From NCBI RefSeq assembly GCF_900106515.1, contig NZ_FNWF01000003.1, positions 682,001-746,000 on the forward strand: a stretch of DNA of 64,000 nt. The letters are read 5' to 3'. The notes beneath the pieces are model-generated. The model was not told the origin of the DNA. It did no database searches and saw only the letters and a list, made by a program, of their open reading frames with translations. The stretch is from Peptoniphilus lacydonensis. Lineage in GTDB: Bacteria; Bacillota; Clostridia; Tissierellales; Peptoniphilaceae. Position 1 is the first letter of the stretch. The number at the start of each line of letters is the position of its first letter. Both the position numbers and the translations under genes were made by a program. Below, in pieces: positions 1 through 64,000 of this stretch.

Positions 1-353
1 GAAAAGTTATTCCAGAAGTTGACGGTATTCTTACGGGTTTTGCCCTAAGAGTTCCTGTCCCAACAGGATCACTTGTCGACGTAACTTTTGAACTTGAAAA
101 AGACGCAAGCGTAGAAGAAATCAATGCAGCAATCAAAAAAGCTTCCGAAAATGAACTAAAAGGAATTTTAGAATACTCTGAAGACGAACTTGTTTCTTCT
201 GACATTATTGGCAACACTCACTCTTCTATTTTTGACTCCCTTCTAACAACAGTTAATGGAAAAATGGTTAAACTTATTTCTTGGTACGACAACGAATGGG
301 GTTACACTGAAAGAGTAATTGACCTAACAGAAAAAATTGCCAAAAGTTTATAA
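1..353 (+). CDS. gap: Glyceraldehyde-3-phosphate dehydrogenase, C-terminal part
   Basis: This is the 3' end of a gene that begins before the window; the reading frame has codons starting at position 3 and ends with TAA at 351-353. The translated piece carries the GAPDH signatures [11 protein letters not shown], then SSIFDS and, near the end, the substrate/NAD-binding segment [18 protein letters not shown] oxidises glyceraldehyde-3-phosphate with NAD and phosphate in cytosolic glycolysis. The catalytic Cys lies outside the window and cannot be checked. A strong hairpin follows 11 bases after the stop, so this is probably the last gene of its transcript. Confidence 0.95.
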
Positions 354-363
354 TTTAATTTAT

Positions 364-397
364 GTAAAAGACTTGCCAATTTAGGTAAGTCTTTTAC
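364..397 (+). terminator. Intrinsic terminator after gap
   Basis: Perfect 14-base arms (GTAAAAGACTTGCC and its complement) around a 6-base loop, followed by an AT-rich tract. It lies between the end of gap and the convergent metA-aspartokinase gene, so it may serve both strands. Confidence 0.85.
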
Positions 398-441
398 AAA
401 TAATTTATCAAAAGCAAAAACATACTCTTAAAAAATCTACT

Positions 442-2238
442 TTAATCTTTTATAATTGTTCCACTATTTTCTGGTTCATTTGTATTTAAAATCTTTATAG
501 TTATATTCTTTTTCTTCACAGGATTAATTGCATCTCCTTGATAGACCTCAGCACCCTTTTCTATAATCTCTTTTAACTCACTATAATTTAATTTGTCAAT
601 TGTCTTGGCATGGGGATCACTTTTTGGATCTGATGTCATTATTCCATTTACATCAGTCCAATTTTCATATACTTTGCTGTCAAGTGCATAAGCAATTAAA
701 CTTCCCGTATAGTCACTACCCCCTCTTGTAAAAGTAACTATATCTCCATTTGTATTTCTTCCATAAAACCCTGGAACAACTGCTTTTTTATTTTCTCCAA
801 TTTTACTTTTTATAGCATCTGTAGACTTCTCTAAGTTTACTTTCCCATTTACATCAAAAATTATTAAATCCTTGGCATCTATAAAATCATATTCTAAATA
901 TTTTGCTAGAATTTTTGCATTTAAAAATTCTCCCCTACTTACTATAAAATCCTTATCTGTGGAATTTTCAATTTCATCAAAGACATATTTTAGTTCTTCA
1001 TCCCAAAAGCCTTCAAGTCTTAAATCTTTTGCTATTGAAAAAAATCTACTTCTTATCTTTTCCAGTTGAGTATCTCTATATACTTTTTGAAGCTCTAAAT
1101 TTTCTTCCAAAGATTTTATTATTTGATTTAACTCTTCTATTTTATTATTCTTTTGAGATAAACCTATTAGTTCATCTGTTACTTTTGTATCCTCGCTAAA
1201 TCTTCTCCCAGGTGCAGAAACAACTATTACATCTCTATCATTCTTAGAAAAAATAATTTTTTTAACTTTTGCAAATTGTCCTGCATCTTTTAGAGAACTT
1301 CCTCCAAACTTTGACACAGATTTACCTTTAATAGTTTCAATAGCAAAAGGTGTTTCTTGATAAACGCAATAGTTTAGCCAATTTGAGAAAAATAAATTTC
1401 CCGAGGATCTCCACTTCATCTTAATATCTTTATTCGGATCGTTGTCTTTATAATAATTAAGCGGAATATTTATTTTTTTAGACTTAGCTAAATCTCTAAT
1501 ATATTCATTATGAAGAGTTTCTCTATCATATTCCCAATGACCAAAGTTAAAAATAAATCTATGATCCTTCGTTGTTGCAAGAGAAACCCCAGTGTCACTT
1601 CTTGCAGCAAGAACTTCAAGATCAGAGATGTCTTCTAAATCTTTTTCATCTACATAGGTATGCCTTGACGTTGGAATCAAAAAAGTATCATCAAACCCCT
1701 TTATTATTTTATTATCCTTCAATTTATCAAACTCAAAAACTCCAAATATTTTTTCATCTGCAACTTTGTGTTCAATATCATAATAATATCGAAGAGCTGC
1801 CTGTGCAGACCAACATATAAACATTGTAGAAAACACATTTTCCTTTGCAAACTCAAAAATTGTCTTTAATTCTTCCCAATACTTTATCTTTTCGTAGGCA
1901 ACAAGTTCAATCGGTGCACCAGTAATTATCATAGCATCGTATTTATTGTCTTTAATATCATCATAGGTTTTATAAAAAGCCTTTAATCTTTTTAAATCAC
2001 TGTTTGCTGGATTATATGATTCCATCCTCACAAGATCAATATTTATCTGAAGTGCAGTATTTGAAAGCATTCTCAAAAGTTGAAGTTCAGTTTCTTCTTT
2101 TTTAGGCATTAAATTTACAATTGCAACACTAAGAGGTCTTATATCCTGCTCCTTTGCAGAAGAATCTCTCATAGTAAATATATTTTCTCTTTCTAAAACA
2201 TCTTCAACGATTAACTCTTTCGGTATTATTAATGGCAT
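442..2238 (-). CDS. Fused homoserine O-acyltransferase (MetA type) and ACT-less aspartokinase
   Basis: A single 598-residue reading frame joins two enzymes. Residues 1-300 are a full-length MetA-type homoserine O-acyltransferase: TGAPIEL at 107-113, catalytic Cys142 in FICWSAQ, and the His234/Glu236 pair in FGHWEYD. Glu occupies position 111; in this family Glu there goes with acetyl-CoA use and Gly with succinyl-CoA, so O-acetylation is predicted. Residues about 303-598 are an aspartokinase catalytic domain: KFGGSS at 310-315, then FTRGGSDYTG and WTDVNGIMTSDP. It stops right where the ACT regulatory domains of ordinary aspartokinases begin, so classical Lys/Thr feedback sites are absent. The two enzymes act at the first committed step of the aspartate pathway and at the homoserine branch to methionine. 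The ATG is preceded by GGAGATAAAAG. A T-box leader precedes the gene. No homoserine dehydrogenase or aspartate semialdehyde dehydrogenase is nearby. Confidence 0.93.
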   Translation of the reverse strand: MPLIIPKELIVEDVLERENIFTMRDSSAKEQDIRPLSVAIVNLMPKKEETELQLLRMLSNTALQINIDLVRMESYNPANSDLKRLKAFYKTYDDIKDNKYDAMIITGAPIELVAYEKIKYWEELKTIFEFAKENVFSTMFICWSAQAALRYYYDIEHKVADEKIFGVFEFDKLKDNKIIKGFDDTFLIPTSRHTYVDEKDLEDISDLEVLAARSDTGVSLATTKDHRFIFNFGHWEYDRETLHNEYIRDLAKSKKINIPLNYYKDNDPNKDIKMKWRSSGNLFFSNWLNYCVYQETPFAIETIKGKSVSKFGGSSLKDAGQFAKVKKIIFSKNDRDVIVVSAPGRRFSEDTKVTDELIGLSQKNNKIEELNQIIKSLEENLELQKVYRDTQLEKIRSRFFSIAKDLRLEGFWDEELKYVFDEIENSTDKDFIVSRGEFLNAKILAKYLEYDFIDAKDLIIFDVNGKVNLEKSTDAIKSKIGENKKAVVPGFYGRNTNGDIVTFTRGGSDYTGSLIAYALDSKVYENWTDVNGIMTSDPKSDPHAKTIDKLNYSELKEIIEKGAEVYQGDAINPVKKKNITIKILNTNEPENSGTIIKD

Positions 2239-2281
2239 CTTTTATCTCCTTATAAAATTTTATAATTTTGTACTTGTAAAA

Positions 2282-2536
2282 TAAAAAAAGCCTCCGTCCA
2301 CAAAGGACGAAAGCAAATTCGTGTTACCACCTTAATTTTCCCTTACCTCACAATAAGAAACTCTTCAAGTACTATCATACTCTATTGCTATAACGGGCAC
2401 GCCCGCACTTATCTAAATATCGAAAAGTGCTCAAGAAAGACCATATTCGCCTATTTCTCTTCTACTTCTTTCACCAAACGAAGCTCTCTGTAATCATTAA
2501 AATAAGTTACTCTTCTTCCTGTTGAGTTTAAATTTT
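2282..2536 (-). promoter_or_regulatory. T-box riboswitch (likely Met-specific) of the metA-aspartokinase gene
   Basis: On the minus strand the leader carries the T-box AAGGTGGTAACACG (2320-2333), whose UGGU bulge suits a tRNA with discriminator A. A terminator hairpin at 2290-2315 is followed by a run of T (2283-2289). Stem I features are present: AGTA on the 5' side, a GGTGAAAG-like distal segment, and GAAT-ATG-G on the 3' side, so the specifier is probably AUG (Met) at 2442-2444. Uncharged tRNA-Met should favour antitermination and read-through. The specifier call was made by comparison with the tyrS leader in the same window, which has GAAT-TAC-A, and by the function of the gene. The T-box itself is near certain; the specifier is likely. 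Confidence 0.9.
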
Positions 2537-2542
2537 ATAGAC

Positions 2543-2571
2543 ATAATAGCACCTATTAGAACTCGTGTCAA
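2543..2571 (-). promoter_or_regulatory. SigA-type promoter for the T-box leader
   Basis: TTGACA (2566-2571) and TATTAT (2543-2548) are separated by exactly 17 bases on the minus strand. The predicted start of transcription is near 2536, giving a leader of about 300 nt before the ATG. Confidence 0.85.
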
Positions 2572-2621
2572 CTATACATTCAAATTATAAATATAAAATA
2601 GTCTTTAAAATTTTCTAAACT

Positions 2622-2675
2622 TAAAATAAAAAGGTGATAATTAAAATAGAATTTTCTATCCTAAAATATCGCCTT
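2622..2675 (-). terminator. Terminator after citF
   Basis: Inverted arms AAGGCGATA / TATCACCTT with a long AT-rich loop, followed on the minus strand by TTTTATTTTAAG. It closes the citrate lyase transcript. Confidence 0.6.
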
Positions 2676-2695
2676 AATATAATTAACTTTTAGTT

Positions 2696-4243
2696 TTAAG
2701 CTTCTTTTCTTATTACATCAATTATAGAACCATCTCTATATTCTACAAGGGCAACTACATCATTTGAAAATTTAACTTCTTCTGGTTTTCCAGTTAATTT
2801 TTCTGCCATTTGTTGTAATTCTTTTATACTTTTTATTTCAATTCCAGCTTCTTCAAATTTTTCAATTAAATCTTTTCTACCTGGATTAACAGCAATACCA
2901 TAATCTGTACATATAACATCAACTGATTCTCCTGGTGTACAAACCGTTGTAACTTTATCTTTTACAATTGGATTTCTTGATCTAACAAGAGGAGCAAGAA
3001 TTAGTGACATCTTTGCACCAGGCGCCGTATCTTGATGTCCTCCAACTGCCTGGTTTATAACTCCATCTGATCTAGTCATTACATTTACATTAAAGTCAGT
3101 GTCAACTTCTAGTGCACCAAGAAGCACAAAATCAAGAGTATTTACTGCGGGAGTTGGATTATTTGGATTTGCATAAGATGATGCTGTTTGTTCAAAATGT
3201 TTTGTGTTCTCACGAATTGATCTTACTGCATCAAGGTCAAAAGATTGTGTATCATAAATTCCATCAATTAATCCTTCTTCAAGCATTGTCACCATGTAAC
3301 CTGTGATACCGCCAAGTGCCATGGATGCCTTGATATTATCTTTTTTCATTTCTTCACGAAGAAGCTTTGCCACTGCAAGAGTTGATCCAGCTGCACCAGT
3401 TTGGAATCTAAATCCATTTTTATAAAGTCCAGATGCTTTAATTACTTTAACGGCATTATTTGCAATCAATAAATCTCTTGGATTGTCGTTAAATCTAATT
3501 GATCCAGAAACAATTCCTTTTGGATCTCCAATTGCGTCTACTTCAACTACATAATCAACATACATCATGCCAATTGATGCAGGAATATTTGGAAATGGGA
3601 CAAGATTATCTGTAATTGCAATTACACAGTCTGCATACTGTGCATCCACTATTGCGTAACCTAGTGAACCACAGGCAGATTTACCTTCTCTACCATTAAT
3701 ATTCCCATATTCATCACAAGATGGTGCTGCCAAAAAAGCTACATCAATATGAAGTTCTCCATCTTCAATTGCCCTTGCACGTCCACCATGAGAACGAATA
3801 ATACATGGCTTCTTCAAAATTCCTTCAGAAATTTTTTCACCAAGCTCTCCTCTAAGCCCAGATGACTGAATTCCTGTGATTACTCCCCTTTCAATAAGTG
3901 GAATTAACTTATCGTGACAAGGAGAAAGAGATGATGGTGCAAGAGTCAAATCCTTAATGCCCATATCTGCAATTACTTGCATAACTGTATTTACAACATA
4001 ATCTCCATTTCTTAGATGATGGTGAAAAGAAATTGTCATTCCATCTTTAAGTCCACTCTTCTTTACAGCTTCTTCAATAGAATTTAAAAGTTTAGTTTCA
4101 TTTCTGTTTCCATATCTAACCTTCGGAGATGCCTTTCTATCTGTTCTTAAATATTTTCCTTCGCCTTTAAAAGGAACAAGTTCTCCGATGCCTTCAATAT
4201 ATTCAGGGATATCTCTTCCTACTGCATTTTTATTATAGTTCAT
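2696..4243 (-). CDS. citF: Citrate lyase alpha subunit (citrate CoA-transferase)
   Basis: The 515-residue protein is full length for CitF. It belongs to the acetyl-CoA hydrolase/CoA-transferase group and swaps the acetyl group on the acyl carrier CitD for citrate. Recognisable segments include RGELGEKISEG, RSHGGRARAIEDG and GHQDTAPGAKMS. The ATG at 4243 is chosen because AAGGAGG stands six bases ahead; a TTG one codon upstream also exists. The gene overlaps the end of citE by 11 bases, which points to translational coupling. It is the last gene of the transporter-citD-citE-citF unit. Confidence 0.95.
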   Translation of the reverse strand: MNYNKNAVGRDIPEYIEGIGELVPFKGEGKYLRTDRKASPKVRYGNRNETKLLNSIEEAVKKSGLKDGMTISFHHHLRNGDYVVNTVMQVIADMGIKDLTLAPSSLSPCHDKLIPLIERGVITGIQSSGLRGELGEKISEGILKKPCIIRSHGGRARAIEDGELHIDVAFLAAPSCDEYGNINGREGKSACGSLGYAIVDAQYADCVIAITDNLVPFPNIPASIGMMYVDYVVEVDAIGDPKGIVSGSIRFNDNPRDLLIANNAVKVIKASGLYKNGFRFQTGAAGSTLAVAKLLREEMKKDNIKASMALGGITGYMVTMLEEGLIDGIYDTQSFDLDAVRSIRENTKHFEQTASSYANPNNPTPAVNTLDFVLLGALEVDTDFNVNVMTRSDGVINQAVGGHQDTAPGAKMSLILAPLVRSRNPIVKDKVTTVCTPGESVDVICTDYGIAVNPGRKDLIEKFEEAGIEIKSIKELQQMAEKLTGKPEEVKFSNDVVALVEYRDGSIIDVIRKEA

Positions 4244-5132
4244 CAATATCCTCCTTTTCTAGCACTCCACTTGCAACTGCAAGATCAAGAACTCTCTGTG
4301 CTCCAGCTATAACTGGATAGTCAACCATCTTTCCATCAACTGTAATAACCCCAGAACCTTTTCTTTCGGCTTCCTTTGAACCTGCAATAATCCTAAGAGA
4401 TTTAGTAATGTCCTTTTCAGTCGGTGTGTAAACTTCATTTACAACCCCAATTTGTTTAGGGTGAATCACGCTCTTTCCATCAAAGCCCAAATCTTTTATG
4501 AATTGAACCTCTTCTCTAAAAGCGTCCATGTCATCAAGGTTTGTATTAACTGTATCAAAACAAGCAATGCCTGCATTCCTTGCAGCCAAAACAATTTGAC
4601 TTCTTGCAGCAAAAAGCTCCCATCCATGTCTGGATCTTTGAGTTTTAAGATTAGTAACATAGTCAGCAGCTCCTAGTGCAATTCCCATCATCCTAGGTGA
4701 TGCCTTGGCAATATCAACGGCATTTATAACTCCCGTAGGAGATTCAATAGCAGCCATCATAAGAGTTCTGCCGAGACATCCCATTTCTTCTTCTACTTCA
4801 GTAATAATTTCATCAACATCTTTAACATCTTGAGCCGTTTCTGACTTAGGAAGTCTAATTACATCTACCCCAGCCTTAACAACTGCTTTAATATCTTCAC
4901 GTCCAAATGGTGTATCCAGGGAATTTATTCTTACAACAACCTCAGTATCGCCATAATCTAAAGTTTTAAGTGCATTATAAACTAAAAATCTTGCCGCATC
5001 TTTTTGATTGATACTAGTCGCATCCTCAAGATCGATCATAATTGAATCAGGTCCATAAATGTGAGCATCAGTAATATTAGCAGGATTATTTCCCGGAAGA
5101 AACATCATTGTTCTTCTCAATCTCTCTTTCAA
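4233..5132 (-). CDS. citE: Citrate lyase beta subunit (citryl-ACP lyase)
   Basis: The 299-residue protein is a HpcH/HpaI-type TIM-barrel lyase that splits citryl-ACP into oxaloacetate and acetyl-ACP. The metal and substrate segment MIDLEDATS is near residue 32, RINSLDTPFG near 67, and the MAAIESPTGV strand carries the second metal ligand. Translation apparently starts at TTG (5130-5132): the codon sits eight bases after GGAG and gives the usual KERLRRTMMFLPGNNP start of the family. It begins a few bases after the citD stop. Confidence 0.95.
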   Translation of the reverse strand: MKERLRRTMMFLPGNNPANITDAHIYGPDSIMIDLEDATSINQKDAARFLVYNALKTLDYGDTEVVVRINSLDTPFGREDIKAVVKAGVDVIRLPKSETAQDVKDVDEIITEVEEEMGCLGRTLMMAAIESPTGVINAVDIAKASPRMMGIALGAADYVTNLKTQRSRHGWELFAARSQIVLAARNAGIACFDTVNTNLDDMDAFREEVQFIKDLGFDGKSVIHPKQIGVVNEVYTPTEKDITKSLRIIAGSKEAERKGSGVITVDGKMVDYPVIAGAQRVLDLAVASGVLEKEDIDEL

Positions 5133-5136
5133 AATA

Positions 5137-5418
5137 TCAGCTCCAATTATATTCTGTACTTTCAGCTGCTCTAAAGCACGCTGCCGCTACTCTCGCTTTA
5201 ATTGTGTAGTCCAAGGCTCCCTTGTCTACTGCAATAACCTTTACATTTTCTACATCTAATTCCTTTAAAGTTTCTCTTATAACTTTTTCAATTTGTTTTC
5301 CAAATTGCTTTTTTACTGAACTCTCAAGTTCAATAGTTATTCCTTCTCCATCATCAACTGTAATTAAAATATCATTTGATTCAAGAGTTCCAGCCATAGC
5401 CTCTTTTTTTAATTTCAA
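5137..5418 (-). CDS. citD: Citrate lyase gamma subunit (acyl carrier protein)
   Basis: The 93-residue protein is the carrier of the citrate lyase prosthetic group. The modified serine of the family, Ser14, is present in GTLESND. The group attached there is 2'-(5''-phosphoribosyl)-3'-dephospho-CoA, made by CitG and attached by CitX, both encoded upstream. The start is TTG (5416-5418) behind AGGAGGGATATT; the family-typical K-rich N-terminus before GTLESND fixes it. It sits between the transporter gene and citE with short spacers. Confidence 0.95.
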   Translation of the reverse strand: MKLKKEAMAGTLESNDILITVDDGEGITIELESSVKKQFGKQIEKVIRETLKELDVENVKVIAVDKGALDYTIKARVAAACFRAAESTEYNWS

Positions 5419-5436
5419 AATATCCCTCCTACTTCT

Positions 5437-6726
5437 CTACATGAGCGTTCCAAAGAGTATTGATCCTATAACGAGTATAATTCCTCCACCAAGTCTTGAT
5501 GAAAGTTGAGCGTAAGAAATAAGATCCATTCTGTCAGCTGCTCCAAGAACAGCAAGGTCCCCAGATCCACCTCTATTAGCCATACATAATCCTGCTGTAA
5601 TAGCAGAGTCAACAAAGAAAAATCCTACAAGATGCCCAATTAAACCTGAACCAATAATTGCACCAATAACAATTAATAAAGCCATTACAACATTTCCTAG
5701 TGTAATCGCTGCTCTAAGCTCAAATAAATCTGTTTCAGCACCAACACCAACCATTATAAGAATTACAATATTCTTAGTAAAGAATGTTTGAACTTCCTTT
5801 GCAGCTTGTCTCAATTGTCCTGGAATAATTCCAAATCCATTAGCAAAAGCTACTAAAATAATCATAAATGCAAAAGGATGAATTGGCACAGAAGGAACTA
5901 GTGGATCCCAAATCTTATCTGCAATAAGATTTCCAAGTTGATAAAAAGTAAGACCCATAAGAATTGCTCCAGCATAATCTTTGATTTGAGTTGTGAATTT
6001 TTCTTCTTCCTTTCCAATTTCCGGAGCAGATCTCATAAGAGTTTTCTTATCTCCTGTTAGTTTAGGATTGCTTTCACCAATTCTGTTTAAAATACCGCCA
6101 GCAATAATGGCAAAAATATTTGCAATAGTAAGAATTGAAATAGCAAATCCATAATAATTTGCAGCATCATCTCCAGTAACTCTCTGATAAATTTGGCTTA
6201 AAGGAACAGCTCCCGCACCATTTCCTCCGCCCATTACTGGAAGAACATATTTTAAAACAGTGTCAGCAGGAGAAACTCCAAAAATAAATCCTCCAAGAAT
6301 TCCAAGAATTGACGCACCAAGTACACCTCCAAGAATTGCTGGAATATAACCTGCAAAAGACTTCAACATAAGTTGTCTGTCAAGTCCAAGAAGTGAGCCA
6401 GTAATAAGCATAATTATAAAAAAGTTCAACAAACCCATTGGTTTTGAATTAACAGACTTAATAAGTTCAACATAATCCTCAGGAATAAAATTATAAAAAA
6501 CTAATATTGCTGTACCTAAAAATGCAAAAACAAGTCCACCACCAATATAGGTGTTCCAAATAGGAATTCTCTCACCAATTTCATATAAAATAATACCAAT
6601 TGCGAACATAAGGGCAACACCCCCTGCTAAATCTTTAGATAAAACTCCCAAATAAGTTGCTATAAAAACAATTGCCGACAAAACTAGCAACATTGGAAGA
6701 TTTAATCCAAAATATTTTTTCTTCAT
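5437..6726 (-). CDS. 2-hydroxycarboxylate (citrate/malate) transporter, 2HCT family
   Basis: The 429-residue membrane protein has many hydrophobic segments and the two GG-x-G re-entrant motifs of the 2HCT family: GGGNGAGAVPLSQ in the first half and NRGGSGDLAVLGAADRM in the second. 2HCT members (CitS, CitP, CimH, MaeN) move citrate or malate, either with sodium or protons or in exchange for an end product. Position directly ahead of citDEF argues for citrate uptake; which exchange mode applies cannot be read here. ATG at 6726 follows AAAGGAGG. A good promoter lies directly upstream, so the transporter and lyase subunits may be transcribed apart from citGCX. Confidence 0.92.
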   Translation of the reverse strand: MKKKYFGLNLPMLLVLSAIVFIATYLGVLSKDLAGGVALMFAIGIILYEIGERIPIWNTYIGGGLVFAFLGTAILVFYNFIPEDYVELIKSVNSKPMGLLNFFIIMLITGSLLGLDRQLMLKSFAGYIPAILGGVLGASILGILGGFIFGVSPADTVLKYVLPVMGGGNGAGAVPLSQIYQRVTGDDAANYYGFAISILTIANIFAIIAGGILNRIGESNPKLTGDKKTLMRSAPEIGKEEEKFTTQIKDYAGAILMGLTFYQLGNLIADKIWDPLVPSVPIHPFAFMIILVAFANGFGIIPGQLRQAAKEVQTFFTKNIVILIMVGVGAETDLFELRAAITLGNVVMALLIVIGAIIGSGLIGHLVGFFFVDSAITAGLCMANRGGSGDLAVLGAADRMDLISYAQLSSRLGGGIILVIGSILFGTLM

Positions 6727-6748
6727 AGAAAAAACCTCCTTTGTTAAT

Positions 6749-6778
6749 ATAATACATCACTATGCATATATTGTTCAA
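6749..6778 (-). promoter_or_regulatory. Promoter for the citrate transporter-citDEF unit
   Basis: TTGAAC (6773-6778) and TATTAT (6749-6754) lie 18 bases apart on the minus strand, about 23 bases ahead of the start codon. The spacer contains the small palindrome TATGCATA (6761-6768). Nothing else was recognised in the 272-base gap between citX and the transporter gene. Confidence 0.6.
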
Positions 6779-6998
6779 CATTCTAAAGTTTATTATCTGA
6801 AATTTAGTCCATACAATAAATTATAGGATTAATAAACTTATTTTTCAGTAAATATTGTAATCCATAACACATTTATAATAATAGCTAAAACTAAATTTCT
6901 TAATTTTATCTTTGCTTTTTTTAAATTAATAGAATCTTTGTACTTAAAACCAAGTTTTTAATACCACCAAAAATTCCAATAAAACTTATGTTTAAATA

Positions 6999-7511
6999 CT
7001 ATTTTCTTAATATATTTCTTACTTTTTCTTCAAGCTCTCTCAAACTATGCCTTTCTTCTTTTATGCAATTTCTTGCTACATCTTCACATATTATACACTT
7101 TCTTTCAGGCAGGTTTAAATTTGCTCTTGATATTTGTCTAAAATTTTCGTCATATATGTCTATATCCAAAAGTCTTCCAGATTCGTTTCCTTCCTCTAGT
7201 TTCATCATTTCTCTCTTTATGAACTTTCCATCTCCATCAATAAGTGCAATATACTCCATCCCTGTGTCAAGATTATTGTACTCTTCCCATAAAATTTCTA
7301 TTTTATTTTCTTCTAAAACTTTTTTAATCTCTTCTATATATTTTTTATGAAAATTTACTGCATCTTCAAAATTTTTTTCACTTCCAGGAATATTTAACAT
7401 AAAAGAAAGTACAGGCTTTTTATTTTCTTCCACAAATCTTTTAATTTTGTAATATCTCTTTTCTTTGGAATCAAGCATTTTCTGCATTGCAATTGTTTTA
7501 GAGTCTTTCAT
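6999..7511 (-). CDS. citX: Apo-citrate lyase phosphoribosyl-dephospho-CoA transferase
   Basis: The 170-residue protein matches CitX, which loads the CoA-derived prosthetic group onto the serine of CitD. Family segments visible are the FMLNIPGSEK stretch, GRLLDIDIYD near residues 113-122, and the C-rich RKCIICEDVARNCI before a charged tail. In enterobacteria CitX is often fused to CitG; here it is a separate gene. It overlaps the end of citC by 14 bases and ends the citG-citC-citX unit. Confidence 0.9.
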   Translation of the reverse strand: MKDSKTIAMQKMLDSKEKRYYKIKRFVEENKKPVLSFMLNIPGSEKNFEDAVNFHKKYIEEIKKVLEENKIEILWEEYNNLDTGMEYIALIDGDGKFIKREMMKLEEGNESGRLLDIDIYDENFRQISRANLNLPERKCIICEDVARNCIKEERHSLRELEEKVRNILRK

Positions 7512-8490
7512 TTATTATCCTCTGCCCTTCTTCTGACTTTAGAGCTTTAATTGTGGCTTCTGGCAAAAACTTGTAGGCTTCTTCAAATTTTCTTTCTTTT
7601 AAAAATAATCTAACCTTTGAGGCTGATATTATTTCATCGTCCAGACTTGCCCTTGGAATTTCAACAACTTCTATTCCATAATCTGGCAAGATTCTTTCCA
7701 TAGTTTCGTTATAATTTTTTGTAACTAAATCCTTATCTTCTGTCCCAACAAATCTTTTTTTTATGTTTAAGGTCCTAGCAAAATACCTTCCAAAAATTTT
7801 TGAGTCAAGCTCTGAATAGGCCTTTAATATAGTTTTTTCATCCTTGTAAAAATATGTCGGAAAAGTGTTTTTTGAAATTATATAGTTGTTGCCGGGGTGA
7901 ACAAGCACGTCATCAAACTTTTCCAACTCTTCTTTTACAATCTTATACCTAAAGTCATAAGGGAAGGTTGATTCGTCCTCCTCCACCATAAAGACGTGTA
8001 AAAGGTCTGTCATCTTTCTCGCTTCATTGATTAAGTACAAATGTCCTTTTGTCATAGGATTGGCATTTACAACAATTGCTCCAGACTCCCTTTGATCCTC
8101 AATATTTTTTAATAGCTGATTGAGTTCTTCAATTTTATTATCTAAAAGGGCAACATCTTCTGTCTTTTCAACTATAGAAAATCCAAAATCTGTAAAGATT
8201 TTAATACTTTTTGGCTTAGTAAAAATAAAAAGATGCTTATTTCCTACTTGGTATTGGTGGTCGAGGAGTCTAGTTATTATTGTGTTTGTAATCCCCATGC
8301 CCTGATAAGTTGGGTCAATGGCAAAACACTTTAAGATCCTTCCGGCACAAGACCCAGTCCCGACAACTTTATCGCCATCAAGAGCAACAATTGTGTAGTC
8401 CACGTCTCTCTCATATTTTATATCAAAGCCTTCCAAAAATTTCTCAACATCTTTTTTCTCGAACTTCATTACTTGTCTATAATCAATCAA
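7498..8490 (-). CDS. citC: [Citrate (pro-3S)-lyase] ligase
   Basis: The 330-residue enzyme acetylates the thiol of the CitD prosthetic group with acetate and ATP, which activates citrate lyase. An N-terminal GNAT-like half (about 1-120, with GTGSCAGRILKCFAIDP) precedes a nucleotidyltransferase half with the NANPMTKGHLYLI motif near residues 143-155 and ISASKVR towards the end. Start is TTG at 8488-8490, behind GGAGGGAAATA. It overlaps citG by 8 bases and citX by 14. Confidence 0.93.
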   Translation of the reverse strand: MIDYRQVMKFEKKDVEKFLEGFDIKYERDVDYTIVALDGDKVVGTGSCAGRILKCFAIDPTYQGMGITNTIITRLLDHQYQVGNKHLFIFTKPKSIKIFTDFGFSIVEKTEDVALLDNKIEELNQLLKNIEDQRESGAIVVNANPMTKGHLYLINEARKMTDLLHVFMVEEDESTFPYDFRYKIVKEELEKFDDVLVHPGNNYIISKNTFPTYFYKDEKTILKAYSELDSKIFGRYFARTLNIKKRFVGTEDKDLVTKNYNETMERILPDYGIEVVEIPRASLDDEIISASKVRLFLKERKFEEAYKFLPEATIKALKSEEGQRIINERL

Positions 8491-9307
8491 TATTTCCCTC
8501 CAAGAGATAAAAATACAGTGTCAGAATCAAAAAGTCGGCACATCCACCTGGACTTAAGTTCCTCCTCTTGTATTCTTCATTTATTTTTTGGATTTCTCTC
8601 ATTCCATCTTCATTTTCGTACAACTTGTTTTTAAGAACATATCCAGAAGTTTCTTTTAAAAACTCTAAACCCTCAAGCCCCCCTCTTTTTATTATATTTG
8701 AATCCTCAACAAAAGACATAAAATAAAAAAGGGTTCCATTTAGTGCGCAATCAAGATTTGTTTCTTTTTCAATTTTTTTTAAGAGATCGAGTCCCAAAAG
8801 TACTCTAGAAAATCCATCCTCAGCTTCCTCTCGTATTCCCTTTGAGCCATATTTTTTATAATTTTTTTCTCCATGGCTTGTCGCATTTTTTTTATTTAAT
8901 TCTCTGGTAATCCCTCGATTCAAATATGCAACTCGTGAAGTTATCTTTTCAAAAGAAAATTTTTCTTTTCTTATTTCAATAGCCGTGGCGTATACAATTA
9001 AGCCTAGAGAGAAAATAACTCCCTTGTGTGTGTTGGCCCCGCCTGTTGCATCTTTCATCTTTTTTTCGTATATAATTCCAAAATTTCTTAGTTCATCATA
9101 ATCTTCACCATCTGACTTTTCTCCGAGTTCATAGGCAATTTTAAAATAATCGTGAAGAACCAAAGCTGACTTAAAAAAATCTATATAATCCATGTCCTTG
9201 TGAGCGCCTCTATCTATTAAACTTACAAGACCAGGCTTAGGGCTTAGTGAAACTTCATATATAAGAGCATAGGTCGCTATTCTTGCAACAATATTAGAGT
9301 TTAACAT
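8483..9307 (-). CDS. citG: Triphosphoribosyl-dephospho-CoA synthase
   Basis: The 274-residue protein is CitG, which condenses dephospho-CoA with ATP to make the precursor of the citrate lyase prosthetic group. Characteristic parts are LSPKPGLVSLIDRGAHKDMD (residues about 21-40), ATGGANTHKG, which is the glycine-rich signature of the family, and a C-terminal LSPGGCADFL. ATG at 9307 follows GGAGGTATT. It is the first gene of the citrate cluster. Upstream on the minus strand there is a TATAAT-like box close to the ribosome site but no convincing -35. Confidence 0.93.
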   Translation of the reverse strand: MLNSNIVARIATYALIYEVSLSPKPGLVSLIDRGAHKDMDYIDFFKSALVLHDYFKIAYELGEKSDGEDYDELRNFGIIYEKKMKDATGGANTHKGVIFSLGLIVYATAIEIRKEKFSFEKITSRVAYLNRGITRELNKKNATSHGEKNYKKYGSKGIREEAEDGFSRVLLGLDLLKKIEKETNLDCALNGTLFYFMSFVEDSNIIKRGGLEGLEFLKETSGYVLKNKLYENEDGMREIQKINEEYKRRNLSPGGCADFLILTLYFYLLEGNID

Positions 9308-9387
9308 AATACCTCCAGCTTAATTATAATAAATAAAAAAATTTTCATCTACTTTATTATTTTGTTAAGTCGACACTACTTTTTTCA

Positions 9388-9416
9388 ATAAAAAACTGAG
9401 GTTTCCCCCAGTCTTT
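9388..9416 (-). terminator. Terminator after the threonine dehydratase gene
   Basis: Minus-strand hairpin with arms ACTG-GG / CC-CAGT and a GAAA-like loop, followed by TTTTTTATTG. It separates the ilvA transcript from the downstream citrate genes. Confidence 0.7.
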
Positions 9417-9440
9417 AAACTATATTATAAACAAATTATT

Positions 9441-10649
9441 TTAAAATTGTAGGTCATTATATTTTGCCTTAAACACGTAAAAGTTTTCGTTTAATGTGGT
9501 TATTATTTGTTCTTGGTGTTCTTTGTCTTTAGTATCTATTACCACACTCACTATCATTGAATCGATTGTATCTCCTACTACATCTATATTTTGTTCAATT
9601 TTAACTATGTTTGCTCCTTCTCTTTCTAAAAGTTTAGTCATGCGGGTCATTTCACCTGGTTGGTCATTTAATTTTATTCTAAGTTCCATTCTTCTATTTG
9701 TTTTGTAAAGGCCTTTTTCAATAACCTTTGAAACTCTTGTGACATCAATGTTTCCTCCAGAGAGAACACAACAAACTTTTTTTCCTTTGAAGTTAAATTT
9801 TTTATACATAAGTGCTGCCACTGTTGAAGCTGCTGCTCCTTCTGTTATTATTTTGTTTTTTTCAAGAAGCGTCAAAATTGCAGAAGAAATTTCACCTTCT
9901 GTTACTAGAACTATGTCATCTACATATTCTTTTACAAGTTCATATGTAATTTTACCTGGAGTTTTTACTGCTATTCCATCTGCAATTGTAGATCCTCCTT
10001 TTACTGTCAAAATTTTTCCTTCTCTAACTGACTCATACATGCTTGGAGATATTTTTGTTTGAACTCCAATTATTTTTATATTTGGATTTATATTTTTGGC
10101 TGCCAATGCAATTCCTGATATTAGTCCGCCGCCTCCTATGGGCACAACTATTATGTCAAGGTCTGGAATTTTTTCAAGTATTTCAAGTCCTATTGTTCCT
10201 TGTCCTGCAATTACTTTTTCATCGTCAAAGGGTGCTATAAATGTATAGCCTTCTTCCCTTGAAAGTTTTTGTGCATAAGCTGCTGCATCATCAAAGGAAT
10301 CTCTTACAAGTTCTACTTCTGCTCCATAATTTTTTGTGGCTTTTACTTTTGATAACGGTGCATGATAAGGCATACATATTATTGAAGAAATTCCTCGCTC
10401 TGTTGCTGACTTAGCAACTCCTTGTGCGTGATTTCCTGCTGAACAAGCTACAACTCCCTTTGATGCTTCTTCATCTGTCAGTGTTGCAATTTTATTGTAT
10501 GCTCCTCTTAATTTAAAAGAACCTGTTTCTTGTAAAACTTCTACTTTTAAATAAACGTCTTCCCCTAGATTAGGTGCATATACGATAGGCGTTTCTTTTA
10601 TGTGACCTTTAAGTCTTTCTCTAGCGTCATAAATTTCTTTTACATCCAT
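9441..10649 (-). CDS. ilvA: Threonine ammonia-lyase (threonine dehydratase)
   Basis: The 402-residue PLP enzyme deaminates threonine to 2-oxobutyrate. The PLP lysine is Lys46 in ETGSFKLRGA, and the phosphate-binding loop is GGGGLISG near residues 173-180. Residues about 325-402 form one ACT-like domain (RMELRIKLNDQPGEM), so an allosteric amino acid effector is likely. Only one ACT unit is present, as in the TdcB/IlvA1-like forms found in anaerobes, and no branched-chain biosynthesis genes are near, so a catabolic role is as likely as isoleucine synthesis. It lies one base after the DUF951 gene in a minus-strand operon. Confidence 0.9.
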   Translation of the reverse strand: MDVKEIYDARERLKGHIKETPIVYAPNLGEDVYLKVEVLQETGSFKLRGAYNKIATLTDEEASKGVVACSAGNHAQGVAKSATERGISSIICMPYHAPLSKVKATKNYGAEVELVRDSFDDAAAYAQKLSREEGYTFIAPFDDEKVIAGQGTIGLEILEKIPDLDIIVVPIGGGGLISGIALAAKNINPNIKIIGVQTKISPSMYESVREGKILTVKGGSTIADGIAVKTPGKITYELVKEYVDDIVLVTEGEISSAILTLLEKNKIITEGAAASTVAALMYKKFNFKGKKVCCVLSGGNIDVTRVSKVIEKGLYKTNRRMELRIKLNDQPGEMTRMTKLLEREGANIVKIEQNIDVVGDTIDSMIVSVVIDTKDKEHQEQIITTLNENFYVFKAKYNDLQF

Positions 10650-10650
10650 A

Positions 10651-10875
10651 TTATTCTCCTTCTTTCTTATGATGAACTATGCTTACAAATTTATCATCTT
10701 CCAAAATCTTTCTAACCCTTTTTTCAAAGTCCATTCGGCTCATCCAGATAACTCTTTCACAGCCAAGACATTTCAACTTTATATCTGCACCTTTTCTCAT
10801 AATTTCCCATTTATTTTCACCACAGGGATGCCCTTTTTTCAAAGTTACAATATCCCCAAGATTATAATAAAGCAT
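10651..10875 (-). CDS. DUF951 family small protein
   Basis: The 74-residue protein has the DUF951 pattern: VTLKKGHPCGENKWE, then RKGADIKLKCLGCERVIWMSR. Two cysteines in CLGC plus the Cys in HPCG could bind metal. Function is unknown; the family is often found near mscS or ychF genes in Firmicutes. Its ATG lies inside the end of the mscS gene (14-base overlap), so the two are probably translated together. Confidence 0.85.
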   Translation of the reverse strand: MLYYNLGDIVTLKKGHPCGENKWEIMRKGADIKLKCLGCERVIWMSRMDFEKRVRKILEDDKFVSIVHHKKEGE

Positions 10876-11740
10876 CGCTATCCTCCACTTTTAATATTTT
10901 GTTTTTTACTACTGGCGTCTTTATATTTTCTCTTTGCATAGTTTTTAATATTTCTGCTCTTATTGCATATTCTAAATCATATTGATTGCCTTGCTTTGTG
11001 TAATAAACAAGGCTCATCTTATATGCGTCTTTATCATTTTCTGTTACTCCCCAAAGATCTGGACCAATAACCATTTTTCTGTCATTTTTAAATTTCTTTA
11101 AACTTTCATCTATTTTTTCTTTTACAAAAGTTGGATCACAAGAATTATCTACATAAAATTCTATTTTTGTCCTAATATTTGCTCTTTGTTTGTTTGACAC
11201 AACTGAAATATTGCTATTTGGAATTATGTGAAGTATTTTAGAAAAGTCACGTACTTTAGTAACTCTAAGTCCTAAATATTCAACTACTCCTTCAATCCCT
11301 TCTATCTCAACTAAATCTCCAACAGAATATTGATCTTCCAAAATTATAAAGAATCCATTGATTACATCTTTTACAAGATTTTGTGCACCAACACCTATTG
11401 CCAGAGAGAATACTCCAAGAGTTGCAAGAATAGGTGCAATAGAAATATTAAATACACTCATAATTATTGTAACCCCAATAAAAATAAGTATAATTTTTAT
11501 TATTCTTTTTATTAAATTTGTAATTGTAACAATCCTGTTATAAGATCCCTTTTCTTTAACTTTTTCTGAACTTAGTTGCCTATCTATACATCCATCTATT
11601 ATTTTTAAAAGGACACATATTCCTACTATAATAATTATTACAATAAAAATCTTCTGCCAAGATCCCATACCTTTAAATGTAGATCTAAGTGCTTTATCAG
11701 CTTCATTTGCCACATGATTTGTATTTTTGTTTAAATTCAC
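10862..11740 (-). CDS. MscS-family mechanosensitive channel
   Basis: The 292-residue protein has three hydrophobic segments (about 28-48, 72-92 and 96-118) followed by the MscS pore helix and beta domain: ATLGVFSLAIGVGAQNLVKD, then FFIILEDQYSVGDLVEI and HIIPNSNISVVSN. It should gate ion and solute release under membrane tension. Start is GTG at 11738-11740, overlapping the stop of the upstream gene (GTGA), with AAGGTG six bases ahead. Confidence 0.92.
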   Translation of the reverse strand: MNLNKNTNHVANEADKALRSTFKGMGSWQKIFIVIIIIVGICVLLKIIDGCIDRQLSSEKVKEKGSYNRIVTITNLIKRIIKIILIFIGVTIIMSVFNISIAPILATLGVFSLAIGVGAQNLVKDVINGFFIILEDQYSVGDLVEIEGIEGVVEYLGLRVTKVRDFSKILHIIPNSNISVVSNKQRANIRTKIEFYVDNSCDPTFVKEKIDESLKKFKNDRKMVIGPDLWGVTENDKDAYKMSLVYYTKQGNQYDLEYAIRAEILKTMQRENIKTPVVKNKILKVEDSDALL

Positions 11741-12822
11741 TTTGCACCTTCTTTGTAAGTTGTTTCTATTTTATCTTCGCCTTCTCTAACTGTATTTGAA
11801 CTCACAACGGAGTATAAATCAATTTCTCCATTTCTAAGTGCTCCAATTAAAAGTCCATTTATCTTTATTTTATCTAAAGAATATCCAAGCCTCGTATAAA
11901 ACTCTCCTTTGTTCCCAATTTCTCCACCAATATCACTTGGACCATAAACATAAATGGAGCCTGAAACATTTTCCATCTTATTTACATTTGCAGCTATAAT
12001 TCTTTTGTCTACTGGATTTAACGTATAATTATATTTTGTTATAATTCCAGAATGAAGAAGGTAAGTATTTCTACCATCTACTAACACATCGGAAATATTC
12101 GGTACTTTTTCTTCGTATTTCGTTCCCGAATCCAAAAATCTGTAAAGAGATTTATCTGTAAGTGCAAGAACAGATTTTTTATCTTTTTTTACAAACATAA
12201 TTATCTCATGATTTATAACTTCGCTTTTTTTCTCACCCTTATCTAAAGAGTAAAGTAGAGAACTATAACCGCTTGCATCATTTTTCATTTCTGCCACAGA
12301 AAGATTTTTGGAATCTAGGACATCGTGAGTCAAAATTTTATTGCCCGTCTTATAAATCTCTGAAAGCGTAGAATCATTGTCCATTAAATATAAAATTTCA
12401 TTGTTCTCATCCATTATGTGAAAAACAATATTTGCATTTTCATAAGAAATATTAAAAACATTTCCCTTAACTTCTAAAGAACTAAGAAGCTCTCCCATCT
12501 CAGAATACATGTGAACTTTTCCCAAATCTTTTTCATATAAAAAAGCATAATTGCCCGCAAAAAATGCTTCAACATTTTCATCTTCACGCTGAATCTTCTT
12601 TATAATATTTCCATCTTTATCAGTTATATATAAAACTGGGTCTGCCCACAAAAATACAGACTTAGATGCAATATTAAAATCCTTTATAGGTTCATTTGTA
12701 CTGACGCCTTTAAGTCTTATTATAGTTCTGTCCTTTGAAAAATTATTGTGATTAAAATATATAAATCCTAAAAAAATTATAAGTAATATTAAAATAATTG
12801 CGTGATTTTTTTTTATCTTCAA
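11737..12822 (-). CDS. DUF5711-like membrane-anchored beta-propeller protein
   Basis: The predicted start is TTG at 12820-12822, behind GGGAGTGATATT. A longer open frame reaching 12900 would start inside the transketolase terminator and is not credible. The 361-residue product has one N-terminal hydrophobic helix (IILILLIIFLGFIYF) and then an outward-facing domain made of repeated short strand units (KSVFLWADPVLYITD, NYAFLYEKDLGKVHMYS and similar), which looks like a WD40/PQQ-type propeller. This fits DUF5711 proteins. No enzyme motif was seen. It is coupled to mscS through an overlapping stop and start, so a role at the cell envelope is reasonable. Confidence 0.7.
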   Translation of the reverse strand: MKIKKNHAIILILLIIFLGFIYFNHNNFSKDRTIIRLKGVSTNEPIKDFNIASKSVFLWADPVLYITDKDGNIIKKIQREDENVEAFFAGNYAFLYEKDLGKVHMYSEMGELLSSLEVKGNVFNISYENANIVFHIMDENNEILYLMDNDSTLSEIYKTGNKILTHDVLDSKNLSVAEMKNDASGYSSLLYSLDKGEKKSEVINHEIIMFVKKDKKSVLALTDKSLYRFLDSGTKYEEKVPNISDVLVDGRNTYLLHSGIITKYNYTLNPVDKRIIAANVNKMENVSGSIYVYGPSDIGGEIGNKGEFYTRLGYSLDKIKINGLLIGALRNGEIDLYSVVSSNTVREGEDKIETTYKEGAK

Positions 12823-12882
12823 AAATATCACTCCCAGGTTAATTATATCATTTATAATTTTATTTTTAAATTTTAATTGAAA

Positions 12883-12909
12883 TAAAAAAAGAGATGCCAA
12901 AACATCTCC
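12883..12909 (-). terminator. Terminator after transketolase
   Basis: Minus-strand hairpin GAGATG / CATCTC with a TTTTGG-type loop, followed by seven T. It ends the glycosyltransferase-transketolase transcript. Confidence 0.85.
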
Positions 12910-12918
12910 AAAAATATT

Positions 12919-14868
12919 TTAAAATTCTTCTATTTTTCTTTTTATATTTTCCTTTGTAAATCCAAATCTCTCAAAGACTTCTTTGCCTTTTCCACTAGCT
13001 CCGAAAGTATCTATTGAAATTGCCATACCGCCTGTCCCAATATATTTGTGCCATCCAAAGGACGAAAGTGCTTCAATTGAAATTCTCTTAGTAACTTTTG
13101 AAGGCAAAATCTCTTCTTTGTAAGCTGAATTTTGTGCGTCAAAAAGTTCCATTGAAGGCATTGAAACTACACGAACACCTTTTAAATCTTCTGCTGCTTC
13201 TAATGCAAGATGTACTTCTGAACCTGTAGCTATTACAATTTTTTCAAGTTCTCCTTCTTCTTTTTTAATTATATAAGCACCTTTTTTTATATCTTTTTTA
13301 GAGTTTTCAAGCTGTGGCAAATTTTGCCTTAAAAGTGCAAGTACAAAAGGTGTATTTTGTGAATTAAAAGCAAGGTTAAGAGCTGATGCAGTTTCTCTTC
13401 CATCTGCTGGTCTTACTACAACTAAGCCTGGAATCGATCTAAGCATTGCCAAATGTTCAATTGGCTCATGAGTTGGACCATCTTCTCCAACTCCAATAGA
13501 ATCGTGAGTAAATATATAAACATTTGGAAGATTCATAAGAGCAGCAAGCCTAATTGTCGGTTTTAAATAATCGCTAAAAACTAAAAATGTTGCAGCGTAA
13601 GTTTTAAGCCCTCCATGAAGAAGCATTCCATTTGTAATTGCACCCATTGCGTTTTCACGAACACCAAAGGTTAAATTTCTGCCGTATCTATTGTCTTTTG
13701 AAAAATATTCTTCTCCCTTTAGCATTGTCTTGTTAGATGGTCCTAAATCTGCTGAACCACCAAAAATATTTGTATTTTCTTTTGCAATTTTATTTAAAAC
13801 TTCTCCAGAAACGGCACGAGTTGCCATGTCCTTTGTAAAACTATCATAATAAGAATCTTCTAATAGTTCTCTCTTTTCATTCTTAAAAGAATTTAAATAT
13901 TTTTCATATTCTTCTTTATACTTTTCTTTATATTTTTCTTCAATTTTTTTCTTTTCTTTTGCTTTTCTTGTATTTTCTTCAACAATTTTATTAAAATATT
14001 TTGCCACATCTTCTGAAACATAAAAATCTTCATCAGGTAGACCAAAAAATTTCCTTGTAGATTTTCTATCTTGAACACCAAGAGGTTCTCCATGTGCCTT
14101 TGCAGAATCTTCTCTAGGTGAACCATATCCAATTTTTGTCTTTACCTCAATAAGTGCAGGCCCACTAGATTTTTTTGCTTCTTCAATTTTTGCATTTATA
14201 TCTTCTAAATCATTGCCATCATTTACGACAAAAGTATCCCATCCCAGAGCTTTATATCTATCCACTACATTTTCAGAAAAAGCAAGATCTGTCGATCCTT
14301 CTATGGAAATTCTGTTAGAATCATAAAGTACAATTAACTTATTTAATTTTAAAGTTCCTGCAAGAGAAGACGCTTCATTGGAAATTCCTTCCATTAGACA
14401 TCCATCACCAACTAAAGCATAAGTATAGTGATCCACAAGTTTTAAATCTTTTTTGTTATAAATTGCGGCAAGTTTTTCTTCTGCAATTGCCATTCCTACT
14501 GCCATTGCAATTCCCTGTCCAAGAGGTCCAGTAGTTGCCTCTACACCTTTTGTGTGCCCATATTCAGGATGACCTGGCGTCTTAGAATCAAGTTGCCTAA
14601 AATTTTTCAAATCTTCAATAGTAAGACCATAATCAAAAAGATAAAAAAGTGAATACAAAAGTGCAGAACCATGTCCTGCAGATAAAATAAATCTATCTCT
14701 ATTTGTCCAATTTAAATCTTTAGAATCTCTTACAATATGATTTTTGAAAAGAGCATAGGCCATAGGCGCTGCACCAAGGGGTAGCCCTGGATGTCCTGAA
14801 TTTGCCTCTTCAATTTGATCCACTGAAAGCATCCTTATAGTATTAATAGCTTTATTATCAATATTCAA
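12919..14868 (-). CDS. tkt: Transketolase
   Basis: The 649-residue thiamine-diphosphate enzyme transfers two-carbon units in the pentose phosphate pathway. Seen are EEANSGHPGLPLGAAPMAY at the N-terminus, GDGCLMEGISNEA (the ThDP/metal motif near residue 155), and the pyrimidine-domain GVRENAMGAITNG and THDSIGVGEDGPTHEPIEH. The start is TTG at 14866-14868, seven bases after GGAG; a GTG five codons upstream is less well spaced. It follows the glycosyltransferase gene by 11 bases. Confidence 0.95.
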   Translation of the reverse strand: MNIDNKAINTIRMLSVDQIEEANSGHPGLPLGAAPMAYALFKNHIVRDSKDLNWTNRDRFILSAGHGSALLYSLFYLFDYGLTIEDLKNFRQLDSKTPGHPEYGHTKGVEATTGPLGQGIAMAVGMAIAEEKLAAIYNKKDLKLVDHYTYALVGDGCLMEGISNEASSLAGTLKLNKLIVLYDSNRISIEGSTDLAFSENVVDRYKALGWDTFVVNDGNDLEDINAKIEEAKKSSGPALIEVKTKIGYGSPREDSAKAHGEPLGVQDRKSTRKFFGLPDEDFYVSEDVAKYFNKIVEENTRKAKEKKKIEEKYKEKYKEEYEKYLNSFKNEKRELLEDSYYDSFTKDMATRAVSGEVLNKIAKENTNIFGGSADLGPSNKTMLKGEEYFSKDNRYGRNLTFGVRENAMGAITNGMLLHGGLKTYAATFLVFSDYLKPTIRLAALMNLPNVYIFTHDSIGVGEDGPTHEPIEHLAMLRSIPGLVVVRPADGRETASALNLAFNSQNTPFVLALLRQNLPQLENSKKDIKKGAYIIKKEEGELEKIVIATGSEVHLALEAAEDLKGVRVVSMPSMELFDAQNSAYKEEILPSKVTKRISIEALSSFGWHKYIGTGGMAISIDTFGASGKGKEVFERFGFTKENIKRKIEEF

Positions 14869-14879
14869 AATTCCACTCC

Positions 14880-15632
14880 TCACTCAACTGAATTTTTATC
14901 TTTTAAAACTGCGAACAAAAACTTTGGCAAGTCAATTTGCCTTTTTATCCTAGAAGGATTTTTTATCAGCCTGTATAACCACTCAAGTCCAAGTTTTATA
15001 AAAACATCTGGTGCTCTATTTGCCCTTCCTGACAAAATATCTAAAACGCCGCCATTTCCAATAATTATCTTTGCCTTTATTTCATCTTTAAATTCATCTA
15101 TCCATTTTTCCTGACGCGGAAAACCAAAACCTACAAAAACAATATCCACATCTTTATCATTTATCTCTTCAATTATTTTCTTCTCTTCCTTTGAATTTTC
15201 TCCGTCAATTCTAGAATTAAAATATCCATTGTGATATCCAACGACATTGGCATTTTTATATTTTTTATTTACAGCACTTGCAGCATCCTTTGCCACGCTT
15301 TCTTTTCCACCGAGAAAATATAAATTAAGACCCATCTCGTCAGCAAGCTCCAAAAGCTTAATAGAAGTATCAAACCCTGTAACTCTTTCTTTTAAAGGCT
15401 TCTTTCTCATTTTAGAAGCGTGTATAAGACCAATCCCATCAGCTAAAACTAAATCCCCTGAATTAATTAAATCTTTAAGATTCTCATCTCTTTTAGCTGC
15501 CATTACAATCTCTGTATTTGGCGTATAAATCTTATTAAGTTTATCCGATTTTAAAAAATCTCTCAAAATATTTTCACAATCATCATTACTAATATTAAAA
15601 ATTTCAACACCAAAAATCTTTACTTTTTCCAT
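14880..15632 (-). CDS. WecG/TagA/CpsF family glycosyltransferase
   Basis: The 250-residue protein matches the family that adds N-acetylmannosamine(uronate) to lipid-linked GlcNAc, for example TagA in teichoic acid linkage synthesis. Signatures are YTPNTEIVMAAKRD near residue 32, LADGIGLIHASK, the VFVGFGFPRQEKWI motif, and GVLDILSGRANRAP. ATG at 15632 is chosen because GGAGAGG precedes it. The sugar specificity cannot be read from sequence. No other teichoic acid genes are adjacent, and the next feature upstream is an insertion element. Confidence 0.88.
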   Translation of the reverse strand: MEKVKIFGVEIFNISNDDCENILRDFLKSDKLNKIYTPNTEIVMAAKRDENLKDLINSGDLVLADGIGLIHASKMRKKPLKERVTGFDTSIKLLELADEMGLNLYFLGGKESVAKDAASAVNKKYKNANVVGYHNGYFNSRIDGENSKEEKKIIEEINDKDVDIVFVGFGFPRQEKWIDEFKDEIKAKIIIGNGGVLDILSGRANRAPDVFIKLGLEWLYRLIKNPSRIKRQIDLPKFLFAVLKDKNSVE

Positions 15633-15741
15633 AATCCTCTCCGATAATAAGTTTATCACATAAAAAAGAGCTTTTCTATAAAGAAATAATTTAACTAAAA
15701 CTTTAAAATAAAAAGGGGCTGTTGCAAAAGTCCCATCATAG

Positions 15742-15777
15742 AAAAAGACGAGGAAATATAAAAATCCTCGTCTTTTT
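15742..15777 (+). terminator. Insulating hairpin at the 5' end of IS copy A
   Basis: Thirteen-base perfect arms (AAAAAGACGAGGA and complement) with a 10-base loop and a T run, placed between the inverted repeat and the transposase start. It would stop transcripts entering from outside. IS copy B has a hairpin of unrelated sequence at the same place. Confidence 0.8.
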
Positions 15778-15793
15778 TTGATAAAATGTATTT

Positions 15794-17353
15794 ATGAAAA
15801 CCTTTAAAAATACATCATCATTAAATAACTATACACTAGTTAATGATACAATTCAACTACGATTAAACTTTAATACAGAAATATATATTCAAAATGATGT
15901 TAAAATAAGGCTTGTAAAAAATATAATAGAAAGGTTAAACTTAACAGAACTAAAAAAAGTCTACTCATCATTTGGAAGAAAACCCAAAGTAAATCCAGTA
16001 ACCATGCTAGAAATAATAATATACTGCTATTCAGAAGGAATATTTACATCAAGAGAAATAGAAAAATCATGCAAGTATGACTTAAGGATAAGATATCTCC
16101 TAGATGGAAGTAAAGCACCAGACCACACTACCATTAACAGATTTAGACAAAAAATACTAGAACTAACACCAGATATATTAAAACAAATGGTTCAAATACT
16201 GATAGAAGAAAATCAGATAGACCTATCAAGTATCTATATAGATGGAACAAAGATAGAAGTCTATGCCAACAGATATAGTTTTGTATGGCGAGGAAGTATA
16301 GAAAAGTGGCAAGAAAAATTAATAGAGAGGATAAAAGAAGAACTAGGATTAAGTAAAAGTCTAATTCCAGACCAAGTACTTCAAGCAGTAACAACAATCT
16401 TTAATCAATTGAGAAAATATTGCAAACAGAAAAAAATAAAATTTGTTTACGGAAAAGGAAAAAGAAAAACACATATACAAAGAGACTATGAACTATATCA
16501 GTCATGGTTAGAAAGACTAAAATCATATGAAAAACACTTAGAAATTATGGGAGACTATAGAAATTCCTATTCAAAAACAGACCATGATGCAACCTTCATG
16601 AGAATGAAAGAAGACCACATGAAAAACGGCCAACTAAAACCAGCCTACAATATCCAATTAGCAAGTGCATCAGGCTTCATCATAGGAGAAAACATATCCC
16701 ATCATCCAAGTGACATGTACACACTAAAACCATTCTTAAAAGACCTTTTAGAAAAATATCCAAATAAACTAAACAGGATAGTCGCAGATGCAGGATACGA
16801 AAGCGAAGAAAACTATGTATTCTTAGCAGAAAATAATTTAACATCCTATATAAAACCATCAAACTATGAAAAGTCGAAAACAAGAAAATACAAAAAAGAA
16901 CAAGAATTTAGGAAAAGCTTAAAATACGATGAAAGACAAGACAAATACATATCACAAGAGGGCAAAGAATTCATAAGATGTAATGACAGATACAGAAAAA
17001 GAAAAAGTGGATACGTAACAACAACAAAAGTCTACAGATGTTTCGATTGGAACAAAGAAGGACAAAAAAGCAAGGGAATCTACATAACAGAAGCATTTCA
17101 AAAATATAGAGAAGAAACCTTAAAAAACATAATATTCGACCAAGGAATAGAAGAAAGATTAAATAGATCGATTCAAGCCGAAGGAGCATTTTCCAAAATA
17201 AAGTCAGGCTTAAACTATAACAGATTCCACCACAGAGGAAAAGAAAACATAATAAGTGAAATATGTCTATTATCAATAGCACTAAACTTAAATAAACTGG
17301 CATCAAAAATAGAAAATAAGAATTTAGAAATCATAAAATACAAAGCTGCTTGA
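15794..17353 (+). CDS. IS1182 family transposase (intact)
   Basis: The 519-residue DDE transposase is intact. An N-terminal helical domain with GRKPKVNPVTMLEI and SREIEKSCKYDLRIRYLL is followed by the catalytic fold. Predicted catalytic residues are Asp150 (SSIYIDGTKIE), Asp332 (VADAGYESEENY) and Glu463 (SIQAEGAFSKIK). The Cys-rich knuckle present in the related copy B (FECDKC and following) is replaced here by FDWNKEGQKSKG, so this version lacks that zinc-binding site. No ribosome site precedes the ATG; a TAAAAT box ends six bases before it, which suggests a leaderless mRNA. Confidence 0.95.
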   Translation: MKTFKNTSSLNNYTLVNDTIQLRLNFNTEIYIQNDVKIRLVKNIIERLNLTELKKVYSSFGRKPKVNPVTMLEIIIYCYSEGIFTSREIEKSCKYDLRIRYLLDGSKAPDHTTINRFRQKILELTPDILKQMVQILIEENQIDLSSIYIDGTKIEVYANRYSFVWRGSIEKWQEKLIERIKEELGLSKSLIPDQVLQAVTTIFNQLRKYCKQKKIKFVYGKGKRKTHIQRDYELYQSWLERLKSYEKHLEIMGDYRNSYSKTDHDATFMRMKEDHMKNGQLKPAYNIQLASASGFIIGENISHHPSDMYTLKPFLKDLLEKYPNKLNRIVADAGYESEENYVFLAENNLTSYIKPSNYEKSKTRKYKKEQEFRKSLKYDERQDKYISQEGKEFIRCNDRYRKRKSGYVTTTKVYRCFDWNKEGQKSKGIYITEAFQKYREETLKNIIFDQGIEERLNRSIQAEGAFSKIKSGLNYNRFHHRGKENIISEICLLSIALNLNKLASKIENKNLEIIKYKAA

Positions 17354-17484
17354 GAAAAAATTTTCAAAAGTATAGCTTTATTAAGTGCACCCATTTTTAA
17401 GAGAAACAAGAAAAATTTATCTAGAAAATATTTTAAAAGCAAAAAACACAATGGTTAAACTTAAATACTTGATAAAAAAATGAT

Positions 17485-17521
17485 GTCGCAGAGTAGAATC
17501 ATCTATTCTGCAACATCACCT
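17485..17521. repeat. 3' hairpin of IS copy A
   Basis: Imperfect inverted repeat with arms TGATGT-GCAGA-TAGA and TCTA-TCTGC-ACATCA, followed by TTTTTT. It lies about 130 bases after the transposase stop, the same distance as a similar hairpin in copy B. The arms contain a TGTTGCA-like core that recalls the terminal repeat of the element. Confidence 0.7.
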
Positions 17522-17723
17522 TTTTTATTATACTGGCTATCTTTTTATTAATTCTCATCCAGCCATTTTCAAACGTAGTGGCTAATTACATTTACTATGA
17601 GAGAATAAAAGAAATATATTATAACTTCTTTCAAGCTTATTACATCATTTAGTTTTAAGGACTTGAGATAACTTCACTAATATATTCCCAACTATATTTA
17701 TAAGGGACTTTTGCAACAGCCCC

Positions 17724-17955
17724 TTATGTTTTTATATTTCATTTTATTTTACTAAGTAACAATTAAAATGAAAACCCGTTATATAAAAAGTTTTTTATTT
17801 GGATTTTTGGTTGTTTTATGTCTTCTGTATCCATTGATATCACTGGGCTATATAGGCTCTAAAAGCTATTAATAATATATAAAAAATAAATTTGGAATTT
17901 TATTTCACACAAGATACTTATGCCATCATACTAATATTATCTCTACAAACATCAC
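17724..17955. other. Intergenic stretch right of IS copy A with a possible gene remnant
   Basis: No convincing gene. A 34-codon frame at 17768-17872 on the plus strand encodes one hydrophobic helix (FLFGFLVVLCLLYPLISLGY) but has no ribosome site. It may be the N-terminal scrap of a membrane protein, or chance. Confidence 0.3.
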
Positions 17956-17984
17956 TCTATGTAATAAAATTTGTATTACATAGA
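17956..17984. promoter_or_regulatory. Probable operator of the toxin-antitoxin remnant
   Basis: Perfect 11-base inverted repeat TCTATGTAATA / TATTACATAGA with a 7-base spacer, ending 16 bases before the antitoxin ATG. AAAGGAG follows at 17987-17993. Ribbon-helix-helix antitoxins normally repress their own promoter at such sites. Confidence 0.65.
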
Positions 17985-18000
17985 ATAAAGGAGTATACAC

Positions 18001-18225
18001 ATGTCTACAATTAGTTTGAGAGTTCCAGAGAACGAACTAAATATTTTTAAAGCCTAAGCAAGGCTTAATAATAAAAGTCTATCTGAAATAATTAGAACTA
18101 CAATGCTTGAACATATCGAAAATGAATATGATCTTAAAGTTTTTGAAGAGTATGAAGTAGAAAAAGCAAAAGGAACATTAAAAACAAGACCGATTAATGA
18201 ACTTTGGGAAGATTTAGGAATATGA
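18001..18225 (+). pseudogene. Ribbon-helix-helix antitoxin (RelB/DUF6290-like), nonsense-mutated
   Basis: The frame begins MSTISLRVPENELNIFKA, a typical ribbon-helix-helix N-terminus, then meets TAA at 18055-18057. After this stop the same frame continues with ARLNNKSLSEIIRTTML and EYEVEKAKGTLKTRPI to TGA at 18223-18225, which is the normal length and ending of this antitoxin family. The stop probably replaced a Tyr codon (TAT to TAA). The ribosome site and an upstream operator-like repeat are intact. The start of the toxin frame overlaps its end (ATGA). Confidence 0.85.
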
Positions 18226-18475
18226 TATACCGGATAATTACAACAGATAAATTTGATAAAGCTTTTAGAAAGCTAGACAAATAAACCAAAAAAATAATTA
18301 AAGTTTGAATTGAAAAAAATTTTGTGAATTGTGAAAATCCTCGTATTCATGGAAAAGGACTTACGGCAAAAAGAAGTGGTCAATGGATAGTAGAAGGATT
18401 AATAATGAATATAAATTTATATATAGAATTGAAAATAATAACATAGATATTATAAGTTGCAAAGGGACACTATAA
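18222..18475 (+). pseudogene. RelE/YoeB-type toxin, broken by two stops and a frameshift
   Basis: From ATG at 18222 the frame reads MIYRIITTDKFDKAFRKLDK, then TAA (18282-18284, probably from a Gln codon) and TGA (18306-18308, probably from Trp). It goes on through NPRIHGKGLTAKRSGQW. Two extra bases after TGG (18387-18388) shift the frame; the other frame then continues as SRRINNEYKFIYRI and ends IISCKGTL at TAA 18475. The first part resembles RelE toxins that pair with DUF6290 antitoxins, and the last part resembles YoeB. The gene cannot make a toxin. Confidence 0.85.
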
Positions 18476-18534
18476 GAGTTAAAAAATAATTATATCATAT
18501 AATTTAATTTATTATAAGATTAGTAAATTAAATC

Positions 18535-18590
18535 TAAATAAGTTACAATAATGATTGTTATCGATAACAATTATTATTGTAACTTATTTA
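18535..18590. repeat. 56-bp near-perfect palindrome
   Basis: Two 28-base arms with no loop meet at 18562/18563; only one base pair is mismatched. The core is TTGTTATCGATAACAA. It lies 46 bases before the secreted-protein gene and after the toxin remnant. It could be an operator (central CG, as in LacI-family sites), a terminator-like cruciform, or a mobile-element end. Confidence 0.9.
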
Positions 18591-18636
18591 TTCTTAAAAT
18601 AGAATATTTGTAATTGGGTAATAAGGAGGTAAATAT

Positions 18637-19182
18637 ATGAAAAAATCAATTATAATTTTATCAATGGTAGCTTTATTTAGTATTAGTCAAAATAAAGTAT
18701 TTGCAGAAACAGAAAATACATGTAATAATAATCAAAATTTATATGAAGTAATATATGATGAATTGGAAAACAAACCTATTTTAGAAAAAGAAGTTGTTTT
18801 CCAATCTAAAAATAAAGATTCCATAAATTCATTATATAGTGCGAGTAATATAATGAATACTTATGAAGCAACGGAATTAAGAAGTGCTTCATATGATTAT
18901 GATTTAAATAATTACTTTAATTCAGTTGAATGGATTAATAGAGATGGAGTATAGTCATTATCTATGGATCCAAAAAATAATGTTAGAATGTCTTCTCCAA
19001 ATTTATATACGGCTAGAATGGCGTGGTATACTATATCAAGAAACTTTAGTAATGATTGGAGATGGGATAATACTGATTCAATGAAAAGACAGTTTGATTG
19101 TCATGTTGCTTTAGCAAAATATAAGTCTAGATGGAATATAGAACCGAGCAAAAAATACACTAATCCATTTACTTGTAACTAA
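18637..19182 (+). pseudogene. Secreted DUF2599-like protein interrupted by an in-frame amber codon
   Basis: The gene starts at ATG 18637 behind AAGGAGG. Residues 1-23 are a signal peptide (basic start, hydrophobic core, cleavage after VFA). The frame stops at TAG (18952-18954) after 105 codons, but the same frame continues without a break to TAA at 19182. The join reads DGV-stop-SLSMDPKNN; the DUF2599 pattern has Trp there, so TGG to TAG is the likely change. The downstream part carries the family marks DNTDSMKRQFDCHV, KSRWNIEP and a C-terminal TCN. Intact, the protein would have 181 residues. DUF2599 has no known biochemical role. Whether read-through occurs is unknown. Confidence 0.8.
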
Positions 19183-19204
19183 AAATTAAAGAAGAAGGAA
19201 AAAA

Positions 19205-19474
19205 ATGAGTAATCTATATGCCATGTGTTTTTTATATCTATTTATAATAATAACTTATTTTAATATACTTGATTTAAAGGATGTAAAGACAAGATATAAT
19301 TTACATAAATCTATTATTATTAATACTTTAAATCTTATTTTAATAGCTATGTATTATATATCTAAAGAATTAAGAATAGATCCAGATATAATTTGGGGCT
19401 TAAATGTTATGACCTATGTAAGTATATTAATAAACTTAAGTATATTTATTTATATAAGGATAAAATCTAAATAA
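19205..19474 (+). CDS. Small membrane protein of unknown function
   Basis: The 89-residue product has three hydrophobic segments (about 4-22, 35-53 and 62-86) and a basic end (RIKSK). GAAGGAAAAAA precedes the ATG. It starts 22 bases after the DUF2599-like gene on the same strand, so the pair may be one transcript; a protective or immunity role for the small protein is possible but unsupported. Its TAA abuts the first base of IS copy B, so the present C-terminus may have been created by the insertion. Confidence 0.6.
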   Translation: MSNLYAMCFLYLFIIITYFNILDLKDVKTRYNLHKSIIINTLNLILIAMYYISKELRIDPDIIWGLNVMTYVSILINLSIFIYIRIKSK

Positions 19475-19500
19475 GGGGCTGTTGCAAAATAGTTCCAAAT

Positions 19501-19538
19501 AAAAAACCGGCTTACTCTTATGAGTTTGCCGGTTTTTT
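19501..19538 (+). terminator. Insulating hairpin at the 5' end of IS copy B
   Basis: Perfect arms AAAAAACCGGC / GCCGGTTTTTT with an inner ACTC/GAGT pair, three bases before a TATAAT box. It has the same place and form as the copy A hairpin but unrelated sequence. Confidence 0.8.
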
Positions 19539-19552
19539 GATATAATTAACGT

Positions 19553-21140
19553 ATGACTAATACATATAATTATCATAATAAGCTTACATTAAATCGTTCA
19601 TTATTACAAGTTAAAATGAACTTTAATACAGAAATAAGTTTTGTAGATGATGGTAAAATTGGCTTAGTACAAAATTTAGTTGAAAGGATGAATTTAAAAA
19701 GTTTAGTCAAAATGTACTCGAATGTAGGAAGAAAGCCAGTAGTTAACCCAATTACAATGCTACAAATATTAATATTTTGTTACAGTGAAGGAATATATTC
19801 ATCTAGAGCTATAGAAAAATCATGCAAGTATGATTTAAGATTAAAATATTTACTAGAAGAAGATAGTCCTCCAGACCATTCAACAATTAGTAGATACAGA
19901 AAAAAGCTTGAACCGTTAATAAAAGACATCTTTTCTAAAAATATTAATGTATTAATTGAAGATGAACACATTGATTTATCAAGTATATACATAGATGGAA
20001 CTAAAGTTGAAGCTTACGCAAACAAATACACATTTGTATGGAAAAAAGCAGTACTTAAAAATCAAGAAAAATTAAGAATTAAAATCATAAAAGAATTAGG
20101 ACTATTAGATAGTTTAGACATAATAGAAGTAAAAAAACACCTTTTATTGATATTTAATGAATTAATTAAAAAAGCAAAAAATATAGATTTTGTGCATGGC
20201 AAAGGAAAAAGAAAAACACATATACAAAGAGACTATGAACTATATCAGTCATGGTTAGAAAGACTAAAATCATATGAAAAACACTTAGAAATTATGGGAG
20301 AAAGAAACTCATACTCTAAAACAGACCATGATGCAACATTTATGAGAATGAAAGAAGATCACATGAAAAATGGTCAACTAAAACCAGCCTATAATATCCA
20401 ATTTGCAAGTAGTGGTCAATTTATTATTGGGGCATATGGTTCACACTATCCTAGCGATATGAATACATTACCTTTATTTTTAGATGAATTATATCCAAGA
20501 TACGATAAACATTTAAAAAGAATAGTTTGTGATTCAGGATATGAAAGTATTGAAAACTACACCTATCTAGAGAATAAAAAATTAGAATCATACATCAAGC
20601 CATCAAATTATGAGATAAGCAAAAAAAGAACCTACAAAACAGACATTAGCAAAAGAGAGAACATGATTTATGATAAAGAAGGTGACTTTTATATATGTGC
20701 AAATGGAAAAAAAATTAACAAGACAAAAAGATTACATTAAAACTAGGAAAAGTGGATTTAAGGAAAGCATAAAAATCTACAAATGTTTCGAATGCGATAA
20801 ATGCATATATCAAAAATCATGCAACAAATATTCAAAATCGGATAATCCACAAACAAAAAGCCTAAGATTTAATGCCAAGTTTATTAAATACAGAGAACAA
20901 TCATATGCAAATATTACAAGTGCTGAAGGAATTGATGAAAGGTTAAATAGGTCAATTCAAGCAGAAGGAATGTTTTCAAAACTAAAAGAAGGATTAAACT
21001 ACAATAGGTTTAGACATCGAGGTTTAAGAGCAGTAATCTGTGATATACATTTAATTGCAATGGGAATGAATTTAAATCAATTACATAGAAAACTACTAAA
21101 AAATCAAACCGAGGTAATCAAGTACAGAAAAGCAGTTTGA
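19553..21140 (+). pseudogene. IS1182 family transposase, frameshifted at an A8 run
   Basis: The gene reads as 395 codons to TAA at 20738-20740; the rest of the transposase continues in the +1 frame to TGA at 21140. The switch is at a run of eight A (20707-20714): with seven A the frame would run straight through as ICANGKKLTRQKDYIKTRKS. The catalytic residues are all present: Asp in SSIYIDGTKVE, Asp in VCDSGYESIENY, and Glu in SIQAEGMFSKLK (second frame). A Cys-rich knuckle (FECDKCIYQKSCNK) is kept, unlike copy A. TATAAT (19541-19546) ends six bases before the ATG and no ribosome site is seen, so the mRNA is probably leaderless. Transcriptional slippage on A8 could make some full-length protein. 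Confidence 0.9.
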
Positions 21141-21264
21141 AGAAAAAAGGAAAAAATACCTAAGGTGTTTTTTGTGTACTCATTTTTAGCTGAAATTACT
21201 GTTCTAAAAAATTTCAAAAGAAAAAACTATAAACTTAAAGGCAGTTAGCAACGGGAAAATCAAA

Positions 21265-21308
21265 AAAGTAGTGTCACAGAATGATTTTTGATCATTCTGC
21301 AACACTAC
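21265..21308. repeat. 3' hairpin of IS copy B
   Basis: Arms GTAGTGT-CAGAATGAT and ATCATTCTG-ACACTAC around a TTTTG loop. It is the counterpart of the 3' hairpin of copy A and may also act as a terminator between the element and the convergent mazF gene. Confidence 0.75.
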
Positions 21309-21329
21309 CTTTAATATGTATGTTGCCCT

Positions 21330-21677
21330 TTATAACTTCATCGCCAAGCTTATCTTTATAGCAGCATCCACCTCTTGCATAACTTCCTTGTCGAATTTAC
21401 CAATTTTCTCTCTCAACCTTTTTTTGTCGATGGTCCTTAGCTGTTCCAAAAGTATTACGGAATTTTTGGGAAGCGGAACATCTTTTGCTTTTACATTTAC
21501 ATGCGTAGGTAACTTCGCCTTATTTAATTGAGATGTAATTGCTGCAACAATAGTCGTTGGCGAATATTTATTTCCAATATCATTCTGGACAACTACCACA
21601 GGTCTTACTCCTCCCTGTTCAGACCCAATAACAGGTGACAGGTCGGCATAAAATATATCCCCTCTTTTTATCATCAT
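21330..21677 (-). CDS. MazF/PemK-type endoribonuclease toxin
   Basis: The 115-residue protein fits the NdoA/MazF family: [20 protein letters not shown] at the N-terminus, [18 protein letters not shown], and [12 protein letters not shown] near the C-terminal half. Such toxins cut mRNA at short sequences. The ATG at 21677 is chosen because AAGGTG lies six bases ahead; a GTG three codons earlier would place the codon in the ribosome site. No MazE-like gene is found directly upstream; the two preceding genes are small membrane proteins. In many Firmicutes mazF lies in the acpS/nnr/alr neighbourhood, and acpS-nnrD is close here. The IS copy B end lies about 20 bases beyond its stop. Confidence 0.92.
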
Positions 21678-21799
21678 AGTTTTCACCTTTTACGGTTGAA
21701 GAGAAAGATTAATTATAAGCCTCTACATCATTTTAACACAAATTTTGTAATATCCCTATAATATAAAATATTTTTTGTCCAATAAATGTATTATTAATT

Positions 21800-22072
21800 T
21801 TACTTAACATACATTGGTATTATAATATTTATTGCTATAATTACAAAAAGAGGAATCGTATATTTTCTGCTTTCCTTTAAATTATCTTTTGTTCCGCCTG
21901 GTAGATAGTGAACAATCGCCGGAGCACAAATCACTACAAACCAAAGAATTTGCACATAAATTGGTCCTCTAAATCTATGAAAAAAATCTGCCACTCCAGT
22001 GATTGCACAATATGTATAAAAGAGATCTAGGGCAAATAAAATTATAAAAAGTATCTTTCTATTTTTAAACAT
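21800..22072 (-). CDS. Small membrane protein
   Basis: The 90-residue product has three hydrophobic segments (about 5-22, 37-54 and 70-86). ATG at 22072 follows AAAGGAG. Residues around HRFRGPIYVQILWF and VHYLPGGTKDN are conserved-looking, but the family was not recognised. A GC-paired hairpin (22089-22116) lies between it and the preceding membrane gene on the same strand. Confidence 0.65.
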   Translation of the reverse strand: MFKNRKILFIILFALDLFYTYCAITGVADFFHRFRGPIYVQILWFVVICAPAIVHYLPGGTKDNLKESRKYTIPLFVIIAINIIIPMYVK

Positions 22073-22120
22073 AATAACTCCTTTAAAAATATAGCCCAAG
22101 AAAAACCTCAGGCTATTGAT

Positions 22121-22378
22121 CTACATTGCCATTCTAACTGCAGCAATAGTAAATAAACTTAAAACAGCTATATAAACTCCCATAGCTATTTTGTATCCCT
22201 TGGTCCAATTGTCTTTTTCTTTTTTTATCCAAATAAAATTTAAAATAAGAGCAAATAAACCAGGCAAGGCTACAATTATTGGACTTTTATGACTTTTGAC
22301 TAAATCAGACATTGTGATTAAGACAAAAATATTTAGTACTTCCCAAAAGGCTCTAACATTAGCTGGATAAGGTTGCAT
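22121..22378 (-). CDS. Small membrane protein
   Basis: The 85-residue product has three hydrophobic stretches (about 12-26, 32-50 and 64-83) separated by short basic loops. AGGAGATTTTAT precedes the ATG. It is not similar to the next gene at sequence level, but the size and placement match, so the two may work together. Function is unknown. The 242 bases upstream (22379-22620) contain nothing recognised. Confidence 0.65.
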   Translation of the reverse strand: MQPYPANVRAFWEVLNIFVLITMSDLVKSHKSPIIVALPGLFALILNFIWIKKEKDNWTKGYKIAMGVYIAVLSLFTIAAVRMAM

Positions 22379-22620
22379 ATAAAATCTCCTAAACTGTATA
22401 CTACGTAATTAAATTAAAATTTCTCCTAGTATAAAATGACAAAATTAATCTTGTCATCTTCACTTCTTCCAAAAATATTTATTGAAAAACTGGAAAATAA
22501 TATTCCAATAATAACCAATAAATTTACCTTTTTTTAATTTTTTCACATGACATATACTCTTTGTTAAAAACGTTATCTTAATCTTATTATACTTCATACA
22601 TAAAAAAATCAAAATTATTT

Positions 22621-23808
22621 TTATTCTTCAATTAATTTGAAAACATTATCTAAATTGTCTATTAAGTCCCTTGCTCTTAAACTTGTTTTTGAATTTTTAT
22701 TTGCATAAATATCTCCTGAAAGTCCATGAATATAAACTCCAAGTTTTGACGCATCAAATAAATTATAATTTTTCATAAAAGCAGAAATTATCCCTGTCAA
22801 CACATCTCCTGATCCTGCTGTCGCCATGCCAGAGTTTCCCGTCTTATTTATATAAATTTCTTTGCTATTTGTCACAACTGTGTTGTGCCCCTTTAAGACT
22901 AAAATAACTTTATATTTTTTTGCAAATTCAACTGCAACTTTTTCTCTATTATTTTTTATCTCTTCTAAAGGTAGCCCAGTGAGCCTTCTAAATTCTCCTT
23001 CGTGTGGGGTTAAAATTGTTGTAAAATCTTTTCTTTTTCTCAATAATTCTAAATTTTTTGACAAAAGATTTAATCCATCTGCATCTATTAAAAGGTCTTT
23101 TTCTGTTTTTATTATTTTATAAAAAATAGACTTTGCATAATCTCCAAGACCCATGCCCGGTCCCATAGCTATTACATCAATTCCTTCTAAAAATTTCTCC
23201 ATGTCATCTAAATCATCAAAACTTTTGGCTATGGGTTCAATAAATTTTATAGAGATTATGTCAAATATTTCTTTTGGCACAATATTATACACAAGTCCTG
23301 CACCTGATTTTAATGATGCATTTGATGAAAGATAACTTGACCCAGTCATTCCAATTGAACCACCAACTATGGCAACTTTTCCAAAGTCGCCCTTGTGCGT
23401 GTCTTCATCTCTATTTTTCCAGATTGATTTTATTTCTTCATTCAAAATAATTTTCCCTATTTTTTCTTCTTTCGTAAAATTTTCTTCAATTAATTTTGCC
23501 ACTGCCACTGCATAATTTCTCTCGTGACTAATTGAGATTTCAAATTTATTATCAAAAACTTCTACATGAGGAACATCTTCTATGTATTTTATTCTTATGT
23601 CGTGAAAAGAAATTTGTCCAAGCCCTGTTGTCATTGCTTTCGCAACTGCTTCCTTTGCCGCAAACATACCTGCTGCTCTTTCATAAGGATGTTTCTTTTT
23701 TTGTATTCTTTTTATTTCATCTTCATTAAAAACTTTTTCTATAAAATTTTCGTGTTCATTCATTATTTTTTTTATTCTATTTACATCTACTATGTCTATG
23801 CCAATCAA
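22621..23808 (-). CDS. Fused holo-ACP synthase and NAD(P)H-hydrate dehydratase
   Basis: Residues 1-110 are AcpS, which moves 4'-phosphopantetheine from CoA to acyl carrier protein: GIDIVDV with metal-binding Asp5, and FAAKEAVAKA with Glu53. Residues about 115-395 are NnrD, the ADP/ATP-dependent dehydratase that repairs hydrated NAD(P)H: GKVAIVGGSIGMTGSS at 143-158, LTPHEGE near 266-272, and AGSGDVLTG at 331-339. The epimerase half (NnrE) usually found with NnrD is absent from this protein and from the window. Both domains look complete. ATG at 23808 follows GAGGTGATACATTG. Confidence 0.92.
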   Translation of the reverse strand: MIGIDIVDVNRIKKIMNEHENFIEKVFNEDEIKRIQKKKHPYERAAGMFAAKEAVAKAMTTGLGQISFHDIRIKYIEDVPHVEVFDNKFEISISHERNYAVAVAKLIEENFTKEEKIGKIILNEEIKSIWKNRDEDTHKGDFGKVAIVGGSIGMTGSSYLSSNASLKSGAGLVYNIVPKEIFDIISIKFIEPIAKSFDDLDDMEKFLEGIDVIAMGPGMGLGDYAKSIFYKIIKTEKDLLIDADGLNLLSKNLELLRKRKDFTTILTPHEGEFRRLTGLPLEEIKNNREKVAVEFAKKYKVILVLKGHNTVVTNSKEIYINKTGNSGMATAGSGDVLTGIISAFMKNYNLFDASKLGVYIHGLSGDIYANKNSKTSLRARDLIDNLDNVFKLIEE

Positions 23809-23821
23809 TGTATCACCTCAT

Positions 23822-23850
23822 TTGACAAATCTTTTATTTTCGATTATTAT
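23822..23850 (+). promoter_or_regulatory. SigA-type promoter of tyrS
   Basis: TTGACA (23822-23827) and TATTAT (23845-23850) with a 17-base spacer. Transcription should start near 23857, which leaves a leader of only about 150 nt. Confidence 0.85.
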
Positions 23851-23856
23851 ATCATA

Positions 23857-24002
23857 AACAGTAGAATATTTGATGTTGAAGATATACAGTAAGCGAAAGC
23901 TGAATTACAATATCGGAGTCTTTTTAATTTTGAGGCCTTGGCGAAGAAAGGTGGTACCACGAATGCGTCCTTTCATCGTGAGGTTCTTTTTATTTTTTTG
24001 GA
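23857..24002 (+). promoter_or_regulatory. T-box riboswitch of tyrS with an ultrashort Stem I
   Basis: The T-box AAAGGTGGTACCACG is at 23948-23962 and pairs with CCTTT at 23969-23973 in the antiterminator; the UGGU bulge suits tRNA-Tyr. A competing stem (CACGA at 23958-23962 with TCGTG at 23976-23980) precedes TTCTTTTTATTTTTTT. Stem I is very small: GATAT (23881-23885) pairs with ATATC (23910-23914), an internal loop holds ACAGTA on one side and GAATTACA on the other, and the stem is capped by AGC-GAAA-GCT (23892-23901). The specifier is TAC (Tyr) at 23906-23908. The distal AG-bulge and apical loop of normal Stem I are missing. Confidence 0.9.
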
Positions 24003-24009
24003 GGAATTT

Positions 24010-25236
24010 ATGGAAAATGTATTTGATATTTTAAACGAAAGAGGCTATCTAGACCAGTGTACTTATGAAGATGAACTAAGAGAAATGTTAGGAAAAGAAC
24101 CTGTAACTTTTTATGTTGGTTTTGATGCTACTGCTGACTCCCTAACTCTTGGTCACTTTATTCAAATTAGAGTAATGCAACATATGCAAAATGCAGGTCA
24201 TATTCCAATAGCTTTACTAGGTGGTGGAACGACAACTATTGGTGACCCATCAGGCAAGAGCGACATGAGAACTCTTATGGATAGAGATACAATTAATTAC
24301 AATGCAACTAGATTTAAAGAACAAATTTCAAACTTCTTAGATTTTTCAGAAGGCAAAGGCTATATTGAAAATAACGCTGATTGGTTAATGAAATTAAATT
24401 TCTTAGAATTTGTAAGAGAAATAGGTGTACACTTCTCTGTAAATAGAATGCTACAATTTGATTGCTACAAAAATAGAATGGAACAAGGTTTAACTTTCTT
24501 TGAATTCTCTTATATGCTAATGCAATCCTATGACTTTTTATATTTATACAGAAAGCATCATTGCAAATTAGAAGTCGGTGGCTCAGACCAATGGTCAAAC
24601 ATCTTAGGTGGCTATGAACTTGTAAGAAAATTAGAAAACGACAAAGTTTATGCCATGACTTTTAAACTTCTTACAACTGCGTCTGGCATTAAAATGGGTA
24701 AAACTATGGCTGGAGCAATTTGGCTTGACCCAGAAAAAACTACTCCATACGAAATGTTCCAATATCTTAGAAATTGCGATGACCGCGATGTAATTAAATT
24801 TATGAAACTTTTAACAATGCTTCCTCTTGATAAAATTGCTGAATATGAAAAATTAGAAGGAGCAGAACTCAATACAGCAAAAGAAGTTCTAGCATACGAA
24901 GTTGTAAAGGATATACATGGAGAAGAATCTGCAAAATCTGCACTTTCTGCATCTCGTTCTCTATTTGGTGGCGACAAGAATTCCGAAGATATTCCTTCAA
25001 CAGAAATGTCATCTGACAAATTCAATGCACCTGTTGGAATTTTAAATTTAATGTCAGAACTTGGCCTTATAAAGACAAACTCTGAAGGAAGAAGACTTAT
25101 AAATCAAGGTGGAGTAAGTATTGATGACAAAAAAATAAATGACCCTAAGCTTGAACTTACAAAAGATGATTTTAAAGATGGCGAAATTATTATAAGAAAA
25201 GGAAAAAAAGTTTATCACAAAGTTATTTTAAAGTGA
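24010..25236 (+). CDS. tyrS: Tyrosyl-tRNA synthetase
   Basis: The 408-residue class I synthetase charges tRNA-Tyr. The HIGH-like motif LTLGHF is near residue 45, the KMSKS-like motif IKMGKT near 229, and the tyrosine-binding GGSDQW at about 192. A C-terminal S4 RNA-binding domain covers about 340-408 (SEGRRLINQGGVSID). The ATG at 24010 follows TTGGAGGAATTT; an open frame from 23938 would translate the T-box and is rejected. The T-box with a Tyr specifier is consistent with the enzyme. Confidence 0.97.
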   Translation: MENVFDILNERGYLDQCTYEDELREMLGKEPVTFYVGFDATADSLTLGHFIQIRVMQHMQNAGHIPIALLGGGTTTIGDPSGKSDMRTLMDRDTINYNATRFKEQISNFLDFSEGKGYIENNADWLMKLNFLEFVREIGVHFSVNRMLQFDCYKNRMEQGLTFFEFSYMLMQSYDFLYLYRKHHCKLEVGGSDQWSNILGGYELVRKLENDKVYAMTFKLLTTASGIKMGKTMAGAIWLDPEKTTPYEMFQYLRNCDDRDVIKFMKLLTMLPLDKIAEYEKLEGAELNTAKEVLAYEVVKDIHGEESAKSALSASRSLFGGDKNSEDIPSTEMSSDKFNAPVGILNLMSELGLIKTNSEGRRLINQGGVSIDDKKINDPKLELTKDDFKDGEIIIRKGKKVYHKVILK

Positions 25237-25243
25237 GGTTAAT

Positions 25244-26635
25244 ATGAATTTAGAACCAAAAAAAGTTTTTGATTTTTTTGAAAAATTATCACAAATCCCA
25301 AGAGAATCTGGAAATGAAAGAGAAGTTTCCGATTTCCTAAAAAAATATGGAGAAGAAAAAGGTTATAAGGTAGTTCAAGACGAAAACTTAAATATAATTA
25401 TGGAAGTGCCTGCTACTAGGGGTTTTGAAGATAAAGAAAAAGTGATTTTACAAGGTCACATGGATATGGTATGTGAAAAGGGAAAAGATTCAAAACACAA
25501 TTTTTTGACTGACCCAATTGAACTTATCGTAGATGGCGATAATCTACACGCAAATGAAACAACTCTTGGTGCTGATGATGGCATTGGTGTTGCTATGGCA
25601 ATGGCTCTTTGTGAAGAAGAACATGGCCCATTAAAAATTCTTGTAACTGTTTCAGAAGAAACTGATATGCATGGTGCAAAAAATCTTGATAAAAAATACT
25701 TAGATGGAAAATATTTAATTAATATTGATTCTGAAGAAGAAGGTGTTTTAACAGTTTCATCTGCCGGTGGAAAATTACTTCACTCAAAATTAAAAATTGA
25801 TAGAGAAGACTACTCTGGCAATGCTTTTGCACTTAACCTTCATGGATTTTTGGGCGGTCACTCTGGAATGGAAATTGCTAACAACAAGGGCAATATGATA
25901 AAAGTAATTGCAGAAATTATAAATAAAATTCCTTCTGCCAAACTAATCGAATTAGATTGTGGTACAAAACAAAATGCCATACCTAGGGAAGGAAAAGTTT
26001 CCCTTGTCTGCGAAGAAAAAGAATTAAATGATGCAATCTCATTTGTAAAAGATAAATTCAAGGGGGTCGAAGGAGAATTAATTATTGGATGCGAAAAAAT
26101 TTCTCCTACAGGAAAAGTTTTGACAGCAAAAGATACAAAAAAACTTGCAAAATACTTACTTGAACTTCCAACTGGTCCCCACACTTTTATAGATGAATCT
26201 AAAAAAGTACTTGAATCCTCATCAAATCTTGCAATAGTAAAATTAATTGAAGACACAATAGAAGTTTTTGTTTCGCTAAGGTTTGCAAGCTCTTCACTTT
26301 CCGAAGATTTTGGAAATATTTATATGGATATTGTAAAAAATTATGGTGCAGAAGCTGAATTTGAAAATCCATACCCAGAATGGGAATACAAAAAAGAATC
26401 TCAGTTTAGAGAAATTGTAAAGAATATTTACAGAGAAATGAACGGAAGAAAGATGGAAGAAGAATTTACTCATGGAGGACTTGAATGTGGTGTATTCTTC
26501 ACAAAAAATAGGGACTTAGATATAATTTCCATTGGCCCAGACATCAGTGGAGCCCACTCACAAAAAGAAACTCTTTCAATTTCTTCAACCAAAAGAGTTT
26601 ATGAACACTTAAAAAAAGTTCTTAAAAGCATTTAA
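25244..26635 (+). CDS. pepD: Aminoacyl-histidine dipeptidase (M20 family, PepD)
   Basis: The 463-residue metallopeptidase splits Xaa-His and other dipeptides. Metal-site motifs of the M20C group are visible: LQGHMDMV near residue 70-77, TLGADDGIG near 107-115, SEETDMHGA near 138, and IDSEEEG near 163. The lid domain lies between about 180 and 360. ATG follows GTGAGGTTAAT, seven bases after the tyrS stop, so it is transcribed with tyrS. Confidence 0.93.
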   Translation: MNLEPKKVFDFFEKLSQIPRESGNEREVSDFLKKYGEEKGYKVVQDENLNIIMEVPATRGFEDKEKVILQGHMDMVCEKGKDSKHNFLTDPIELIVDGDNLHANETTLGADDGIGVAMAMALCEEEHGPLKILVTVSEETDMHGAKNLDKKYLDGKYLINIDSEEEGVLTVSSAGGKLLHSKLKIDREDYSGNAFALNLHGFLGGHSGMEIANNKGNMIKVIAEIINKIPSAKLIELDCGTKQNAIPREGKVSLVCEEKELNDAISFVKDKFKGVEGELIIGCEKISPTGKVLTAKDTKKLAKYLLELPTGPHTFIDESKKVLESSSNLAIVKLIEDTIEVFVSLRFASSSLSEDFGNIYMDIVKNYGAEAEFENPYPEWEYKKESQFREIVKNIYREMNGRKMEEEFTHGGLECGVFFTKNRDLDIISIGPDISGAHSQKETLSISSTKRVYEHLKKVLKSI

Positions 26636-26646
26636 TATAAAAAATT

Positions 26647-26686
26647 AAGGAAGGTCTAGCCATGAAGGTATAGCCTTCCTTTTTAC
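26647..26686 (+). terminator. Terminator after pepD
   Basis: Arms AAGGAAGG / CCTTCCTT with an inner TA pair and a T run. Confidence 0.85.
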
Positions 26687-26829
26687 ATACAAAAATTTAA
26701 AAATCTCTTTTTTATTACAGGTGTTTTTTATTTTCATGCCTATCTTTGTCATAAGTCTAAAAACCTAATCGGGTTTCAATATGTAATATTAATTCTTTAT
26801 AAATCGAATAGTTTTATTTTTAATATTAT

Positions 26830-27222
26830 TTACAAATTTTTTATTGCAATAACTTCATTTTCATTTAAAATCAATTGATCTGTCAAAGCTTCAACAATTA
26901 ATAAACCTCTGCCATTACAACTTTTTTCTGTACAATTGTATAAAGATGTGTCAAAGTCCACACCACGTCCCTCATCTTTTACAATTATCTTTAAAGAATC
27001 ATCATCTAAAATAAGTTTTAGACAAACTTTTTTATTTAAATCCTCTTCATTGCCATGCATTGCTCCATTTATTACAAGTTCATTTAATATAACCTTTATA
27101 TCAAAAAGCTTCTCTTCGTCTTTTATAAATGAATCTAAATCCATTATTGCAGAATCTAAAAAACTTTTTATTAAAGACAAATCACTGTTGACAGAACCTT
27201 TGAATTTATATAAAGTATTCAT
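26830..27222 (-). CDS. RsbW/SpoIIAB-like ATP-binding protein
   Basis: The 130-residue protein is a stand-alone GHKL ATPase: the N-box ILNELVINGAMHGN near residues 45-58, the G1 box DEGRGVDF, and the G2 box NGRGLLIVEAL. Proteins of this size are usually anti-sigma factor kinases that phosphorylate a STAS-domain antagonist. No sigma factor or antagonist gene lies beside it, so the partner is unknown. ATG at 27222 is preceded by GGAGTGAGAAGT. It is divergent from rubredoxin. Confidence 0.85.
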   Translation of the reverse strand: MNTLYKFKGSVNSDLSLIKSFLDSAIMDLDSFIKDEEKLFDIKVILNELVINGAMHGNEEDLNKKVCLKLILDDDSLKIIVKDEGRGVDFDTSLYNCTEKSCNGRGLLIVEALTDQLILNENEVIAIKNL

Positions 27223-27338
27223 ACTTCTCACTCCATCCATTTAAACATTACCCAAATTATTTACAATTTAAACTCTTAAGATTTTGTACTATCAATAAAT
27301 TATTTTAAAATACTACTGTATTATATTTATCAATTTGT

Positions 27339-27344
27339 TATAAT
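27339..27344 (+). promoter_or_regulatory. Likely -10 box of the rubredoxin gene
   Basis: TATAAT preceded by a poor -35 region (CTGTAT, 17 bases upstream); the transcript would start near 27351. Confidence 0.4.
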
Positions 27345-27392
27345 AAAAGTATACTTGTAATGGCAAGTAATTTTAATAGGAGGAAGATTAAA

Positions 27393-27554
27393 ATGAAAAA
27401 ATATGAATGTACACTTTGCGGATATATTTATGATCCTGAAGTAGGCGATGAAGACAACGGTGTTAAAGCAGGTACTGCATTTGAAAACTTACCAGAAGAT
27501 TGGACTTGCCCACTTTGCGGAGCTGAAAAATCTGACTTTGAAGTAGCCGAATAA
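27393..27554 (+). CDS. Rubredoxin
   Basis: The 53-residue protein binds one iron through four Cys: CTLCG (residues 6 and 9) and CPLCG (residues 39 and 42). The sequence around them ([20 protein letters not shown]) is typical. It is a small cytosolic electron carrier, commonly used in anaerobes to deliver electrons to peroxide- or superoxide-removing enzymes; no such partner is adjacent. ATG follows AGGAGGAAGATTAAA. Confidence 0.97.
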
Positions 27555-27564
27555 TTTTATTATA

Positions 27565-27590
27565 AAGAAGGTAAAAACCTTCTTTTTTTA
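27565..27590 (+). terminator. Terminator after rubredoxin
   Basis: Arms AAGAAGG / CCTTCTT followed by seven T. Confidence 0.85.
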
Positions 27591-27591
27591 C

Positions 27592-27628
27592 ATAAAAGGC
27601 CACTAGAATTAAATCTAGTAGCCTTTTA
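27592..27628 (-). terminator. Terminator after the M20 peptidase gene
   Basis: Arms AAAAGGC-ACTAGA / TCTAGT-GCCTTTT with an AT loop and T-rich sides on both strands; it probably works both ways between convergent genes. Confidence 0.8.
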
Positions 27629-27631
27629 TTT

Positions 27632-28741
27632 TTAATTAATTTCAAGATAATCAATTAGCGCCTTTGTAGTTTTAATTAAATCATCTAAGACAATATATTC
27701 TTCTTTTGTATGAACTTTCTCCATTCCAACTCCAATAATTAAAGAGTTAAAACCCTCTTCTGCAAAAAAGTTGGCATCAGATCCTCCGCCTATTACTACT
27801 TCTTTTGCATCTACTCCCACATTTTTATAAGATTTTAAAATATCTTTAGAAAAATCCATATCAGTAGGTCTAAGTGCTGGATAGTCAAGGGACTTTTCAA
27901 ATTCATAGTCTTCTGCAAATTCTCTTACTATTTTTTCATATTCTTCTAATATTTCAAGAACATGTTTCTCATCATGTCCTCTGATTTCACCAGAAAATTC
28001 TACGCAATCTGGCACAACATTTTTAGGGAAATTTGAGTTTATTTTTGAAATATTTGAAGTAGTATACTCATCTATTCTAAGAGTTTTAAATTTTGCTATT
28101 GCCTTTGCTGCAAGTACAATGGCATTTATTCCCCTCTCTGGTTCAATTCCTGCGTGTGCAGATCTTCCCTTTATTTTAAATTTAAAAGAATAAGATGTTG
28201 GTGCTTTGTAGGCAACTTTGTCACAAGAGCCTGCGTTATCTACAACTATCATATTTTTTGCAGGCTTCATATTTTTATAAACTTTATTCCAATTAATATT
28301 TCTAGCTCCAAGCATCCCTACTTCTTCTCCAGGTGTGAAAATTGCATAAATATCTCTGTGCTTTATATTATTTTTAATAATATAATAAATGGAATATAAG
28401 ACTGATGCAACTCCACCTTTGTCATCTCCTCCTAGAGTAGTAGCGCCATCACTTTTCCAAACTTTTTCATCCTTAATTATTTTTAAATTCTTATTTGGTT
28501 CTATTACATCCATGTGGTTGGAAAAAGTTACTCCTCCTCCTTCTCCTTTAAACTTTGCAAAAATTGTTGGAGCACTCCCTCCGTATCTGTCATTTGATTT
28601 ATCTAAATAAATTTCTCCACCAAGGTCTTCCAAAAAAGAAATAATATATTTTGCCACATTCTCTTCTTTTTTTGATGGTGAATGTATTAATAATAGTTCT
28701 TCAAAAATTTCTAAAAGCTTTCCCTTATCAAAATCTTTCAT
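27632..28741 (-). CDS. M20 family metallopeptidase (PepT-like)
   Basis: The 369-residue zinc peptidase shows the family motifs TFSNHMDV near residue 73, LGGDDKGG near 97-104, TPGEEVGMLGA near 131, and ALRPTDMD with GGGSDANFF in the C-terminal part. It resembles PepT/M20A tripeptidases and related M20 amidohydrolases. It directly follows two membrane-protein genes on the same strand, so it may process what they import. The substrate cannot be read. Confidence 0.85.
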   Translation of the reverse strand: MKDFDKGKLLEIFEELLLIHSPSKKEENVAKYIISFLEDLGGEIYLDKSNDRYGGSAPTIFAKFKGEGGGVTFSNHMDVIEPNKNLKIIKDEKVWKSDGATTLGGDDKGGVASVLYSIYYIIKNNIKHRDIYAIFTPGEEVGMLGARNINWNKVYKNMKPAKNMIVVDNAGSCDKVAYKAPTSYSFKFKIKGRSAHAGIEPERGINAIVLAAKAIAKFKTLRIDEYTTSNISKINSNFPKNVVPDCVEFSGEIRGHDEKHVLEILEEYEKIVREFAEDYEFEKSLDYPALRPTDMDFSKDILKSYKNVGVDAKEVVIGGGSDANFFAEEGFNSLIIGVGMEKVHTKEEYIVLDDLIKTTKALIDYLEIN

Positions 28742-28749
28742 AATTCCTC

Positions 28750-29418
28750 CTAAGAATTTTTATTTATAGTATCCAGCTGTGTTCTTGCAAAGTAAATTGA
28801 AGAAAAAACTGTCACAAGTGTAATTAAAAATGTCAAGTTGTATGGAAATAGTCCAACGATTTTTGTCATTGCAAAGGAAACTGCAAGTGCAAAAACTCCT
28901 GTCTTAAAAGATTTTACAGAAAATTGTGCAAAGATTCCCCCATAAAGTGCAGGTATAATAAGAGTTAAAACTTCCTTTATATTTTCTGGCAAATTTACAA
29001 TTACAGTTTGAGCAAAAATTGTAGAAACAATTACAAAAAAAGTTGCAACATAAATTGAAACTGCAATTCCAATTGTCCCCATCATTGATCCTTCATCTGT
29101 TCCTTGCTTGTAACCAGATCCTGCAATCGCAGAAACTGCTGCAGGTATTTTTAAATTTACACTATTTCCAGAAAGTGTTGACATATATAAACCCGCAGCT
29201 CCAACTATTGGATAATTTGCAATGGGTTCAGAAAAATAAAACGCTCCTGAAACAGACATCTGAGAAATTGCACCTGTAACTATTGCAGCTATCCCTGGAT
29301 TTAGTCCATAATAAAAAGTCATTAGCATTGGTGGAAGAAGCACAGCAATCATTCCTAATAACATTGATAATCTTCCAAATTTGTGAATTGATTTAGAGAA
29401 TTTTTCGTAAGCTGTCAT
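28750..29418 (-). CDS. Membrane protein, probable partner of the DUF5058-like protein
   Basis: The 222-residue protein has about six hydrophobic helices, with a loop (SGYKQGTDEGSMMGTIG) near the middle. It begins 10 bases after the DUF5058-like gene and ends nine bases before the M20 peptidase gene, and AAGGAGGACAAA precedes its ATG. The arrangement suggests a two-subunit carrier. No solute can be assigned. Confidence 0.75.
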   Translation of the reverse strand: MTAYEKFSKSIHKFGRLSMLLGMIAVLLPPMLMTFYYGLNPGIAAIVTGAISQMSVSGAFYFSEPIANYPIVGAAGLYMSTLSGNSVNLKIPAAVSAIAGSGYKQGTDEGSMMGTIGIAVSIYVATFFVIVSTIFAQTVIVNLPENIKEVLTLIIPALYGGIFAQFSVKSFKTGVFALAVSFAMTKIVGLFPYNLTFLITLVTVFSSIYFARTQLDTINKNS

Positions 29419-29428
29419 TTTGTCCTCC

Positions 29429-30130
29429 TTAAAATATTAATTGTGAAAAAATTGCGCCTAAAAACATTGCAAAAGTAAGACCCCAATCTCTTAGCCAAGT
29501 ATATTTACTTCCAAGTTTTTGACATATAAACATAATTATAAATCCAAACACTGTTGCAAAAGTCATCTTTGGATTTGTATTTATTTTTAATAAATTATCT
29601 ACACAAAAATATGCAAAAGCTCCTAGCATTGCTCCCACAGAAACTGCTGGCAACATTGCCTTTCTTCCTCCAGTCAAAAAGTGATTTACAGATTCCATTT
29701 TATGGCCAAAGATTATCATAAATATTAACCAACCCATTACTCCAAGAGCTGGAGTCCAAAGTGCATTTGCAAAAACAACAGGATTCATTGAAGTTGAAAG
29801 TTCTGCTCCCATAGCTTTCGCCCCAAAATTAGCAGCCATAGTTTCGTAATTTGTCCCTCCAATAACAGACATTCTAAGTGCTGTGACTGGAGCCCCTAAT
29901 GTTACAATAAGTGCAAGTATAGATCCGCAAATTCCAAGTGCAGGGCCAATAGATGAAACTAGGGCAGTTACTATTCCTTTTTTTACTTTTTCCCTGTCCA
30001 TATTCATTTCCTTACTTGCTTTTAAAGCCTTCCTAAGCATATAAGTTCCTTGAACTAGTACAAGAATAATGCCAACAGAACAAGCTATATAAAGAAGCGG
30101 ACTATTGGCATAAGCCCATTGATCTTTCAT
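29429..30130 (-). CDS. DUF5058-like membrane protein
   Basis: The 233-residue protein has about six hydrophobic helices. The segment LVSSIGPALGICGSILALIV and the NANxxWTPALG-like stretch (FANALWTPALGVMGW) match what I recall of DUF5058. These proteins are found beside a second membrane protein and an amidohydrolase or peptidase, as here. ATG follows GAAAGGAAGGATATTT. First gene of the three-gene unit. Confidence 0.7.
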   Translation of the reverse strand: MKDQWAYANSPLLYIACSVGIILVLVQGTYMLRKALKASKEMNMDREKVKKGIVTALVSSIGPALGICGSILALIVTLGAPVTALRMSVIGGTNYETMAANFGAKAMGAELSTSMNPVVFANALWTPALGVMGWLIFMIIFGHKMESVNHFLTGGRKAMLPAVSVGAMLGAFAYFCVDNLLKINTNPKMTFATVFGFIIMFICQKLGSKYTWLRDWGLTFAMFLGAIFSQLIF

Positions 30131-30254
30131 AAATATCCTTCCTTTCTGAAATAAAATTATCCTTATAATAACACATCTTGTCTTTTAAATAAATTTATAA
30201 CTTATAAAATTTTTGAACTTATTACTATACAAATTTCATCAACATTTATTAAAA

Positions 30255-30293
30255 AGAAACCCTCCTTACTAATTTTTAGTAAAGAGGGCTTCT
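30255..30293 (-). terminator. Terminator after ppk2
   Basis: Arms GAAGCCCTC-TTACTA / TAGTAA-GAGGGTTTC with a T run on the minus strand. Confidence 0.85.
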
Positions 30294-30300
30294 AAAATTT

Positions 30301-31161
30301 TTAACTTTCTTCCAAAATAATTTTCCACTTATCCAAACCTTCTAATTCATTTTTGGAAAGCTCTGGAAATTTTGGATCCATTTCCTTTAATTTTTCCAAA
30401 ATAACTTCTGAAACTAGATACCTTGAGAACCATTTTCTATCTGCAGGAACAATATACCATGGAGCAACTTTCGTAGAAGTCTTCACTAGCATATCTTCAT
30501 AAGCCTTCATATAATCATCAAAATATTTTCTTTCTGTTATGTCAGAACTTGCAAATTTCCAATTCTTTTCAGGATTTTCAATTCTCTCCATAAGCCTTTG
30601 TTTTTGTTCATCTTTTGAAACATGAAGGAAAAATTTTACAATTTTAATCCCATTGTTTGACAAATATTCTTCAAAATTATTTATCTCATCAAATCTCTTG
30701 TCCCAAATATCTTTAGTCACCAAATTTTTTGGAAAAGGCTGATCTAAAACTAGATTATGAACTCTCGAAACCAAAACATCTTCGTAATGACTTCTGTTAA
30801 AAATCCCAATCTCTCCTCTTCCAGGTAATTCTCTATTTATTCTCCAAAGATAATCATGATCTAATTCATTTTCACTTGGTTTTTTAAAGGACACTACTTT
30901 AGTTCCCTGAGGATTTACCCCTGTCATAATATTTTTTATTAAAGAGTCTTTTCCTGCTGCATCCATTGCCTGCAAAACTATTAAGAGAGCTCTATTATTT
31001 TCTGCATATAACTTCTCTTGATATTTTCCTATCTTTTCGATGTTTTCTGGAATTAAAACTTCTTTTACTTCTTCTTTTTCAAGCTTTCCATTATAAGAAG
31101 TTGGAACCTTATATAAATCTAACTTCTTCTTTTCATTTACCAAATATTTTTCTATTTTCAT
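30301..31161 (-). CDS. Polyphosphate kinase 2 family protein
   Basis: The 286-residue enzyme carries a Walker A (AMDAAGKDS, residues 65-73), a Walker B-like segment (IGIFNRSHYEDVL at 118-130) and a lid with RMENPEKNWKF-type residues (LMERIENPEKNWKFASSD). PPK2 enzymes pass phosphate between polyphosphate and nucleotides. Length fits the single-domain class. The ATG overlaps the stop of a short upstream frame (TAATG). Confidence 0.93.
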   Translation of the reverse strand: MKIEKYLVNEKKKLDLYKVPTSYNGKLEKEEVKEVLIPENIEKIGKYQEKLYAENNRALLIVLQAMDAAGKDSLIKNIMTGVNPQGTKVVSFKKPSENELDHDYLWRINRELPGRGEIGIFNRSHYEDVLVSRVHNLVLDQPFPKNLVTKDIWDKRFDEINNFEEYLSNNGIKIVKFFLHVSKDEQKQRLMERIENPEKNWKFASSDITERKYFDDYMKAYEDMLVKTSTKVAPWYIVPADRKWFSRYLVSEVILEKLKEMDPKFPELSKNELEGLDKWKIILEES

Positions 31162-31325
31162 TAAAACCTCGCAATCTCCTTTGAAAAAATAATTGAAGAC
31201 TCAATTATTTGTGTAGTTACTTGATGTTCTACAATAGCTATTAGAACTTCTCCTATCTTCAATTCTCCTATATCTGAAAACCCATTTCTAAATACTTCAT
31301 AATTCCCTTCTTCTCTATTATATCT
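31161..31325 (-). other. Short uncertain frame ahead of ppk2
   Basis: An open frame ends TTTTAATG, its stop overlapping the ppk2 start. Its upstream part lies in the ung terminator, and no start codon has a well-spaced ribosome site. A TATAAT box on the minus strand near 31318 suggests that this stretch is the ppk2 leader. A short self-complementary segment (TTCTAATAGCTATTGTAGAA) lies inside it. Confidence 0.3.
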
Positions 31326-31360
31326 AAAATTAAAAATTTTCACATTTATTTTGAAATTAA

Positions 31361-31390
31361 AAATAAAAAACGCCATTTATGAGTGGCGCT
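31361..31390 (-). terminator. Terminator after ung
   Basis: Hairpin CGCCA / TGGCG on the minus strand followed by TTTTTTATTTT. Confidence 0.8.
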
Positions 31391-31409
31391 TATTTCTTAA
31401 TATTAAAAA

Positions 31410-32081
31410 TTACTTTACTTTCCATGTGGGAGGAGTAACTCCCTTTGACTCTAAAAATTCATTTGCTCTTGAAAAAGGTTTTGAACCAAAAAATCCTCTG
31501 TGAGCAGAAAGTGGTGAAGGATGTGGCCCCTCAATTATAAGATGATTTTTATTATTTATAAATTTCTTCCTTTCTTTTGCATGGTTTCCCCACAATATAT
31601 ATACAACTGGATCTTTTTTTTCGTTAATTTTTTCTATCACTGCATTTGTAAAAATTTCCCAACCAATTTTTGAATGACTCATTGGCTGATGAGCTCTCAC
31701 TGTTAGTGTTGTGTTTAAAAGCATAATGCCCTGATCTGCCCAAGATTTTAAATAACCAGTGTTTGGAATTTCTAATCCAAGATCTGAATTTAATTCTTTA
31801 TAAATATTAGCAAGAGAAGGTGGAATTTTAACTCCTTCTTTTACTGAAAAAGCAAGCCCATGTGCCTGCCCCACATTGTGATAAGGATCCTGTCCTAGAA
31901 TCAAAACCTTTAAATTCTCATAAGATGTATAGTGAAAAGCATTGAAAATATCTGTGGCCTTTGGAAAAACTTCATAATTTCTATACTCCTCAATTAAAAG
32001 TTTTCTCAAACTTTTATAATAGTCTTTTTCAAATTCACCTTCCAATATTTCTTGCCAATCGTTATTAAAAATTTTCTTCAA
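31410..32081 (-). CDS. ung: Uracil-DNA glycosylase
   Basis: The 223-residue family 1 enzyme removes uracil from DNA. The water-activating motif GQDPYHN and the C-terminal HPSPLSAHRGF are intact. The start is TTG (32079-32081) behind AGGAGATGATATT, which gives the usual family length; a longer frame into the trkA gene is not needed. It follows trkA by four bases and is the last gene of the potassium-uptake transcript. Confidence 0.95.
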   Translation of the reverse strand: MKKIFNNDWQEILEGEFEKDYYKSLRKLLIEEYRNYEVFPKATDIFNAFHYTSYENLKVLILGQDPYHNVGQAHGLAFSVKEGVKIPPSLANIYKELNSDLGLEIPNTGYLKSWADQGIMLLNTTLTVRAHQPMSHSKIGWEIFTNAVIEKINEKKDPVVYILWGNHAKERKKFINNKNHLIIEGPHPSPLSAHRGFFGSKPFSRANEFLESKGVTPPTWKVK

Positions 32082-32085
32082 AATA

Positions 32086-33453
32086 TCATCTCCTGAAAAA
32101 ATCAAAAATACTCTTTTTGATAGTTGGATCAATTAGTTCTTCCAATTCTTTTCTGCTATTTTCTGTTGCAAAAATTACTAATCTATCGCCTTTTTCAATT
32201 TTAGTATTTCCTCTTGGGATTACAGCAGAATTGTCGTATCTAATTATGCCTCCAATAACAACTTCTTTGTGCAAATTAATTTCTGACAATTTTTTTCCTA
32301 TATAAATAAAATCATCTGGGATTTTTACTTCATAAACCTGAGCCTTTCCTCCAAACATATAATTTACAGAAACCTTCATCTCACTATTAATAAGCTTAAT
32401 AATTTCATTTGCAACAATTACTTTTGGATCAATTATTCTGTGTATTCCAAGATTTTCTAACACAGTTTTATAATTATTTTCATTTTGAATAACTATATTT
32501 CTTTTAACTCCATGATTCCTAGCTAAAAGACCAAGCACTACATTTAATTCATCTGAATCCGTCATAGAAATAAATACTGTTTCCTTAGAAATACCTTCAT
32601 CTTCAAAAATTTCTTCATTTCTCAAACTTTTATTTACTACAAAAGCTCTCGTAAATTTTTTTCTATAAATTTTAAATTTTTCTCTATTTGGTTCAATTAT
32701 TTTTAAATTTGCATTTTTTAAATCTGATATAATTCCATTAAAAATTTCATCGCCTGATGCTATAACAATATCTCTTTCTTCCTTTTTTTCTTTTATTTCA
32801 AAATGAGAATATTTAAAATTCCTTATGTCCTTTGATAGACCCATAAGATAAATATAATCGCCTCTTTTTAAAATAGTGTCCCCATCTGGAACAATCAATT
32901 CACCTTCTCTTAAAATTCCCACAACTAAAATCGTAGAAAGAGATCCTATATCTTTAATTTTTAAATTTTCAAAATCTTCATCCATATCAATTAAATGACC
33001 TGTGACTTCAATTTTTCCTCTTCCAAAATAATCTGCTTCATAATAATTTGAAGATCCAATTAATTTTGTGGCAAGTTTGGCACATTCAATGCTACAATTA
33101 AAAATATTTACAATATTGGGAAGTGCATTTTTTATAATTCCCATTTCTGATATATTCTCCATATCGTCTAGACGGAGAATTACTTTTACATCTAAATCTT
33201 TAAATAAAGATGCTATTATTAAATTCGTCTTATCGCTATCTGTTGCAATTATTGCATAATCATAGGAATCAAGGTTAATTTTTAGAATGAACTTTTCATC
33301 TAAAACGTCGCCTTTTATTTTATTTACAGTATTTGTAATATTTCCAAAATTTTCTTCTACCCTATCTACAACATCTATATCAAACTTCTCAAGACTAAGT
33401 GTATTTGCAATTGTAGAACCAACTTTTCCAGAACCAACAATTAAAATTTTCAT
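32086..33453 (-). CDS. trkA: TrkA-type potassium uptake regulatory subunit (second copy)
   Basis: The 455-residue cytosolic protein has two RCK halves, each with a Rossmann-type nucleotide site and a C-terminal ligand-binding part. The first site is VGSGKVGSTIANTL at residues 6-19; the second half (about 228-450) starts IVIASGDEIFNGI, which lacks the GxGxxG glycine pattern, so the second nucleotide site may be lost. It gates TrkH by nucleotide binding. ATG overlaps the trkH stop (TAATG). Confidence 0.9.
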   Translation of the reverse strand: MKILIVGSGKVGSTIANTLSLEKFDIDVVDRVEENFGNITNTVNKIKGDVLDEKFILKINLDSYDYAIIATDSDKTNLIIASLFKDLDVKVILRLDDMENISEMGIIKNALPNIVNIFNCSIECAKLATKLIGSSNYYEADYFGRGKIEVTGHLIDMDEDFENLKIKDIGSLSTILVVGILREGELIVPDGDTILKRGDYIYLMGLSKDIRNFKYSHFEIKEKKEERDIVIASGDEIFNGIISDLKNANLKIIEPNREKFKIYRKKFTRAFVVNKSLRNEEIFEDEGISKETVFISMTDSDELNVVLGLLARNHGVKRNIVIQNENNYKTVLENLGIHRIIDPKVIVANEIIKLINSEMKVSVNYMFGGKAQVYEVKIPDDFIYIGKKLSEINLHKEVVIGGIIRYDNSAVIPRGNTKIEKGDRLVIFATENSRKELEELIDPTIKKSIFDFFRR

Positions 33454-34907
33454 TATAATTTTATAATTTCCTTTCTATGACTTCTTTTGCTAAATAATGC
33501 TAAAATTGTAAAAAACTCAAGTCTTCCAAGAAGCATTAAAGCACTAAAATATATTTTGAAAAAATCGCTATAAAAATGAAAATTCTTTGTTGGCCCTATA
33601 TCTCCAAATCCAGGTCCCACATTTGAAAGTGCAGTTGCCACAGACGAAAAACCTGTTACAATATCTACTCCTGAGAGTGTTACAATTGCCGTAGATAAAA
33701 TTGCAATTACAAAATAAGTTCCTAAATAAGCATTTATACCAAGTACAACTTCATCGGAAAGTGACTTCCCATCTGAAATTACAGGCAGTACTGCTTTTGG
33801 ATGCGTAGCTTTTTTCATCTCTCTTTTTATCAATTTTAAAAGTAGAGATATTCTTGTAATTTTAATTCCTCCACCAGTTGATCCTGCACATCCTCCAAAT
33901 AACATTAGTATTAGCAAAATAAATTTTGAAAAGCTTGGCCACAAATCATAATCTGCACTGGCAAATCCAGATGTAGATGCTATCGAAGTAACTTGAAAAG
34001 CTGAATCCCTAAAAGCCATAAGTGGTTCTGTATAATCATTGTGATATAAGTCAATTGTAATTAAAATAATTGATATAACTATAATTTTTATCCAAAGTTT
34101 AAGCTCATCATTTGCAAAAACTTCTTTAAATTTTTTCTTTGCTAAAAGAGCATAAATTGTAAAGCTTGTCGAACTTAAAAACATAAAAAAAGACAATATA
34201 AAGTGCACTGAATATCCACTATAACTCATTAGAGAATCTCCATAGGAAGAAAAACCTCCTGTGCCTACAACTCCAAAGGTGTGAACTACTGAATCAAAAA
34301 TAGGCATGCCTGCAAAAATTAAGCACATAAAAAGTGTCAATGTCAAAATCATATATATAATATAAAGTCTTTTAGAAGATCCAGAAATTGTTGATTCAAT
34401 TTTACCTGCAACTGGTCCAGGGGATTCTGCTTTATAAATTTGAAAACCACCTACTCCTAATCTTGGAAGAAGACTTACAGTAAAAACGAGTATACCCATT
34501 CCACCAATCCAATGTGTTGTAGATCTCCAAAGTATTACAGATCTTGGAAAAGATTCTATATCGGATATTACTGATGCTCCCGTAGTTGTAAATCCTGATA
34601 CGATTTCAAAAAAAGAATCTACATAACTCATATCGCCTGCTATAAAAAGAGGAAGTGCACCTATAAGAGATGCTACAATCCAAGACAATGTTACAATTAA
34701 AATTCCATCCCTGGGCGAAAGAGCTCTCTTTTTTATTTTTAACTTTAACAAAAGAAATCCAAGAAGTATTGCTATTGCCATGGGAATCAAAAATCCCTTT
34801 GCACTTCCATCATTTTCCACATATCCCAAAATAAGCGAGGGCATCATAAAAGCAGTTTCAATTAATAAAATATAACCAAGTATTTTTGATATTAATTTAT
34901 AATTCAT
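33453..34907 (-). CDS. trkH: TrkH-type potassium channel/transporter subunit
   Basis: The 484-residue membrane protein has the four repeated pore loops of the Trk/Ktr family: VSGFTTTGASV near residue 105, FGVVGTGGFSSYGD near 215, STSGFASADYD near 315, and LSNVGPGFGDIG near 432. It takes up potassium. It lies between two trkA genes, with 11 bases overlap to the upstream one, and is preceded by GAGG. Confidence 0.95.
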   Translation of the reverse strand: MNYKLISKILGYILLIETAFMMPSLILGYVENDGSAKGFLIPMAIAILLGFLLLKLKIKKRALSPRDGILIVTLSWIVASLIGALPLFIAGDMSYVDSFFEIVSGFTTTGASVISDIESFPRSVILWRSTTHWIGGMGILVFTVSLLPRLGVGGFQIYKAESPGPVAGKIESTISGSSKRLYIIYMILTLTLFMCLIFAGMPIFDSVVHTFGVVGTGGFSSYGDSLMSYSGYSVHFILSFFMFLSSTSFTIYALLAKKKFKEVFANDELKLWIKIIVISIILITIDLYHNDYTEPLMAFRDSAFQVTSIASTSGFASADYDLWPSFSKFILLILMLFGGCAGSTGGGIKITRISLLLKLIKREMKKATHPKAVLPVISDGKSLSDEVVLGINAYLGTYFVIAILSTAIVTLSGVDIVTGFSSVATALSNVGPGFGDIGPTKNFHFYSDFFKIYFSALMLLGRLEFFTILALFSKRSHRKEIIKL

Positions 34908-36297
34908 CTTTTTTTCCTCTGCCTTTCAAAGATTTAATCACATCGCTTAACCTACCTTCAGACGAAAAAATTTTTTGGACTTTTGCTGCAATTTGGTGCA
35001 TTGAAAATAAAATAATTCTATCTCCTGACTCAAGTACAGTTTTTCCATTTGGAACTAGCATTTCTTTATTTCTAACTATTGCGATAATTAAAACTCCATC
35101 AGGCAAATTTAAATTCTCTATTTCTTTTCCACAAACTAAATGACTTGATTTTATAATTAATTCTATACATTCCACTTTCCCATTTAAAAGTAAATGAAGT
35201 GAAAGAGAACTCTTCCCTCTAATTTCTTTTAAAATTTCAGCAGCAGTTATATAAGATGTATTAAAAACTGCATCTATATCTAACCTGTCCAAAACTTTGT
35301 CATAATTTGTCCTAGAAATTTTTGCAACAGATTTATAAATTCCCGTCTGTTTTGCAACAAGGGACATAAGCAGATTTGCTTCATCAATTCCCGTTGCAGC
35401 TACAAAAGAATCATAAGTGTGTACCATTTCTTCTTGAAGTATTGCTATATCAGTTCCATCTCCATTTATTATGTTTGCATCTGGAACCATTTCTTTTAAT
35501 TGAAGACATCTCTCCCTATTTATTTCAACTATTGTCACTTCAATATTTTCTTTTAAAAGTAACATTGCAAGATAAAGACCAGTCTTGCCACCACCTAAAA
35601 TCATTGTGTTCCTAAGTGATTTAGTTCTATTTACCCCTGTGTGCTCTTTGTCAAAATTTTCAATACTTTCTGATTTCCCAGCGAAAATTATTACATCATT
35701 TTCTTCTAGTACTGTTCTACCGTTTGGAATTATTGCTTCTCCATTTCTTGAAATTGCAGAAATAAGGAGGTCATTTATTTTCTCAATATCCATTATTTTT
35801 TTCCCAATAAAATTAGGGTCATTTCCAATATTAAATTCAACTAGAGAAACTTTTCCTCCAGCAAATTCATCAGAATAAAGTTGATATCTTTTCATCAAAT
35901 ACTTTACAATTGATCTTGCCGTTGCATAATCTGGATTTATAATCTTATCTATCTCAAGTTCCTCAGAAATAAAATCTAAATGCTTTCTATACTCTGGATC
36001 TCTTACTCTTGCTATGGCAAATTTTGCTCCAAGCTTTTTAGAAATTGTACATAAAATTACATTGGCCTCATCATTTGTAGTCGTTGCAATTACATAATCA
36101 TAATTAGAAATCTCTAGTTCTTCCAATACACCAAAGTCAAGAGCATTTGCACAGATACTAAAAACATCTAGAGAATTTGAAATATTTTCAATTACATCTT
36201 CATTGTTGTCTACAACAGTTACCTCATAATTTTCATCTAATAGCGAAGCTGCAATTCTATGTCCTAACTTCCCGGCACCTACAACTAAAGCCTTCAT
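34897..36297 (-). CDS. trkA: TrkA-type potassium uptake regulatory subunit (first copy)
   Basis: The 466-residue protein again has two RCK halves. Here both nucleotide sites look complete: VGAGKLGHRIAASLL at residues 6-20 and LGGGKTGLYLAMLLL at about 234-248. It is the first gene of the trkA-trkH-trkA-ung operon. The two TrkA proteins clearly differ, so they may form a mixed gating ring or act under different conditions; this is inference. ATG follows GGAGGAAGAG. Confidence 0.93.
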   Translation of the reverse strand: MKALVVGAGKLGHRIAASLLDENYEVTVVDNNEDVIENISNSLDVFSICANALDFGVLEELEISNYDYVIATTTNDEANVILCTISKKLGAKFAIARVRDPEYRKHLDFISEELEIDKIINPDYATARSIVKYLMKRYQLYSDEFAGGKVSLVEFNIGNDPNFIGKKIMDIEKINDLLISAISRNGEAIIPNGRTVLEENDVIIFAGKSESIENFDKEHTGVNRTKSLRNTMILGGGKTGLYLAMLLLKENIEVTIVEINRERCLQLKEMVPDANIINGDGTDIAILQEEMVHTYDSFVAATGIDEANLLMSLVAKQTGIYKSVAKISRTNYDKVLDRLDIDAVFNTSYITAAEILKEIRGKSSLSLHLLLNGKVECIELIIKSSHLVCGKEIENLNLPDGVLIIAIVRNKEMLVPNGKTVLESGDRIILFSMHQIAAKVQKIFSSEGRLSDVIKSLKGRGKKDEL

Positions 36298-36306
36298 CTC
36301 TTCCTC

Positions 36307-37455
36307 CTAAAAAATTGAATTTAATTTTATTTCAAAATCGTAATCTTTATAAAGCGATTCTAATTTTTCTTCAAGCCCATCCTTTAGGGCATCTTTTTCT
36401 TCTGAAGTTACAATGCTATCAGCATTGTAATCAATATCTATATAAATTTTATTATCTTCAAGTACTATGTCGTGAAAAGAATAAATATTCAAACTCTTCC
36501 TTATAATTTTCTTTAAATCTTCTGAAACAGATTTAATAATTGCACTACTACTTCCTAGAGGATCAGCATGTATAACTAACTTTATCCCCAAAAGCCTAGA
36601 TACTTCTCTTTCAACTTTATCTACAATGTTGTGGGCTTCTTCTAGAGTTAGATTATAATCTAATGCAGCATCAATTAATACGATAATATTTTCTGGTCCA
36701 AAATCCGTCACCATAATATTGTGAACATTGGATATCCCTTCGTAATTAGAAACTTTAGATTTAATTTCATGTTTTGTTTCTTCAGATAAACCTCTTCCTA
36801 ATATTATAGAAATAGTTTCGTAAATAAGTGACAGTGCTGTGTAAAGTATAAATAATGCAACTAATGCCCCAACATATCCATCTAAAATCTTTTCTGTAAA
36901 TTTTTCAATTATTATAGAAATAATTACCACAAGAGTTATCAAAGTATCACTAAGAGAATCCTTCTCTTGTGCTTTAATTGTCACAGAATCAATAGCATCT
37001 GCTATATGAGAATATAAAGACGCTTGCCAAAATTTAACAATAACTGAGATAATTAAAATTACAATTGTGTACTTTGGATAAAAAATCTTTTCAGGATGGA
37101 TAATTCTAGAAACAGAACTTCTTAAAAATTGAAATCCAACAGAAAGAACAATACCACTAACAACCAGAGAAATCAAATATTCAAGTCGTCCATGACCATA
37201 GGGATGATTCTTATCTTTTGGCTTAGATGCAAGTTTTATTCCAAAAATAGAAATTATTGAGCTAACACAATCTGTTATATTGTTTACAGCATCTGATAAA
37301 ATAGAAATTGAGCCTGTAAAAATATATAAGATTATTTTCAATAAAGCCACTAAAATATTTGAAATTAATCCAAGAAAAGAAGTTTCCTTGGATATTTTTA
37401 CTCTATCATAGCCATAGCTATTTTGACCTCTTTTTAAAATGAGTTTCCAAAACAT
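36307..37455 (-). CDS. Cation diffusion facilitator family transporter
   Basis: The 382-residue protein has six hydrophobic helices in the first 210 residues and a cytosolic ferredoxin-like C-terminal domain. The metal-site residues are visible in SDAVNNITDCV (helix II) and HIADAIDSVT (helix V), and the family's HPYGHGRLEY loop is intact. Members export zinc, manganese, iron or cobalt; the D-N/D and H-D pattern here resembles manganese/iron-type members more than zinc-type, though this is a weak guide. It precedes the trk operon on the same strand. Confidence 0.9.
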   Translation of the reverse strand: MFWKLILKRGQNSYGYDRVKISKETSFLGLISNILVALLKIILYIFTGSISILSDAVNNITDCVSSIISIFGIKLASKPKDKNHPYGHGRLEYLISLVVSGIVLSVGFQFLRSSVSRIIHPEKIFYPKYTIVILIISVIVKFWQASLYSHIADAIDSVTIKAQEKDSLSDTLITLVVIISIIIEKFTEKILDGYVGALVALFILYTALSLIYETISIILGRGLSEETKHEIKSKVSNYEGISNVHNIMVTDFGPENIIVLIDAALDYNLTLEEAHNIVDKVEREVSRLLGIKLVIHADPLGSSSAIIKSVSEDLKKIIRKSLNIYSFHDIVLEDNKIYIDIDYNADSIVTSEEKDALKDGLEEKLESLYKDYDFEIKLNSIF

Positions 37456-37631
37456 TTATATCTCCATAAAATAAAAAATTAAAAACAACTTGAAAATAGC
37501 AATAAATACTCTAATTATAAACATTATAGCACTAGAATATTTTTTATTAAAGACAAAGAAAATATGCTACTCAAAACTCACAAATTAATATATTATTATT
37601 CTCTTAGTTTATTATTGTCTTTTTATAAAAA

Positions 37632-37656
37632 TAATAAAAGGCGAGTTTCCTCGCCA
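37632..37656 (-). terminator. Terminator after the DJ-1 gene
   Basis: GGCGAG-GAAA-CTCGCC hairpin followed by TTTTATTATTTTT on the minus strand. Confidence 0.85.
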
Positions 37657-37683
37657 AAGTAATTTTAATTTAAAGTATAAAGT

Positions 37684-38250
37684 TTAAATAAATTTTTTAA
37701 GTTCTGGAAGAAGTAATCCTTCTGCTACTTCTTTTGCCTTCTCTTTTGAATCTAATATTTCTACAACTTTTATTCCAAGTAGCATCGCAAGTGCTGGCCC
37801 CATTGCTGTCACTATATTTTCATCTTCCACTACTGCTTCATCCAATGGATTTTTTACCTTTAAGCTTTCTTCTACTCCTGGATAACAGGTAAATTTATTC
37901 TCTTTCAAAAGATTTGCTGCATCTAAAACCTGTGGTCCTGCACAAATTGCAATTATTTTTTTCTCTTCATCATTAAATAAATTTGCACACTCAACTACTT
38001 TTTTATCTTTTTTCAAATTTGTAGCTCCCGGTTGTCCTCCAGGTATATACATTGCCTTGTAATCTTCTATATTTATTTCATCAAAATTTTTATCAGAAAT
38101 TACTTTTACATCATGTGTTCCTCTTACTTCGTATCTGTCAGTAATAGAAACTGTGTCAACTTTTAGTCCAGCACGTCTACAAATATCTACAACAGTTAGC
38201 GCTTCAATTTCTTCAAAACCATCTGCTAAAAATACTAATAAATCTTTCAT
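37684..38250 (-). CDS. DJ-1/PfpI family protein
   Basis: The 188-residue protein has the DJ-1 fold marks: LADGFEEIEALTVVD with the conserved Glu near residue 15, the nucleophile Cys in AICAGPQVL near residue 101, and YIPGGQPGA. It resembles YajL/DJ-1 proteins, implicated in repair of damaged thiols or glycated groups. The true substrate is unclear. It lies 19 bases after proC. Confidence 0.9.
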   Translation of the reverse strand: MKDLLVFLADGFEEIEALTVVDICRRAGLKVDTVSITDRYEVRGTHDVKVISDKNFDEINIEDYKAMYIPGGQPGATNLKKDKKVVECANLFNDEEKKIIAICAGPQVLDAANLLKENKFTCYPGVEESLKVKNPLDEAVVEDENIVTAMGPALAMLLGIKVVEILDSKEKAKEVAEGLLLPELKKFI

Positions 38251-38269
38251 AATATCCTCCTAAGAAAAA

Positions 38270-39034
38270 TTATTTTTCCATTATAGAATCAATTGCATTT
38301 ATTATACTTGATCTAAAACCATCTTTCTCTAAACTTTTTAAGCCCTTAATAGTTGTGCCAGCAGGTGTTGTAACTTGGTCTTTTAACACTCCTGGGTGAA
38401 GTTCACTATCTCTTACTAATTTTGCAGATCCCAATACAGCTTGCGATATACATTTATAAGCTACATCCCTTTTCATTCCATGTGAAACTGCAGCATCTGC
38501 TGCTGCTTCTATAAACATATAAACATAGGCAGGCATACAACCACACACTGCTTCGTGAATTTTTATATTTTTTTCTTCAACAATTTCTGTTTCCCCAAAG
38601 GAAGAAAGAATTTCTCTAATTTCTTCTAATTCTTCACGAGATATATTTTCCCCTGGACAAATTCCAGTCATAGAATTTAAAATCTTTGCAGGTGTATTTG
38701 GCATTGCCATAAGTAATTTTTTCCCAGGAAGCTTTTCTTCCAATTTTTTTAAATCATAACTTGATGTAACCGAAATTATAATCTGATCTGTAATATCTTT
38801 TTTTATTTTTTCCAAAACTTCATCATATACAAAAGGTTTTACAGTTAAAATTATTGCATCAGAATTTTTTACAACTTCATTTTCCGAATCTACAATCTTA
38901 GCATTTTTAAAATCTTTAAAAGTCTCTTTTTTTTCTTCATCTCTATCGTATAAAAAAGTTTCTATTTCATTATTTAAAAGCCCGCTTGCCATGGCAGATC
39001 CCATATTCCCAAGTCCAATTATTCCCATTTTCAT
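38270..39034 (-). CDS. proC: Pyrroline-5-carboxylate reductase
   Basis: The 254-residue enzyme makes proline from pyrroline-5-carboxylate with NAD(P)H. The dinucleotide site is GIIGLGNMGSAMASGLL at the N-terminus, and the C-terminal signature TTPAGTTIKGLKSLEK is intact. ATG at 39034 follows AAAGGAG with eight bases; GTG three codons earlier would sit in the ribosome site. The next gene, DJ-1, is probably in the same transcript. Confidence 0.95.
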   Translation of the reverse strand: MKMGIIGLGNMGSAMASGLLNNEIETFLYDRDEEKKETFKDFKNAKIVDSENEVVKNSDAIILTVKPFVYDEVLEKIKKDITDQIIISVTSSYDLKKLEEKLPGKKLLMAMPNTPAKILNSMTGICPGENISREELEEIREILSSFGETEIVEEKNIKIHEAVCGCMPAYVYMFIEAAADAAVSHGMKRDVAYKCISQAVLGSAKLVRDSELHPGVLKDQVTTPAGTTIKGLKSLEKDGFRSSIINAIDSIMEK

Positions 39035-39112
39035 CGCAATCACTCCTTTTCTTAATTATACACGAATTTATATAAATTTTCATTTATGTGCTATAATTAA
39101 TTAGGTGATTTA

Positions 39113-39673
39113 ATGAAAAAAATTTCTTTGTCAAAATTATTTTTGACATTTTTTAAAATTAACGCAATAACTTTTGGCGGTGGCTATACAATTGTTCCTG
39201 TAATAAAGGACATTTTTGTATCAGATTATAAATTAATTGAAGAAGACGAAATGATGGATATAGTTGCCATCTCTCAAGGTGGTCCTGGTGCAATGGCGAT
39301 ATCTTGTTCCGTTTTGACAGGATATTATTTGAGAGGACCTATTGGTGCTGTAACTTGTCTTATAGCATCATCTTTACCCTGTTTAATAATCTTATCTGTG
39401 ATTTCAAATTTTTATCAAGAATTTAAATCTAATTTTTTTATAAACGCAGCCCTAGAAGGTATTAGCGGAATAATTTCAGCTGTTTTATTTATAACTGTTT
39501 TTAGAATGGGAAAATCTTCCTACCAAAAAAATCCACGTTTCACTATTTTTATGTTAGTTTTAGTATTCTTAGTTGGATTTTTTACAGATATAAACACAGG
39601 ATTAATTATTTTATTCTGTGCAGTTGCAGGTATTTCTTATTTTAGCGTAATGGAGAGATATAAAAATGTTTAA
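39113..39673 (+). CDS. Chromate transporter family protein, first half-size subunit
   Basis: The 186-residue membrane protein has the CHR domain start FFKINAITFGGGYTIVPVI and the QGGPGAMAIS motif. Full-size ChrA has two such halves in one chain; here two half-size proteins are encoded by overlapping genes. In many anaerobes these pairs are not tied to chromate resistance, and the solute is unknown. Start ATG follows TTAGGTGATTTA. It is divergent from proC. Confidence 0.9.
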   Translation: MKKISLSKLFLTFFKINAITFGGGYTIVPVIKDIFVSDYKLIEEDEMMDIVAISQGGPGAMAISCSVLTGYYLRGPIGAVTCLIASSLPCLIILSVISNFYQEFKSNFFINAALEGISGIISAVLFITVFRMGKSSYQKNPRFTIFMLVLVFLVGFFTDINTGLIILFCAVAGISYFSVMERYKNV

Positions 39674-40223
39674 TTTATTTTTAATATTTTTTAAAATCGG
39701 ATGCTTGGCATTTGGCGGTGGATATGCAGTAATTCCTCTAATATCAAAATATGTTGTAGAGCAAAACGCCTGGATCACAACTAGGGAATTTATAGATTTA
39801 ATTTCAATTTCACAAATGACACCAGGACCAATTGCAATTAATTCTGCAACCTTTGTAGGTCAAAATGTATATGGAATAATTGGCTCTATTGTTGCCACAA
39901 TGGGTCTTATCCTTCCACAATTTGTTTTGATGATGGTACTTGGATATTATTTATTTAGTAAAAATAAAAAGTTTAAAATTATGGACTATTCTCTTCTCGG
40001 CATAAAAGCTGGAGTTGTGTCACTTATTTTTATAACAACATTAAAGCTATTTAAGTCATCAGTATTTCCGGAAGGATTTCAAATTGACGGTATGAGTCTA
40101 TCTGCACTTATTTCTTTTATAATTGGCTTTACTTTATATACAAAAAAAATAGACCTATTCAAATTAATAGGTCTAGGTGCTGCTATTGGAATAGCAACAA
40201 AATATATTTTAAATCTTATTTAA
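39666..40223 (+). CDS. Chromate transporter family protein, second half-size subunit
   Basis: The 185-residue partner repeats the CHR pattern: FFKIGCLAFGGGYAVIPLI and SQMTPGPIAINSATFVG. Overlap of eight bases with the first subunit indicates coupled translation. The pair should form one membrane carrier. Confidence 0.9.
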   Translation: MFNLFLIFFKIGCLAFGGGYAVIPLISKYVVEQNAWITTREFIDLISISQMTPGPIAINSATFVGQNVYGIIGSIVATMGLILPQFVLMMVLGYYLFSKNKKFKIMDYSLLGIKAGVVSLIFITTLKLFKSSVFPEGFQIDGMSLSALISFIIGFTLYTKKIDLFKLIGLGAAIGIATKYILNLI

Positions 40224-40248
40224 AGAGCTTCTGCTCTTTTTTGTTTTT
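40222..40248 (+). terminator. Terminator after the chromate-type transporter
   Basis: AAAGAGC-TTCT-GCTCTTT hairpin followed by a T run. Confidence 0.85.
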
Positions 40249-40275
40249 CATTTAGTAAGTTTCCTCTATTAATAT

Positions 40276-41214
40276 CTAATATCCTTTGTCAAAGTCCACT
40301 ATATTTTTAAAATCTCCATCATATTTTAATGCTTTTAAATTGTGATAAGCTGCATCAAACTGCCTCTTTTCTATATCTTCGCAAGAAAATGACATATGGG
40401 GATAAATATACACATTTGACATTTCCCAGAGAGGCGAATCTCCACTCAATGGTTCTTCTTCAAAAACATCTAGTGCAGCTCCCTTTACTTTTCCACATTT
40501 AATAGCATCTATTAGTGCACTTTCATCAATTGTGGCACCTCTTGAAATATTTACTATTACAACTCCATCTTTTAATTTTTCAAAACGATCCCTATTTAAA
40601 ATATGACGAGTTTTTTCCGTTTCTGGAAGACACATTATAATATAATCCATCTGATCTATAATTTTATCAAGCTCTTCTATGGAATATACATTATCAAAAG
40701 GCTCTACCTTTCTTCCACTAGTATTAAATCCATTTAATTCCATATCAAAACCTTTAAGTCTTTTTGCCCCCGCAACGGCAATTGTTCCAGTCCCCATAAA
40801 CAATGTTTTCTTATTATATAGATTAAATGAAAAATTTCTCTTTTCCCAAATCTTTTTGTCTTGGTTTTCTATATTTTTTCTGTCATCTTTTTCCACTTGT
40901 AAAAGCCCATAGACAATCCACTCAGAGATGGGATCGTCATAAGCCCCTTTATTATTTGATAAAATTATTCCCTTTTTCTCAATATAATCTAAATCCATAA
41001 AGTCAATTCCAACAGAAGTCAAAAATATATATTTCAAATTTTTATGATTTTTGTAATTTAATTTATCTAAAAAACTCGCTCCAATTAAAATATCTTCACC
41101 ATAATCTTCTCTTTTATTTGGATTTTTCCCATCAAAGGAAACTACTTCATATCCCAATTTTTCTATCACTTTTCCATATTCTTTTTCAAGATAAGTATCA
41201 AGCAAAACCTTCAT
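40276..41214 (-). CDS. D-2-hydroxyacid dehydrogenase family protein
   Basis: The 312-residue NAD(P)-dependent dehydrogenase has MGTGTIAVAGAKRL for the cofactor and the three catalytic residues in NISRGATIDE (Arg), DVFEEEPL (Glu) and IYPHMSF (His). It lies in the phosphoglycerate/D-lactate dehydrogenase superfamily; the exact 2-oxoacid cannot be named. It starts directly after the stop of the hydrolase gene. Confidence 0.88.
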   Translation of the reverse strand: MKVLLDTYLEKEYGKVIEKLGYEVVSFDGKNPNKREDYGEDILIGASFLDKLNYKNHKNLKYIFLTSVGIDFMDLDYIEKKGIILSNNKGAYDDPISEWIVYGLLQVEKDDRKNIENQDKKIWEKRNFSFNLYNKKTLFMGTGTIAVAGAKRLKGFDMELNGFNTSGRKVEPFDNVYSIEELDKIIDQMDYIIMCLPETEKTRHILNRDRFEKLKDGVVIVNISRGATIDESALIDAIKCGKVKGAALDVFEEEPLSGDSPLWEMSNVYIYPHMSFSCEDIEKRQFDAAYHNLKALKYDGDFKNIVDFDKGY

Positions 41215-42117
41215 TTATTCCTCCGCAAATTTTTTTATAGTTTCTAAAACCTCGTCAAATTTATCTGTCATGACCGAATGGCCACAATCGTCTAATTTTT
41301 TAAAAGATGCACCTATCTTTTGTGCCAAAAATTTTCCATCCATATAAGAAATAACTTTATCATCATAACCGTGAAGCACAATGCTATTTATTTTTAAATT
41401 ATTTCCAAAATATTCATAATTTCTTAGAATAGATGCTATATCCTCTAAATTCTTCTGTTTTGACGCCGCTAAAACATTCCTGTCAAATTCTTTTTTATCT
41501 GGAAGATTGACATTATATATAAAGGTTTCAAAAAGTATTTTTATAATATCAATTGTAGACTTTTTATTATTAATACCCATACTTTTAAAACCTTCTTCAA
41601 TTAAACTAAGGTTAAAATGCATAAAATTATTTAAAATTTCTAAATTCTTCTCAGGATTTAAAAAGTCAAAGTCTGAAAGATACTCTTGAAAATTATTAGT
41701 AAGAATGTCAGCTCCATTGGTATTAAAAGGTGAATATCCCACTGGTGCTAGAAAAATTTCATTTTTAATTCTTTTTTTTATTAAATCATCCCTTGAAATT
41801 TCAAGAGCAATTCCTGAGCCAAAGGACCAAGATACTAAAGTGAAATTATTTAAATCAAGGTCTAAAATAAACTTCTTTAGATCACTTACTAGATCATAAA
41901 TTGACTGCACTTTATTATTGTAAGAACTTTCTCCAAATCCTCTCATATCAAGTGCATAAACCTCAAATCCATCTAAACTTTCTATTAAATTTATGAAACA
42001 AGAAGATGAAGACATATTTCCGTGGACAAATAAAATTTTTTCATCTGTTTTTTCTCCACCACAGAGATAAAAAATTGACTCGCCATTTATATTTATATAA
42101 TTTTTCTTTAATTTCAT
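41215..42117 (-). CDS. Alpha/beta hydrolase
   Basis: The 300-residue protein has the fold's oxyanion start FVHGNMSSSSC, nucleophile elbow SWSFGSG, an acid in HGYDDKVI, and catalytic His in DCGHSVMT. Substrate is not identifiable. A cap domain of helices lies between about residues 130 and 220. It is first in a two-gene unit with the dehydrogenase. Confidence 0.85.
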   Translation of the reverse strand: MKLKKNYININGESIFYLCGGEKTDEKILFVHGNMSSSSCFINLIESLDGFEVYALDMRGFGESSYNNKVQSIYDLVSDLKKFILDLDLNNFTLVSWSFGSGIALEISRDDLIKKRIKNEIFLAPVGYSPFNTNGADILTNNFQEYLSDFDFLNPEKNLEILNNFMHFNLSLIEEGFKSMGINNKKSTIDIIKILFETFIYNVNLPDKKEFDRNVLAASKQKNLEDIASILRNYEYFGNNLKINSIVLHGYDDKVISYMDGKFLAQKIGASFKKLDDCGHSVMTDKFDEVLETIKKFAEE

Positions 42118-42252
42118 CTTTTGCCCCCTAAAATAAGTTACATATTATTATATTTAAATTATATTCTAAAACTATAATTTAGTAAATAGCATTAATATTG
42201 TAAAAATTATTTAGGTATACTATAATTAATCTATAAATCGAAAGGAGTCTTT

Positions 42253-43818
42253 ATGAGTTTTTTTAGAACTTTGCCAACTAAACTTAGTTTTAATACAAAA
42301 GAAAAAATTCAAATTGCAAATGCAGAACTCACCAGTGGAGATTTTGCCATTGCAATAGATATATTAAATGCTACAGACTCTTATGTAACAAATATTGAAT
42401 TTGCCGTTAAATTTAAATCAATAGAAAAATCTTACTTATTTAATGGCAGTGAATTTTATTTTTCACAAAATGTAGAAATAGAACCCTACACAAGATATTA
42501 TCTAGATCCATTCTTATTAGACGAAAGATTTTTTGATGCAAGGGCTATAGATATTTACATCACAAAATACGCCTCTGACGGAAAAATTCACAACATAACA
42601 GAAAAAAACAGTGAGATGAATCTTCCTGTAATTCCTGAAAGGAAACGCACACAAATAAAAGAAACACTTGGAGATGGTATAAAAACCTATGGTGAAAATC
42701 ATATTGACTTCTGGCGTTGCACTTGTGGTTTCATAAACGAAAAGGAATCTAAGGAGTGTAACTTTTGTGGCAGAAATAAAAACTTTGTCCTAAACAATCT
42801 AACAGAGCCTCTGATAAATTCTAAAATCTTAAATGTAATAGAGCACACAAAATCATCTTCTGATATAAACTTAAAAACTTTAGAAACACATTTAACTCAA
42901 ACTAATTTATCTAAAATTGCTCCCAACACTGAAAATCTTAAAATCGACAGAACTAATGAAATAAGTCAAAAAAACACTAAAAGTTTCCCCATAAAAAAGC
43001 TTCTCTTTTCTTTAATACTAATTGTTTTTTTGTCCTTTGTTTTTTTATTTGTATTTAATATAACTACAAAAAATAGAAATGAAAGTAAAATTGAAGATGC
43101 AAGAAACCTTGTATTAAGTGGCAATTATAAATCCGCTCTTGCAATTTATAAAGATGCTACAAAAGAAAAATTCAATCCAGAAGTTTCAAGTGAAATGGAA
43201 AATTTAAAAAAATTAATTAAATCAGATGAATATTTTCAAAAGGGAATTTCTCTTTACAATAATAAAAATTATATTGATGCAGCTTACAATTTTAAAAAAG
43301 TAATACAAGAAGACGAAAAAAATTATACAAATGCTCAAGACAAACTTTTGTCTATAGAAAATATTATTTTATCTGATGCGAGAATTGCTGTGAAAGATGG
43401 CAATGTTAGTAAAGGGATAGATCTACTTGATAATTATATTGAAGTTGTGCCAGAGTCTGCAAAAGCCATTAATTTAAGAAAAGAAATTGAAAATAATATG
43501 GCTTTTGACATAAATCAAGTTAACAATCAAAAAGAAAACTTTGAAAAGGAAACTGATTACAAAGATGCAGCTGCCACTGCCAAAAAAGCAAGTGAACTAT
43601 TGCACACTTACAAAAATGTGGCAACAGAAAAAGCAAACTTGAGAGAAGAACCTAGCGTAGATTCTGCAATTATTAAAATTTTAGACAAAAATACTGAACT
43701 ATATATATTAGATACAAAAATCGAACAGGGCGAAAGAATTTGGTGCAATGTCGAAGTTAAAAGTGAAATATCTGGCGAAAATATAAAAGGTTGGATATCT
43801 GATAAAACTTTAAATTAA
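42253..43818 (+). CDS. Zinc-ribbon, single-TM, TPR and SH3 domain protein
   Basis: The 521-residue protein has an unusual order of parts. Residues 1-125 form a beta-rich domain of unknown type. A zinc ribbon follows (Cys156, Cys158, Cys169, Cys172; WRCTCGF and CNFCG). A linker leads to one membrane helix (about 250-270). The outer part has TPR-like helical repeats (about 280-410, for example AQDKL and YIDAAYNFKKV) and ends in a bacterial SH3 domain (about 452-521, KANLREEPSVDSAIIKIL, GWISDKTL). The topology suggests cytosolic sensing joined to cell-wall binding. No enzyme motif was seen. ATG follows GAAAGGAGTCTTT. It stands alone before the sigma-factor operon. Confidence 0.75.
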   Translation: MSFFRTLPTKLSFNTKEKIQIANAELTSGDFAIAIDILNATDSYVTNIEFAVKFKSIEKSYLFNGSEFYFSQNVEIEPYTRYYLDPFLLDERFFDARAIDIYITKYASDGKIHNITEKNSEMNLPVIPERKRTQIKETLGDGIKTYGENHIDFWRCTCGFINEKESKECNFCGRNKNFVLNNLTEPLINSKILNVIEHTKSSSDINLKTLETHLTQTNLSKIAPNTENLKIDRTNEISQKNTKSFPIKKLLFSLILIVFLSFVFLFVFNITTKNRNESKIEDARNLVLSGNYKSALAIYKDATKEKFNPEVSSEMENLKKLIKSDEYFQKGISLYNNKNYIDAAYNFKKVIQEDEKNYTNAQDKLLSIENIILSDARIAVKDGNVSKGIDLLDNYIEVVPESAKAINLRKEIENNMAFDINQVNNQKENFEKETDYKDAAATAKKASELLHTYKNVATEKANLREEPSVDSAIIKILDKNTELYILDTKIEQGERIWCNVEVKSEISGENIKGWISDKTLN

Positions 43819-43827
43819 AATTTTTAA

Positions 43828-43851
43828 AATCTCCTCTAAGGAGGTTTTTTT
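43828..43851 (+). terminator. Terminator after the zinc-ribbon/SH3 gene
   Basis: CTCCT-CTA-AGGAG hairpin followed by seven T. Confidence 0.8.
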
Positions 43852-43864
43852 ATTTTCTCAATAA

Positions 43865-43896
43865 TGAACCTTTTTACGCTTACAAAAGTCTTATAA
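43865..43896 (+). promoter_or_regulatory. Probable ECF-type promoter of the sigma/anti-sigma operon
   Basis: TGAACC (43865-43870) and GTCTTATAA (43888-43896) are 17 bases apart. This looks like an ECF promoter (AAC in -35, GTC in -10) and not a SigA site, so the sigma factor may activate its own gene. Confidence 0.5.
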
Positions 43897-43923
43897 GTAG
43901 ATGCATCGTGAAAGGAGGAGTAC

Positions 43924-44493
43924 ATGGCCCAAGTAATTACAGATAATTTTTTTGAAAACTTAAAAGCCGGCGATAAAGATTCCTTTGATCTTCTCTATGA
44001 AGAATACCACCTTATGCTATATAGGAGTGCATTTCTCATACTGGGAAATAAAGAAGATGCGGAAGATGTTCTTCAAGAAACCTTCCTTTCTATTTACAAA
44101 AATATAAATAACTTGTCAAGCAAAGAAAAACTAAGACCTTGGATTTTTACAATACTAAAAAATTCTTGCTACACTAGATATAAAAAAAGAAAAAAAGAAT
44201 TCCCAGATGAATTTATTTTAAATAAAGTAGATTTAGACATAGATTCAAAGGGCGAGGACGAATTTGCAACAAGAAACGAAATTGAGGAAGCTTTATTAAA
44301 ACTCAAGCCAAAGGAAAGAGAAGTTATTGTTCTCTTTTATTATGACGACTTATCTATTGAAGAAATAGCAAAAGTTTTAAGAACATTTAAGGGTACTGTC
44401 AAATCAAGACTTTTTAGAGCTCGAAATAACTTAAAAAAAGAACTAATAAAAATAGACCAAAATTACAGTGAGAAGGAGAGTATTTATGAATAA
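43924..44493 (+). CDS. ECF-type RNA polymerase sigma factor
   Basis: The 189-residue protein has region 2 (about 18-85, with EDAEDVLQETFLSIYKNI) and region 4 (about 118-170, LKPKEREVIVLFYYDDLSIEEIA and GTVKSRLFRARNNLKKEL). It directs RNA polymerase to a small regulon, usually stress or envelope genes. The next gene overlaps by eight bases and is likely its anti-sigma factor. ATG follows AAAGGAGGAGTAC. Confidence 0.93.
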   Translation: MAQVITDNFFENLKAGDKDSFDLLYEEYHLMLYRSAFLILGNKEDAEDVLQETFLSIYKNINNLSSKEKLRPWIFTILKNSCYTRYKKRKKEFPDEFILNKVDLDIDSKGEDEFATRNEIEEALLKLKPKEREVIVLFYYDDLSIEEIAKVLRTFKGTVKSRLFRARNNLKKELIKIDQNYSEKESIYE

Positions 44494-45247
44494 TTTTGAT
44501 GAGTATATAAAAAATAAATTAAATGAAAGTGTAGAAGATACTTTTCCTTCTGATTTCATTAAAAATAAAATTGACTTAGAAATTAAGTCGACAGAAAGAA
44601 AAGGAGATTTTAAAATGAAAAATAAAAAAGTTTTATTAATAGTTTGTGGAGCACTTGTACTTTCAATGGGTGTTTTCGCAGCAGGAAAAATAACTGGAAC
44701 AATATCATCTTCAAGTTCATATTATAACTACACAAATTACACTGATATGGCTAAGGCAGAAAAGAAAGCTGGTTTTGATGCAAATGTTCCAGAAAATTTA
44801 GGTAAATATAAGTTTGATGGAATTACGATGGTTGATACAGAAGATATAGATGATGCTGGCTCAAAATTAAACAAGCGAAAAGAAATCGCTATAACTTATA
44901 AAAACGATGCTGAAAGAGAAATCATACTATCAATCGATAAAGCTTCCACACCTATTTCTAAAGAGGAGTATCAAGAAATGAGAGAAATAAAGGGTACTCC
45001 TGTCTACTACTCAAGGCTTGAAAGCTTATTTATATCAGATGAAAATGACGCAACAGCAGAAGAACTTGAAAGATCAAAAAATGATCCATTCTTTAACATA
45101 GCAATTGGAGACACGTCACATGAAAGATTAAAATCTGTTTCAAAACACTTAATTTTTGATTACAATGGACTTAAGTATTCCATGATGGCCGACGAAAATA
45201 TGGACGTTAATGAATATTTTGATATGGTAGGAGATATAATTAAATAA
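44486..45247 (+). CDS. Putative membrane anti-sigma factor
   Basis: The 253-residue protein has a short cytosolic N-terminus (NNFDEYIKNKLNE...), one membrane helix near residues 43-62 (VLLIVCGALVLSMGVFAAG), and an extracytoplasmic domain of about 190 residues. No known anti-sigma zinc motif (HxxxCxxC) is present, and the outer domain resembles DUF4367-like sensors only loosely. The call depends on overlap with the sigma gene. ATG at 44486 follows GGAGAG; an earlier in-frame ATG at 44468 lies without a site. Confidence 0.65.
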   Translation: MNNFDEYIKNKLNESVEDTFPSDFIKNKIDLEIKSTERKGDFKMKNKKVLLIVCGALVLSMGVFAAGKITGTISSSSSYYNYTNYTDMAKAEKKAGFDANVPENLGKYKFDGITMVDTEDIDDAGSKLNKRKEIAITYKNDAEREIILSIDKASTPISKEEYQEMREIKGTPVYYSRLESLFISDENDATAEELERSKNDPFFNIAIGDTSHERLKSVSKHLIFDYNGLKYSMMADENMDVNEYFDMVGDIIK

Positions 45248-45296
45248 ATTTTAAAAAGATATAATTTGAATAAATATTAGAAACTTCAAAGCATAC

Positions 45297-45322
45297 AAAA
45301 AGGACCGCCTTGGTCCTTTTTT
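45297..45322. terminator. Bidirectional terminator between anti-sigma and J-domain genes
   Basis: AAAAAGGACC-GCCTT-GGTCCTTTTTT, usable on both strands between convergent genes. Confidence 0.9.
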
Positions 45323-45338
45323 CTATATTTGCATAAAA

Positions 45339-46184
45339 TTAATTTGCCCCACTCATTTTCTTGTACATCTCAATATTAGAGTCGTTTAAAAATTCATAAG
45401 CTGCATTTACTTCTTGAAATTTTTCTTTTGCACCTGGTTCCTTATTTAAATCTGGGTGATATTTCTTTGCCATTTTTCTATATGCAAGCTTCACTTCATA
45501 CTTGTCTGCATTATAATTTATGCCAAGAGTATCACAAGCTTTTTCATATTGATCTTTAAATCCATAACTTGTGTTTTGTGATGAATTACTATTTCCATGA
45601 CTGTTTCCATAGTTTGCACCTTGTCCATTATAATATCCTCCATAGCCCTGTTGCCTAAAAAATTCGTCAAACTGTGAAAAGTCATCAAAAGTTGTCCAAG
45701 TAAATCCTCCAAACTCTCTAAAGCGTCTGTTAAATTCTTCTTCTCTTTGTTTTCTCTTTTCCTCTTCTTGTCTTAACCTTTCTCTTTCTTTCTTTTCCCA
45801 ATATGCTCTACCATATCCAGAAATATTTTCAAATTCATTTTCTTTTCCAAGTAGATAGTGATCTGCCCTGTCATAGAAAAATTCTGTCACCATGTAGTGA
45901 ATATACTTTAAAAAAGATTCTGACACATTCCCGAGAAGTGGCACTACAATTGCCAATATAATTATTGTAGAGAGCCATTTATTTTGAGAAAGTCCTTGCC
46001 ACGCAAAGGGATTTAACAATAAAAGTATTATCAAACATCCGCCCATGGAAATTACATACAAGAAAAATTTTCTAATAGCAGAAAACAAATCCACTGCAAT
46101 ATTTACTATTACTATCAAAAAAGTCAAAATTAGGTCAAAAAGTTTACCCAATCCTTTGTAAAAATATCCTAAAATTTTATTCAT
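45339..46184 (-). CDS. Membrane-anchored J-domain protein
   Basis: The 281-residue protein begins with two or three hydrophobic helices (about 14-35, 42-60 and 70-88), then a charged stretch rich in Glu/Arg, a Gly/Asn/Tyr-rich segment (about 175-210), and a J domain at the C-terminus (about 217-275; [16 protein letters not shown] with the HPD motif). It should recruit DnaK to the membrane. It is not DnaJ itself, which has the J domain first and zinc repeats. It overlaps the metallopeptidase gene by eight bases. Confidence 0.88.
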
Positions 46185-46641
46185 TATCTTTCCTTTTTCT
46201 ATACTCTTCTATAAATTTATTATCTTCAATGACAAGTTCCCATTCATTTGCCAAAAATTCCAAGTGATGTGTGAACTCGTGAAGCAAAACTTCTTCTAAC
46301 TTTTCTTTTAAAATTTCTCTTGATGCATATCTATACATTTCCATAAAAGACCCATAATAAATTTTTATTAATCTACCTATGACAGACCTTTGATACTCAC
46401 CCATAATGAGAAGATCTTCCTTAGTAGATTCATCATGATACTTTTTTTCTTCTGTCAAGATTATACCACCATTTAAGTTTTCATAGGCATAAGTTGGAAT
46501 ACTTTCGCAGATTTCTTCTAAAATTTCTTCAACTTCATCTATTCTTTCCAAATAAAATTCATCATAATAAGAGGGATCTTTCAAATTTTCATCGCAAATA
46601 TTATCTTCTTCAAAATCATTATCTATGTAATCTTTTGACAT
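46177..46641 (-). CDS. Small zinc metallopeptidase family protein (Zincin_1 type)
   Basis: The 154-residue protein has one HExxH motif, HEFTHHLEF near residue 126-134, preceded by the family's [15 protein letters not shown] and ITKIYYGSF-like segment ([13 protein letters not shown]). Such proteins are small predicted zinc proteases, substrate unknown. It is first in an operon with the J-domain protein, so a quality-control role is possible. Confidence 0.82.
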
Positions 46642-46657
46642 AATTCACCTCTATATA

Positions 46658-46681
46658 GAAAAAACTGTAGTATTCTACAGC
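46658..46681 (-). terminator. Terminator after the opp operon
   Basis: CTGTAG-AATA-CTACAG hairpin followed by TTTTTT on the minus strand. Confidence 0.85.
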
Positions 46682-46718
46682 TTTCTACAATTACTTTTAT
46701 AATACCTAAGAAAAAATT

Positions 46719-47513
46719 TTATACATCTAAATTGACTAGCTTTTCACCAGGAACTGAAGACAATAATCTCTTCGTATAATCTCTTTTTGGATTTTCAAAA
46801 ATTTCTTCGGTTTCATTATACTCCACGCATTTTCCATGATACATCACTAGAACTTCTTCTGCAACATATCTCACAACAGAAAGATCATGGGATATAAAGA
46901 TAATCCCAAGGCCAAGATTTTTCTGCAAATCTTCCAATAAATTTATTATTTGTGCCTGTATTGAAACATCTAATGCTGATGTCGGTTCATCTGCAACAAT
47001 TATTTTTGGATCAACGGCAAGAGCTCTTGCAATCGAAATCCTCTGCCTTTGTCCTCCAGAAAATTCGTGAGGATACCTATTCATGTGGTACTTAGAAAGA
47101 CCACATAGTTCCATAGTTTGCAAAACTTTTTTTTGAATTTTTTTTCTATCTTTTTCACGATTTAAATTTATTATTCCAGATGCAATTATATCTTCACACT
47201 TTTTCCTAGGGTTCAAAGACGAATAAGGATCTTGAAAAATCATCTGCACATCTTTTCTGTAATTTCGCAAATCTTCTTCATTACAATCTAAAATATTTTT
47301 ATCTTCATAAATTATTTTACCACTTGCATCAGGATAAAGACCCATTATACATCTTGCAAGAGTAGATTTCCCCGATCCACTTTCTCCAACAATTCCAATT
47401 GTCTGAGCACTTTTTAAATCAAAGGAAATATTATCCACTGCTTTTAAAATTTTATCTTTTTTCTTAAATTCTTTAGTTACATTCATAACTTGTAATATTT
47501 TTTTATCTTTCAT
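46719..47513 (-). CDS. oppF: Oligopeptide ABC transporter ATP-binding protein (OppF type)
   Basis: The 264-residue ATPase has Walker A GESGSGKSTLA near 48, the Q-loop MIFQDPYSSLNPR, signature FSGGQRQRISIARAL and Walker B IIVADEPTSALD. It pairs with OppD to power peptide import. ATG at 47513 is preceded by GGGTGATGTT. Its tail is short compared with standard OppF and lacks the extra C-terminal Cys-rich domain, which OppD has. Confidence 0.92.
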   Translation of the reverse strand: MKDKKILQVMNVTKEFKKKDKILKAVDNISFDLKSAQTIGIVGESGSGKSTLARCIMGLYPDASGKIIYEDKNILDCNEEDLRNYRKDVQMIFQDPYSSLNPRKKCEDIIASGIINLNREKDRKKIQKKVLQTMELCGLSKYHMNRYPHEFSGGQRQRISIARALAVDPKIIVADEPTSALDVSIQAQIINLLEDLQKNLGLGIIFISHDLSVVRYVAEEVLVMYHGKCVEYNETEEIFENPKRDYTKRLLSSVPGEKLVNLDV

Positions 47514-47517
47514 AACA

Positions 47518-48474
47518 TCACCCATACAGAAAGCAACTGACCTTATGGCCATCTATATCAATTTCTTCTGGAATTTTCTCTTCACAAATTTTCATTTTTT
47601 TATCGCATCTGTCACAAAAATAACAACAATCCTTTAGGCCAATTGGATTTGGAACAGCACCTCTTATAGAATAAAGTTTTTCTCTCTTTTTGTGTGCACT
47701 TGGTATTGATTTTATTAATCCCTTTGTATAAGGGTGAAGAGGATTTTCAAAAATTTCTTCTGTGCTAGCTCTTTCAACAACTTTTCCTGCATACATTACA
47801 TTCACATAGTCCGCAATATCAGAAACAACAGCCAAATCGTGAGTTATAAAAATAATTGAAGTGTTCATATCTTTCTTTAATTTTTTCATTAATTCCAAAA
47901 CTTCTTTTTGAATTGTGACATCAAGAGCCGTTGTGGGCTCGTCTGCTATTAAAAGTTTTGGATTTGAAGAAAGTGCCATTGCAATCATAATTCTTTGCCT
48001 CATCCCACCAGAAAGTTCGTGAGGATAAGAATTATAAATTTCTTCTGCTCTATCTATCTCAACTTTTTTTATCATCTCAACAGACTTTTCCTTTGCAGTT
48101 TTTTTGTCCATATTAAAATGAGTCCTAAAAACTTCGGACATTTGGTATCCAATTTTTAATGCAGGATTTAAAGAAGTCATTGGCTCTTGGAAAATCATAG
48201 AAATTTCATTTCCCCTTATATGTCTAAGCTCTTTTGCTGAAAGTTCTAAAAGATTTTTTCCCTCAAAATTTATTTCTCCAGAAATCTTTTCAATGGAAGA
48301 TTTATCGAGAAGCCCCATAATGGCAAGTGAAGTAACAGATTTTCCCGATCCGCTTTCTCCTACAATTGCCGTTGTCTTTCCACCTAAAATATTTAAATCT
48401 ACTTTATTTACTGCTTTTACAATTCCATCTGAACTTTTAAAAAACACTTCAAGATCTTTTATTTCTAATAACAT
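47518..48474 (-). CDS. oppD: Oligopeptide ABC transporter ATP-binding protein (OppD type)
   Basis: The 318-residue ATPase has Walker A GESGSGKSVTSLA, signature LSGGMRQRIMIAMAL, Walker B LLIADEPTTALD, and the C-terminal oligopeptide/dipeptide domain with four Cys (CCYFCDRC and following), which can bind an Fe-S cluster in related proteins. ATG at 48474 follows GGAGGTAGT. It begins two bases after oppC. Confidence 0.93.
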   Translation of the reverse strand: MLLEIKDLEVFFKSSDGIVKAVNKVDLNILGGKTTAIVGESGSGKSVTSLAIMGLLDKSSIEKISGEINFEGKNLLELSAKELRHIRGNEISMIFQEPMTSLNPALKIGYQMSEVFRTHFNMDKKTAKEKSVEMIKKVEIDRAEEIYNSYPHELSGGMRQRIMIAMALSSNPKLLIADEPTTALDVTIQKEVLELMKKLKKDMNTSIIFITHDLAVVSDIADYVNVMYAGKVVERASTEEIFENPLHPYTKGLIKSIPSAHKKREKLYSIRGAVPNPIGLKDCCYFCDRCDKKMKICEEKIPEEIDIDGHKVSCFLYG

Positions 48475-48475
48475 A

Positions 48476-49318
48476 CTACCTCCTGAATTTTGGATCAAAA
48501 GTATCTCTAAGAGCATCGCCAACAACATTTAAAACTAAAATTGTTATTGCAATTGCAAGTCCGGGGAAAAATGTCATATACGGATAATTTCTAATATACG
48601 CTCTTCCTTCTGAAAGCATTTGACCCCACTCTGCCTCTGGCGGCATAATTCCCATTCCTATAAAAGAAAGAGAAGCTGCAGACAAAATCGCAGTTCCAAC
48701 TCCAATTGTTGCTTGAACAATTATTGGTGCAAAACAATTGGGAAGAATTTCTGTAAAAATTAATTTAAAAGTTTTTACACCAGATAATTTTGCAGCTTCA
48801 ACATATTCAAGATTCTTCACTGATAGAACTTGACTTCTAACAATTCTAGCATAACTTGGTATGGAAGAAAGTGAAACCGCTAAAATTAAATTTTTCATTC
48901 CTCCTCCAAGTGCTGCTGCAAGTGCAATTGCAAGAACTAGTTGTGGTATGGATAAAATAGTGTCCATAATTCTCATTATAATTGCATCAAAAATTCCTTC
49001 ATAATATCCAGCAAAAGCTCCAATTATTACTCCAATCACAGTTGAAATTATGACAGATGTAAATCCAATCTTAAGGGATACTTTTGCACCATGTAAAACT
49101 CTTGAAAAAATATCTCTGCCAAAGTTATCCGTTCCCATTAAATGCGCGCTTCCTGGCTTTAAAAAATTCTCTTTTGGATATTGCTTTGTATAATCATAGG
49201 GAGATATTACATCTGCAAAAATTGCAACAATAATTATTAAAATTAAAATTACAAGAGCTACTACTGCAACTTTATTTTTGCTATAATACTTAAAAAAATT
49301 TTTTAGTCTTTTTTTCAT
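48476..49318 (-). CDS. oppC: Oligopeptide ABC transporter permease (OppC type)
   Basis: The 280-residue permease has an N-terminal helix, the loop HLMGTDNFGRDIFSRVLHG typical of OppC/DppC, five more helices, and the EAA loop (EAAKLSGVKTFKLIFTEILPN) that contacts the ATPases. Confidence 0.94.
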   Translation of the reverse strand: MKKRLKNFFKYYSKNKVAVVALVILILIIIVAIFADVISPYDYTKQYPKENFLKPGSAHLMGTDNFGRDIFSRVLHGAKVSLKIGFTSVIISTVIGVIIGAFAGYYEGIFDAIIMRIMDTILSIPQLVLAIALAAALGGGMKNLILAVSLSSIPSYARIVRSQVLSVKNLEYVEAAKLSGVKTFKLIFTEILPNCFAPIIVQATIGVGTAILSAASLSFIGMGIMPPEAEWGQMLSEGRAYIRNYPYMTFFPGLAIAITILVLNVVGDALRDTFDPKFRR

Positions 49319-49325
49319 ATCCCAC

Positions 49326-50255
49326 CTACTTGTACTCTGACTTTATTCTAGGATTTATAAATCCATATAAAATATCAACTACAATTGAAATTAGAGAATA
49401 AACTATTGCAATAAGCATTATTGCTCCAAGAATAGTTGGATAATCTCTAGTTTTTATTGACTCCACCATTAATCTTCCAATACCAGGAATAGAAAAAATT
49501 GTTTCAGTCAATATACTTCCACCTAAAAGTCCACCTGCTTGAAGCCCAATAGTTGTTATAACAGGAATCATAGCATTTTTAAGTGCGTGAACAAAAATAA
49601 TTTTTGATTTTTTAAGACCCTTTGCTTTTGAAGTTCTAATATAGTCCTTGTCCAAAACATCAAGCATAGCTGATCTTGTCATTCTCATAATTACTGCAGA
49701 AGATTGAAATCCCAAAGCAATCCATGGAAGTATCATGTGCTTTATAGAAGAAAATCCAGAAGCAGGAAGAACTCTAAGTTTTGTTGAAAAAATAATTATT
49801 AATAGAAGCCCTGACCAAAAAATTGGCATTGCAAGTCCAATCATACCAACAGTTGTTATTATTGAATCAACAATAGTATTTTTCTTTAAAGCTGCAATTA
49901 TACCAAAAGTAATTCCAAAAACTATTGCAATAACAAGGCTTCCCCCTGCAAGTTTCATAGTTGTTGGAAATACTCTTAGAAGTGCTTCTGATACTGACTT
50001 GCCTGATTGGTAACTAGTTCCCAAATCAAAATGGAAAATTAAATTTTTTAAATAACTTCCATATTGGACAATAAAAGGTCTATTAAGACCCAAGCTTTCT
50101 CTTATGGCATCTACAGCTTCCTTTGTTGCGTCAGGCCCTGCAACTGCAAGAGCTGCATCTCCTGGTGATAAATATAGAAGAAGAAATACTATAAAGCTCA
50201 CACCTAAAAGTGTGGGTATTAATATTAAAAGTCTTTTTAAAATATATTTTGTCAT
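49326..50255 (-). CDS. oppB: Oligopeptide ABC transporter permease (OppB type)
   Basis: The 309-residue permease starts MTKYILKRLLILIPTLLGVS, typical for OppB/DppB; ATG at 50255 is preferred (AAAGGAT upstream) over one five codons earlier. The EAA-like loop is YIRTSKAKGLKKSKIIFVHA. An intrinsic hairpin lies between the upstream oppA and this gene. Confidence 0.94.
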   Translation of the reverse strand: MTKYILKRLLILIPTLLGVSFIVFLLLYLSPGDAALAVAGPDATKEAVDAIRESLGLNRPFIVQYGSYLKNLIFHFDLGTSYQSGKSVSEALLRVFPTTMKLAGGSLVIAIVFGITFGIIAALKKNTIVDSIITTVGMIGLAMPIFWSGLLLIIIFSTKLRVLPASGFSSIKHMILPWIALGFQSSAVIMRMTRSAMLDVLDKDYIRTSKAKGLKKSKIIFVHALKNAMIPVITTIGLQAGGLLGGSILTETIFSIPGIGRLMVESIKTRDYPTILGAIMLIAIVYSLISIVVDILYGFINPRIKSEYK

Positions 50256-50285
50256 ATCTAATCCTTTCATTTGTCAGAAAAGATA

Positions 50286-50315
50286 AAATTCACCAAAGAA
50301 GACCTTGGTGAATTT
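50286..50315 (-). terminator. Hairpin between oppA and oppB (possible attenuator)
   Basis: Arms AAATTCACCAA-G / CTTGGTGAATTT with a short loop; on the minus strand TATCTTTT follows. A partial stop here would give more binding protein than membrane subunits. Confidence 0.6.
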
Positions 50316-50323
50316 AAAAAAAA

Positions 50324-51850
50324 TTATTTTTCTAGAAGAAATACATCTTTAAGTTCTTGTGGATATTTTGGAAGAAGATCAAGACCTTCTACTTTGTTAT
50401 TACTTGCCACAATTGTTTCTCCATAACAAATATATAGCCATGGATATTCTTCGTTTATAAGCTCTTGGGCTCTCTTATAAATTTGTTCCCTCTTAGAATC
50501 ATCAACCGTTAAAAGGCCTTCTTTTATTAAATTATCAAGTTCTTCATTTCCAAAGTACATATAATTTGGACCTTGCCCCTTATTTGCAGAAGAAAAAGGT
50601 TGCAACAATTCATAATGTGCATCAACAACTGAAGGATTCCAACTCATAATAAACATATTATGTTCTTTTCTTTTTAGAGAATCTATAAAAGCACCCCATT
50701 CTAGTCTTTCTACATCAAGACCAATGCCGTATTCTTTTAGCTGATCTTGCATCATTGTAGCTACATTTACTCTTTGAGTATTATCAGAAGTGTATATAGA
50801 AAGATTTGTGCCTTCTGTAACTCCTGCAGCTGCAAAAAGTTCCTTAGCCTTTTCTTTATTTACTCCATTTGGTTTTACTGAATCTGCGATAGAATATTTA
50901 AAATTTGGATTGACAGGACTTGTTGCAAGTTTTCCACTTTCCATATACACAGTTTCAAAAATTGTATTCATGTCAATGGCATTTACCATTGCCTCTCTAG
51001 CTTCTTTTTTATCGAAAGGAGCTTTTTCCATGTTAAATCCTATAAAGTGAATTGAATTGTCAAGTTTTCTATAAAGTTTCAAATCATCGTGATCTTTAAT
51101 ATTTGGAACTTCTGCTGGATCAATCCTATAAGCAAGATCAACTCCACCACTTTCAAGTTCTATAATTCTTTGAGATGCTTCTGGGATAACTTTCATTTCA
51201 ATTCCAGAAATTTTTGGTGCATCGCCCCAATAATTTTCATTTACTGAGAATGTTGCATGGTCATTTTGTACCCATTCGTCAAGTACAAATGGTCCTGTTC
51301 CCATTGGCTTTGTTGCAAGATCTGCTCCACCTTCCACATACTTCTTAGATAAAATAGAAACAGCAGGATGTGAAAGTGAATTTAAAAATGCAGCATCTGG
51401 TTCTGTAAGTTTAAATGAAAATGTTAAATCATCTTTCTTTTCATAAGAATTTGGATCAATCTTTCCATAGAAAGATTCAAACTTTTCGCTTGATGCAGCC
51501 CTTTTAAGTGTGAATATTACATCATCAACAGTAAGCGGATCTCCATTAGAAAACTTAACTTTCTCTCTTAACTTAACTTTAAAAGTTTGTGGATCGGGAT
51601 TTTCAATTGATTCTGCAAGAGAATTTACAAGTTCACCCTTTGAATTTCTTTTAACTAAAGTATCGTAAACTTGAATAATAATATTTTCTGCATAGTCGTC
51701 ATTTATCGAATTTGTTTCTAATGTAGTTGCATCTTCTGCAACTGCTACTTTTAGTACAGGTGCTTCTCCCTCTTTTTCTTCTTTATTAGAGCAACCTGTC
51801 ATAAAAAGTGCAATCATTAAAGCCATAACTACTATTATTCTTTTCTTCAT
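50324..51850 (-). CDS. oppA: Peptide-binding lipoprotein (SBP family 5)
   Basis: The 508-residue substrate-binding protein starts with a lipoprotein signal (KKRIIVVMALMIALFMTGC, Cys20 lipidated). Family-5 features include YDTLVKRNSKGELVNSLAES, ending MGTGPFVLDEWVQND near 190 and LSIYTSDNTQRVNVA. It binds peptides outside the membrane and hands them to OppBC. Its ATG overlaps the murA stop (TAATG), and the ribosome site is weak, so translation may depend on murA. Confidence 0.93.
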   Translation of the reverse strand: MKKRIIVVMALMIALFMTGCSNKEEKEGEAPVLKVAVAEDATTLETNSINDDYAENIIIQVYDTLVKRNSKGELVNSLAESIENPDPQTFKVKLREKVKFSNGDPLTVDDVIFTLKRAASSEKFESFYGKIDPNSYEKKDDLTFSFKLTEPDAAFLNSLSHPAVSILSKKYVEGGADLATKPMGTGPFVLDEWVQNDHATFSVNENYWGDAPKISGIEMKVIPEASQRIIELESGGVDLAYRIDPAEVPNIKDHDDLKLYRKLDNSIHFIGFNMEKAPFDKKEAREAMVNAIDMNTIFETVYMESGKLATSPVNPNFKYSIADSVKPNGVNKEKAKELFAAAGVTEGTNLSIYTSDNTQRVNVATMMQDQLKEYGIGLDVERLEWGAFIDSLKRKEHNMFIMSWNPSVVDAHYELLQPFSSANKGQGPNYMYFGNEELDNLIKEGLLTVDDSKREQIYKRAQELINEEYPWLYICYGETIVASNNKVEGLDLLPKYPQELKDVFLLEK

Positions 51851-53112
51851 TAATCATCGTCCCTTCTTATTCTTCTTATATCTGCTCCAAGATTTCTAAA
51901 CTTTTCTTCTATATTCTCATATCCCCTGTCAATATGATGAATTTCAGAAATTTCAGTCTGTCCCTCAGAAACAAGCCCCGCAAGAATAAGCGCAGCCCCT
52001 GCTCTTAAATCTGTGGCAGAAACCTTAGATCCATATAGTTTACTCTTACCCAATAGAATAGCTTCTCTATCTATTACTTTTATTTTTGCTCCCATTTTCT
52101 TTAGCTCTTCTGCATGCATAAACCTGTTCTCAAAAACTGTTTCAATTATGGAAGATTGACCATCAGCTTGTGTTAAAAGTGCCATAAATTGAGCCTGAAG
52201 ATCTGTTGGAAATCCTGGATGTGGAAGAGTCTTTATTTCAATTGACTTAATATCTTTTGTACCAATAACTCTAACACAATCTCCATTTTCAATTATCTTT
52301 GCACCACTTTCCTCTAACTTTGCAATCACAGGTTTCAAATGAGAAGTTATTACATTTTCAATAGTAATATCTCCGCCAGTTATAGCAGATGCAACCATAA
52401 AAGTTCCCGCTTCGATTCTATCTGGTATAACTTGATGTGTGCAACCCCTAAGTTTTTCCACACCTTTTATTTTTATAGTAGACGTGCCTGCACCCATTAC
52501 CTTTGCTCCCATTTTATTTAAAAAGTTTGCAAGATCTACTATCTCAGGTTCCATGGCACAGTTTTCCATAATAGTTTCTCCCTTTGCAAGTACAGCCGCC
52601 GTCATAATATTTTCAGTTGCACCTACTGATGGAAAATCTAAATAAATTCTATTTCCAATAAGACTATCACACTCTGCTTTTATCTCACCATGAGTCATCT
52701 CAATATCTGCCCCTAAAGCTCTAAATCCCTTTAAGTGAAGATCAATTGGTCTTGTGCCAATATTACAACCTCCAGGAAGAGAATTGTGTGCCTTATTTAA
52801 TTTTGCGAGAAGAGGTCCCATCACAAGAAAAGAAGCTCTCATTTTACTCATAAGTTCATAATCTGTTTCATAAGAATTAAGACCACTTGGATCTATTACA
52901 AGCTTATTCCCATCTTTATCTATTTCAAGTCCAAGTTTTCTCAAAACCTCTGTCATTATTTCCACATCTTTTAATTCTGGAACATCTTCTAAAACAATTT
53001 CTTCTGTTCCAAGAATTGTTGCCGCCAAAATTGGAAGTGCTGCATTTTTCGCACCTGAAATTCTAACATTTCCCCTTAGTGGACCATTTGGTTTTACTAA
53101 AATTTTATCCAA
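51850..53112 (-). CDS. murA: UDP-N-acetylglucosamine 1-carboxyvinyltransferase
   Basis: The 420-residue enzyme makes the first committed precursor of peptidoglycan from UDP-GlcNAc and phosphoenolpyruvate. The catalytic, fosfomycin-reactive Cys is Cys116 in LPGGCNIGTRPIDLH. Start is TTG at 53110-53112 behind GGGAGGAATCCTT, which yields the family start (DKILVKPNGPLRGNV); an ATG five codons upstream lies in the ribosome site. It forms one transcript with the opp genes, an uncommon pairing. Confidence 0.95.
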   Translation of the reverse strand: MDKILVKPNGPLRGNVRISGAKNAALPILAATILGTEEIVLEDVPELKDVEIMTEVLRKLGLEIDKDGNKLVIDPSGLNSYETDYELMSKMRASFLVMGPLLAKLNKAHNSLPGGCNIGTRPIDLHLKGFRALGADIEMTHGEIKAECDSLIGNRIYLDFPSVGATENIMTAAVLAKGETIMENCAMEPEIVDLANFLNKMGAKVMGAGTSTIKIKGVEKLRGCTHQVIPDRIEAGTFMVASAITGGDITIENVITSHLKPVIAKLEESGAKIIENGDCVRVIGTKDIKSIEIKTLPHPGFPTDLQAQFMALLTQADGQSSIIETVFENRFMHAEELKKMGAKIKVIDREAILLGKSKLYGSKVSATDLRAGAALILAGLVSEGQTEISEIHHIDRGYENIEEKFRNLGADIRRIRRDDD

Positions 53113-53257
53113 AAGGATTCCTCCCATTTATTATATTTAATTATTTATATCAATTTAATTATATCATAGACTTTTAGAATATATAAGAATTTAAAATTAT
53201 AGCATCTTAATAAATTTAAAAAATCATTATAGCTTTCTTAAAACTTTATAACTATAA

Positions 53258-53289
53258 AAATGGTGTAAAAATTTCTTCTTACACCATAA
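53258..53289 (-). terminator. Terminator after ogg
   Basis: ATGGTGTAA / TTACACCAT hairpin with TTTTT on the minus strand. Confidence 0.8.
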
Positions 53290-53347
53290 CATTTTTTAAT
53301 AATTATATAAAACCAAATTAATATTTTTAATATTAAGCTACAAAAAA

Positions 53348-54223
53348 TTATTTTCCCAATTTATTTTCTCTTCCATAATAAAATAAATATTGATTTGCAA
53401 ATCCAGCATTTTTTCCAAAAACTTCTCTGCCACGCATTGCAATTTTTGACTTTGGTGTGACTTCTTTTAAGTAAAGTTTTTCCATTACTCTTTTTATCCA
53501 CACATCTACGGGAAATGATTCTTTCCTATCAAAGGCAAAAAGTAAAATACAATCTGCCACTTTTGGCCCAACACCTGGCAAAATTTGAAGTGCAGCTCTT
53601 GCATCTTCTAATTCCATTTTTTCTATTTCAGAAATATTTACTTCTCCACTATCTATTAATTTCGCAGTTTCAACAATTCTCTTATCTCTAAATCCAACTC
53701 TTGCAAATTCTCTAAGATCTTCTGCTTTAGCTTCTTTCAATCTATCTGCACTTGGAAAGGAAAAATACTTTCTATTTTCATCCTCTGAAATAAAATCTCC
53801 ATACATCTGTGAAATTTTTTCAATAGACTTTTTTATTCTTGGAATTTGATTGTTTGCAGAAATGATAAAGGAAATAATAGTTTCGAATTTTTCTTGATTT
53901 AAAATTCTAATTCCCTTGCCATATTCTGTGGCATTTTTCATTATTTCATCTCTTGATAATTCATCTATTATCTCTTTATAATTTCGATCTAGGTCAAAAT
54001 AATTATAAAAAATTTGATAAAAAGATGCTTTATCTACTCCTCTTAAAACAATTTCTCCGTTTATTTTTTTTACATTTGCAACTTTCCCATTAGTTACAAA
54101 TGTAAAACTTCCATCACTTTCTTCAAACCACCTAAAAGCCTGTCCACAAGTAAAAATATCCTTTGGGTCGAATTCATATAAATCACTTATTATGCAAAAA
54201 TCTTTAGCAAAACTTATCTTCAT
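53348..54223 (-). CDS. ogg: 8-oxoguanine DNA glycosylase (OGG1-like)
   Basis: The 291-residue protein has an N-terminal OGG domain (FTCGQAFRWFEESDG) and the HhH-GPD core: the hairpin-helix-hairpin LPGVGPKVADCILLF near 215-230, then DRKESFPVDVWIKRV, which has the catalytic Lys and the Asp of the family. It removes oxidised guanine. ATG follows GGGAG. Confidence 0.92.
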   Translation of the reverse strand: MKISFAKDFCIISDLYEFDPKDIFTCGQAFRWFEESDGSFTFVTNGKVANVKKINGEIVLRGVDKASFYQIFYNYFDLDRNYKEIIDELSRDEIMKNATEYGKGIRILNQEKFETIISFIISANNQIPRIKKSIEKISQMYGDFISEDENRKYFSFPSADRLKEAKAEDLREFARVGFRDKRIVETAKLIDSGEVNISEIEKMELEDARAALQILPGVGPKVADCILLFAFDRKESFPVDVWIKRVMEKLYLKEVTPKSKIAMRGREVFGKNAGFANQYLFYYGRENKLGK

Positions 54224-54239
54224 TTAAACTCCCACAAAT

Positions 54240-54264
54240 AAAAAGCCTATTAATAAACAATAGG
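54240..54264 (-). terminator. Terminator after rex
   Basis: CCTATT / AATAGG hairpin followed by CTTTTTATTT on the minus strand. Confidence 0.7.
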
Positions 54265-54894
54265 TCAGCCAATTTCTTTCATAAAATAAGAAAGAGTGAG
54301 TAACGAATCATTCAATCTAATATTTTCAACTACAACTCCCTCTGGTCCCTTTAAATCATAAGGTGCAAAATTCCAAATACCTTTGACGCCAGCATTAATA
54401 GCTCTTCTTGCAACATCTTCACAAGATTCTTTTGGCACAGTAATAATTGCAACATCAACGTCTTTTTTCTTTATGTATTCTTCCAAACTTTTCATATTTC
54501 TAACTTTAATTCCACTTATATCGTCAATATCATCTTTGATGTCAAAAAGTGAAATCACATTAAAACCGGATTCTCTAAATCCATTATATCTAGCAATAGC
54601 CTGCCCAAGTCTTCCTGCTCCAATTACTATACTATTATAGCTCTTGTCAATTCCAAGAATTTTGTCAATTTGTTCTTTTAAAGCTCTCGTATTATACCCA
54701 TAGCCTTGCTGACCAAATCCGCCAAAATTATTTAAATCTTGTCTAATTTGCGAAGCACTAAAGCCAGTCATTCCACTTAATTCTTTTGAAGAAACTCTTT
54801 CAATACCAGTGTCAATTAATTCCTTTAAATATCTGTGATAAACTGGCATTCTTCTTATGACAGTTTCAGAAATTCTCCTTGTATCTTTCAGCAA
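54265..54894 (-). CDS. rex: Redox-sensing transcriptional repressor Rex
   Basis: The 209-residue protein has an N-terminal winged helix (about 1-80, with SKELSGMTGFSASQIRQDL and FGGFGQQGYGY) and a Rossmann domain (VIGAGRLGQAIARY near 92). Rex leaves DNA when NADH is high and so derepresses fermentation genes. The start is TTG (54892-54894) behind GGAGGTG. An operator-like sequence covers its own promoter. Confidence 0.95.
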   Translation of the reverse strand: MLKDTRRISETVIRRMPVYHRYLKELIDTGIERVSSKELSGMTGFSASQIRQDLNNFGGFGQQGYGYNTRALKEQIDKILGIDKSYNSIVIGAGRLGQAIARYNGFRESGFNVISLFDIKDDIDDISGIKVRNMKSLEEYIKKKDVDVAIITVPKESCEDVARRAINAGVKGIWNFAPYDLKGPEGVVVENIRLNDSLLTLSYFMKEIG

Positions 54895-54908
54895 ATTAAC
54901 ACCTCCAA

Positions 54909-54945
54909 TTGTTTATATTATAACAATCTTTTCTGTTTTTGTAAA
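54909..54945 (-). promoter_or_regulatory. rex promoter overlapped by a Rex operator-like site
   Basis: On the minus strand TTTACA (54940-54945) and TATAAT (54917-54922) are 17 bases apart. The imperfect palindrome TTGTTTATATTATAACAA (54909-54926) covers the -10 and resembles clostridial Rex sites (TTGTTAA-N4-TTAACAA). This suggests autoregulation. The rest of the 300-base gap to the permease gene shows a lone TATAAT box near 55148 and no other feature. Confidence 0.6.
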
Positions 54946-55202
54946 TTAAGTAACTCTTATATTGCAATAAGCTTTTTAACCAAAATAACATTTTAAAATA
55001 AAAACTCAATCTCAATTAAAATTCCCTGTACTGAAAATCTTGTATCAATAAATTATTGTATTTTGGTCTTAAAAATTTTCATCATTTCTAATCTTAATTT
55101 AGTAAGTTCTCTCCTTATTTGATTTATTTTTCAATATAAACTATTATATAATGTATATTTTTATACTAAATTTATAAATTATTTTATATCGAGGTGTTTT
55201 TT

Positions 55203-56669
55203 TTGAAAGTAAATAAGTATGAAGAAATGAAAAAGAAAATTCCAAATATCAAAAAAATTATGCGGATTAGACAAAGTAGAAAGCAAGGCGACATGGGTTA
55301 TATTGATTTCTTTATGCTTGGATTTGGTTCTATGGTAGGAGTTGGATGGGCAGTTTCGTCTAATCACTGGATTGCACAAGCTGGTGGGCCAATACCTGCC
55401 TTCCTCGGTTTTTTAATTGCAACGCTACTTTTAATTCCAATTGGTCTTTGTCACGGAGAACTTCTTGCAACCCTTCCTCAAGGTGGAGGTGTAATGATCT
55501 ACACTAATAAGGCCTTTGGCAAAAATTTATCTTTTATTTCATCTTGGTTTTTGACTCTTTCTTATATAACTATCCTTCCTTGGGAGGCAATTTATATAAA
55601 TACTATTTTAACTGATTTAATTCCATGGCTTTCAAATTCCAGAATACTTTATTATGTTGCAGGTTATCCAATCTATCTTTCTTCACTTGTCCTTGGAGTT
55701 ATCCTCGCACTTTTATTATTTTTTATAAATTTTAAAGGCTCTAATTTTGCATCAAAGCTTCAATCACTTTTGTCAATTATAATAATTATAATAGGTATAA
55801 TTGTCATTATCTTTTCTTTTAAAGCAGGAGATAAAAGCAATTTATATCCAATTTACAAAAATGTTGGAGAAGGAAGTCACTCTTCACTCTTTGGTGGAAT
55901 AATAGCAATTGTTGTAATCGTACCATTTTTTATGTCTGGGTTTGACACAATCGCTCAGTCAGTTGAAGAAACTTCTCCAGAAAAGAAATTTAGAAATGTT
56001 GCAATTTCCATGGTTCTTTCAATTATTGCTGCTGGAGTTTTTTATGCACTTGTCATAATTTCAACAGGCAGTGTTTCTAATTGGCAAGATTATTCTCTTT
56101 CAAGTCCCCCTGCAATGGGATCACTTTTAAAAAATGCTTATAGTGGATCTTTTGGATACGCTCTAGACAAATTAATTGTAATAGGAACAGTTGCCGGACT
56201 CTTTTCAACTTGGAATGGTATGTTTATGGCATCAGCAAGACTTATTCAGTCAATGGCAAAAAATAATTTAATCCCAAAAGTTTTTGCAAAAGAACATTCT
56301 GAATATGGCACACCTATAACTGCACTCGTATTTTGCTTTTTCTTTGCAGCCATTGGCCCCTTTGTTGGAATGAACTTAATAGATCCACTTACAAGCCTTG
56401 GATCTGTTTCCTTTGTAATAGGATGGTTTTTAACTTGTCTATCACTTGCGGTTATAATAAATAAAGAAAAAGATTATTACACATCTTTTAAAGCTCCGGG
56501 AGGAAAGTTTACAATCTATCCCGCTATATTTATCTCTGGTGCAATCGTACTTTCAACTTTTATTCCAAAAACTCCTTCTTTTATGGGCTACACAGCTCTT
56601 ATAATATTTTTTGTATGGCTAATACTAGGTATTGTATTTTTTAAAATTCACAACAAAAGAGAACATTAG
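55203..56669 (+). CDS. APC family amino acid permease
   Basis: The 488-residue protein has about 12 hydrophobic helices and the APC start GFGSMVGVGWAVSSNHWIAQ. The ENVLAE-type loop is seen as SARLIQSMAKNNLIPKVFAKEH. It should import or exchange amino acids. Start is TTG at 55203 behind GAGGTG; an ATG ten codons later has no site. The convergent neighbour is a citrulline/arginine-type hydrolase, so a related substrate is possible. Confidence 0.85.
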   Translation: MKVNKYEEMKKKIPNIKKIMRIRQSRKQGDMGYIDFFMLGFGSMVGVGWAVSSNHWIAQAGGPIPAFLGFLIATLLLIPIGLCHGELLATLPQGGGVMIYTNKAFGKNLSFISSWFLTLSYITILPWEAIYINTILTDLIPWLSNSRILYYVAGYPIYLSSLVLGVILALLLFFINFKGSNFASKLQSLLSIIIIIIGIIVIIFSFKAGDKSNLYPIYKNVGEGSHSSLFGGIIAIVVIVPFFMSGFDTIAQSVEETSPEKKFRNVAISMVLSIIAAGVFYALVIISTGSVSNWQDYSLSSPPAMGSLLKNAYSGSFGYALDKLIVIGTVAGLFSTWNGMFMASARLIQSMAKNNLIPKVFAKEHSEYGTPITALVFCFFFAAIGPFVGMNLIDPLTSLGSVSFVIGWFLTCLSLAVIINKEKDYYTSFKAPGGKFTIYPAIFISGAIVLSTFIPKTPSFMGYTALIIFFVWLILGIVFFKIHNKREH

Positions 56670-56675
56670 ATAATC

Positions 56676-56716
56676 AAAAAAGTAGGTCAACATCAAAATG
56701 ATAGGCCTACTTTTTT
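56676..56716. terminator. Bidirectional terminator between the permease and CtlX-like genes
   Basis: AAAAAAGTAGG / CCTACTTTTTT with a 19-base loop, T runs on both strands, between convergent genes. Confidence 0.85.
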
Positions 56717-56727
56717 CAATTAATATT

Positions 56728-57615
56728 TTAAATAAAATTCTCCGCAATCATACATCTTATAGATCCTCCGCCAAATCTTGAAATATTTTTCACATCAATG
56801 GGGAGAATCTCGTCATACTTTTCTATTATTCTTATCTTGTCAGGAGAAAGTGAATTGTATCCTTCCTTGGAAATTACAAAAAGATTCTTCCCTTCCCCCT
56901 TTAGCTCAATTGAATTCGCCGAAAAATTTATAAATTCATTGTATGTTAGAGAAATAATCTCCTTCCCACTTTCTCTTAAAGTTTTTAAAACTTCACCCTT
57001 ATTTTCTACAATAAATTCATCTGCAATTAATGTAAACTTCTCTGATACACTCATCATTACATTTGTATGATAAATATAAGATCCTTGGTCCTTTGACTTA
57101 AAATAAATTGGTTTTAATTTAAACTCGTCTGCAAATTTTAAAAATTCATCTTTGTCGCACCTCTTTGAAAGGCTGGCATAAGCAGTACTATTCCACCTGT
57201 CTATTACAACAACTCCTGTGCCCTCCAAAACTTTTCCCTTATCATTTTTAAAATTTATAACTTGAACATCTTTAAAATCAATAACTTTCTTTAACTGAGG
57301 AAGTAGTTTTTCATACTCCTTATTTCTATTTTCTGTGTACATCTGTGCAACAAAAATCTTTCCAGGAAAAGTAACAAAAACATTATTTGGAAAAATCGAA
57401 TCTGGTGTCCTGTCATCAAAGTCTTCAATTACATCAACATGAATTTTATTTTTTCGGAGAAGATAAACTGCACTATCAAACTCCTCTAAAGCTCTTTTTT
57501 GTATTTCATCATCACTTAATTTATTTGAATCTTCTTGATAAATGTTGTCACTCGCCGTTTCTTCATTAAATTTAAAAGCATAGGGCCTTGTCATTATTAT
57601 TTTATTAGTTATCAT
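56728..57615 (-). CDS. ctlX: Amidinotransferase-fold hydrolase (CtlX-like)
   Basis: The 295-residue protein belongs to the guanidino-modifying superfamily: TPDSIFPNNVFVTFP near 70-84, the catalytic His in YIYHTNVMMSVS, and the nucleophile Cys288 in FGGGSIRCMIAE. Overall shape fits citrulline hydrolase CtlX more than arginine deiminase, which is longer, or dimethylarginine hydrolase. Citrulline cleavage would yield ornithine, CO2 and ammonia. No other arginine pathway genes are adjacent. Confidence 0.75.
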   Translation of the reverse strand: MITNKIIMTRPYAFKFNEETASDNIYQEDSNKLSDDEIQKRALEEFDSAVYLLRKNKIHVDVIEDFDDRTPDSIFPNNVFVTFPGKIFVAQMYTENRNKEYEKLLPQLKKVIDFKDVQVINFKNDKGKVLEGTGVVVIDRWNSTAYASLSKRCDKDEFLKFADEFKLKPIYFKSKDQGSYIYHTNVMMSVSEKFTLIADEFIVENKGEVLKTLRESGKEIISLTYNEFINFSANSIELKGEGKNLFVISKEGYNSLSPDKIRIIEKYDEILPIDVKNISRFGGGSIRCMIAENFI

Positions 57616-57647
57616 TTTGCTTTGCTCCTCATCTTATAATATCGAAA

Positions 57648-57674
57648 AGAAAAAACTCCCGCAATGCGAGAGCA
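57648..57674 (-). terminator. Terminator after folD
   Basis: CTCTCGC-ATT-GCGGGAG hairpin followed by TTTTTTC on the minus strand. Confidence 0.85.
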
Positions 57675-57709
57675 AATTTCTAATAAAATTATTATCTATA
57701 ATTAATAAA

Positions 57710-58537
57710 TTAGTAGAAATTTATTACATTTTCAAGTAAAAGTAAATTTGTAATACTTCCAATTCCACCAGGAACAGGTGAGTAAGCTCTTATCTTTCCA
57801 TTTACAGATTTTTCATCTAAATCTCCACGATATTTCCCTTCACTATTTTTTGAAACACCAATGTCTATTACAACTGCATCTTTATTAAAATAACTTTCAT
57901 CTAAGGACTCTGCTCTTCCCATTGCTGTGAAAATAATTTCTGCGCCCTTAGTATATTTTTTTAAATCCTTTGTCCCAACATGACAAATGGTAACTGTCGC
58001 AAGCTCATTTAATAAAATCATAGAAAGAGGTTTCCCAACTACATTTGAATGATTAATTATAACTATATCTTTTTCTTTTACATCGTATCCATAAAATTTT
58101 AGAAGTTCGTCTGCTGCCTTTGCCGATTGAGGAATAAAACCACTGACATCTCCATTATATACCTTTGCCATATTAACTGGATTCATGCAATCAATATCCT
58201 TTTTTGGATCAATTGCAAGAGAAATTTTATCCTCATCTATACTTTTTGGAAGAGGTCTAAAAATAATTATACCTCCAACTTTTTCATCATCATTTAACTC
58301 TCTTATTTTCTCTAAAATTTTATCTTCTTCTACATCTTTATCAAAAATATTTAAATTTACACTCACTCCAAGTTTTTTGGCAGACTTTTTAATTCCATTC
58401 TCATAAGAAACACTGCCCGGATTTTTTCCCACTCTAATGGTAGATATTATTGGATTTAAATTTTCTTTTTTTATTTTTTCGCTTAACTTTTTGCTTTTGC
58501 TCTCAACATAATCCTTAGCATATAAAACCCTCGTCAT
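57710..58537 (-). CDS. folD: Methylenetetrahydrofolate dehydrogenase/cyclohydrolase
   Basis: The 275-residue bifunctional enzyme interconverts methylene-, methenyl- and formyl-tetrahydrofolate. The catalytic Tyr/Lys segment is SYENGIKKSAKKLG near 44-57, and the cofactor segment is NHSNVVGKPLSMILL. It starts directly after the lipid kinase gene (no spacer), with AAGGAGAATTAA ahead of the ATG. Confidence 0.93.
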   Translation of the reverse strand: MTRVLYAKDYVESKSKKLSEKIKKENLNPIISTIRVGKNPGSVSYENGIKKSAKKLGVSVNLNIFDKDVEEDKILEKIRELNDDEKVGGIIIFRPLPKSIDEDKISLAIDPKKDIDCMNPVNMAKVYNGDVSGFIPQSAKAADELLKFYGYDVKEKDIVIINHSNVVGKPLSMILLNELATVTICHVGTKDLKKYTKGAEIIFTAMGRAESLDESYFNKDAVVIDIGVSKNSEGKYRGDLDEKSVNGKIRAYSPVPGGIGSITNLLLLENVINFY

Positions 58538-59428
58538 TTAATTCTCCTTATTTGGAATATAAACTTCCACCGCCTCTTTTAATATCCTTATATTTACTGG
58601 AAGATCAGGTCCCTTATCTCCATCTATGTCTATACAAATTTTTTCATTTTTATTTGAACTTATATCTACTTCGCTTACTGAAAAATACTTTATATCCTTA
58701 ATTTCTTCCACATCGCCCTCAATGGATTTTTTTAAAACAGACATCCTATACCTTAAATCACTATTGGTTAAAATTACCAAGTTTGCCTTTCCAGTATTCA
58801 TACTATTATTTATACTTGTAAATTCAAATTTGCCAACCTTAGATATAAGAGCAACGATTAAATGATCAACTTCCCCAAAGTAATTTCCATCATCAGACTT
58901 CACAATAAGATCATATTCTTCTGAAGAAGCTAATTTCCTCGCAGATTTTTTTACATAAGCTAGTCCTCCAAGTCTTGATTTCTCATCTGATGAAACTTCG
59001 TGTATCGCTTCAGGTACTGCCCCAATAGATGCAAATAAACTAAAAACCTTATCGTTAGCTTTTCCAATATCTATCTTTTTAGTTTTCTTAAAATCAAAGC
59101 ATCTTATAGCATTATCTATTCTTCTTGGAATGCCCAATCTCTTTGCCAAAATATTTCCTGTACCTCCAGGTAGTATTAAAAGCTTTGCACTTGAATTATT
59201 TTTATACATCCCTAAAAGAACTTCGTTTATAGTCCCATCTCCTCCATAAACCCCTATGGCATCTGCATCTTTTACTTCACCAACAAATTTAGTTGCATCA
59301 TTTTCTTTCTCAGTTCTCTTTATAATAACTTCATCAAAATATTTTTTAAGATTATATTCAATTTTTCCTATAAATTTTTCTCCACTCTCATTTCCAGAAC
59401 TCGGATTATAAATAAATAAAATTTTCAT
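58538..59428 (-). CDS. Diacylglycerol kinase-like lipid kinase
   Basis: The 296-residue protein has the DagK catalytic start IYNPSSGNESGEK, the nucleotide motif YGGDGTINEVLLGM near 61-73, and PGGTGNILAKRLG near 85-97. The C-terminal part has the usual beta domain with IDGDKGPDLPV. It phosphorylates diacylglycerol or a similar lipid. It is coupled to folD downstream. Confidence 0.9.
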   Translation of the reverse strand: MKILFIYNPSSGNESGEKFIGKIEYNLKKYFDEVIIKRTEKENDATKFVGEVKDADAIGVYGGDGTINEVLLGMYKNNSSAKLLILPGGTGNILAKRLGIPRRIDNAIRCFDFKKTKKIDIGKANDKVFSLFASIGAVPEAIHEVSSDEKSRLGGLAYVKKSARKLASSEEYDLIVKSDDGNYFGEVDHLIVALISKVGKFEFTSINNSMNTGKANLVILTNSDLRYRMSVLKKSIEGDVEEIKDIKYFSVSEVDISSNKNEKICIDIDGDKGPDLPVNIRILKEAVEVYIPNKEN

Positions 59429-59467
59429 ACTTACCTCTTTCTAAATTTGAAAATTAAAAGCTTCTTA

Positions 59468-60202
59468 TTAATAGACAATCATGCCACCATTGGGAGAAAT
59501 AATTTGCCCTGTCATGTAAGAATTCTTATCTGAAATCATAAAAGAAACAAGCTCTGCAATTTCTTCTGCACTTGCAAGCCTTCCCATAGGGATTTCACTA
59601 GTAAGAGTTAATAAATTTTCTTTTCCAATTTCCCCAGTCATAGAAGTTTTTACTGCACCAGGTGCAATAGCATTTACTGTTATACCTGAATATCCCAGCT
59701 CCTGCGCAAGAGATTTTGTCAAAGCATTAATTGCTCCCTTTGTTGCAGAATAGTGACTCTCCATTGAGCCGCCAACAATTCCCCAAATAGATGACATATT
59801 TAAAATTTTCCCAGAATGCTTTTCTAACATATAAGGAAGTGCTGCATGAATTGTATTGTAAACTCCCTTTACATTTACATCAAAAATTTCATCCCAAATT
59901 TCTTCGTCAATATCTTGAAAAAGAAAATAACTTGATATTCCCGCATTATTAATTAAAATGTCCACGCCTTTAAACTTATCTGAAATCTTTTTAAACATAT
60001 CAGTGACTTCCTTTGATTTTGAAACATCTGCTTTTATTGAAATTGCATCGACTCCCATATCTCTTATTTCTCTTTCAAGTTCTATGGCTTCTTTTTCAGA
60101 TTTATTGTAATTTATTATTATTCTATATCCATCATATGCAAGTCTTTTTGCAATAGCTCTTCCAATTCCTCTTGATGCCCCTGTTATAAGTACAGTCTTC
60201 AT
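59468..60202 (-). CDS. SDR family 3-oxoacyl-ACP reductase-like protein
   Basis: The 244-residue short-chain dehydrogenase has TGASRGIGRAIA for NAD(P), INNAGIS, and the catalytic Ser in MSSIWGI with YSATKGA (Tyr and Lys). It is close to FabG in length and sequence, but no fatty acid synthesis genes are adjacent, so the substrate may differ. Confidence 0.85.
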   Translation of the reverse strand: MKTVLITGASRGIGRAIAKRLAYDGYRIIINYNKSEKEAIELEREIRDMGVDAISIKADVSKSKEVTDMFKKISDKFKGVDILINNAGISSYFLFQDIDEEIWDEIFDVNVKGVYNTIHAALPYMLEKHSGKILNMSSIWGIVGGSMESHYSATKGAINALTKSLAQELGYSGITVNAIAPGAVKTSMTGEIGKENLLTLTSEIPMGRLASAEEIAELVSFMISDKNSYMTGQIISPNGGMIVY

Positions 60203-60282
60203 TTCTCACCCACCATTTAAAATTTATTATATCAAATTTATTTAATTTTGTTGATTTAAAGTTTTTTAAATTTTTTGGACGC

Positions 60283-60313
60283 AAAAAAACTATGCCAATC
60301 GACATAGTTTTTT
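60283..60313 (-). terminator. Terminator after the DAACS symporter gene
   Basis: AAAAAACTATG / CATAGTTTTTT hairpin with an 8-9-base loop on the minus strand. Confidence 0.85.
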
Positions 60314-60332
60314 AGGTAAATATGCTTTTTTA

Positions 60333-61571
60333 TTAAATTTCCAATCTAGCATCCTCTTCAAAATTTTCTTCCGGTATTGGCTTTTTAATAATGTGTTTAT
60401 AATAAATTTTTTCAACTGCCATAGAAATAGCATTGTCACCAGTTACATTAGCTGCTGTACCAAAAGAGTCTTGAGTTAAGTAAAGTGAAATTAAAATTGT
60501 AGCAAGTGTTCCTGAAGAATCAATTCCAACTACTGGCAAAAATGGAAGTGCACTCATTACTGCTCCACCTGGTGCTCCCGGTGCTGCTACCATTGCAATT
60601 CCTAATATTGCTATGAATTTTACCAATAATCCAAAAGAGTTGTCCATGTTAAACATTGTAAGCAATGTATAAACACAAGCTGTAAGTGTAATCATTGATC
60701 CAGATAAGTGGACTGTTGCACAAAGTGGAATACAAAATTCTCTAATTTGTCTTGTTACACCCATTTTTCTGTTACAAGCAACATTTACTGGAATTGTAGC
60801 TGCTGATGATTGAGTTCCTACTGCTGTTAAATATGCAGGAATCGCTTCTTTTAAACATTTGAATGGGTTTCTTCCAGTATATCCTCCAGAAATAGAGAAT
60901 AAAATAACCATATAAATAAGGTGTAGAGCAATAATACATAAAAATATTTTCCAGAAAATTCCCAAAATGGCAAATACTGAACCTGAATAAGATAGGTTAC
61001 AGAAATTACCAAAAATAAAAAATGGAAGTAAAGGTATTACAAATTTTACTAAAACTAAATTTATGATTTCATTAAATTCATTAATTGCCTTATAAAAAAT
61101 TTCTCCACTTCCCTTTGTTCTCAAACCAGAAACTGTAAGTCCAAGCATAAAAGCAAGTACTAGTGCAGCTGTTACATCTATGAAAGCTCCTAATGGAATT
61201 TCAAAGAAAGGTGCAACTTCATTTGCTGTTGCTTCTTGAACTTTTTCTGCAAGTTCAGGTCTAATAAAACTTGGAAATATATTTGTTGACATTACATAGG
61301 AAAGAGATCCTGCAACAAGTGTTGATGCATAAGCAAGTCCCACTGTAACACCAAGTAATTTACCTGCACCTTCTGATAAATCTGCGATACCTTTAGATAC
61401 AAAGGCAATAATCATTAAAGGAATAATGAAGTTTAAAAACGCTCCAAATAATCCTGATATTGTAATTGCAATTTTAGTTACCCATTCTGGTAAATATTGG
61501 CCAACTAGGATACCTAGTGCAATTGCTATTATAAGTCTAGGTATTAGACCTATTTTTTTCTTTTCTTTCAT
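60333..61571 (-). CDS. Dicarboxylate/amino acid:cation symporter (DAACS; probably serine)
   Basis: The 412-residue membrane protein carries the DAACS hairpin motif TQSSAATIPVNV near 250 and the VAAPGAPGGAVMS segment near 330, typical of SstT/GltP relatives. Position in an operon with both subunits of serine dehydratase argues that it imports serine (or threonine). It begins five bases after sdaAA. Confidence 0.88.
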   Translation of the reverse strand: MKEKKKIGLIPRLIIAIALGILVGQYLPEWVTKIAITISGLFGAFLNFIIPLMIIAFVSKGIADLSEGAGKLLGVTVGLAYASTLVAGSLSYVMSTNIFPSFIRPELAEKVQEATANEVAPFFEIPLGAFIDVTAALVLAFMLGLTVSGLRTKGSGEIFYKAINEFNEIINLVLVKFVIPLLPFFIFGNFCNLSYSGSVFAILGIFWKIFLCIIALHLIYMVILFSISGGYTGRNPFKCLKEAIPAYLTAVGTQSSAATIPVNVACNRKMGVTRQIREFCIPLCATVHLSGSMITLTACVYTLLTMFNMDNSFGLLVKFIAILGIAMVAAPGAPGGAVMSALPFLPVVGIDSSGTLATILISLYLTQDSFGTAANVTGDNAISMAVEKIYYKHIIKKPIPEENFEEDARLEI

Positions 61572-61576
61572 TTAAT

Positions 61577-62458
61577 TTAATCCTCCTTAAGATTCAAAAA
61601 CTTAGCCCTAATTTCTTGACCCGTTTTTGTACCTGCAAGTCCTCCAAGACCAGTTTCTCTAATTGATTCATTTAATAGATGCCCCACTTCTCCCATAGCT
61701 TGACATACTTCATCGAAGGGAACAATTGATTTTATTCCTGCCATAGCCATGTCCACTGAAATAAGAGAGTTCATCACACCAGATGAATTTCTAAATGTGC
61801 AAGGATATTCCACTAGCCCTGCTATTGGATCGCAGGCAAGCCCCATTACATTTATAAAAGTAATGCTGGCTGCATTTAGTGCTTCTTCGACAGTCCCGCC
61901 AAGCATTTCAACTATTGCACCTGCGGCCATTGCACTTGCAGAGCCACATTCTGCTTGACATCCTCCTTCAGCACCAGCAAATGTTGCATATTTACCAATG
62001 ATTTGCCCAATTCCTATTGCTGTCAAAAGTCCATTTATTAAAACGTCATCATCTAAATCAAATTTGTCACTCATTGCCATTAAAGCAGCAGGTAAAATAC
62101 CTGAACTTCCTGCAGTAGGTGCAGCTGCAATAGTTCCCATATTTGCATTTGTTTCAGATGTGGAAAAGGCCATAGCCATTGCTCTAACTAAAGCTTTATT
62201 AGTTACAGGCTCTTTTTCTTTTTGATAGTCGAACATTTTTTTTGCAAATCCGTCTATCATTTTATATTCAGTATCATAAGATTTTTCTAAAGTATTCTGT
62301 GAAGACTTTTTCATTACATTTAAAATTTCTCTAAGGCGCGACTTCATTTCCTCTTCACTAATTTTCAAACTCTTAGTCTGATCTTCTAAAACTAAATCAT
62401 AAAAGTGGATGTTTTCATCATTACATTTTTTAATTATCTCTTGTGCTGTATTTAACAT
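61577..62458 (-). CDS. sdaAA: L-serine ammonia-lyase, alpha subunit
   Basis: The 293-residue iron-sulfur subunit turns serine into pyruvate and ammonia together with SdaAB. Cluster-binding Cys are in EGGCQAECGSA and LACDPIAGLVEYPC. The N-terminal segment has SSQNTLEKS and TIAAAPTAGSSGI. It lies one base after sdaAB. Confidence 0.95.
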   Translation of the reverse strand: MLNTAQEIIKKCNDENIHFYDLVLEDQTKSLKISEEEMKSRLREILNVMKKSSQNTLEKSYDTEYKMIDGFAKKMFDYQKEKEPVTNKALVRAMAMAFSTSETNANMGTIAAAPTAGSSGILPAALMAMSDKFDLDDDVLINGLLTAIGIGQIIGKYATFAGAEGGCQAECGSASAMAAGAIVEMLGGTVEEALNAASITFINVMGLACDPIAGLVEYPCTFRNSSGVMNSLISVDMAMAGIKSIVPFDEVCQAMGEVGHLLNESIRETGLGGLAGTKTGQEIRAKFLNLKED

Positions 62459-63127
62459 TTAAACCTCCACATATTTTGATTCAATATATCTACTATTATC
62501 TAAAAGTTTATTCTTAACCGATTCACTAGCTTTTTCATCAAGCTCAACAGTTAAAGTTACAATATTCTTAAGTTCATCTTTTGCTGTATTTATAGACTCT
62601 ATATTGTAATCTTCTTCTGCAAGTACAGTAGAAACTTCTGCTATAACTCCTGTTTGTTCAGGATATTGAAATAAAAAAGTTGGAAATCTTCCATCAAAAT
62701 TAACTTTTATTCCATTTATCTCTACTATTATTATATTTCCACCGCCAATTGACGATCCAATTACATATTCACTAGTGCCATCTTTATAATTAAACACTAC
62801 TTTTACAGTATTTGGATGATAATCTTCACCTAAATTAGTAGGAATAAATTTATAATTAATTCCTCTTGTATCGGCAATTTTGTAAGCATCTCTTATAGAA
62901 TCGTCAAAAGTTTCAAAACCCATTATGCCACCTAAAAGTGCCTTGTCTGTTCCATGCCCCTTATATGTATATGCAAAAGATCCGTGAAGATAAAAATCCA
63001 CGCTCTCATAATTTTTAGGACAAATTTTTGCTGCAACTCTTCCAATTTTACAAGCGCCAGCTGTATGTGATGAAGATGGACCAACCATTATAGGTCCAAG
63101 TATTTCAAAAGAAGTGTATTCCTTCAT
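62459..63127 (-). CDS. sdaAB: L-serine ammonia-lyase, beta subunit
   Basis: The 222-residue subunit starts FEILGPIMVGPSSSHTAGA, the mark of the family, and ends in an ACT-like domain (about 150-222). It is first in the serine operon (sdaAB-sdaAA-symporter). Confidence 0.95.
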   Translation of the reverse strand: MKEYTSFEILGPIMVGPSSSHTAGACKIGRVAAKICPKNYESVDFYLHGSFAYTYKGHGTDKALLGGIMGFETFDDSIRDAYKIADTRGINYKFIPTNLGEDYHPNTVKVVFNYKDGTSEYVIGSSIGGGNIIIVEINGIKVNFDGRFPTFLFQYPEQTGVIAEVSTVLAEEDYNIESINTAKDELKNIVTLTVELDEKASESVKNKLLDNSRYIESKYVEV

Positions 63128-63153
63128 TAAATGTACCTCCTACTTTTAAAGAT

Positions 63154-63182
63154 ATTTTAGCATAAAGTGTTAATTTTGTGAA
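63154..63182 (-). promoter_or_regulatory. Promoter of the serine operon
   Basis: TTCACA (63177-63182) and TAAAAT (63154-63159) with a 17-base spacer; TG one base before the -10 makes it an extended -10 promoter. Confidence 0.7.
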
Positions 63183-63323
63183 TTAAATTATACTCCCAAA
63201 ATCTTCTTTCTTTTTACTATTAAATAATTTCAATACCTAAAAATAAAAACTTTAAAAACACTAGATAATTTAGTAGTTAAAATTGATTTCAAAATAAATA
63301 GATATTTAAAGTATGTAAAATAT

Positions 63324-63346
63324 GCTATAATATTTTTCTGAGAATA
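63324..63346 (+). promoter_or_regulatory. AbgT-family gene promoter with a CodY-like box
   Basis: Extended -10 TGCTATAAT (63323-63331) without a good -35. Directly downstream, ATTTTTCTGAGAATA (63332-63346) agrees with the CodY consensus at about 12 of 15 positions and would cover the start of transcription. Confidence 0.5.
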
Positions 63347-63367
63347 TTCTTTATACAAGGAGGATTT

Positions 63368-64000
63368 ATGAAAGAAAAAAAGTTAAAGATCAAAATGATG
63401 TGGGCGGATTTTTAAAAGGCGTCGAAAGAGTGGGAAATAAATTACCTCACCCTGCCATGATTTTTGCACTACTTTGTTTAATTGTAATAATTATTTCACA
63501 TTTTACTGCAAAGTCTGGACTTAGCGTTACATATTTTGATGCTAAAGCAAAGGAAAAAGTAACTAAAGAAGCTGTATCTTTACTTAACTGGGAAGGACTC
63601 GCTTATATTTTTAACTCTGCAACAGAAAACTTCACAAGCTTCGAACCTTTGGGTACAGTCTTAGTAGCTATGCTTGGTGTTGGTGTTGCAGAACACAGCG
63701 GACTTTTCAACGCAAGTTTAAAAAGACTACTTTCTAATGTAAACCCTACAATTCTAACTGCAACAGTAGTTTTTGCAGGTGTAATTTCAAATATCGCATC
63801 TGATGCAGGTTATATAGTAGTAGTTCCACTTGGAGCTTTGATTTTTGCAAATGCAGGTCGTCACCCTCTTGCTGGTATCGCCGCTGCCTTTGCTGGAGTA
63901 AGTGGAGGCTTTTCTGCAAACTTATTACTTGGAACAACTGACCCGCTACTCACTAACATAACAAACGAAGCTTTAAAAGCTGGTGGCATTGATTTAGAAC
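63368..64000 (+). CDS. AbgT-family transporter, N-terminal part, with a frameshift
   Basis: The gene runs off the window. The frame from about 63388 reads DQNDVGGFLKGVERVGNK and goes on through SFEPLGTVLVAMLGVGVAE, SNIASDAGYIVVVPLGAL and LLGTTDPLLTNIT, which are typical for AbgT-family (aminobenzoyl-glutamate type) carriers. The only well-placed start, ATG at 63368 behind AAGGAGG, is in another frame and meets TAA at 63413. One more A in the run of seven (63375-63381) would join them as MKEKKVKDQNDV. It may be a broken gene, a slippage-controlled gene or a sequence error. Confidence 0.85.

Follow-up and report, generated by a model that had tools for sequence, protein, structure and literature searches.

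A tyrS leader of Peptoniphilus as a probable transcriptional T-box with a miniature Stem I and an extension-type terminator

Transcriptional T-boxes are described in a 2020 review (PMC7583486) as generally requiring a long Stem I with an elbow-binding motif, and a paper of 2023 (PMC10482949) describes the binding of tRNA as being reinforced by the elbow motif, by Stem II, or by both. Class II T-boxes do without Stem II, which the review ascribes to strong GGC:GCC pairing; in the same account, the terminator of transcriptional T-boxes has a 5′ strand made up of the 3′ strands of the antiterminator helices A1 and A2 (PMC7583486). Class I hits whose Stem I is truncated are mentioned in the text on the T-box database TBDB (PMC7778990). 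A search of titles and abstracts, with the main older surveys and the TBDB supplements outside its scope, found none on a transcriptional T-box lacking both the elbow motif and Stem II, nor on the terminator layout described below; the priority of this layout is uncertain. Below, we describe the leader of tyrS in a 64-kb stretch of a Peptoniphilus genome (the window). This leader is likely to be a minimal transcriptional T-box riboswitch that responds to tRNA-Tyr and has a terminator switch of an extension type.

The tyrS gene and the divergent acpS-nnrD gene are separated by a gap of 201 nt, which holds a promoter and the leader (Table 1). TyrS has 26 relatives at 57-96% identity (best segment); identity is 84-96% for 11 of the 13 loci titled Peptoniphilus, with P. 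duerdenii at 74% and P. obesi at 70%. The GGAGG at 24000-24004 is presumably the ribosome-binding site. Near acpS-nnrD there is also a MazF-like open reading frame (21330-21686, minus strand; NCBIfam E 2.9e-10, under the curated cut-off). An initial annotation of this DNA had proposed a leader of about 150 nt starting from a near-perfect promoter, and both the 153-nt length and the match to consensus bear this out. A near-consensus promoter lies 49-53 nt 5′ of the sequence GAATTAC in 14/14 genomes of the genus, so that a long Stem I has no room. The annotation had named, as the case that would tell against it, a normal Stem I transcribed from an upstream start inside acpS-nnrD. A full-length Stem I of this origin is barely conceivable and we reject it, since the conserved promoter lies directly upstream of the leader, the bases that partner the specifier loop and K-turn on the 5′ side are already present 15-31 nt before the specifier, and no elbow motif pair is found upstream.

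Table 1. Features of the tyrS leader and its surroundings, in positions of the window.
Feature	Position	Strand	Basis or remark
acpS-nnrD gene	22621-23808	minus	both domains recognised; divergent from tyrS
Promoter TTGACA-17-TATTAT	23822-23850	+	11/12 consensus positions
tyrS leader	23857-24009	+	start (~23857) inferred from promoter
Miniature Stem I	23872-23920	+	Rfam alignment, relatives
Stem I outer 3-bp helix GAU/GUC	23872-23874/23918-23920	+	3/3 pairs change on both sides (11-row alignment)
K-turn GUUGAA/GGA	23875-23880/23915-23917	+	placed by Rfam alignment
Stem I proximal 5-bp helix GAUAU/AUAUC (DNA GATAT/ATATC)	23881-23885/23910-23914	+	3/5 pairs change on both sides
Specifier loop ACAGUA / GAAUUACA, loop-E type AGUA/GAA	23886-23909	+	sequence, Rfam alignment
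Cap hairpin AGC-GAAA-GCU in place of distal Stem I	23892-23901	+	covariation, 40 distinct variants
Specifier codon UAC (Tyr)	23906-23908	+	complements GUA anticodon of both tRNA-Tyr gene copies found
U/A-rich linker (11 nt) in place of Stem II and IIA/B	23921-23931	+	40 Stem II-region model positions missing
Putative terminator extension helix, 5′ strand, overlapping Stem III	23932-23944	+	duplex energy, strand-swap test
Tentative tiny Stem III GC-CUUG-GC	23935-23942	+	90.9% of cells paired, no pair changing on both sides
Antiterminator GAAAGG-UGGUACC-ACG-AAUG-CGU-CCUUUC	23946-23974	+	Rfam alignment; 100% of cells paired, mostly invariant
Antiterminator helices A1 GAAAGG/CCUUUC and A2 ACG/CGU	within 23946-23974	+	Rfam alignment
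T-box bulge UGGUACC	23952-23958	+	UGGU complements ACCA of tRNA-Tyr
Putative terminator extension helix, 3′ strand	23976-23988	+	duplex energy, strand-swap test
U-rich terminator tract	23984-23999	+	sequence; U-tracts also in relatives shown
Presumed ribosome-binding site GGAGG	24000-24004	+	sequence
tyrS, tyrosine--tRNA ligase, 408 aa	24010-25236	+	NCBIfam TIGR00234, 399 bits vs cut-off 113.8

The T-box model of Rfam (RF00230) aligns end to end with positions 23867-23975 at 29.9 bits (E 4.2e-5; the gathering score is 93), and a scan of the whole 64-kb window at gathering scores listed no Rfam entry. In this alignment, 4 nt stand in for 55 positions of the distal Stem I, and 2 nt for 40 positions in the Stem II region. 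The apical part of Stem I amounts to 24 nt, in which, at the DNA level, ACAGTA (23886-23891) stands opposite GAATTACA (23902-23909). Two identical genes for tRNA-Tyr (GUA), 86 nt in length, were found by pattern in the same genome. The anticodon and the 3′ end of this tRNA (...CUCCUCC-A-CCA) match both the UAC codon and the UGGU of the bulge. The annotation had claimed that a Firmicute possesses a T-box for tRNA-Tyr whose Stem I is ultrashort and lacks the elbow platform, and this is upheld by the Rfam match, by the UAC:GUA complementarity and by the lack of the elbow motif pair in all 82 tyrS-linked leaders of the family (see below). Its anatomy of Stem I was right about the 5-bp base, the specifier loop with UAC and the 3-bp stem capped by GAAA; the K-turn and the outer 3-bp helix had been missed.

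Evidence that the miniature Stem I is maintained by selection comes from its relatives. A Stem I parser read 85 of 86 leaders (L095 failed to parse). The frame AGTA...GAA[AT] occurs in 53 of the 86, and the enclosed cap is 16 nt or shorter in 47 of those 53, in 40 distinct forms. Cap pairs 1, 2 and 3 are standard in 32/40, 40/40 and 36/37 distinct variants, against shuffle means of 23.1, 23.4 and 16.1; all eight non-standard cases at pair 1 are A.C. These cap counts are free of the bias that affects the counts for the proximal helix, where the parser picked helices by pairing. Poor conservation of the small stem, which would have spoken against the initial annotation, is not what is seen: the cap hairpin is conserved and covaries over the 40 variants. 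In an alignment of 11 sequences, 97.2% of cells pair, compared with 89.4% in shuffles and 36-42% in slid controls, although the slid comparison is weighted towards the named structure. Both partners have changed in 11 of 23 pairs, and such double changes occur in all three Stem I helices. A chance resemblance to a T-box is ruled out by this alignment together with the covariation in the cap hairpin. The bases of a K-turn could not be recognised by eye in the compact tyrS leaders L101, L105, L106, L108-L110, L112-L114 and L119, and T-boxes without a K-turn may thus exist here.

Plain energy folding, which the annotation had suggested as a check, gives no support and failed as a proof of the element: the whole leader has a z of -0.58, and 60 of 200 shuffles fold as well. 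The segment's minimum-energy fold contains the proximal helix in 6/14 genus members but not in the window itself, where a rival 10-bp pairing wins (-9.4 kcal/mol) that is strong in 2/14 genus members. The folding program leaves the K-turn and loop-E pairs unmodelled. The poor folding, along with the extreme reduction of the leader, could be taken to mean that this is a decayed T-box, unresponsive to tRNA, which attenuates tyrS at a fixed level. We think this very unlikely; cap pairing, proximal helices and terminator have been kept with compensatory change across many genera, and decay would not produce such change.

What is missing from the leader is as distinctive as what is retained. The pattern AGAGA...GGTGNNA, taken to represent the elbow motif pair, was found in none of the 82 tyrS-linked leaders of the family, in 9/10 other T-boxes of the same genome and in 4/6 long tyrS leaders of outgroups; three long control leaders without the strict pair carry near variants (by eye). 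A single pattern was applied to all sets, and its counts are identical to those of a previous run in which the spacing was narrower in the family than in the controls. The AGAGA and UGxRA loops named in the review agree loosely with it (PMC7583486). The sole long leader among the 82 (L126) is also without elbow motifs. The annotation's list of reductions was correct in that the elbow platform is gone; it left unstated the absence of Stem II and of IIA/B, which is the sharper anomaly. A rough scan found no H-type pseudoknot in 13/14 genus leaders, and the lone case (L054) reaches into Stem I. Convincing H-type pseudoknots do lie directly after the K-turn in some other genera, as in AAGT-ACTGT-ACTT-ACAGT of L052. 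This pseudoknot looks like IIA/B retained after the loss of Stem II; IIA/B would then have been lost as well in Peptoniphilus, in genus g2 and elsewhere.

The ten other T-box matches in the same genome are longer (164-242 nt) and score higher (89-119 bits), which makes the tyrS leader the odd one out. The window contains a second T-box, of full size (2300-2531, minus strand; 90.2 bits, just below the Rfam cut-off), with an elbow motif and a canonical terminator, which precedes a metA-like homoserine acyltransferase gene. Elsewhere in the genome, two T-boxes (L004 and L005) stand back to back before divergent genes, at G000:C1:170264-170461 (-) and 170632-170829 (+). The downstream open reading frames are presumably argininosuccinate synthase-like and transporter-like, and this divergent pair recurs, by coordinates, in at least G001, G004, G011 and G012.

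The annotation had described a full antiterminator followed by a T-rich terminator. Both elements are present (Table 1), although the terminator probably differs from the ordinary type, which forms in competition with the antiterminator; judged by computed pairing, it extends the antiterminator hairpin through the Stem III region. In the window, the predicted extension pairs GAGG.CUU.GCGA with UCGU.AGG.UCUU and runs on into A1, with an energy of -18.7 kcal/mol (z -1.80). Alternatively, the same compact T-box might have an ordinary terminator, in which ACCACGA on the A2 side pairs with UCGUG downstream in a helix that excludes the antiterminator. This is mechanically simpler, and the two strands can indeed pair in the window (CCACGAaUG/CAUCGUG, -6.8 kcal/mol); the canonical duplex reaches -10.2 in L043 and L045. 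However, the extension duplex with 23975-23989 reaches -10.6 kcal/mol in the window, and the extension is the stronger pairing in 80 of 82 leaders, L060 and L064 favouring the canonical one. The sample took in 80 of the 82 tyrS-linked leaders from the family, L114 and L126 having been excluded for faulty parsing, and two from Ezakiella, L034 and L035, whose Stem I is poorly resolved by the parser and which nevertheless have a terminator of the extension type. Outside this test were the long outgroups L023, L026, L027, L029 and L036, as well as L031 (a duplicate of L072), while the T-boxes of the same genome formed a separate control; in an earlier pairing comparison, L032, own_L004 and own_L005 were unparsed and L023, L027 and own_L003 misparsed.

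Compensatory change gives a further means of telling the two pairings apart. When 3′ strands were swapped among 50 non-redundant leaders, the extension had a native mean of -10.96 kcal/mol against -7.08 for swapped strands, a cost of 3.9, with a z of -12.2; 0 of 10,000 permutations were as good, a count that is not a strict probability because the leaders share ancestry. The native strand ranks first in 4/50 leaders only (median rank 6.5). In the same 50 leaders, no coupling was detected for the canonical pairing (z +0.7). T-boxes of the genus used as controls behave in the opposite manner: the canonical terminator is preferred in 24 of the 24 that could be parsed out of 30 given (L139, L140, L143, L155, L157 and L005 had no core match), with a near tie in L004 (-6.6 vs -6.0), and in 17 non-redundant controls the coupling z is -7.1 for the canonical pairing and +1.0 for the extension. 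An ordinary terminator in the tyrS leaders is thus distinctly unlikely, the extension being the more stable and the one that covaries. With the 3′ strand included, the hairpin becomes more stable in 82/82 leaders, by a median of 10.6 kcal/mol. Any Stem III whose loop has two bases lies outside the energy scoring, and an automatic terminator scan with a loop limit of 8 called no terminator. Control at the level of translation, with the ribosome-binding site sequestered, might also be proposed: by eye, CCUUU could pair with GGAGG, and the ultrashort T-boxes of actinobacteria are mostly translational (PMC10482949). Against this, in the window a stable hairpin runs up to a long U-tract that precedes the ribosome-binding site, and U-tracts are present in the relatives shown too; translational control is not favoured and we regard it as highly improbable.

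The annotation's suggestion to search related genomes for the compact leader was followed with a covariance model built from 11 compact leaders, the window and other genus members being among the training sequences and L031 left out as misplaced in the MAFFT alignment. At E 0.01, matches occur in 86 of 130 family genomes, in 31/39 genera and in 14/14 genomes of the genus; the leader is therefore not a lone case. The gene next downstream is tyrS for 82 of the 92 matches, in 82 genomes. By eye, six of the ten others show motifs of a long Stem I in the excerpt, the excerpts of L124, L127 and L128 start too late to reveal any, and L089 is a Tyr-type leader of intermediate form upstream of another gene. 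At E 0.001, the model matches 78/130 family genomes and 4/119 other genomes of the order. By eye, L135 of these is long, L136 is intermediate, and L133 and L134 (family f18) combine a small capped Stem I with an ordinary terminator, so that the reduction of Stem I and the change of terminator are separable. In a sample of the phylum, 4/398 match; two are from this family, and in the other two no such Stem I was seen within 150 nt before the T-box.

By a classification made partly by eye, the 82 tyrS-linked leaders comprise 45 with a small cap, 15 of intermediate form, 19 with the codon in a hairpin loop, two in which the codon sits in a side bulge and loop E is lacking, and one long leader. 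In L033/L088 and L082, the codon lies in a side bulge without loop E and adjoins a neat H-type pseudoknot, which a rough pseudoknot scan gives as AGGT-GGTTGA-GCCT-TCAACC for L082. UAC is displayed in a plain hairpin loop, together with terminators and without a long Stem II, in L074-L081, L084, L090-L093, L095, L097, L099, L100, L102 and L103. On a tree of TyrS, which is one gene for which transfers are possible, three changes are required to account for the hairpin-loop type, and the g2 group lies inside a small-capped clade (100/92). The nesting of g2 and the three changes suggest that the leader has shrunk more than once to a form like Class III, though one that is followed by a terminator.

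How such an RNA might work can be proposed from its anatomy, which fits a sensor that would read the codon and acceptor end only. During transcription, the UAC of the miniature specifier hairpin would pair with the GUA anticodon, and the K-turn would bend the short Stem I so that the acceptor end of the tRNA could reach the antiterminator across the linker without Stem II. If the tRNA were uncharged, its ACCA would pair with the UGGU of the bulge, and the very small Stem III, together with its flanking purines, would lock onto the antiterminator, allowing transcription into tyrS. A precedent is the latching of Stem III purines onto the antiterminator once the tRNA end is bound, as described in PMC7583486. 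With charged or absent tRNA, the Stem III region would instead pair with the sequence just 3′ of the antiterminator, lengthening the antiterminator hairpin up to the U-tract, where RNA polymerase would terminate. As the predicted terminator encloses A1 and does not consume it, the element to be undone would be Stem III with its purines rather than the antiterminator; we thus propose that uncharged tRNA blocks termination by holding Stem III. The extension helix alone does not exclude the antiterminator, and how charging would flip the switch is therefore a guess.

In translational T-boxes, a truncated Stem I is reported to bind tRNA hardly at all when Stem II is missing (PMC7583486), so binding here may be weak and an extra partner is possible. 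Stem I might be insufficient alone, with the contacts of the elbow motif and Stem II replaced by a K-turn-binding protein (L7Ae family, of the YbxF/YlxQ type) or by another contact, for instance through docking of its GNRA cap or through the long variable arm of the tRNA. The K-turn is retained, L7Ae-family-type proteins are named as K-turn partners in the review (PMC7583486), a tRNA-Tyr of 86 nt has room for a long variable arm, and a GNRA cap loop (GAAA, GCAA or GGAA) is found in 12/14 genomes of the genus and, outside it, in G086, G099, G122 and G123. Many leaders outside the genus, however, have other cap loops such as UUAU, UUUUU and UAAA. Taken together, a protein partner and these other contacts form an unlikely but credible alternative to a Stem I that suffices by itself.

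The tyrS leader appears to be without both the elbow motif and Stem II, yet compensatory change points to selection. The minimal needs of RNA-only sensing of tRNA can be put to a direct test with an RNA of about 140 nt, for which the leaders of the family offer a natural reduction series for comparison, and the compact size suits structural work. The extension terminator suggests a different coupling of tRNA binding to termination. By the features tested, the leader is a T-box, with a UAC specifier before tyrS, a matching tRNA-Tyr (GUA) and a UGGU bulge facing ACCA; it falls outside the full definition of all four classes as they are set out in PMC10482949. With the elbow platform of Stem I, Stem II and the pseudoknot all gone, none of the four fits. 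The canonical platform, with a terminator 5′ strand formed from the 3′ strands of A1 and A2, is likewise absent as far as computation indicates. A fifth T-box class is conceivable, transcriptional, contacting the anticodon and acceptor end only, switching by hairpin extension, and reduced stepwise within the family, about three times to a plain codon loop; we put this forward tentatively, as a proposal that falls a little short of probable.

The nearest relative by gene is Class I, represented by B. subtilis tyrS, which shares the K-turn, the specifier in an internal loop and the antiterminator. Class I differs, as described in PMC10482949, in its long Stem I with the double T-loop elbow motif and in its Stem II domain with an S-turn, in place of which there is an 11-nt linker here. 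Like Class II (B. subtilis glyQS), the leader is predicted to be transcriptional and has a single-stranded linker instead of Stem II, a K-turn and a standard antiterminator. The glyQS type is, however, glycine-specific and has a long Stem I with the elbow motif (PMC10482949), whereas the specificity here is for tyrosine and the motif is lacking; the GGC:GCC pairing that accounts for Class II does not apply to UAC:GUA. Class III (Nocardia farcinica ileS) also has a short Stem I without the elbow motif, but its specifier is displayed in an apical loop of five or six nucleotides, and Stem II is required (PMC10482949); in the present leader, the specifier lies in a side bulge under a capped helix and Stem II is absent. 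Relatives such as L074-L081, L092 and L097 share the apical-loop specifier of Class III, but have terminators and lack a long Stem II. Closest in the layout of Stem I is Class IV (Actinomyces odontolyticus ileS), with no elbow motif and a side-bulge specifier between two helices; Class IV resembles Class III in requiring Stem II and is mostly translational (PMC10482949), in contrast to the tyrS leader, which has a putative terminator and no Stem II.
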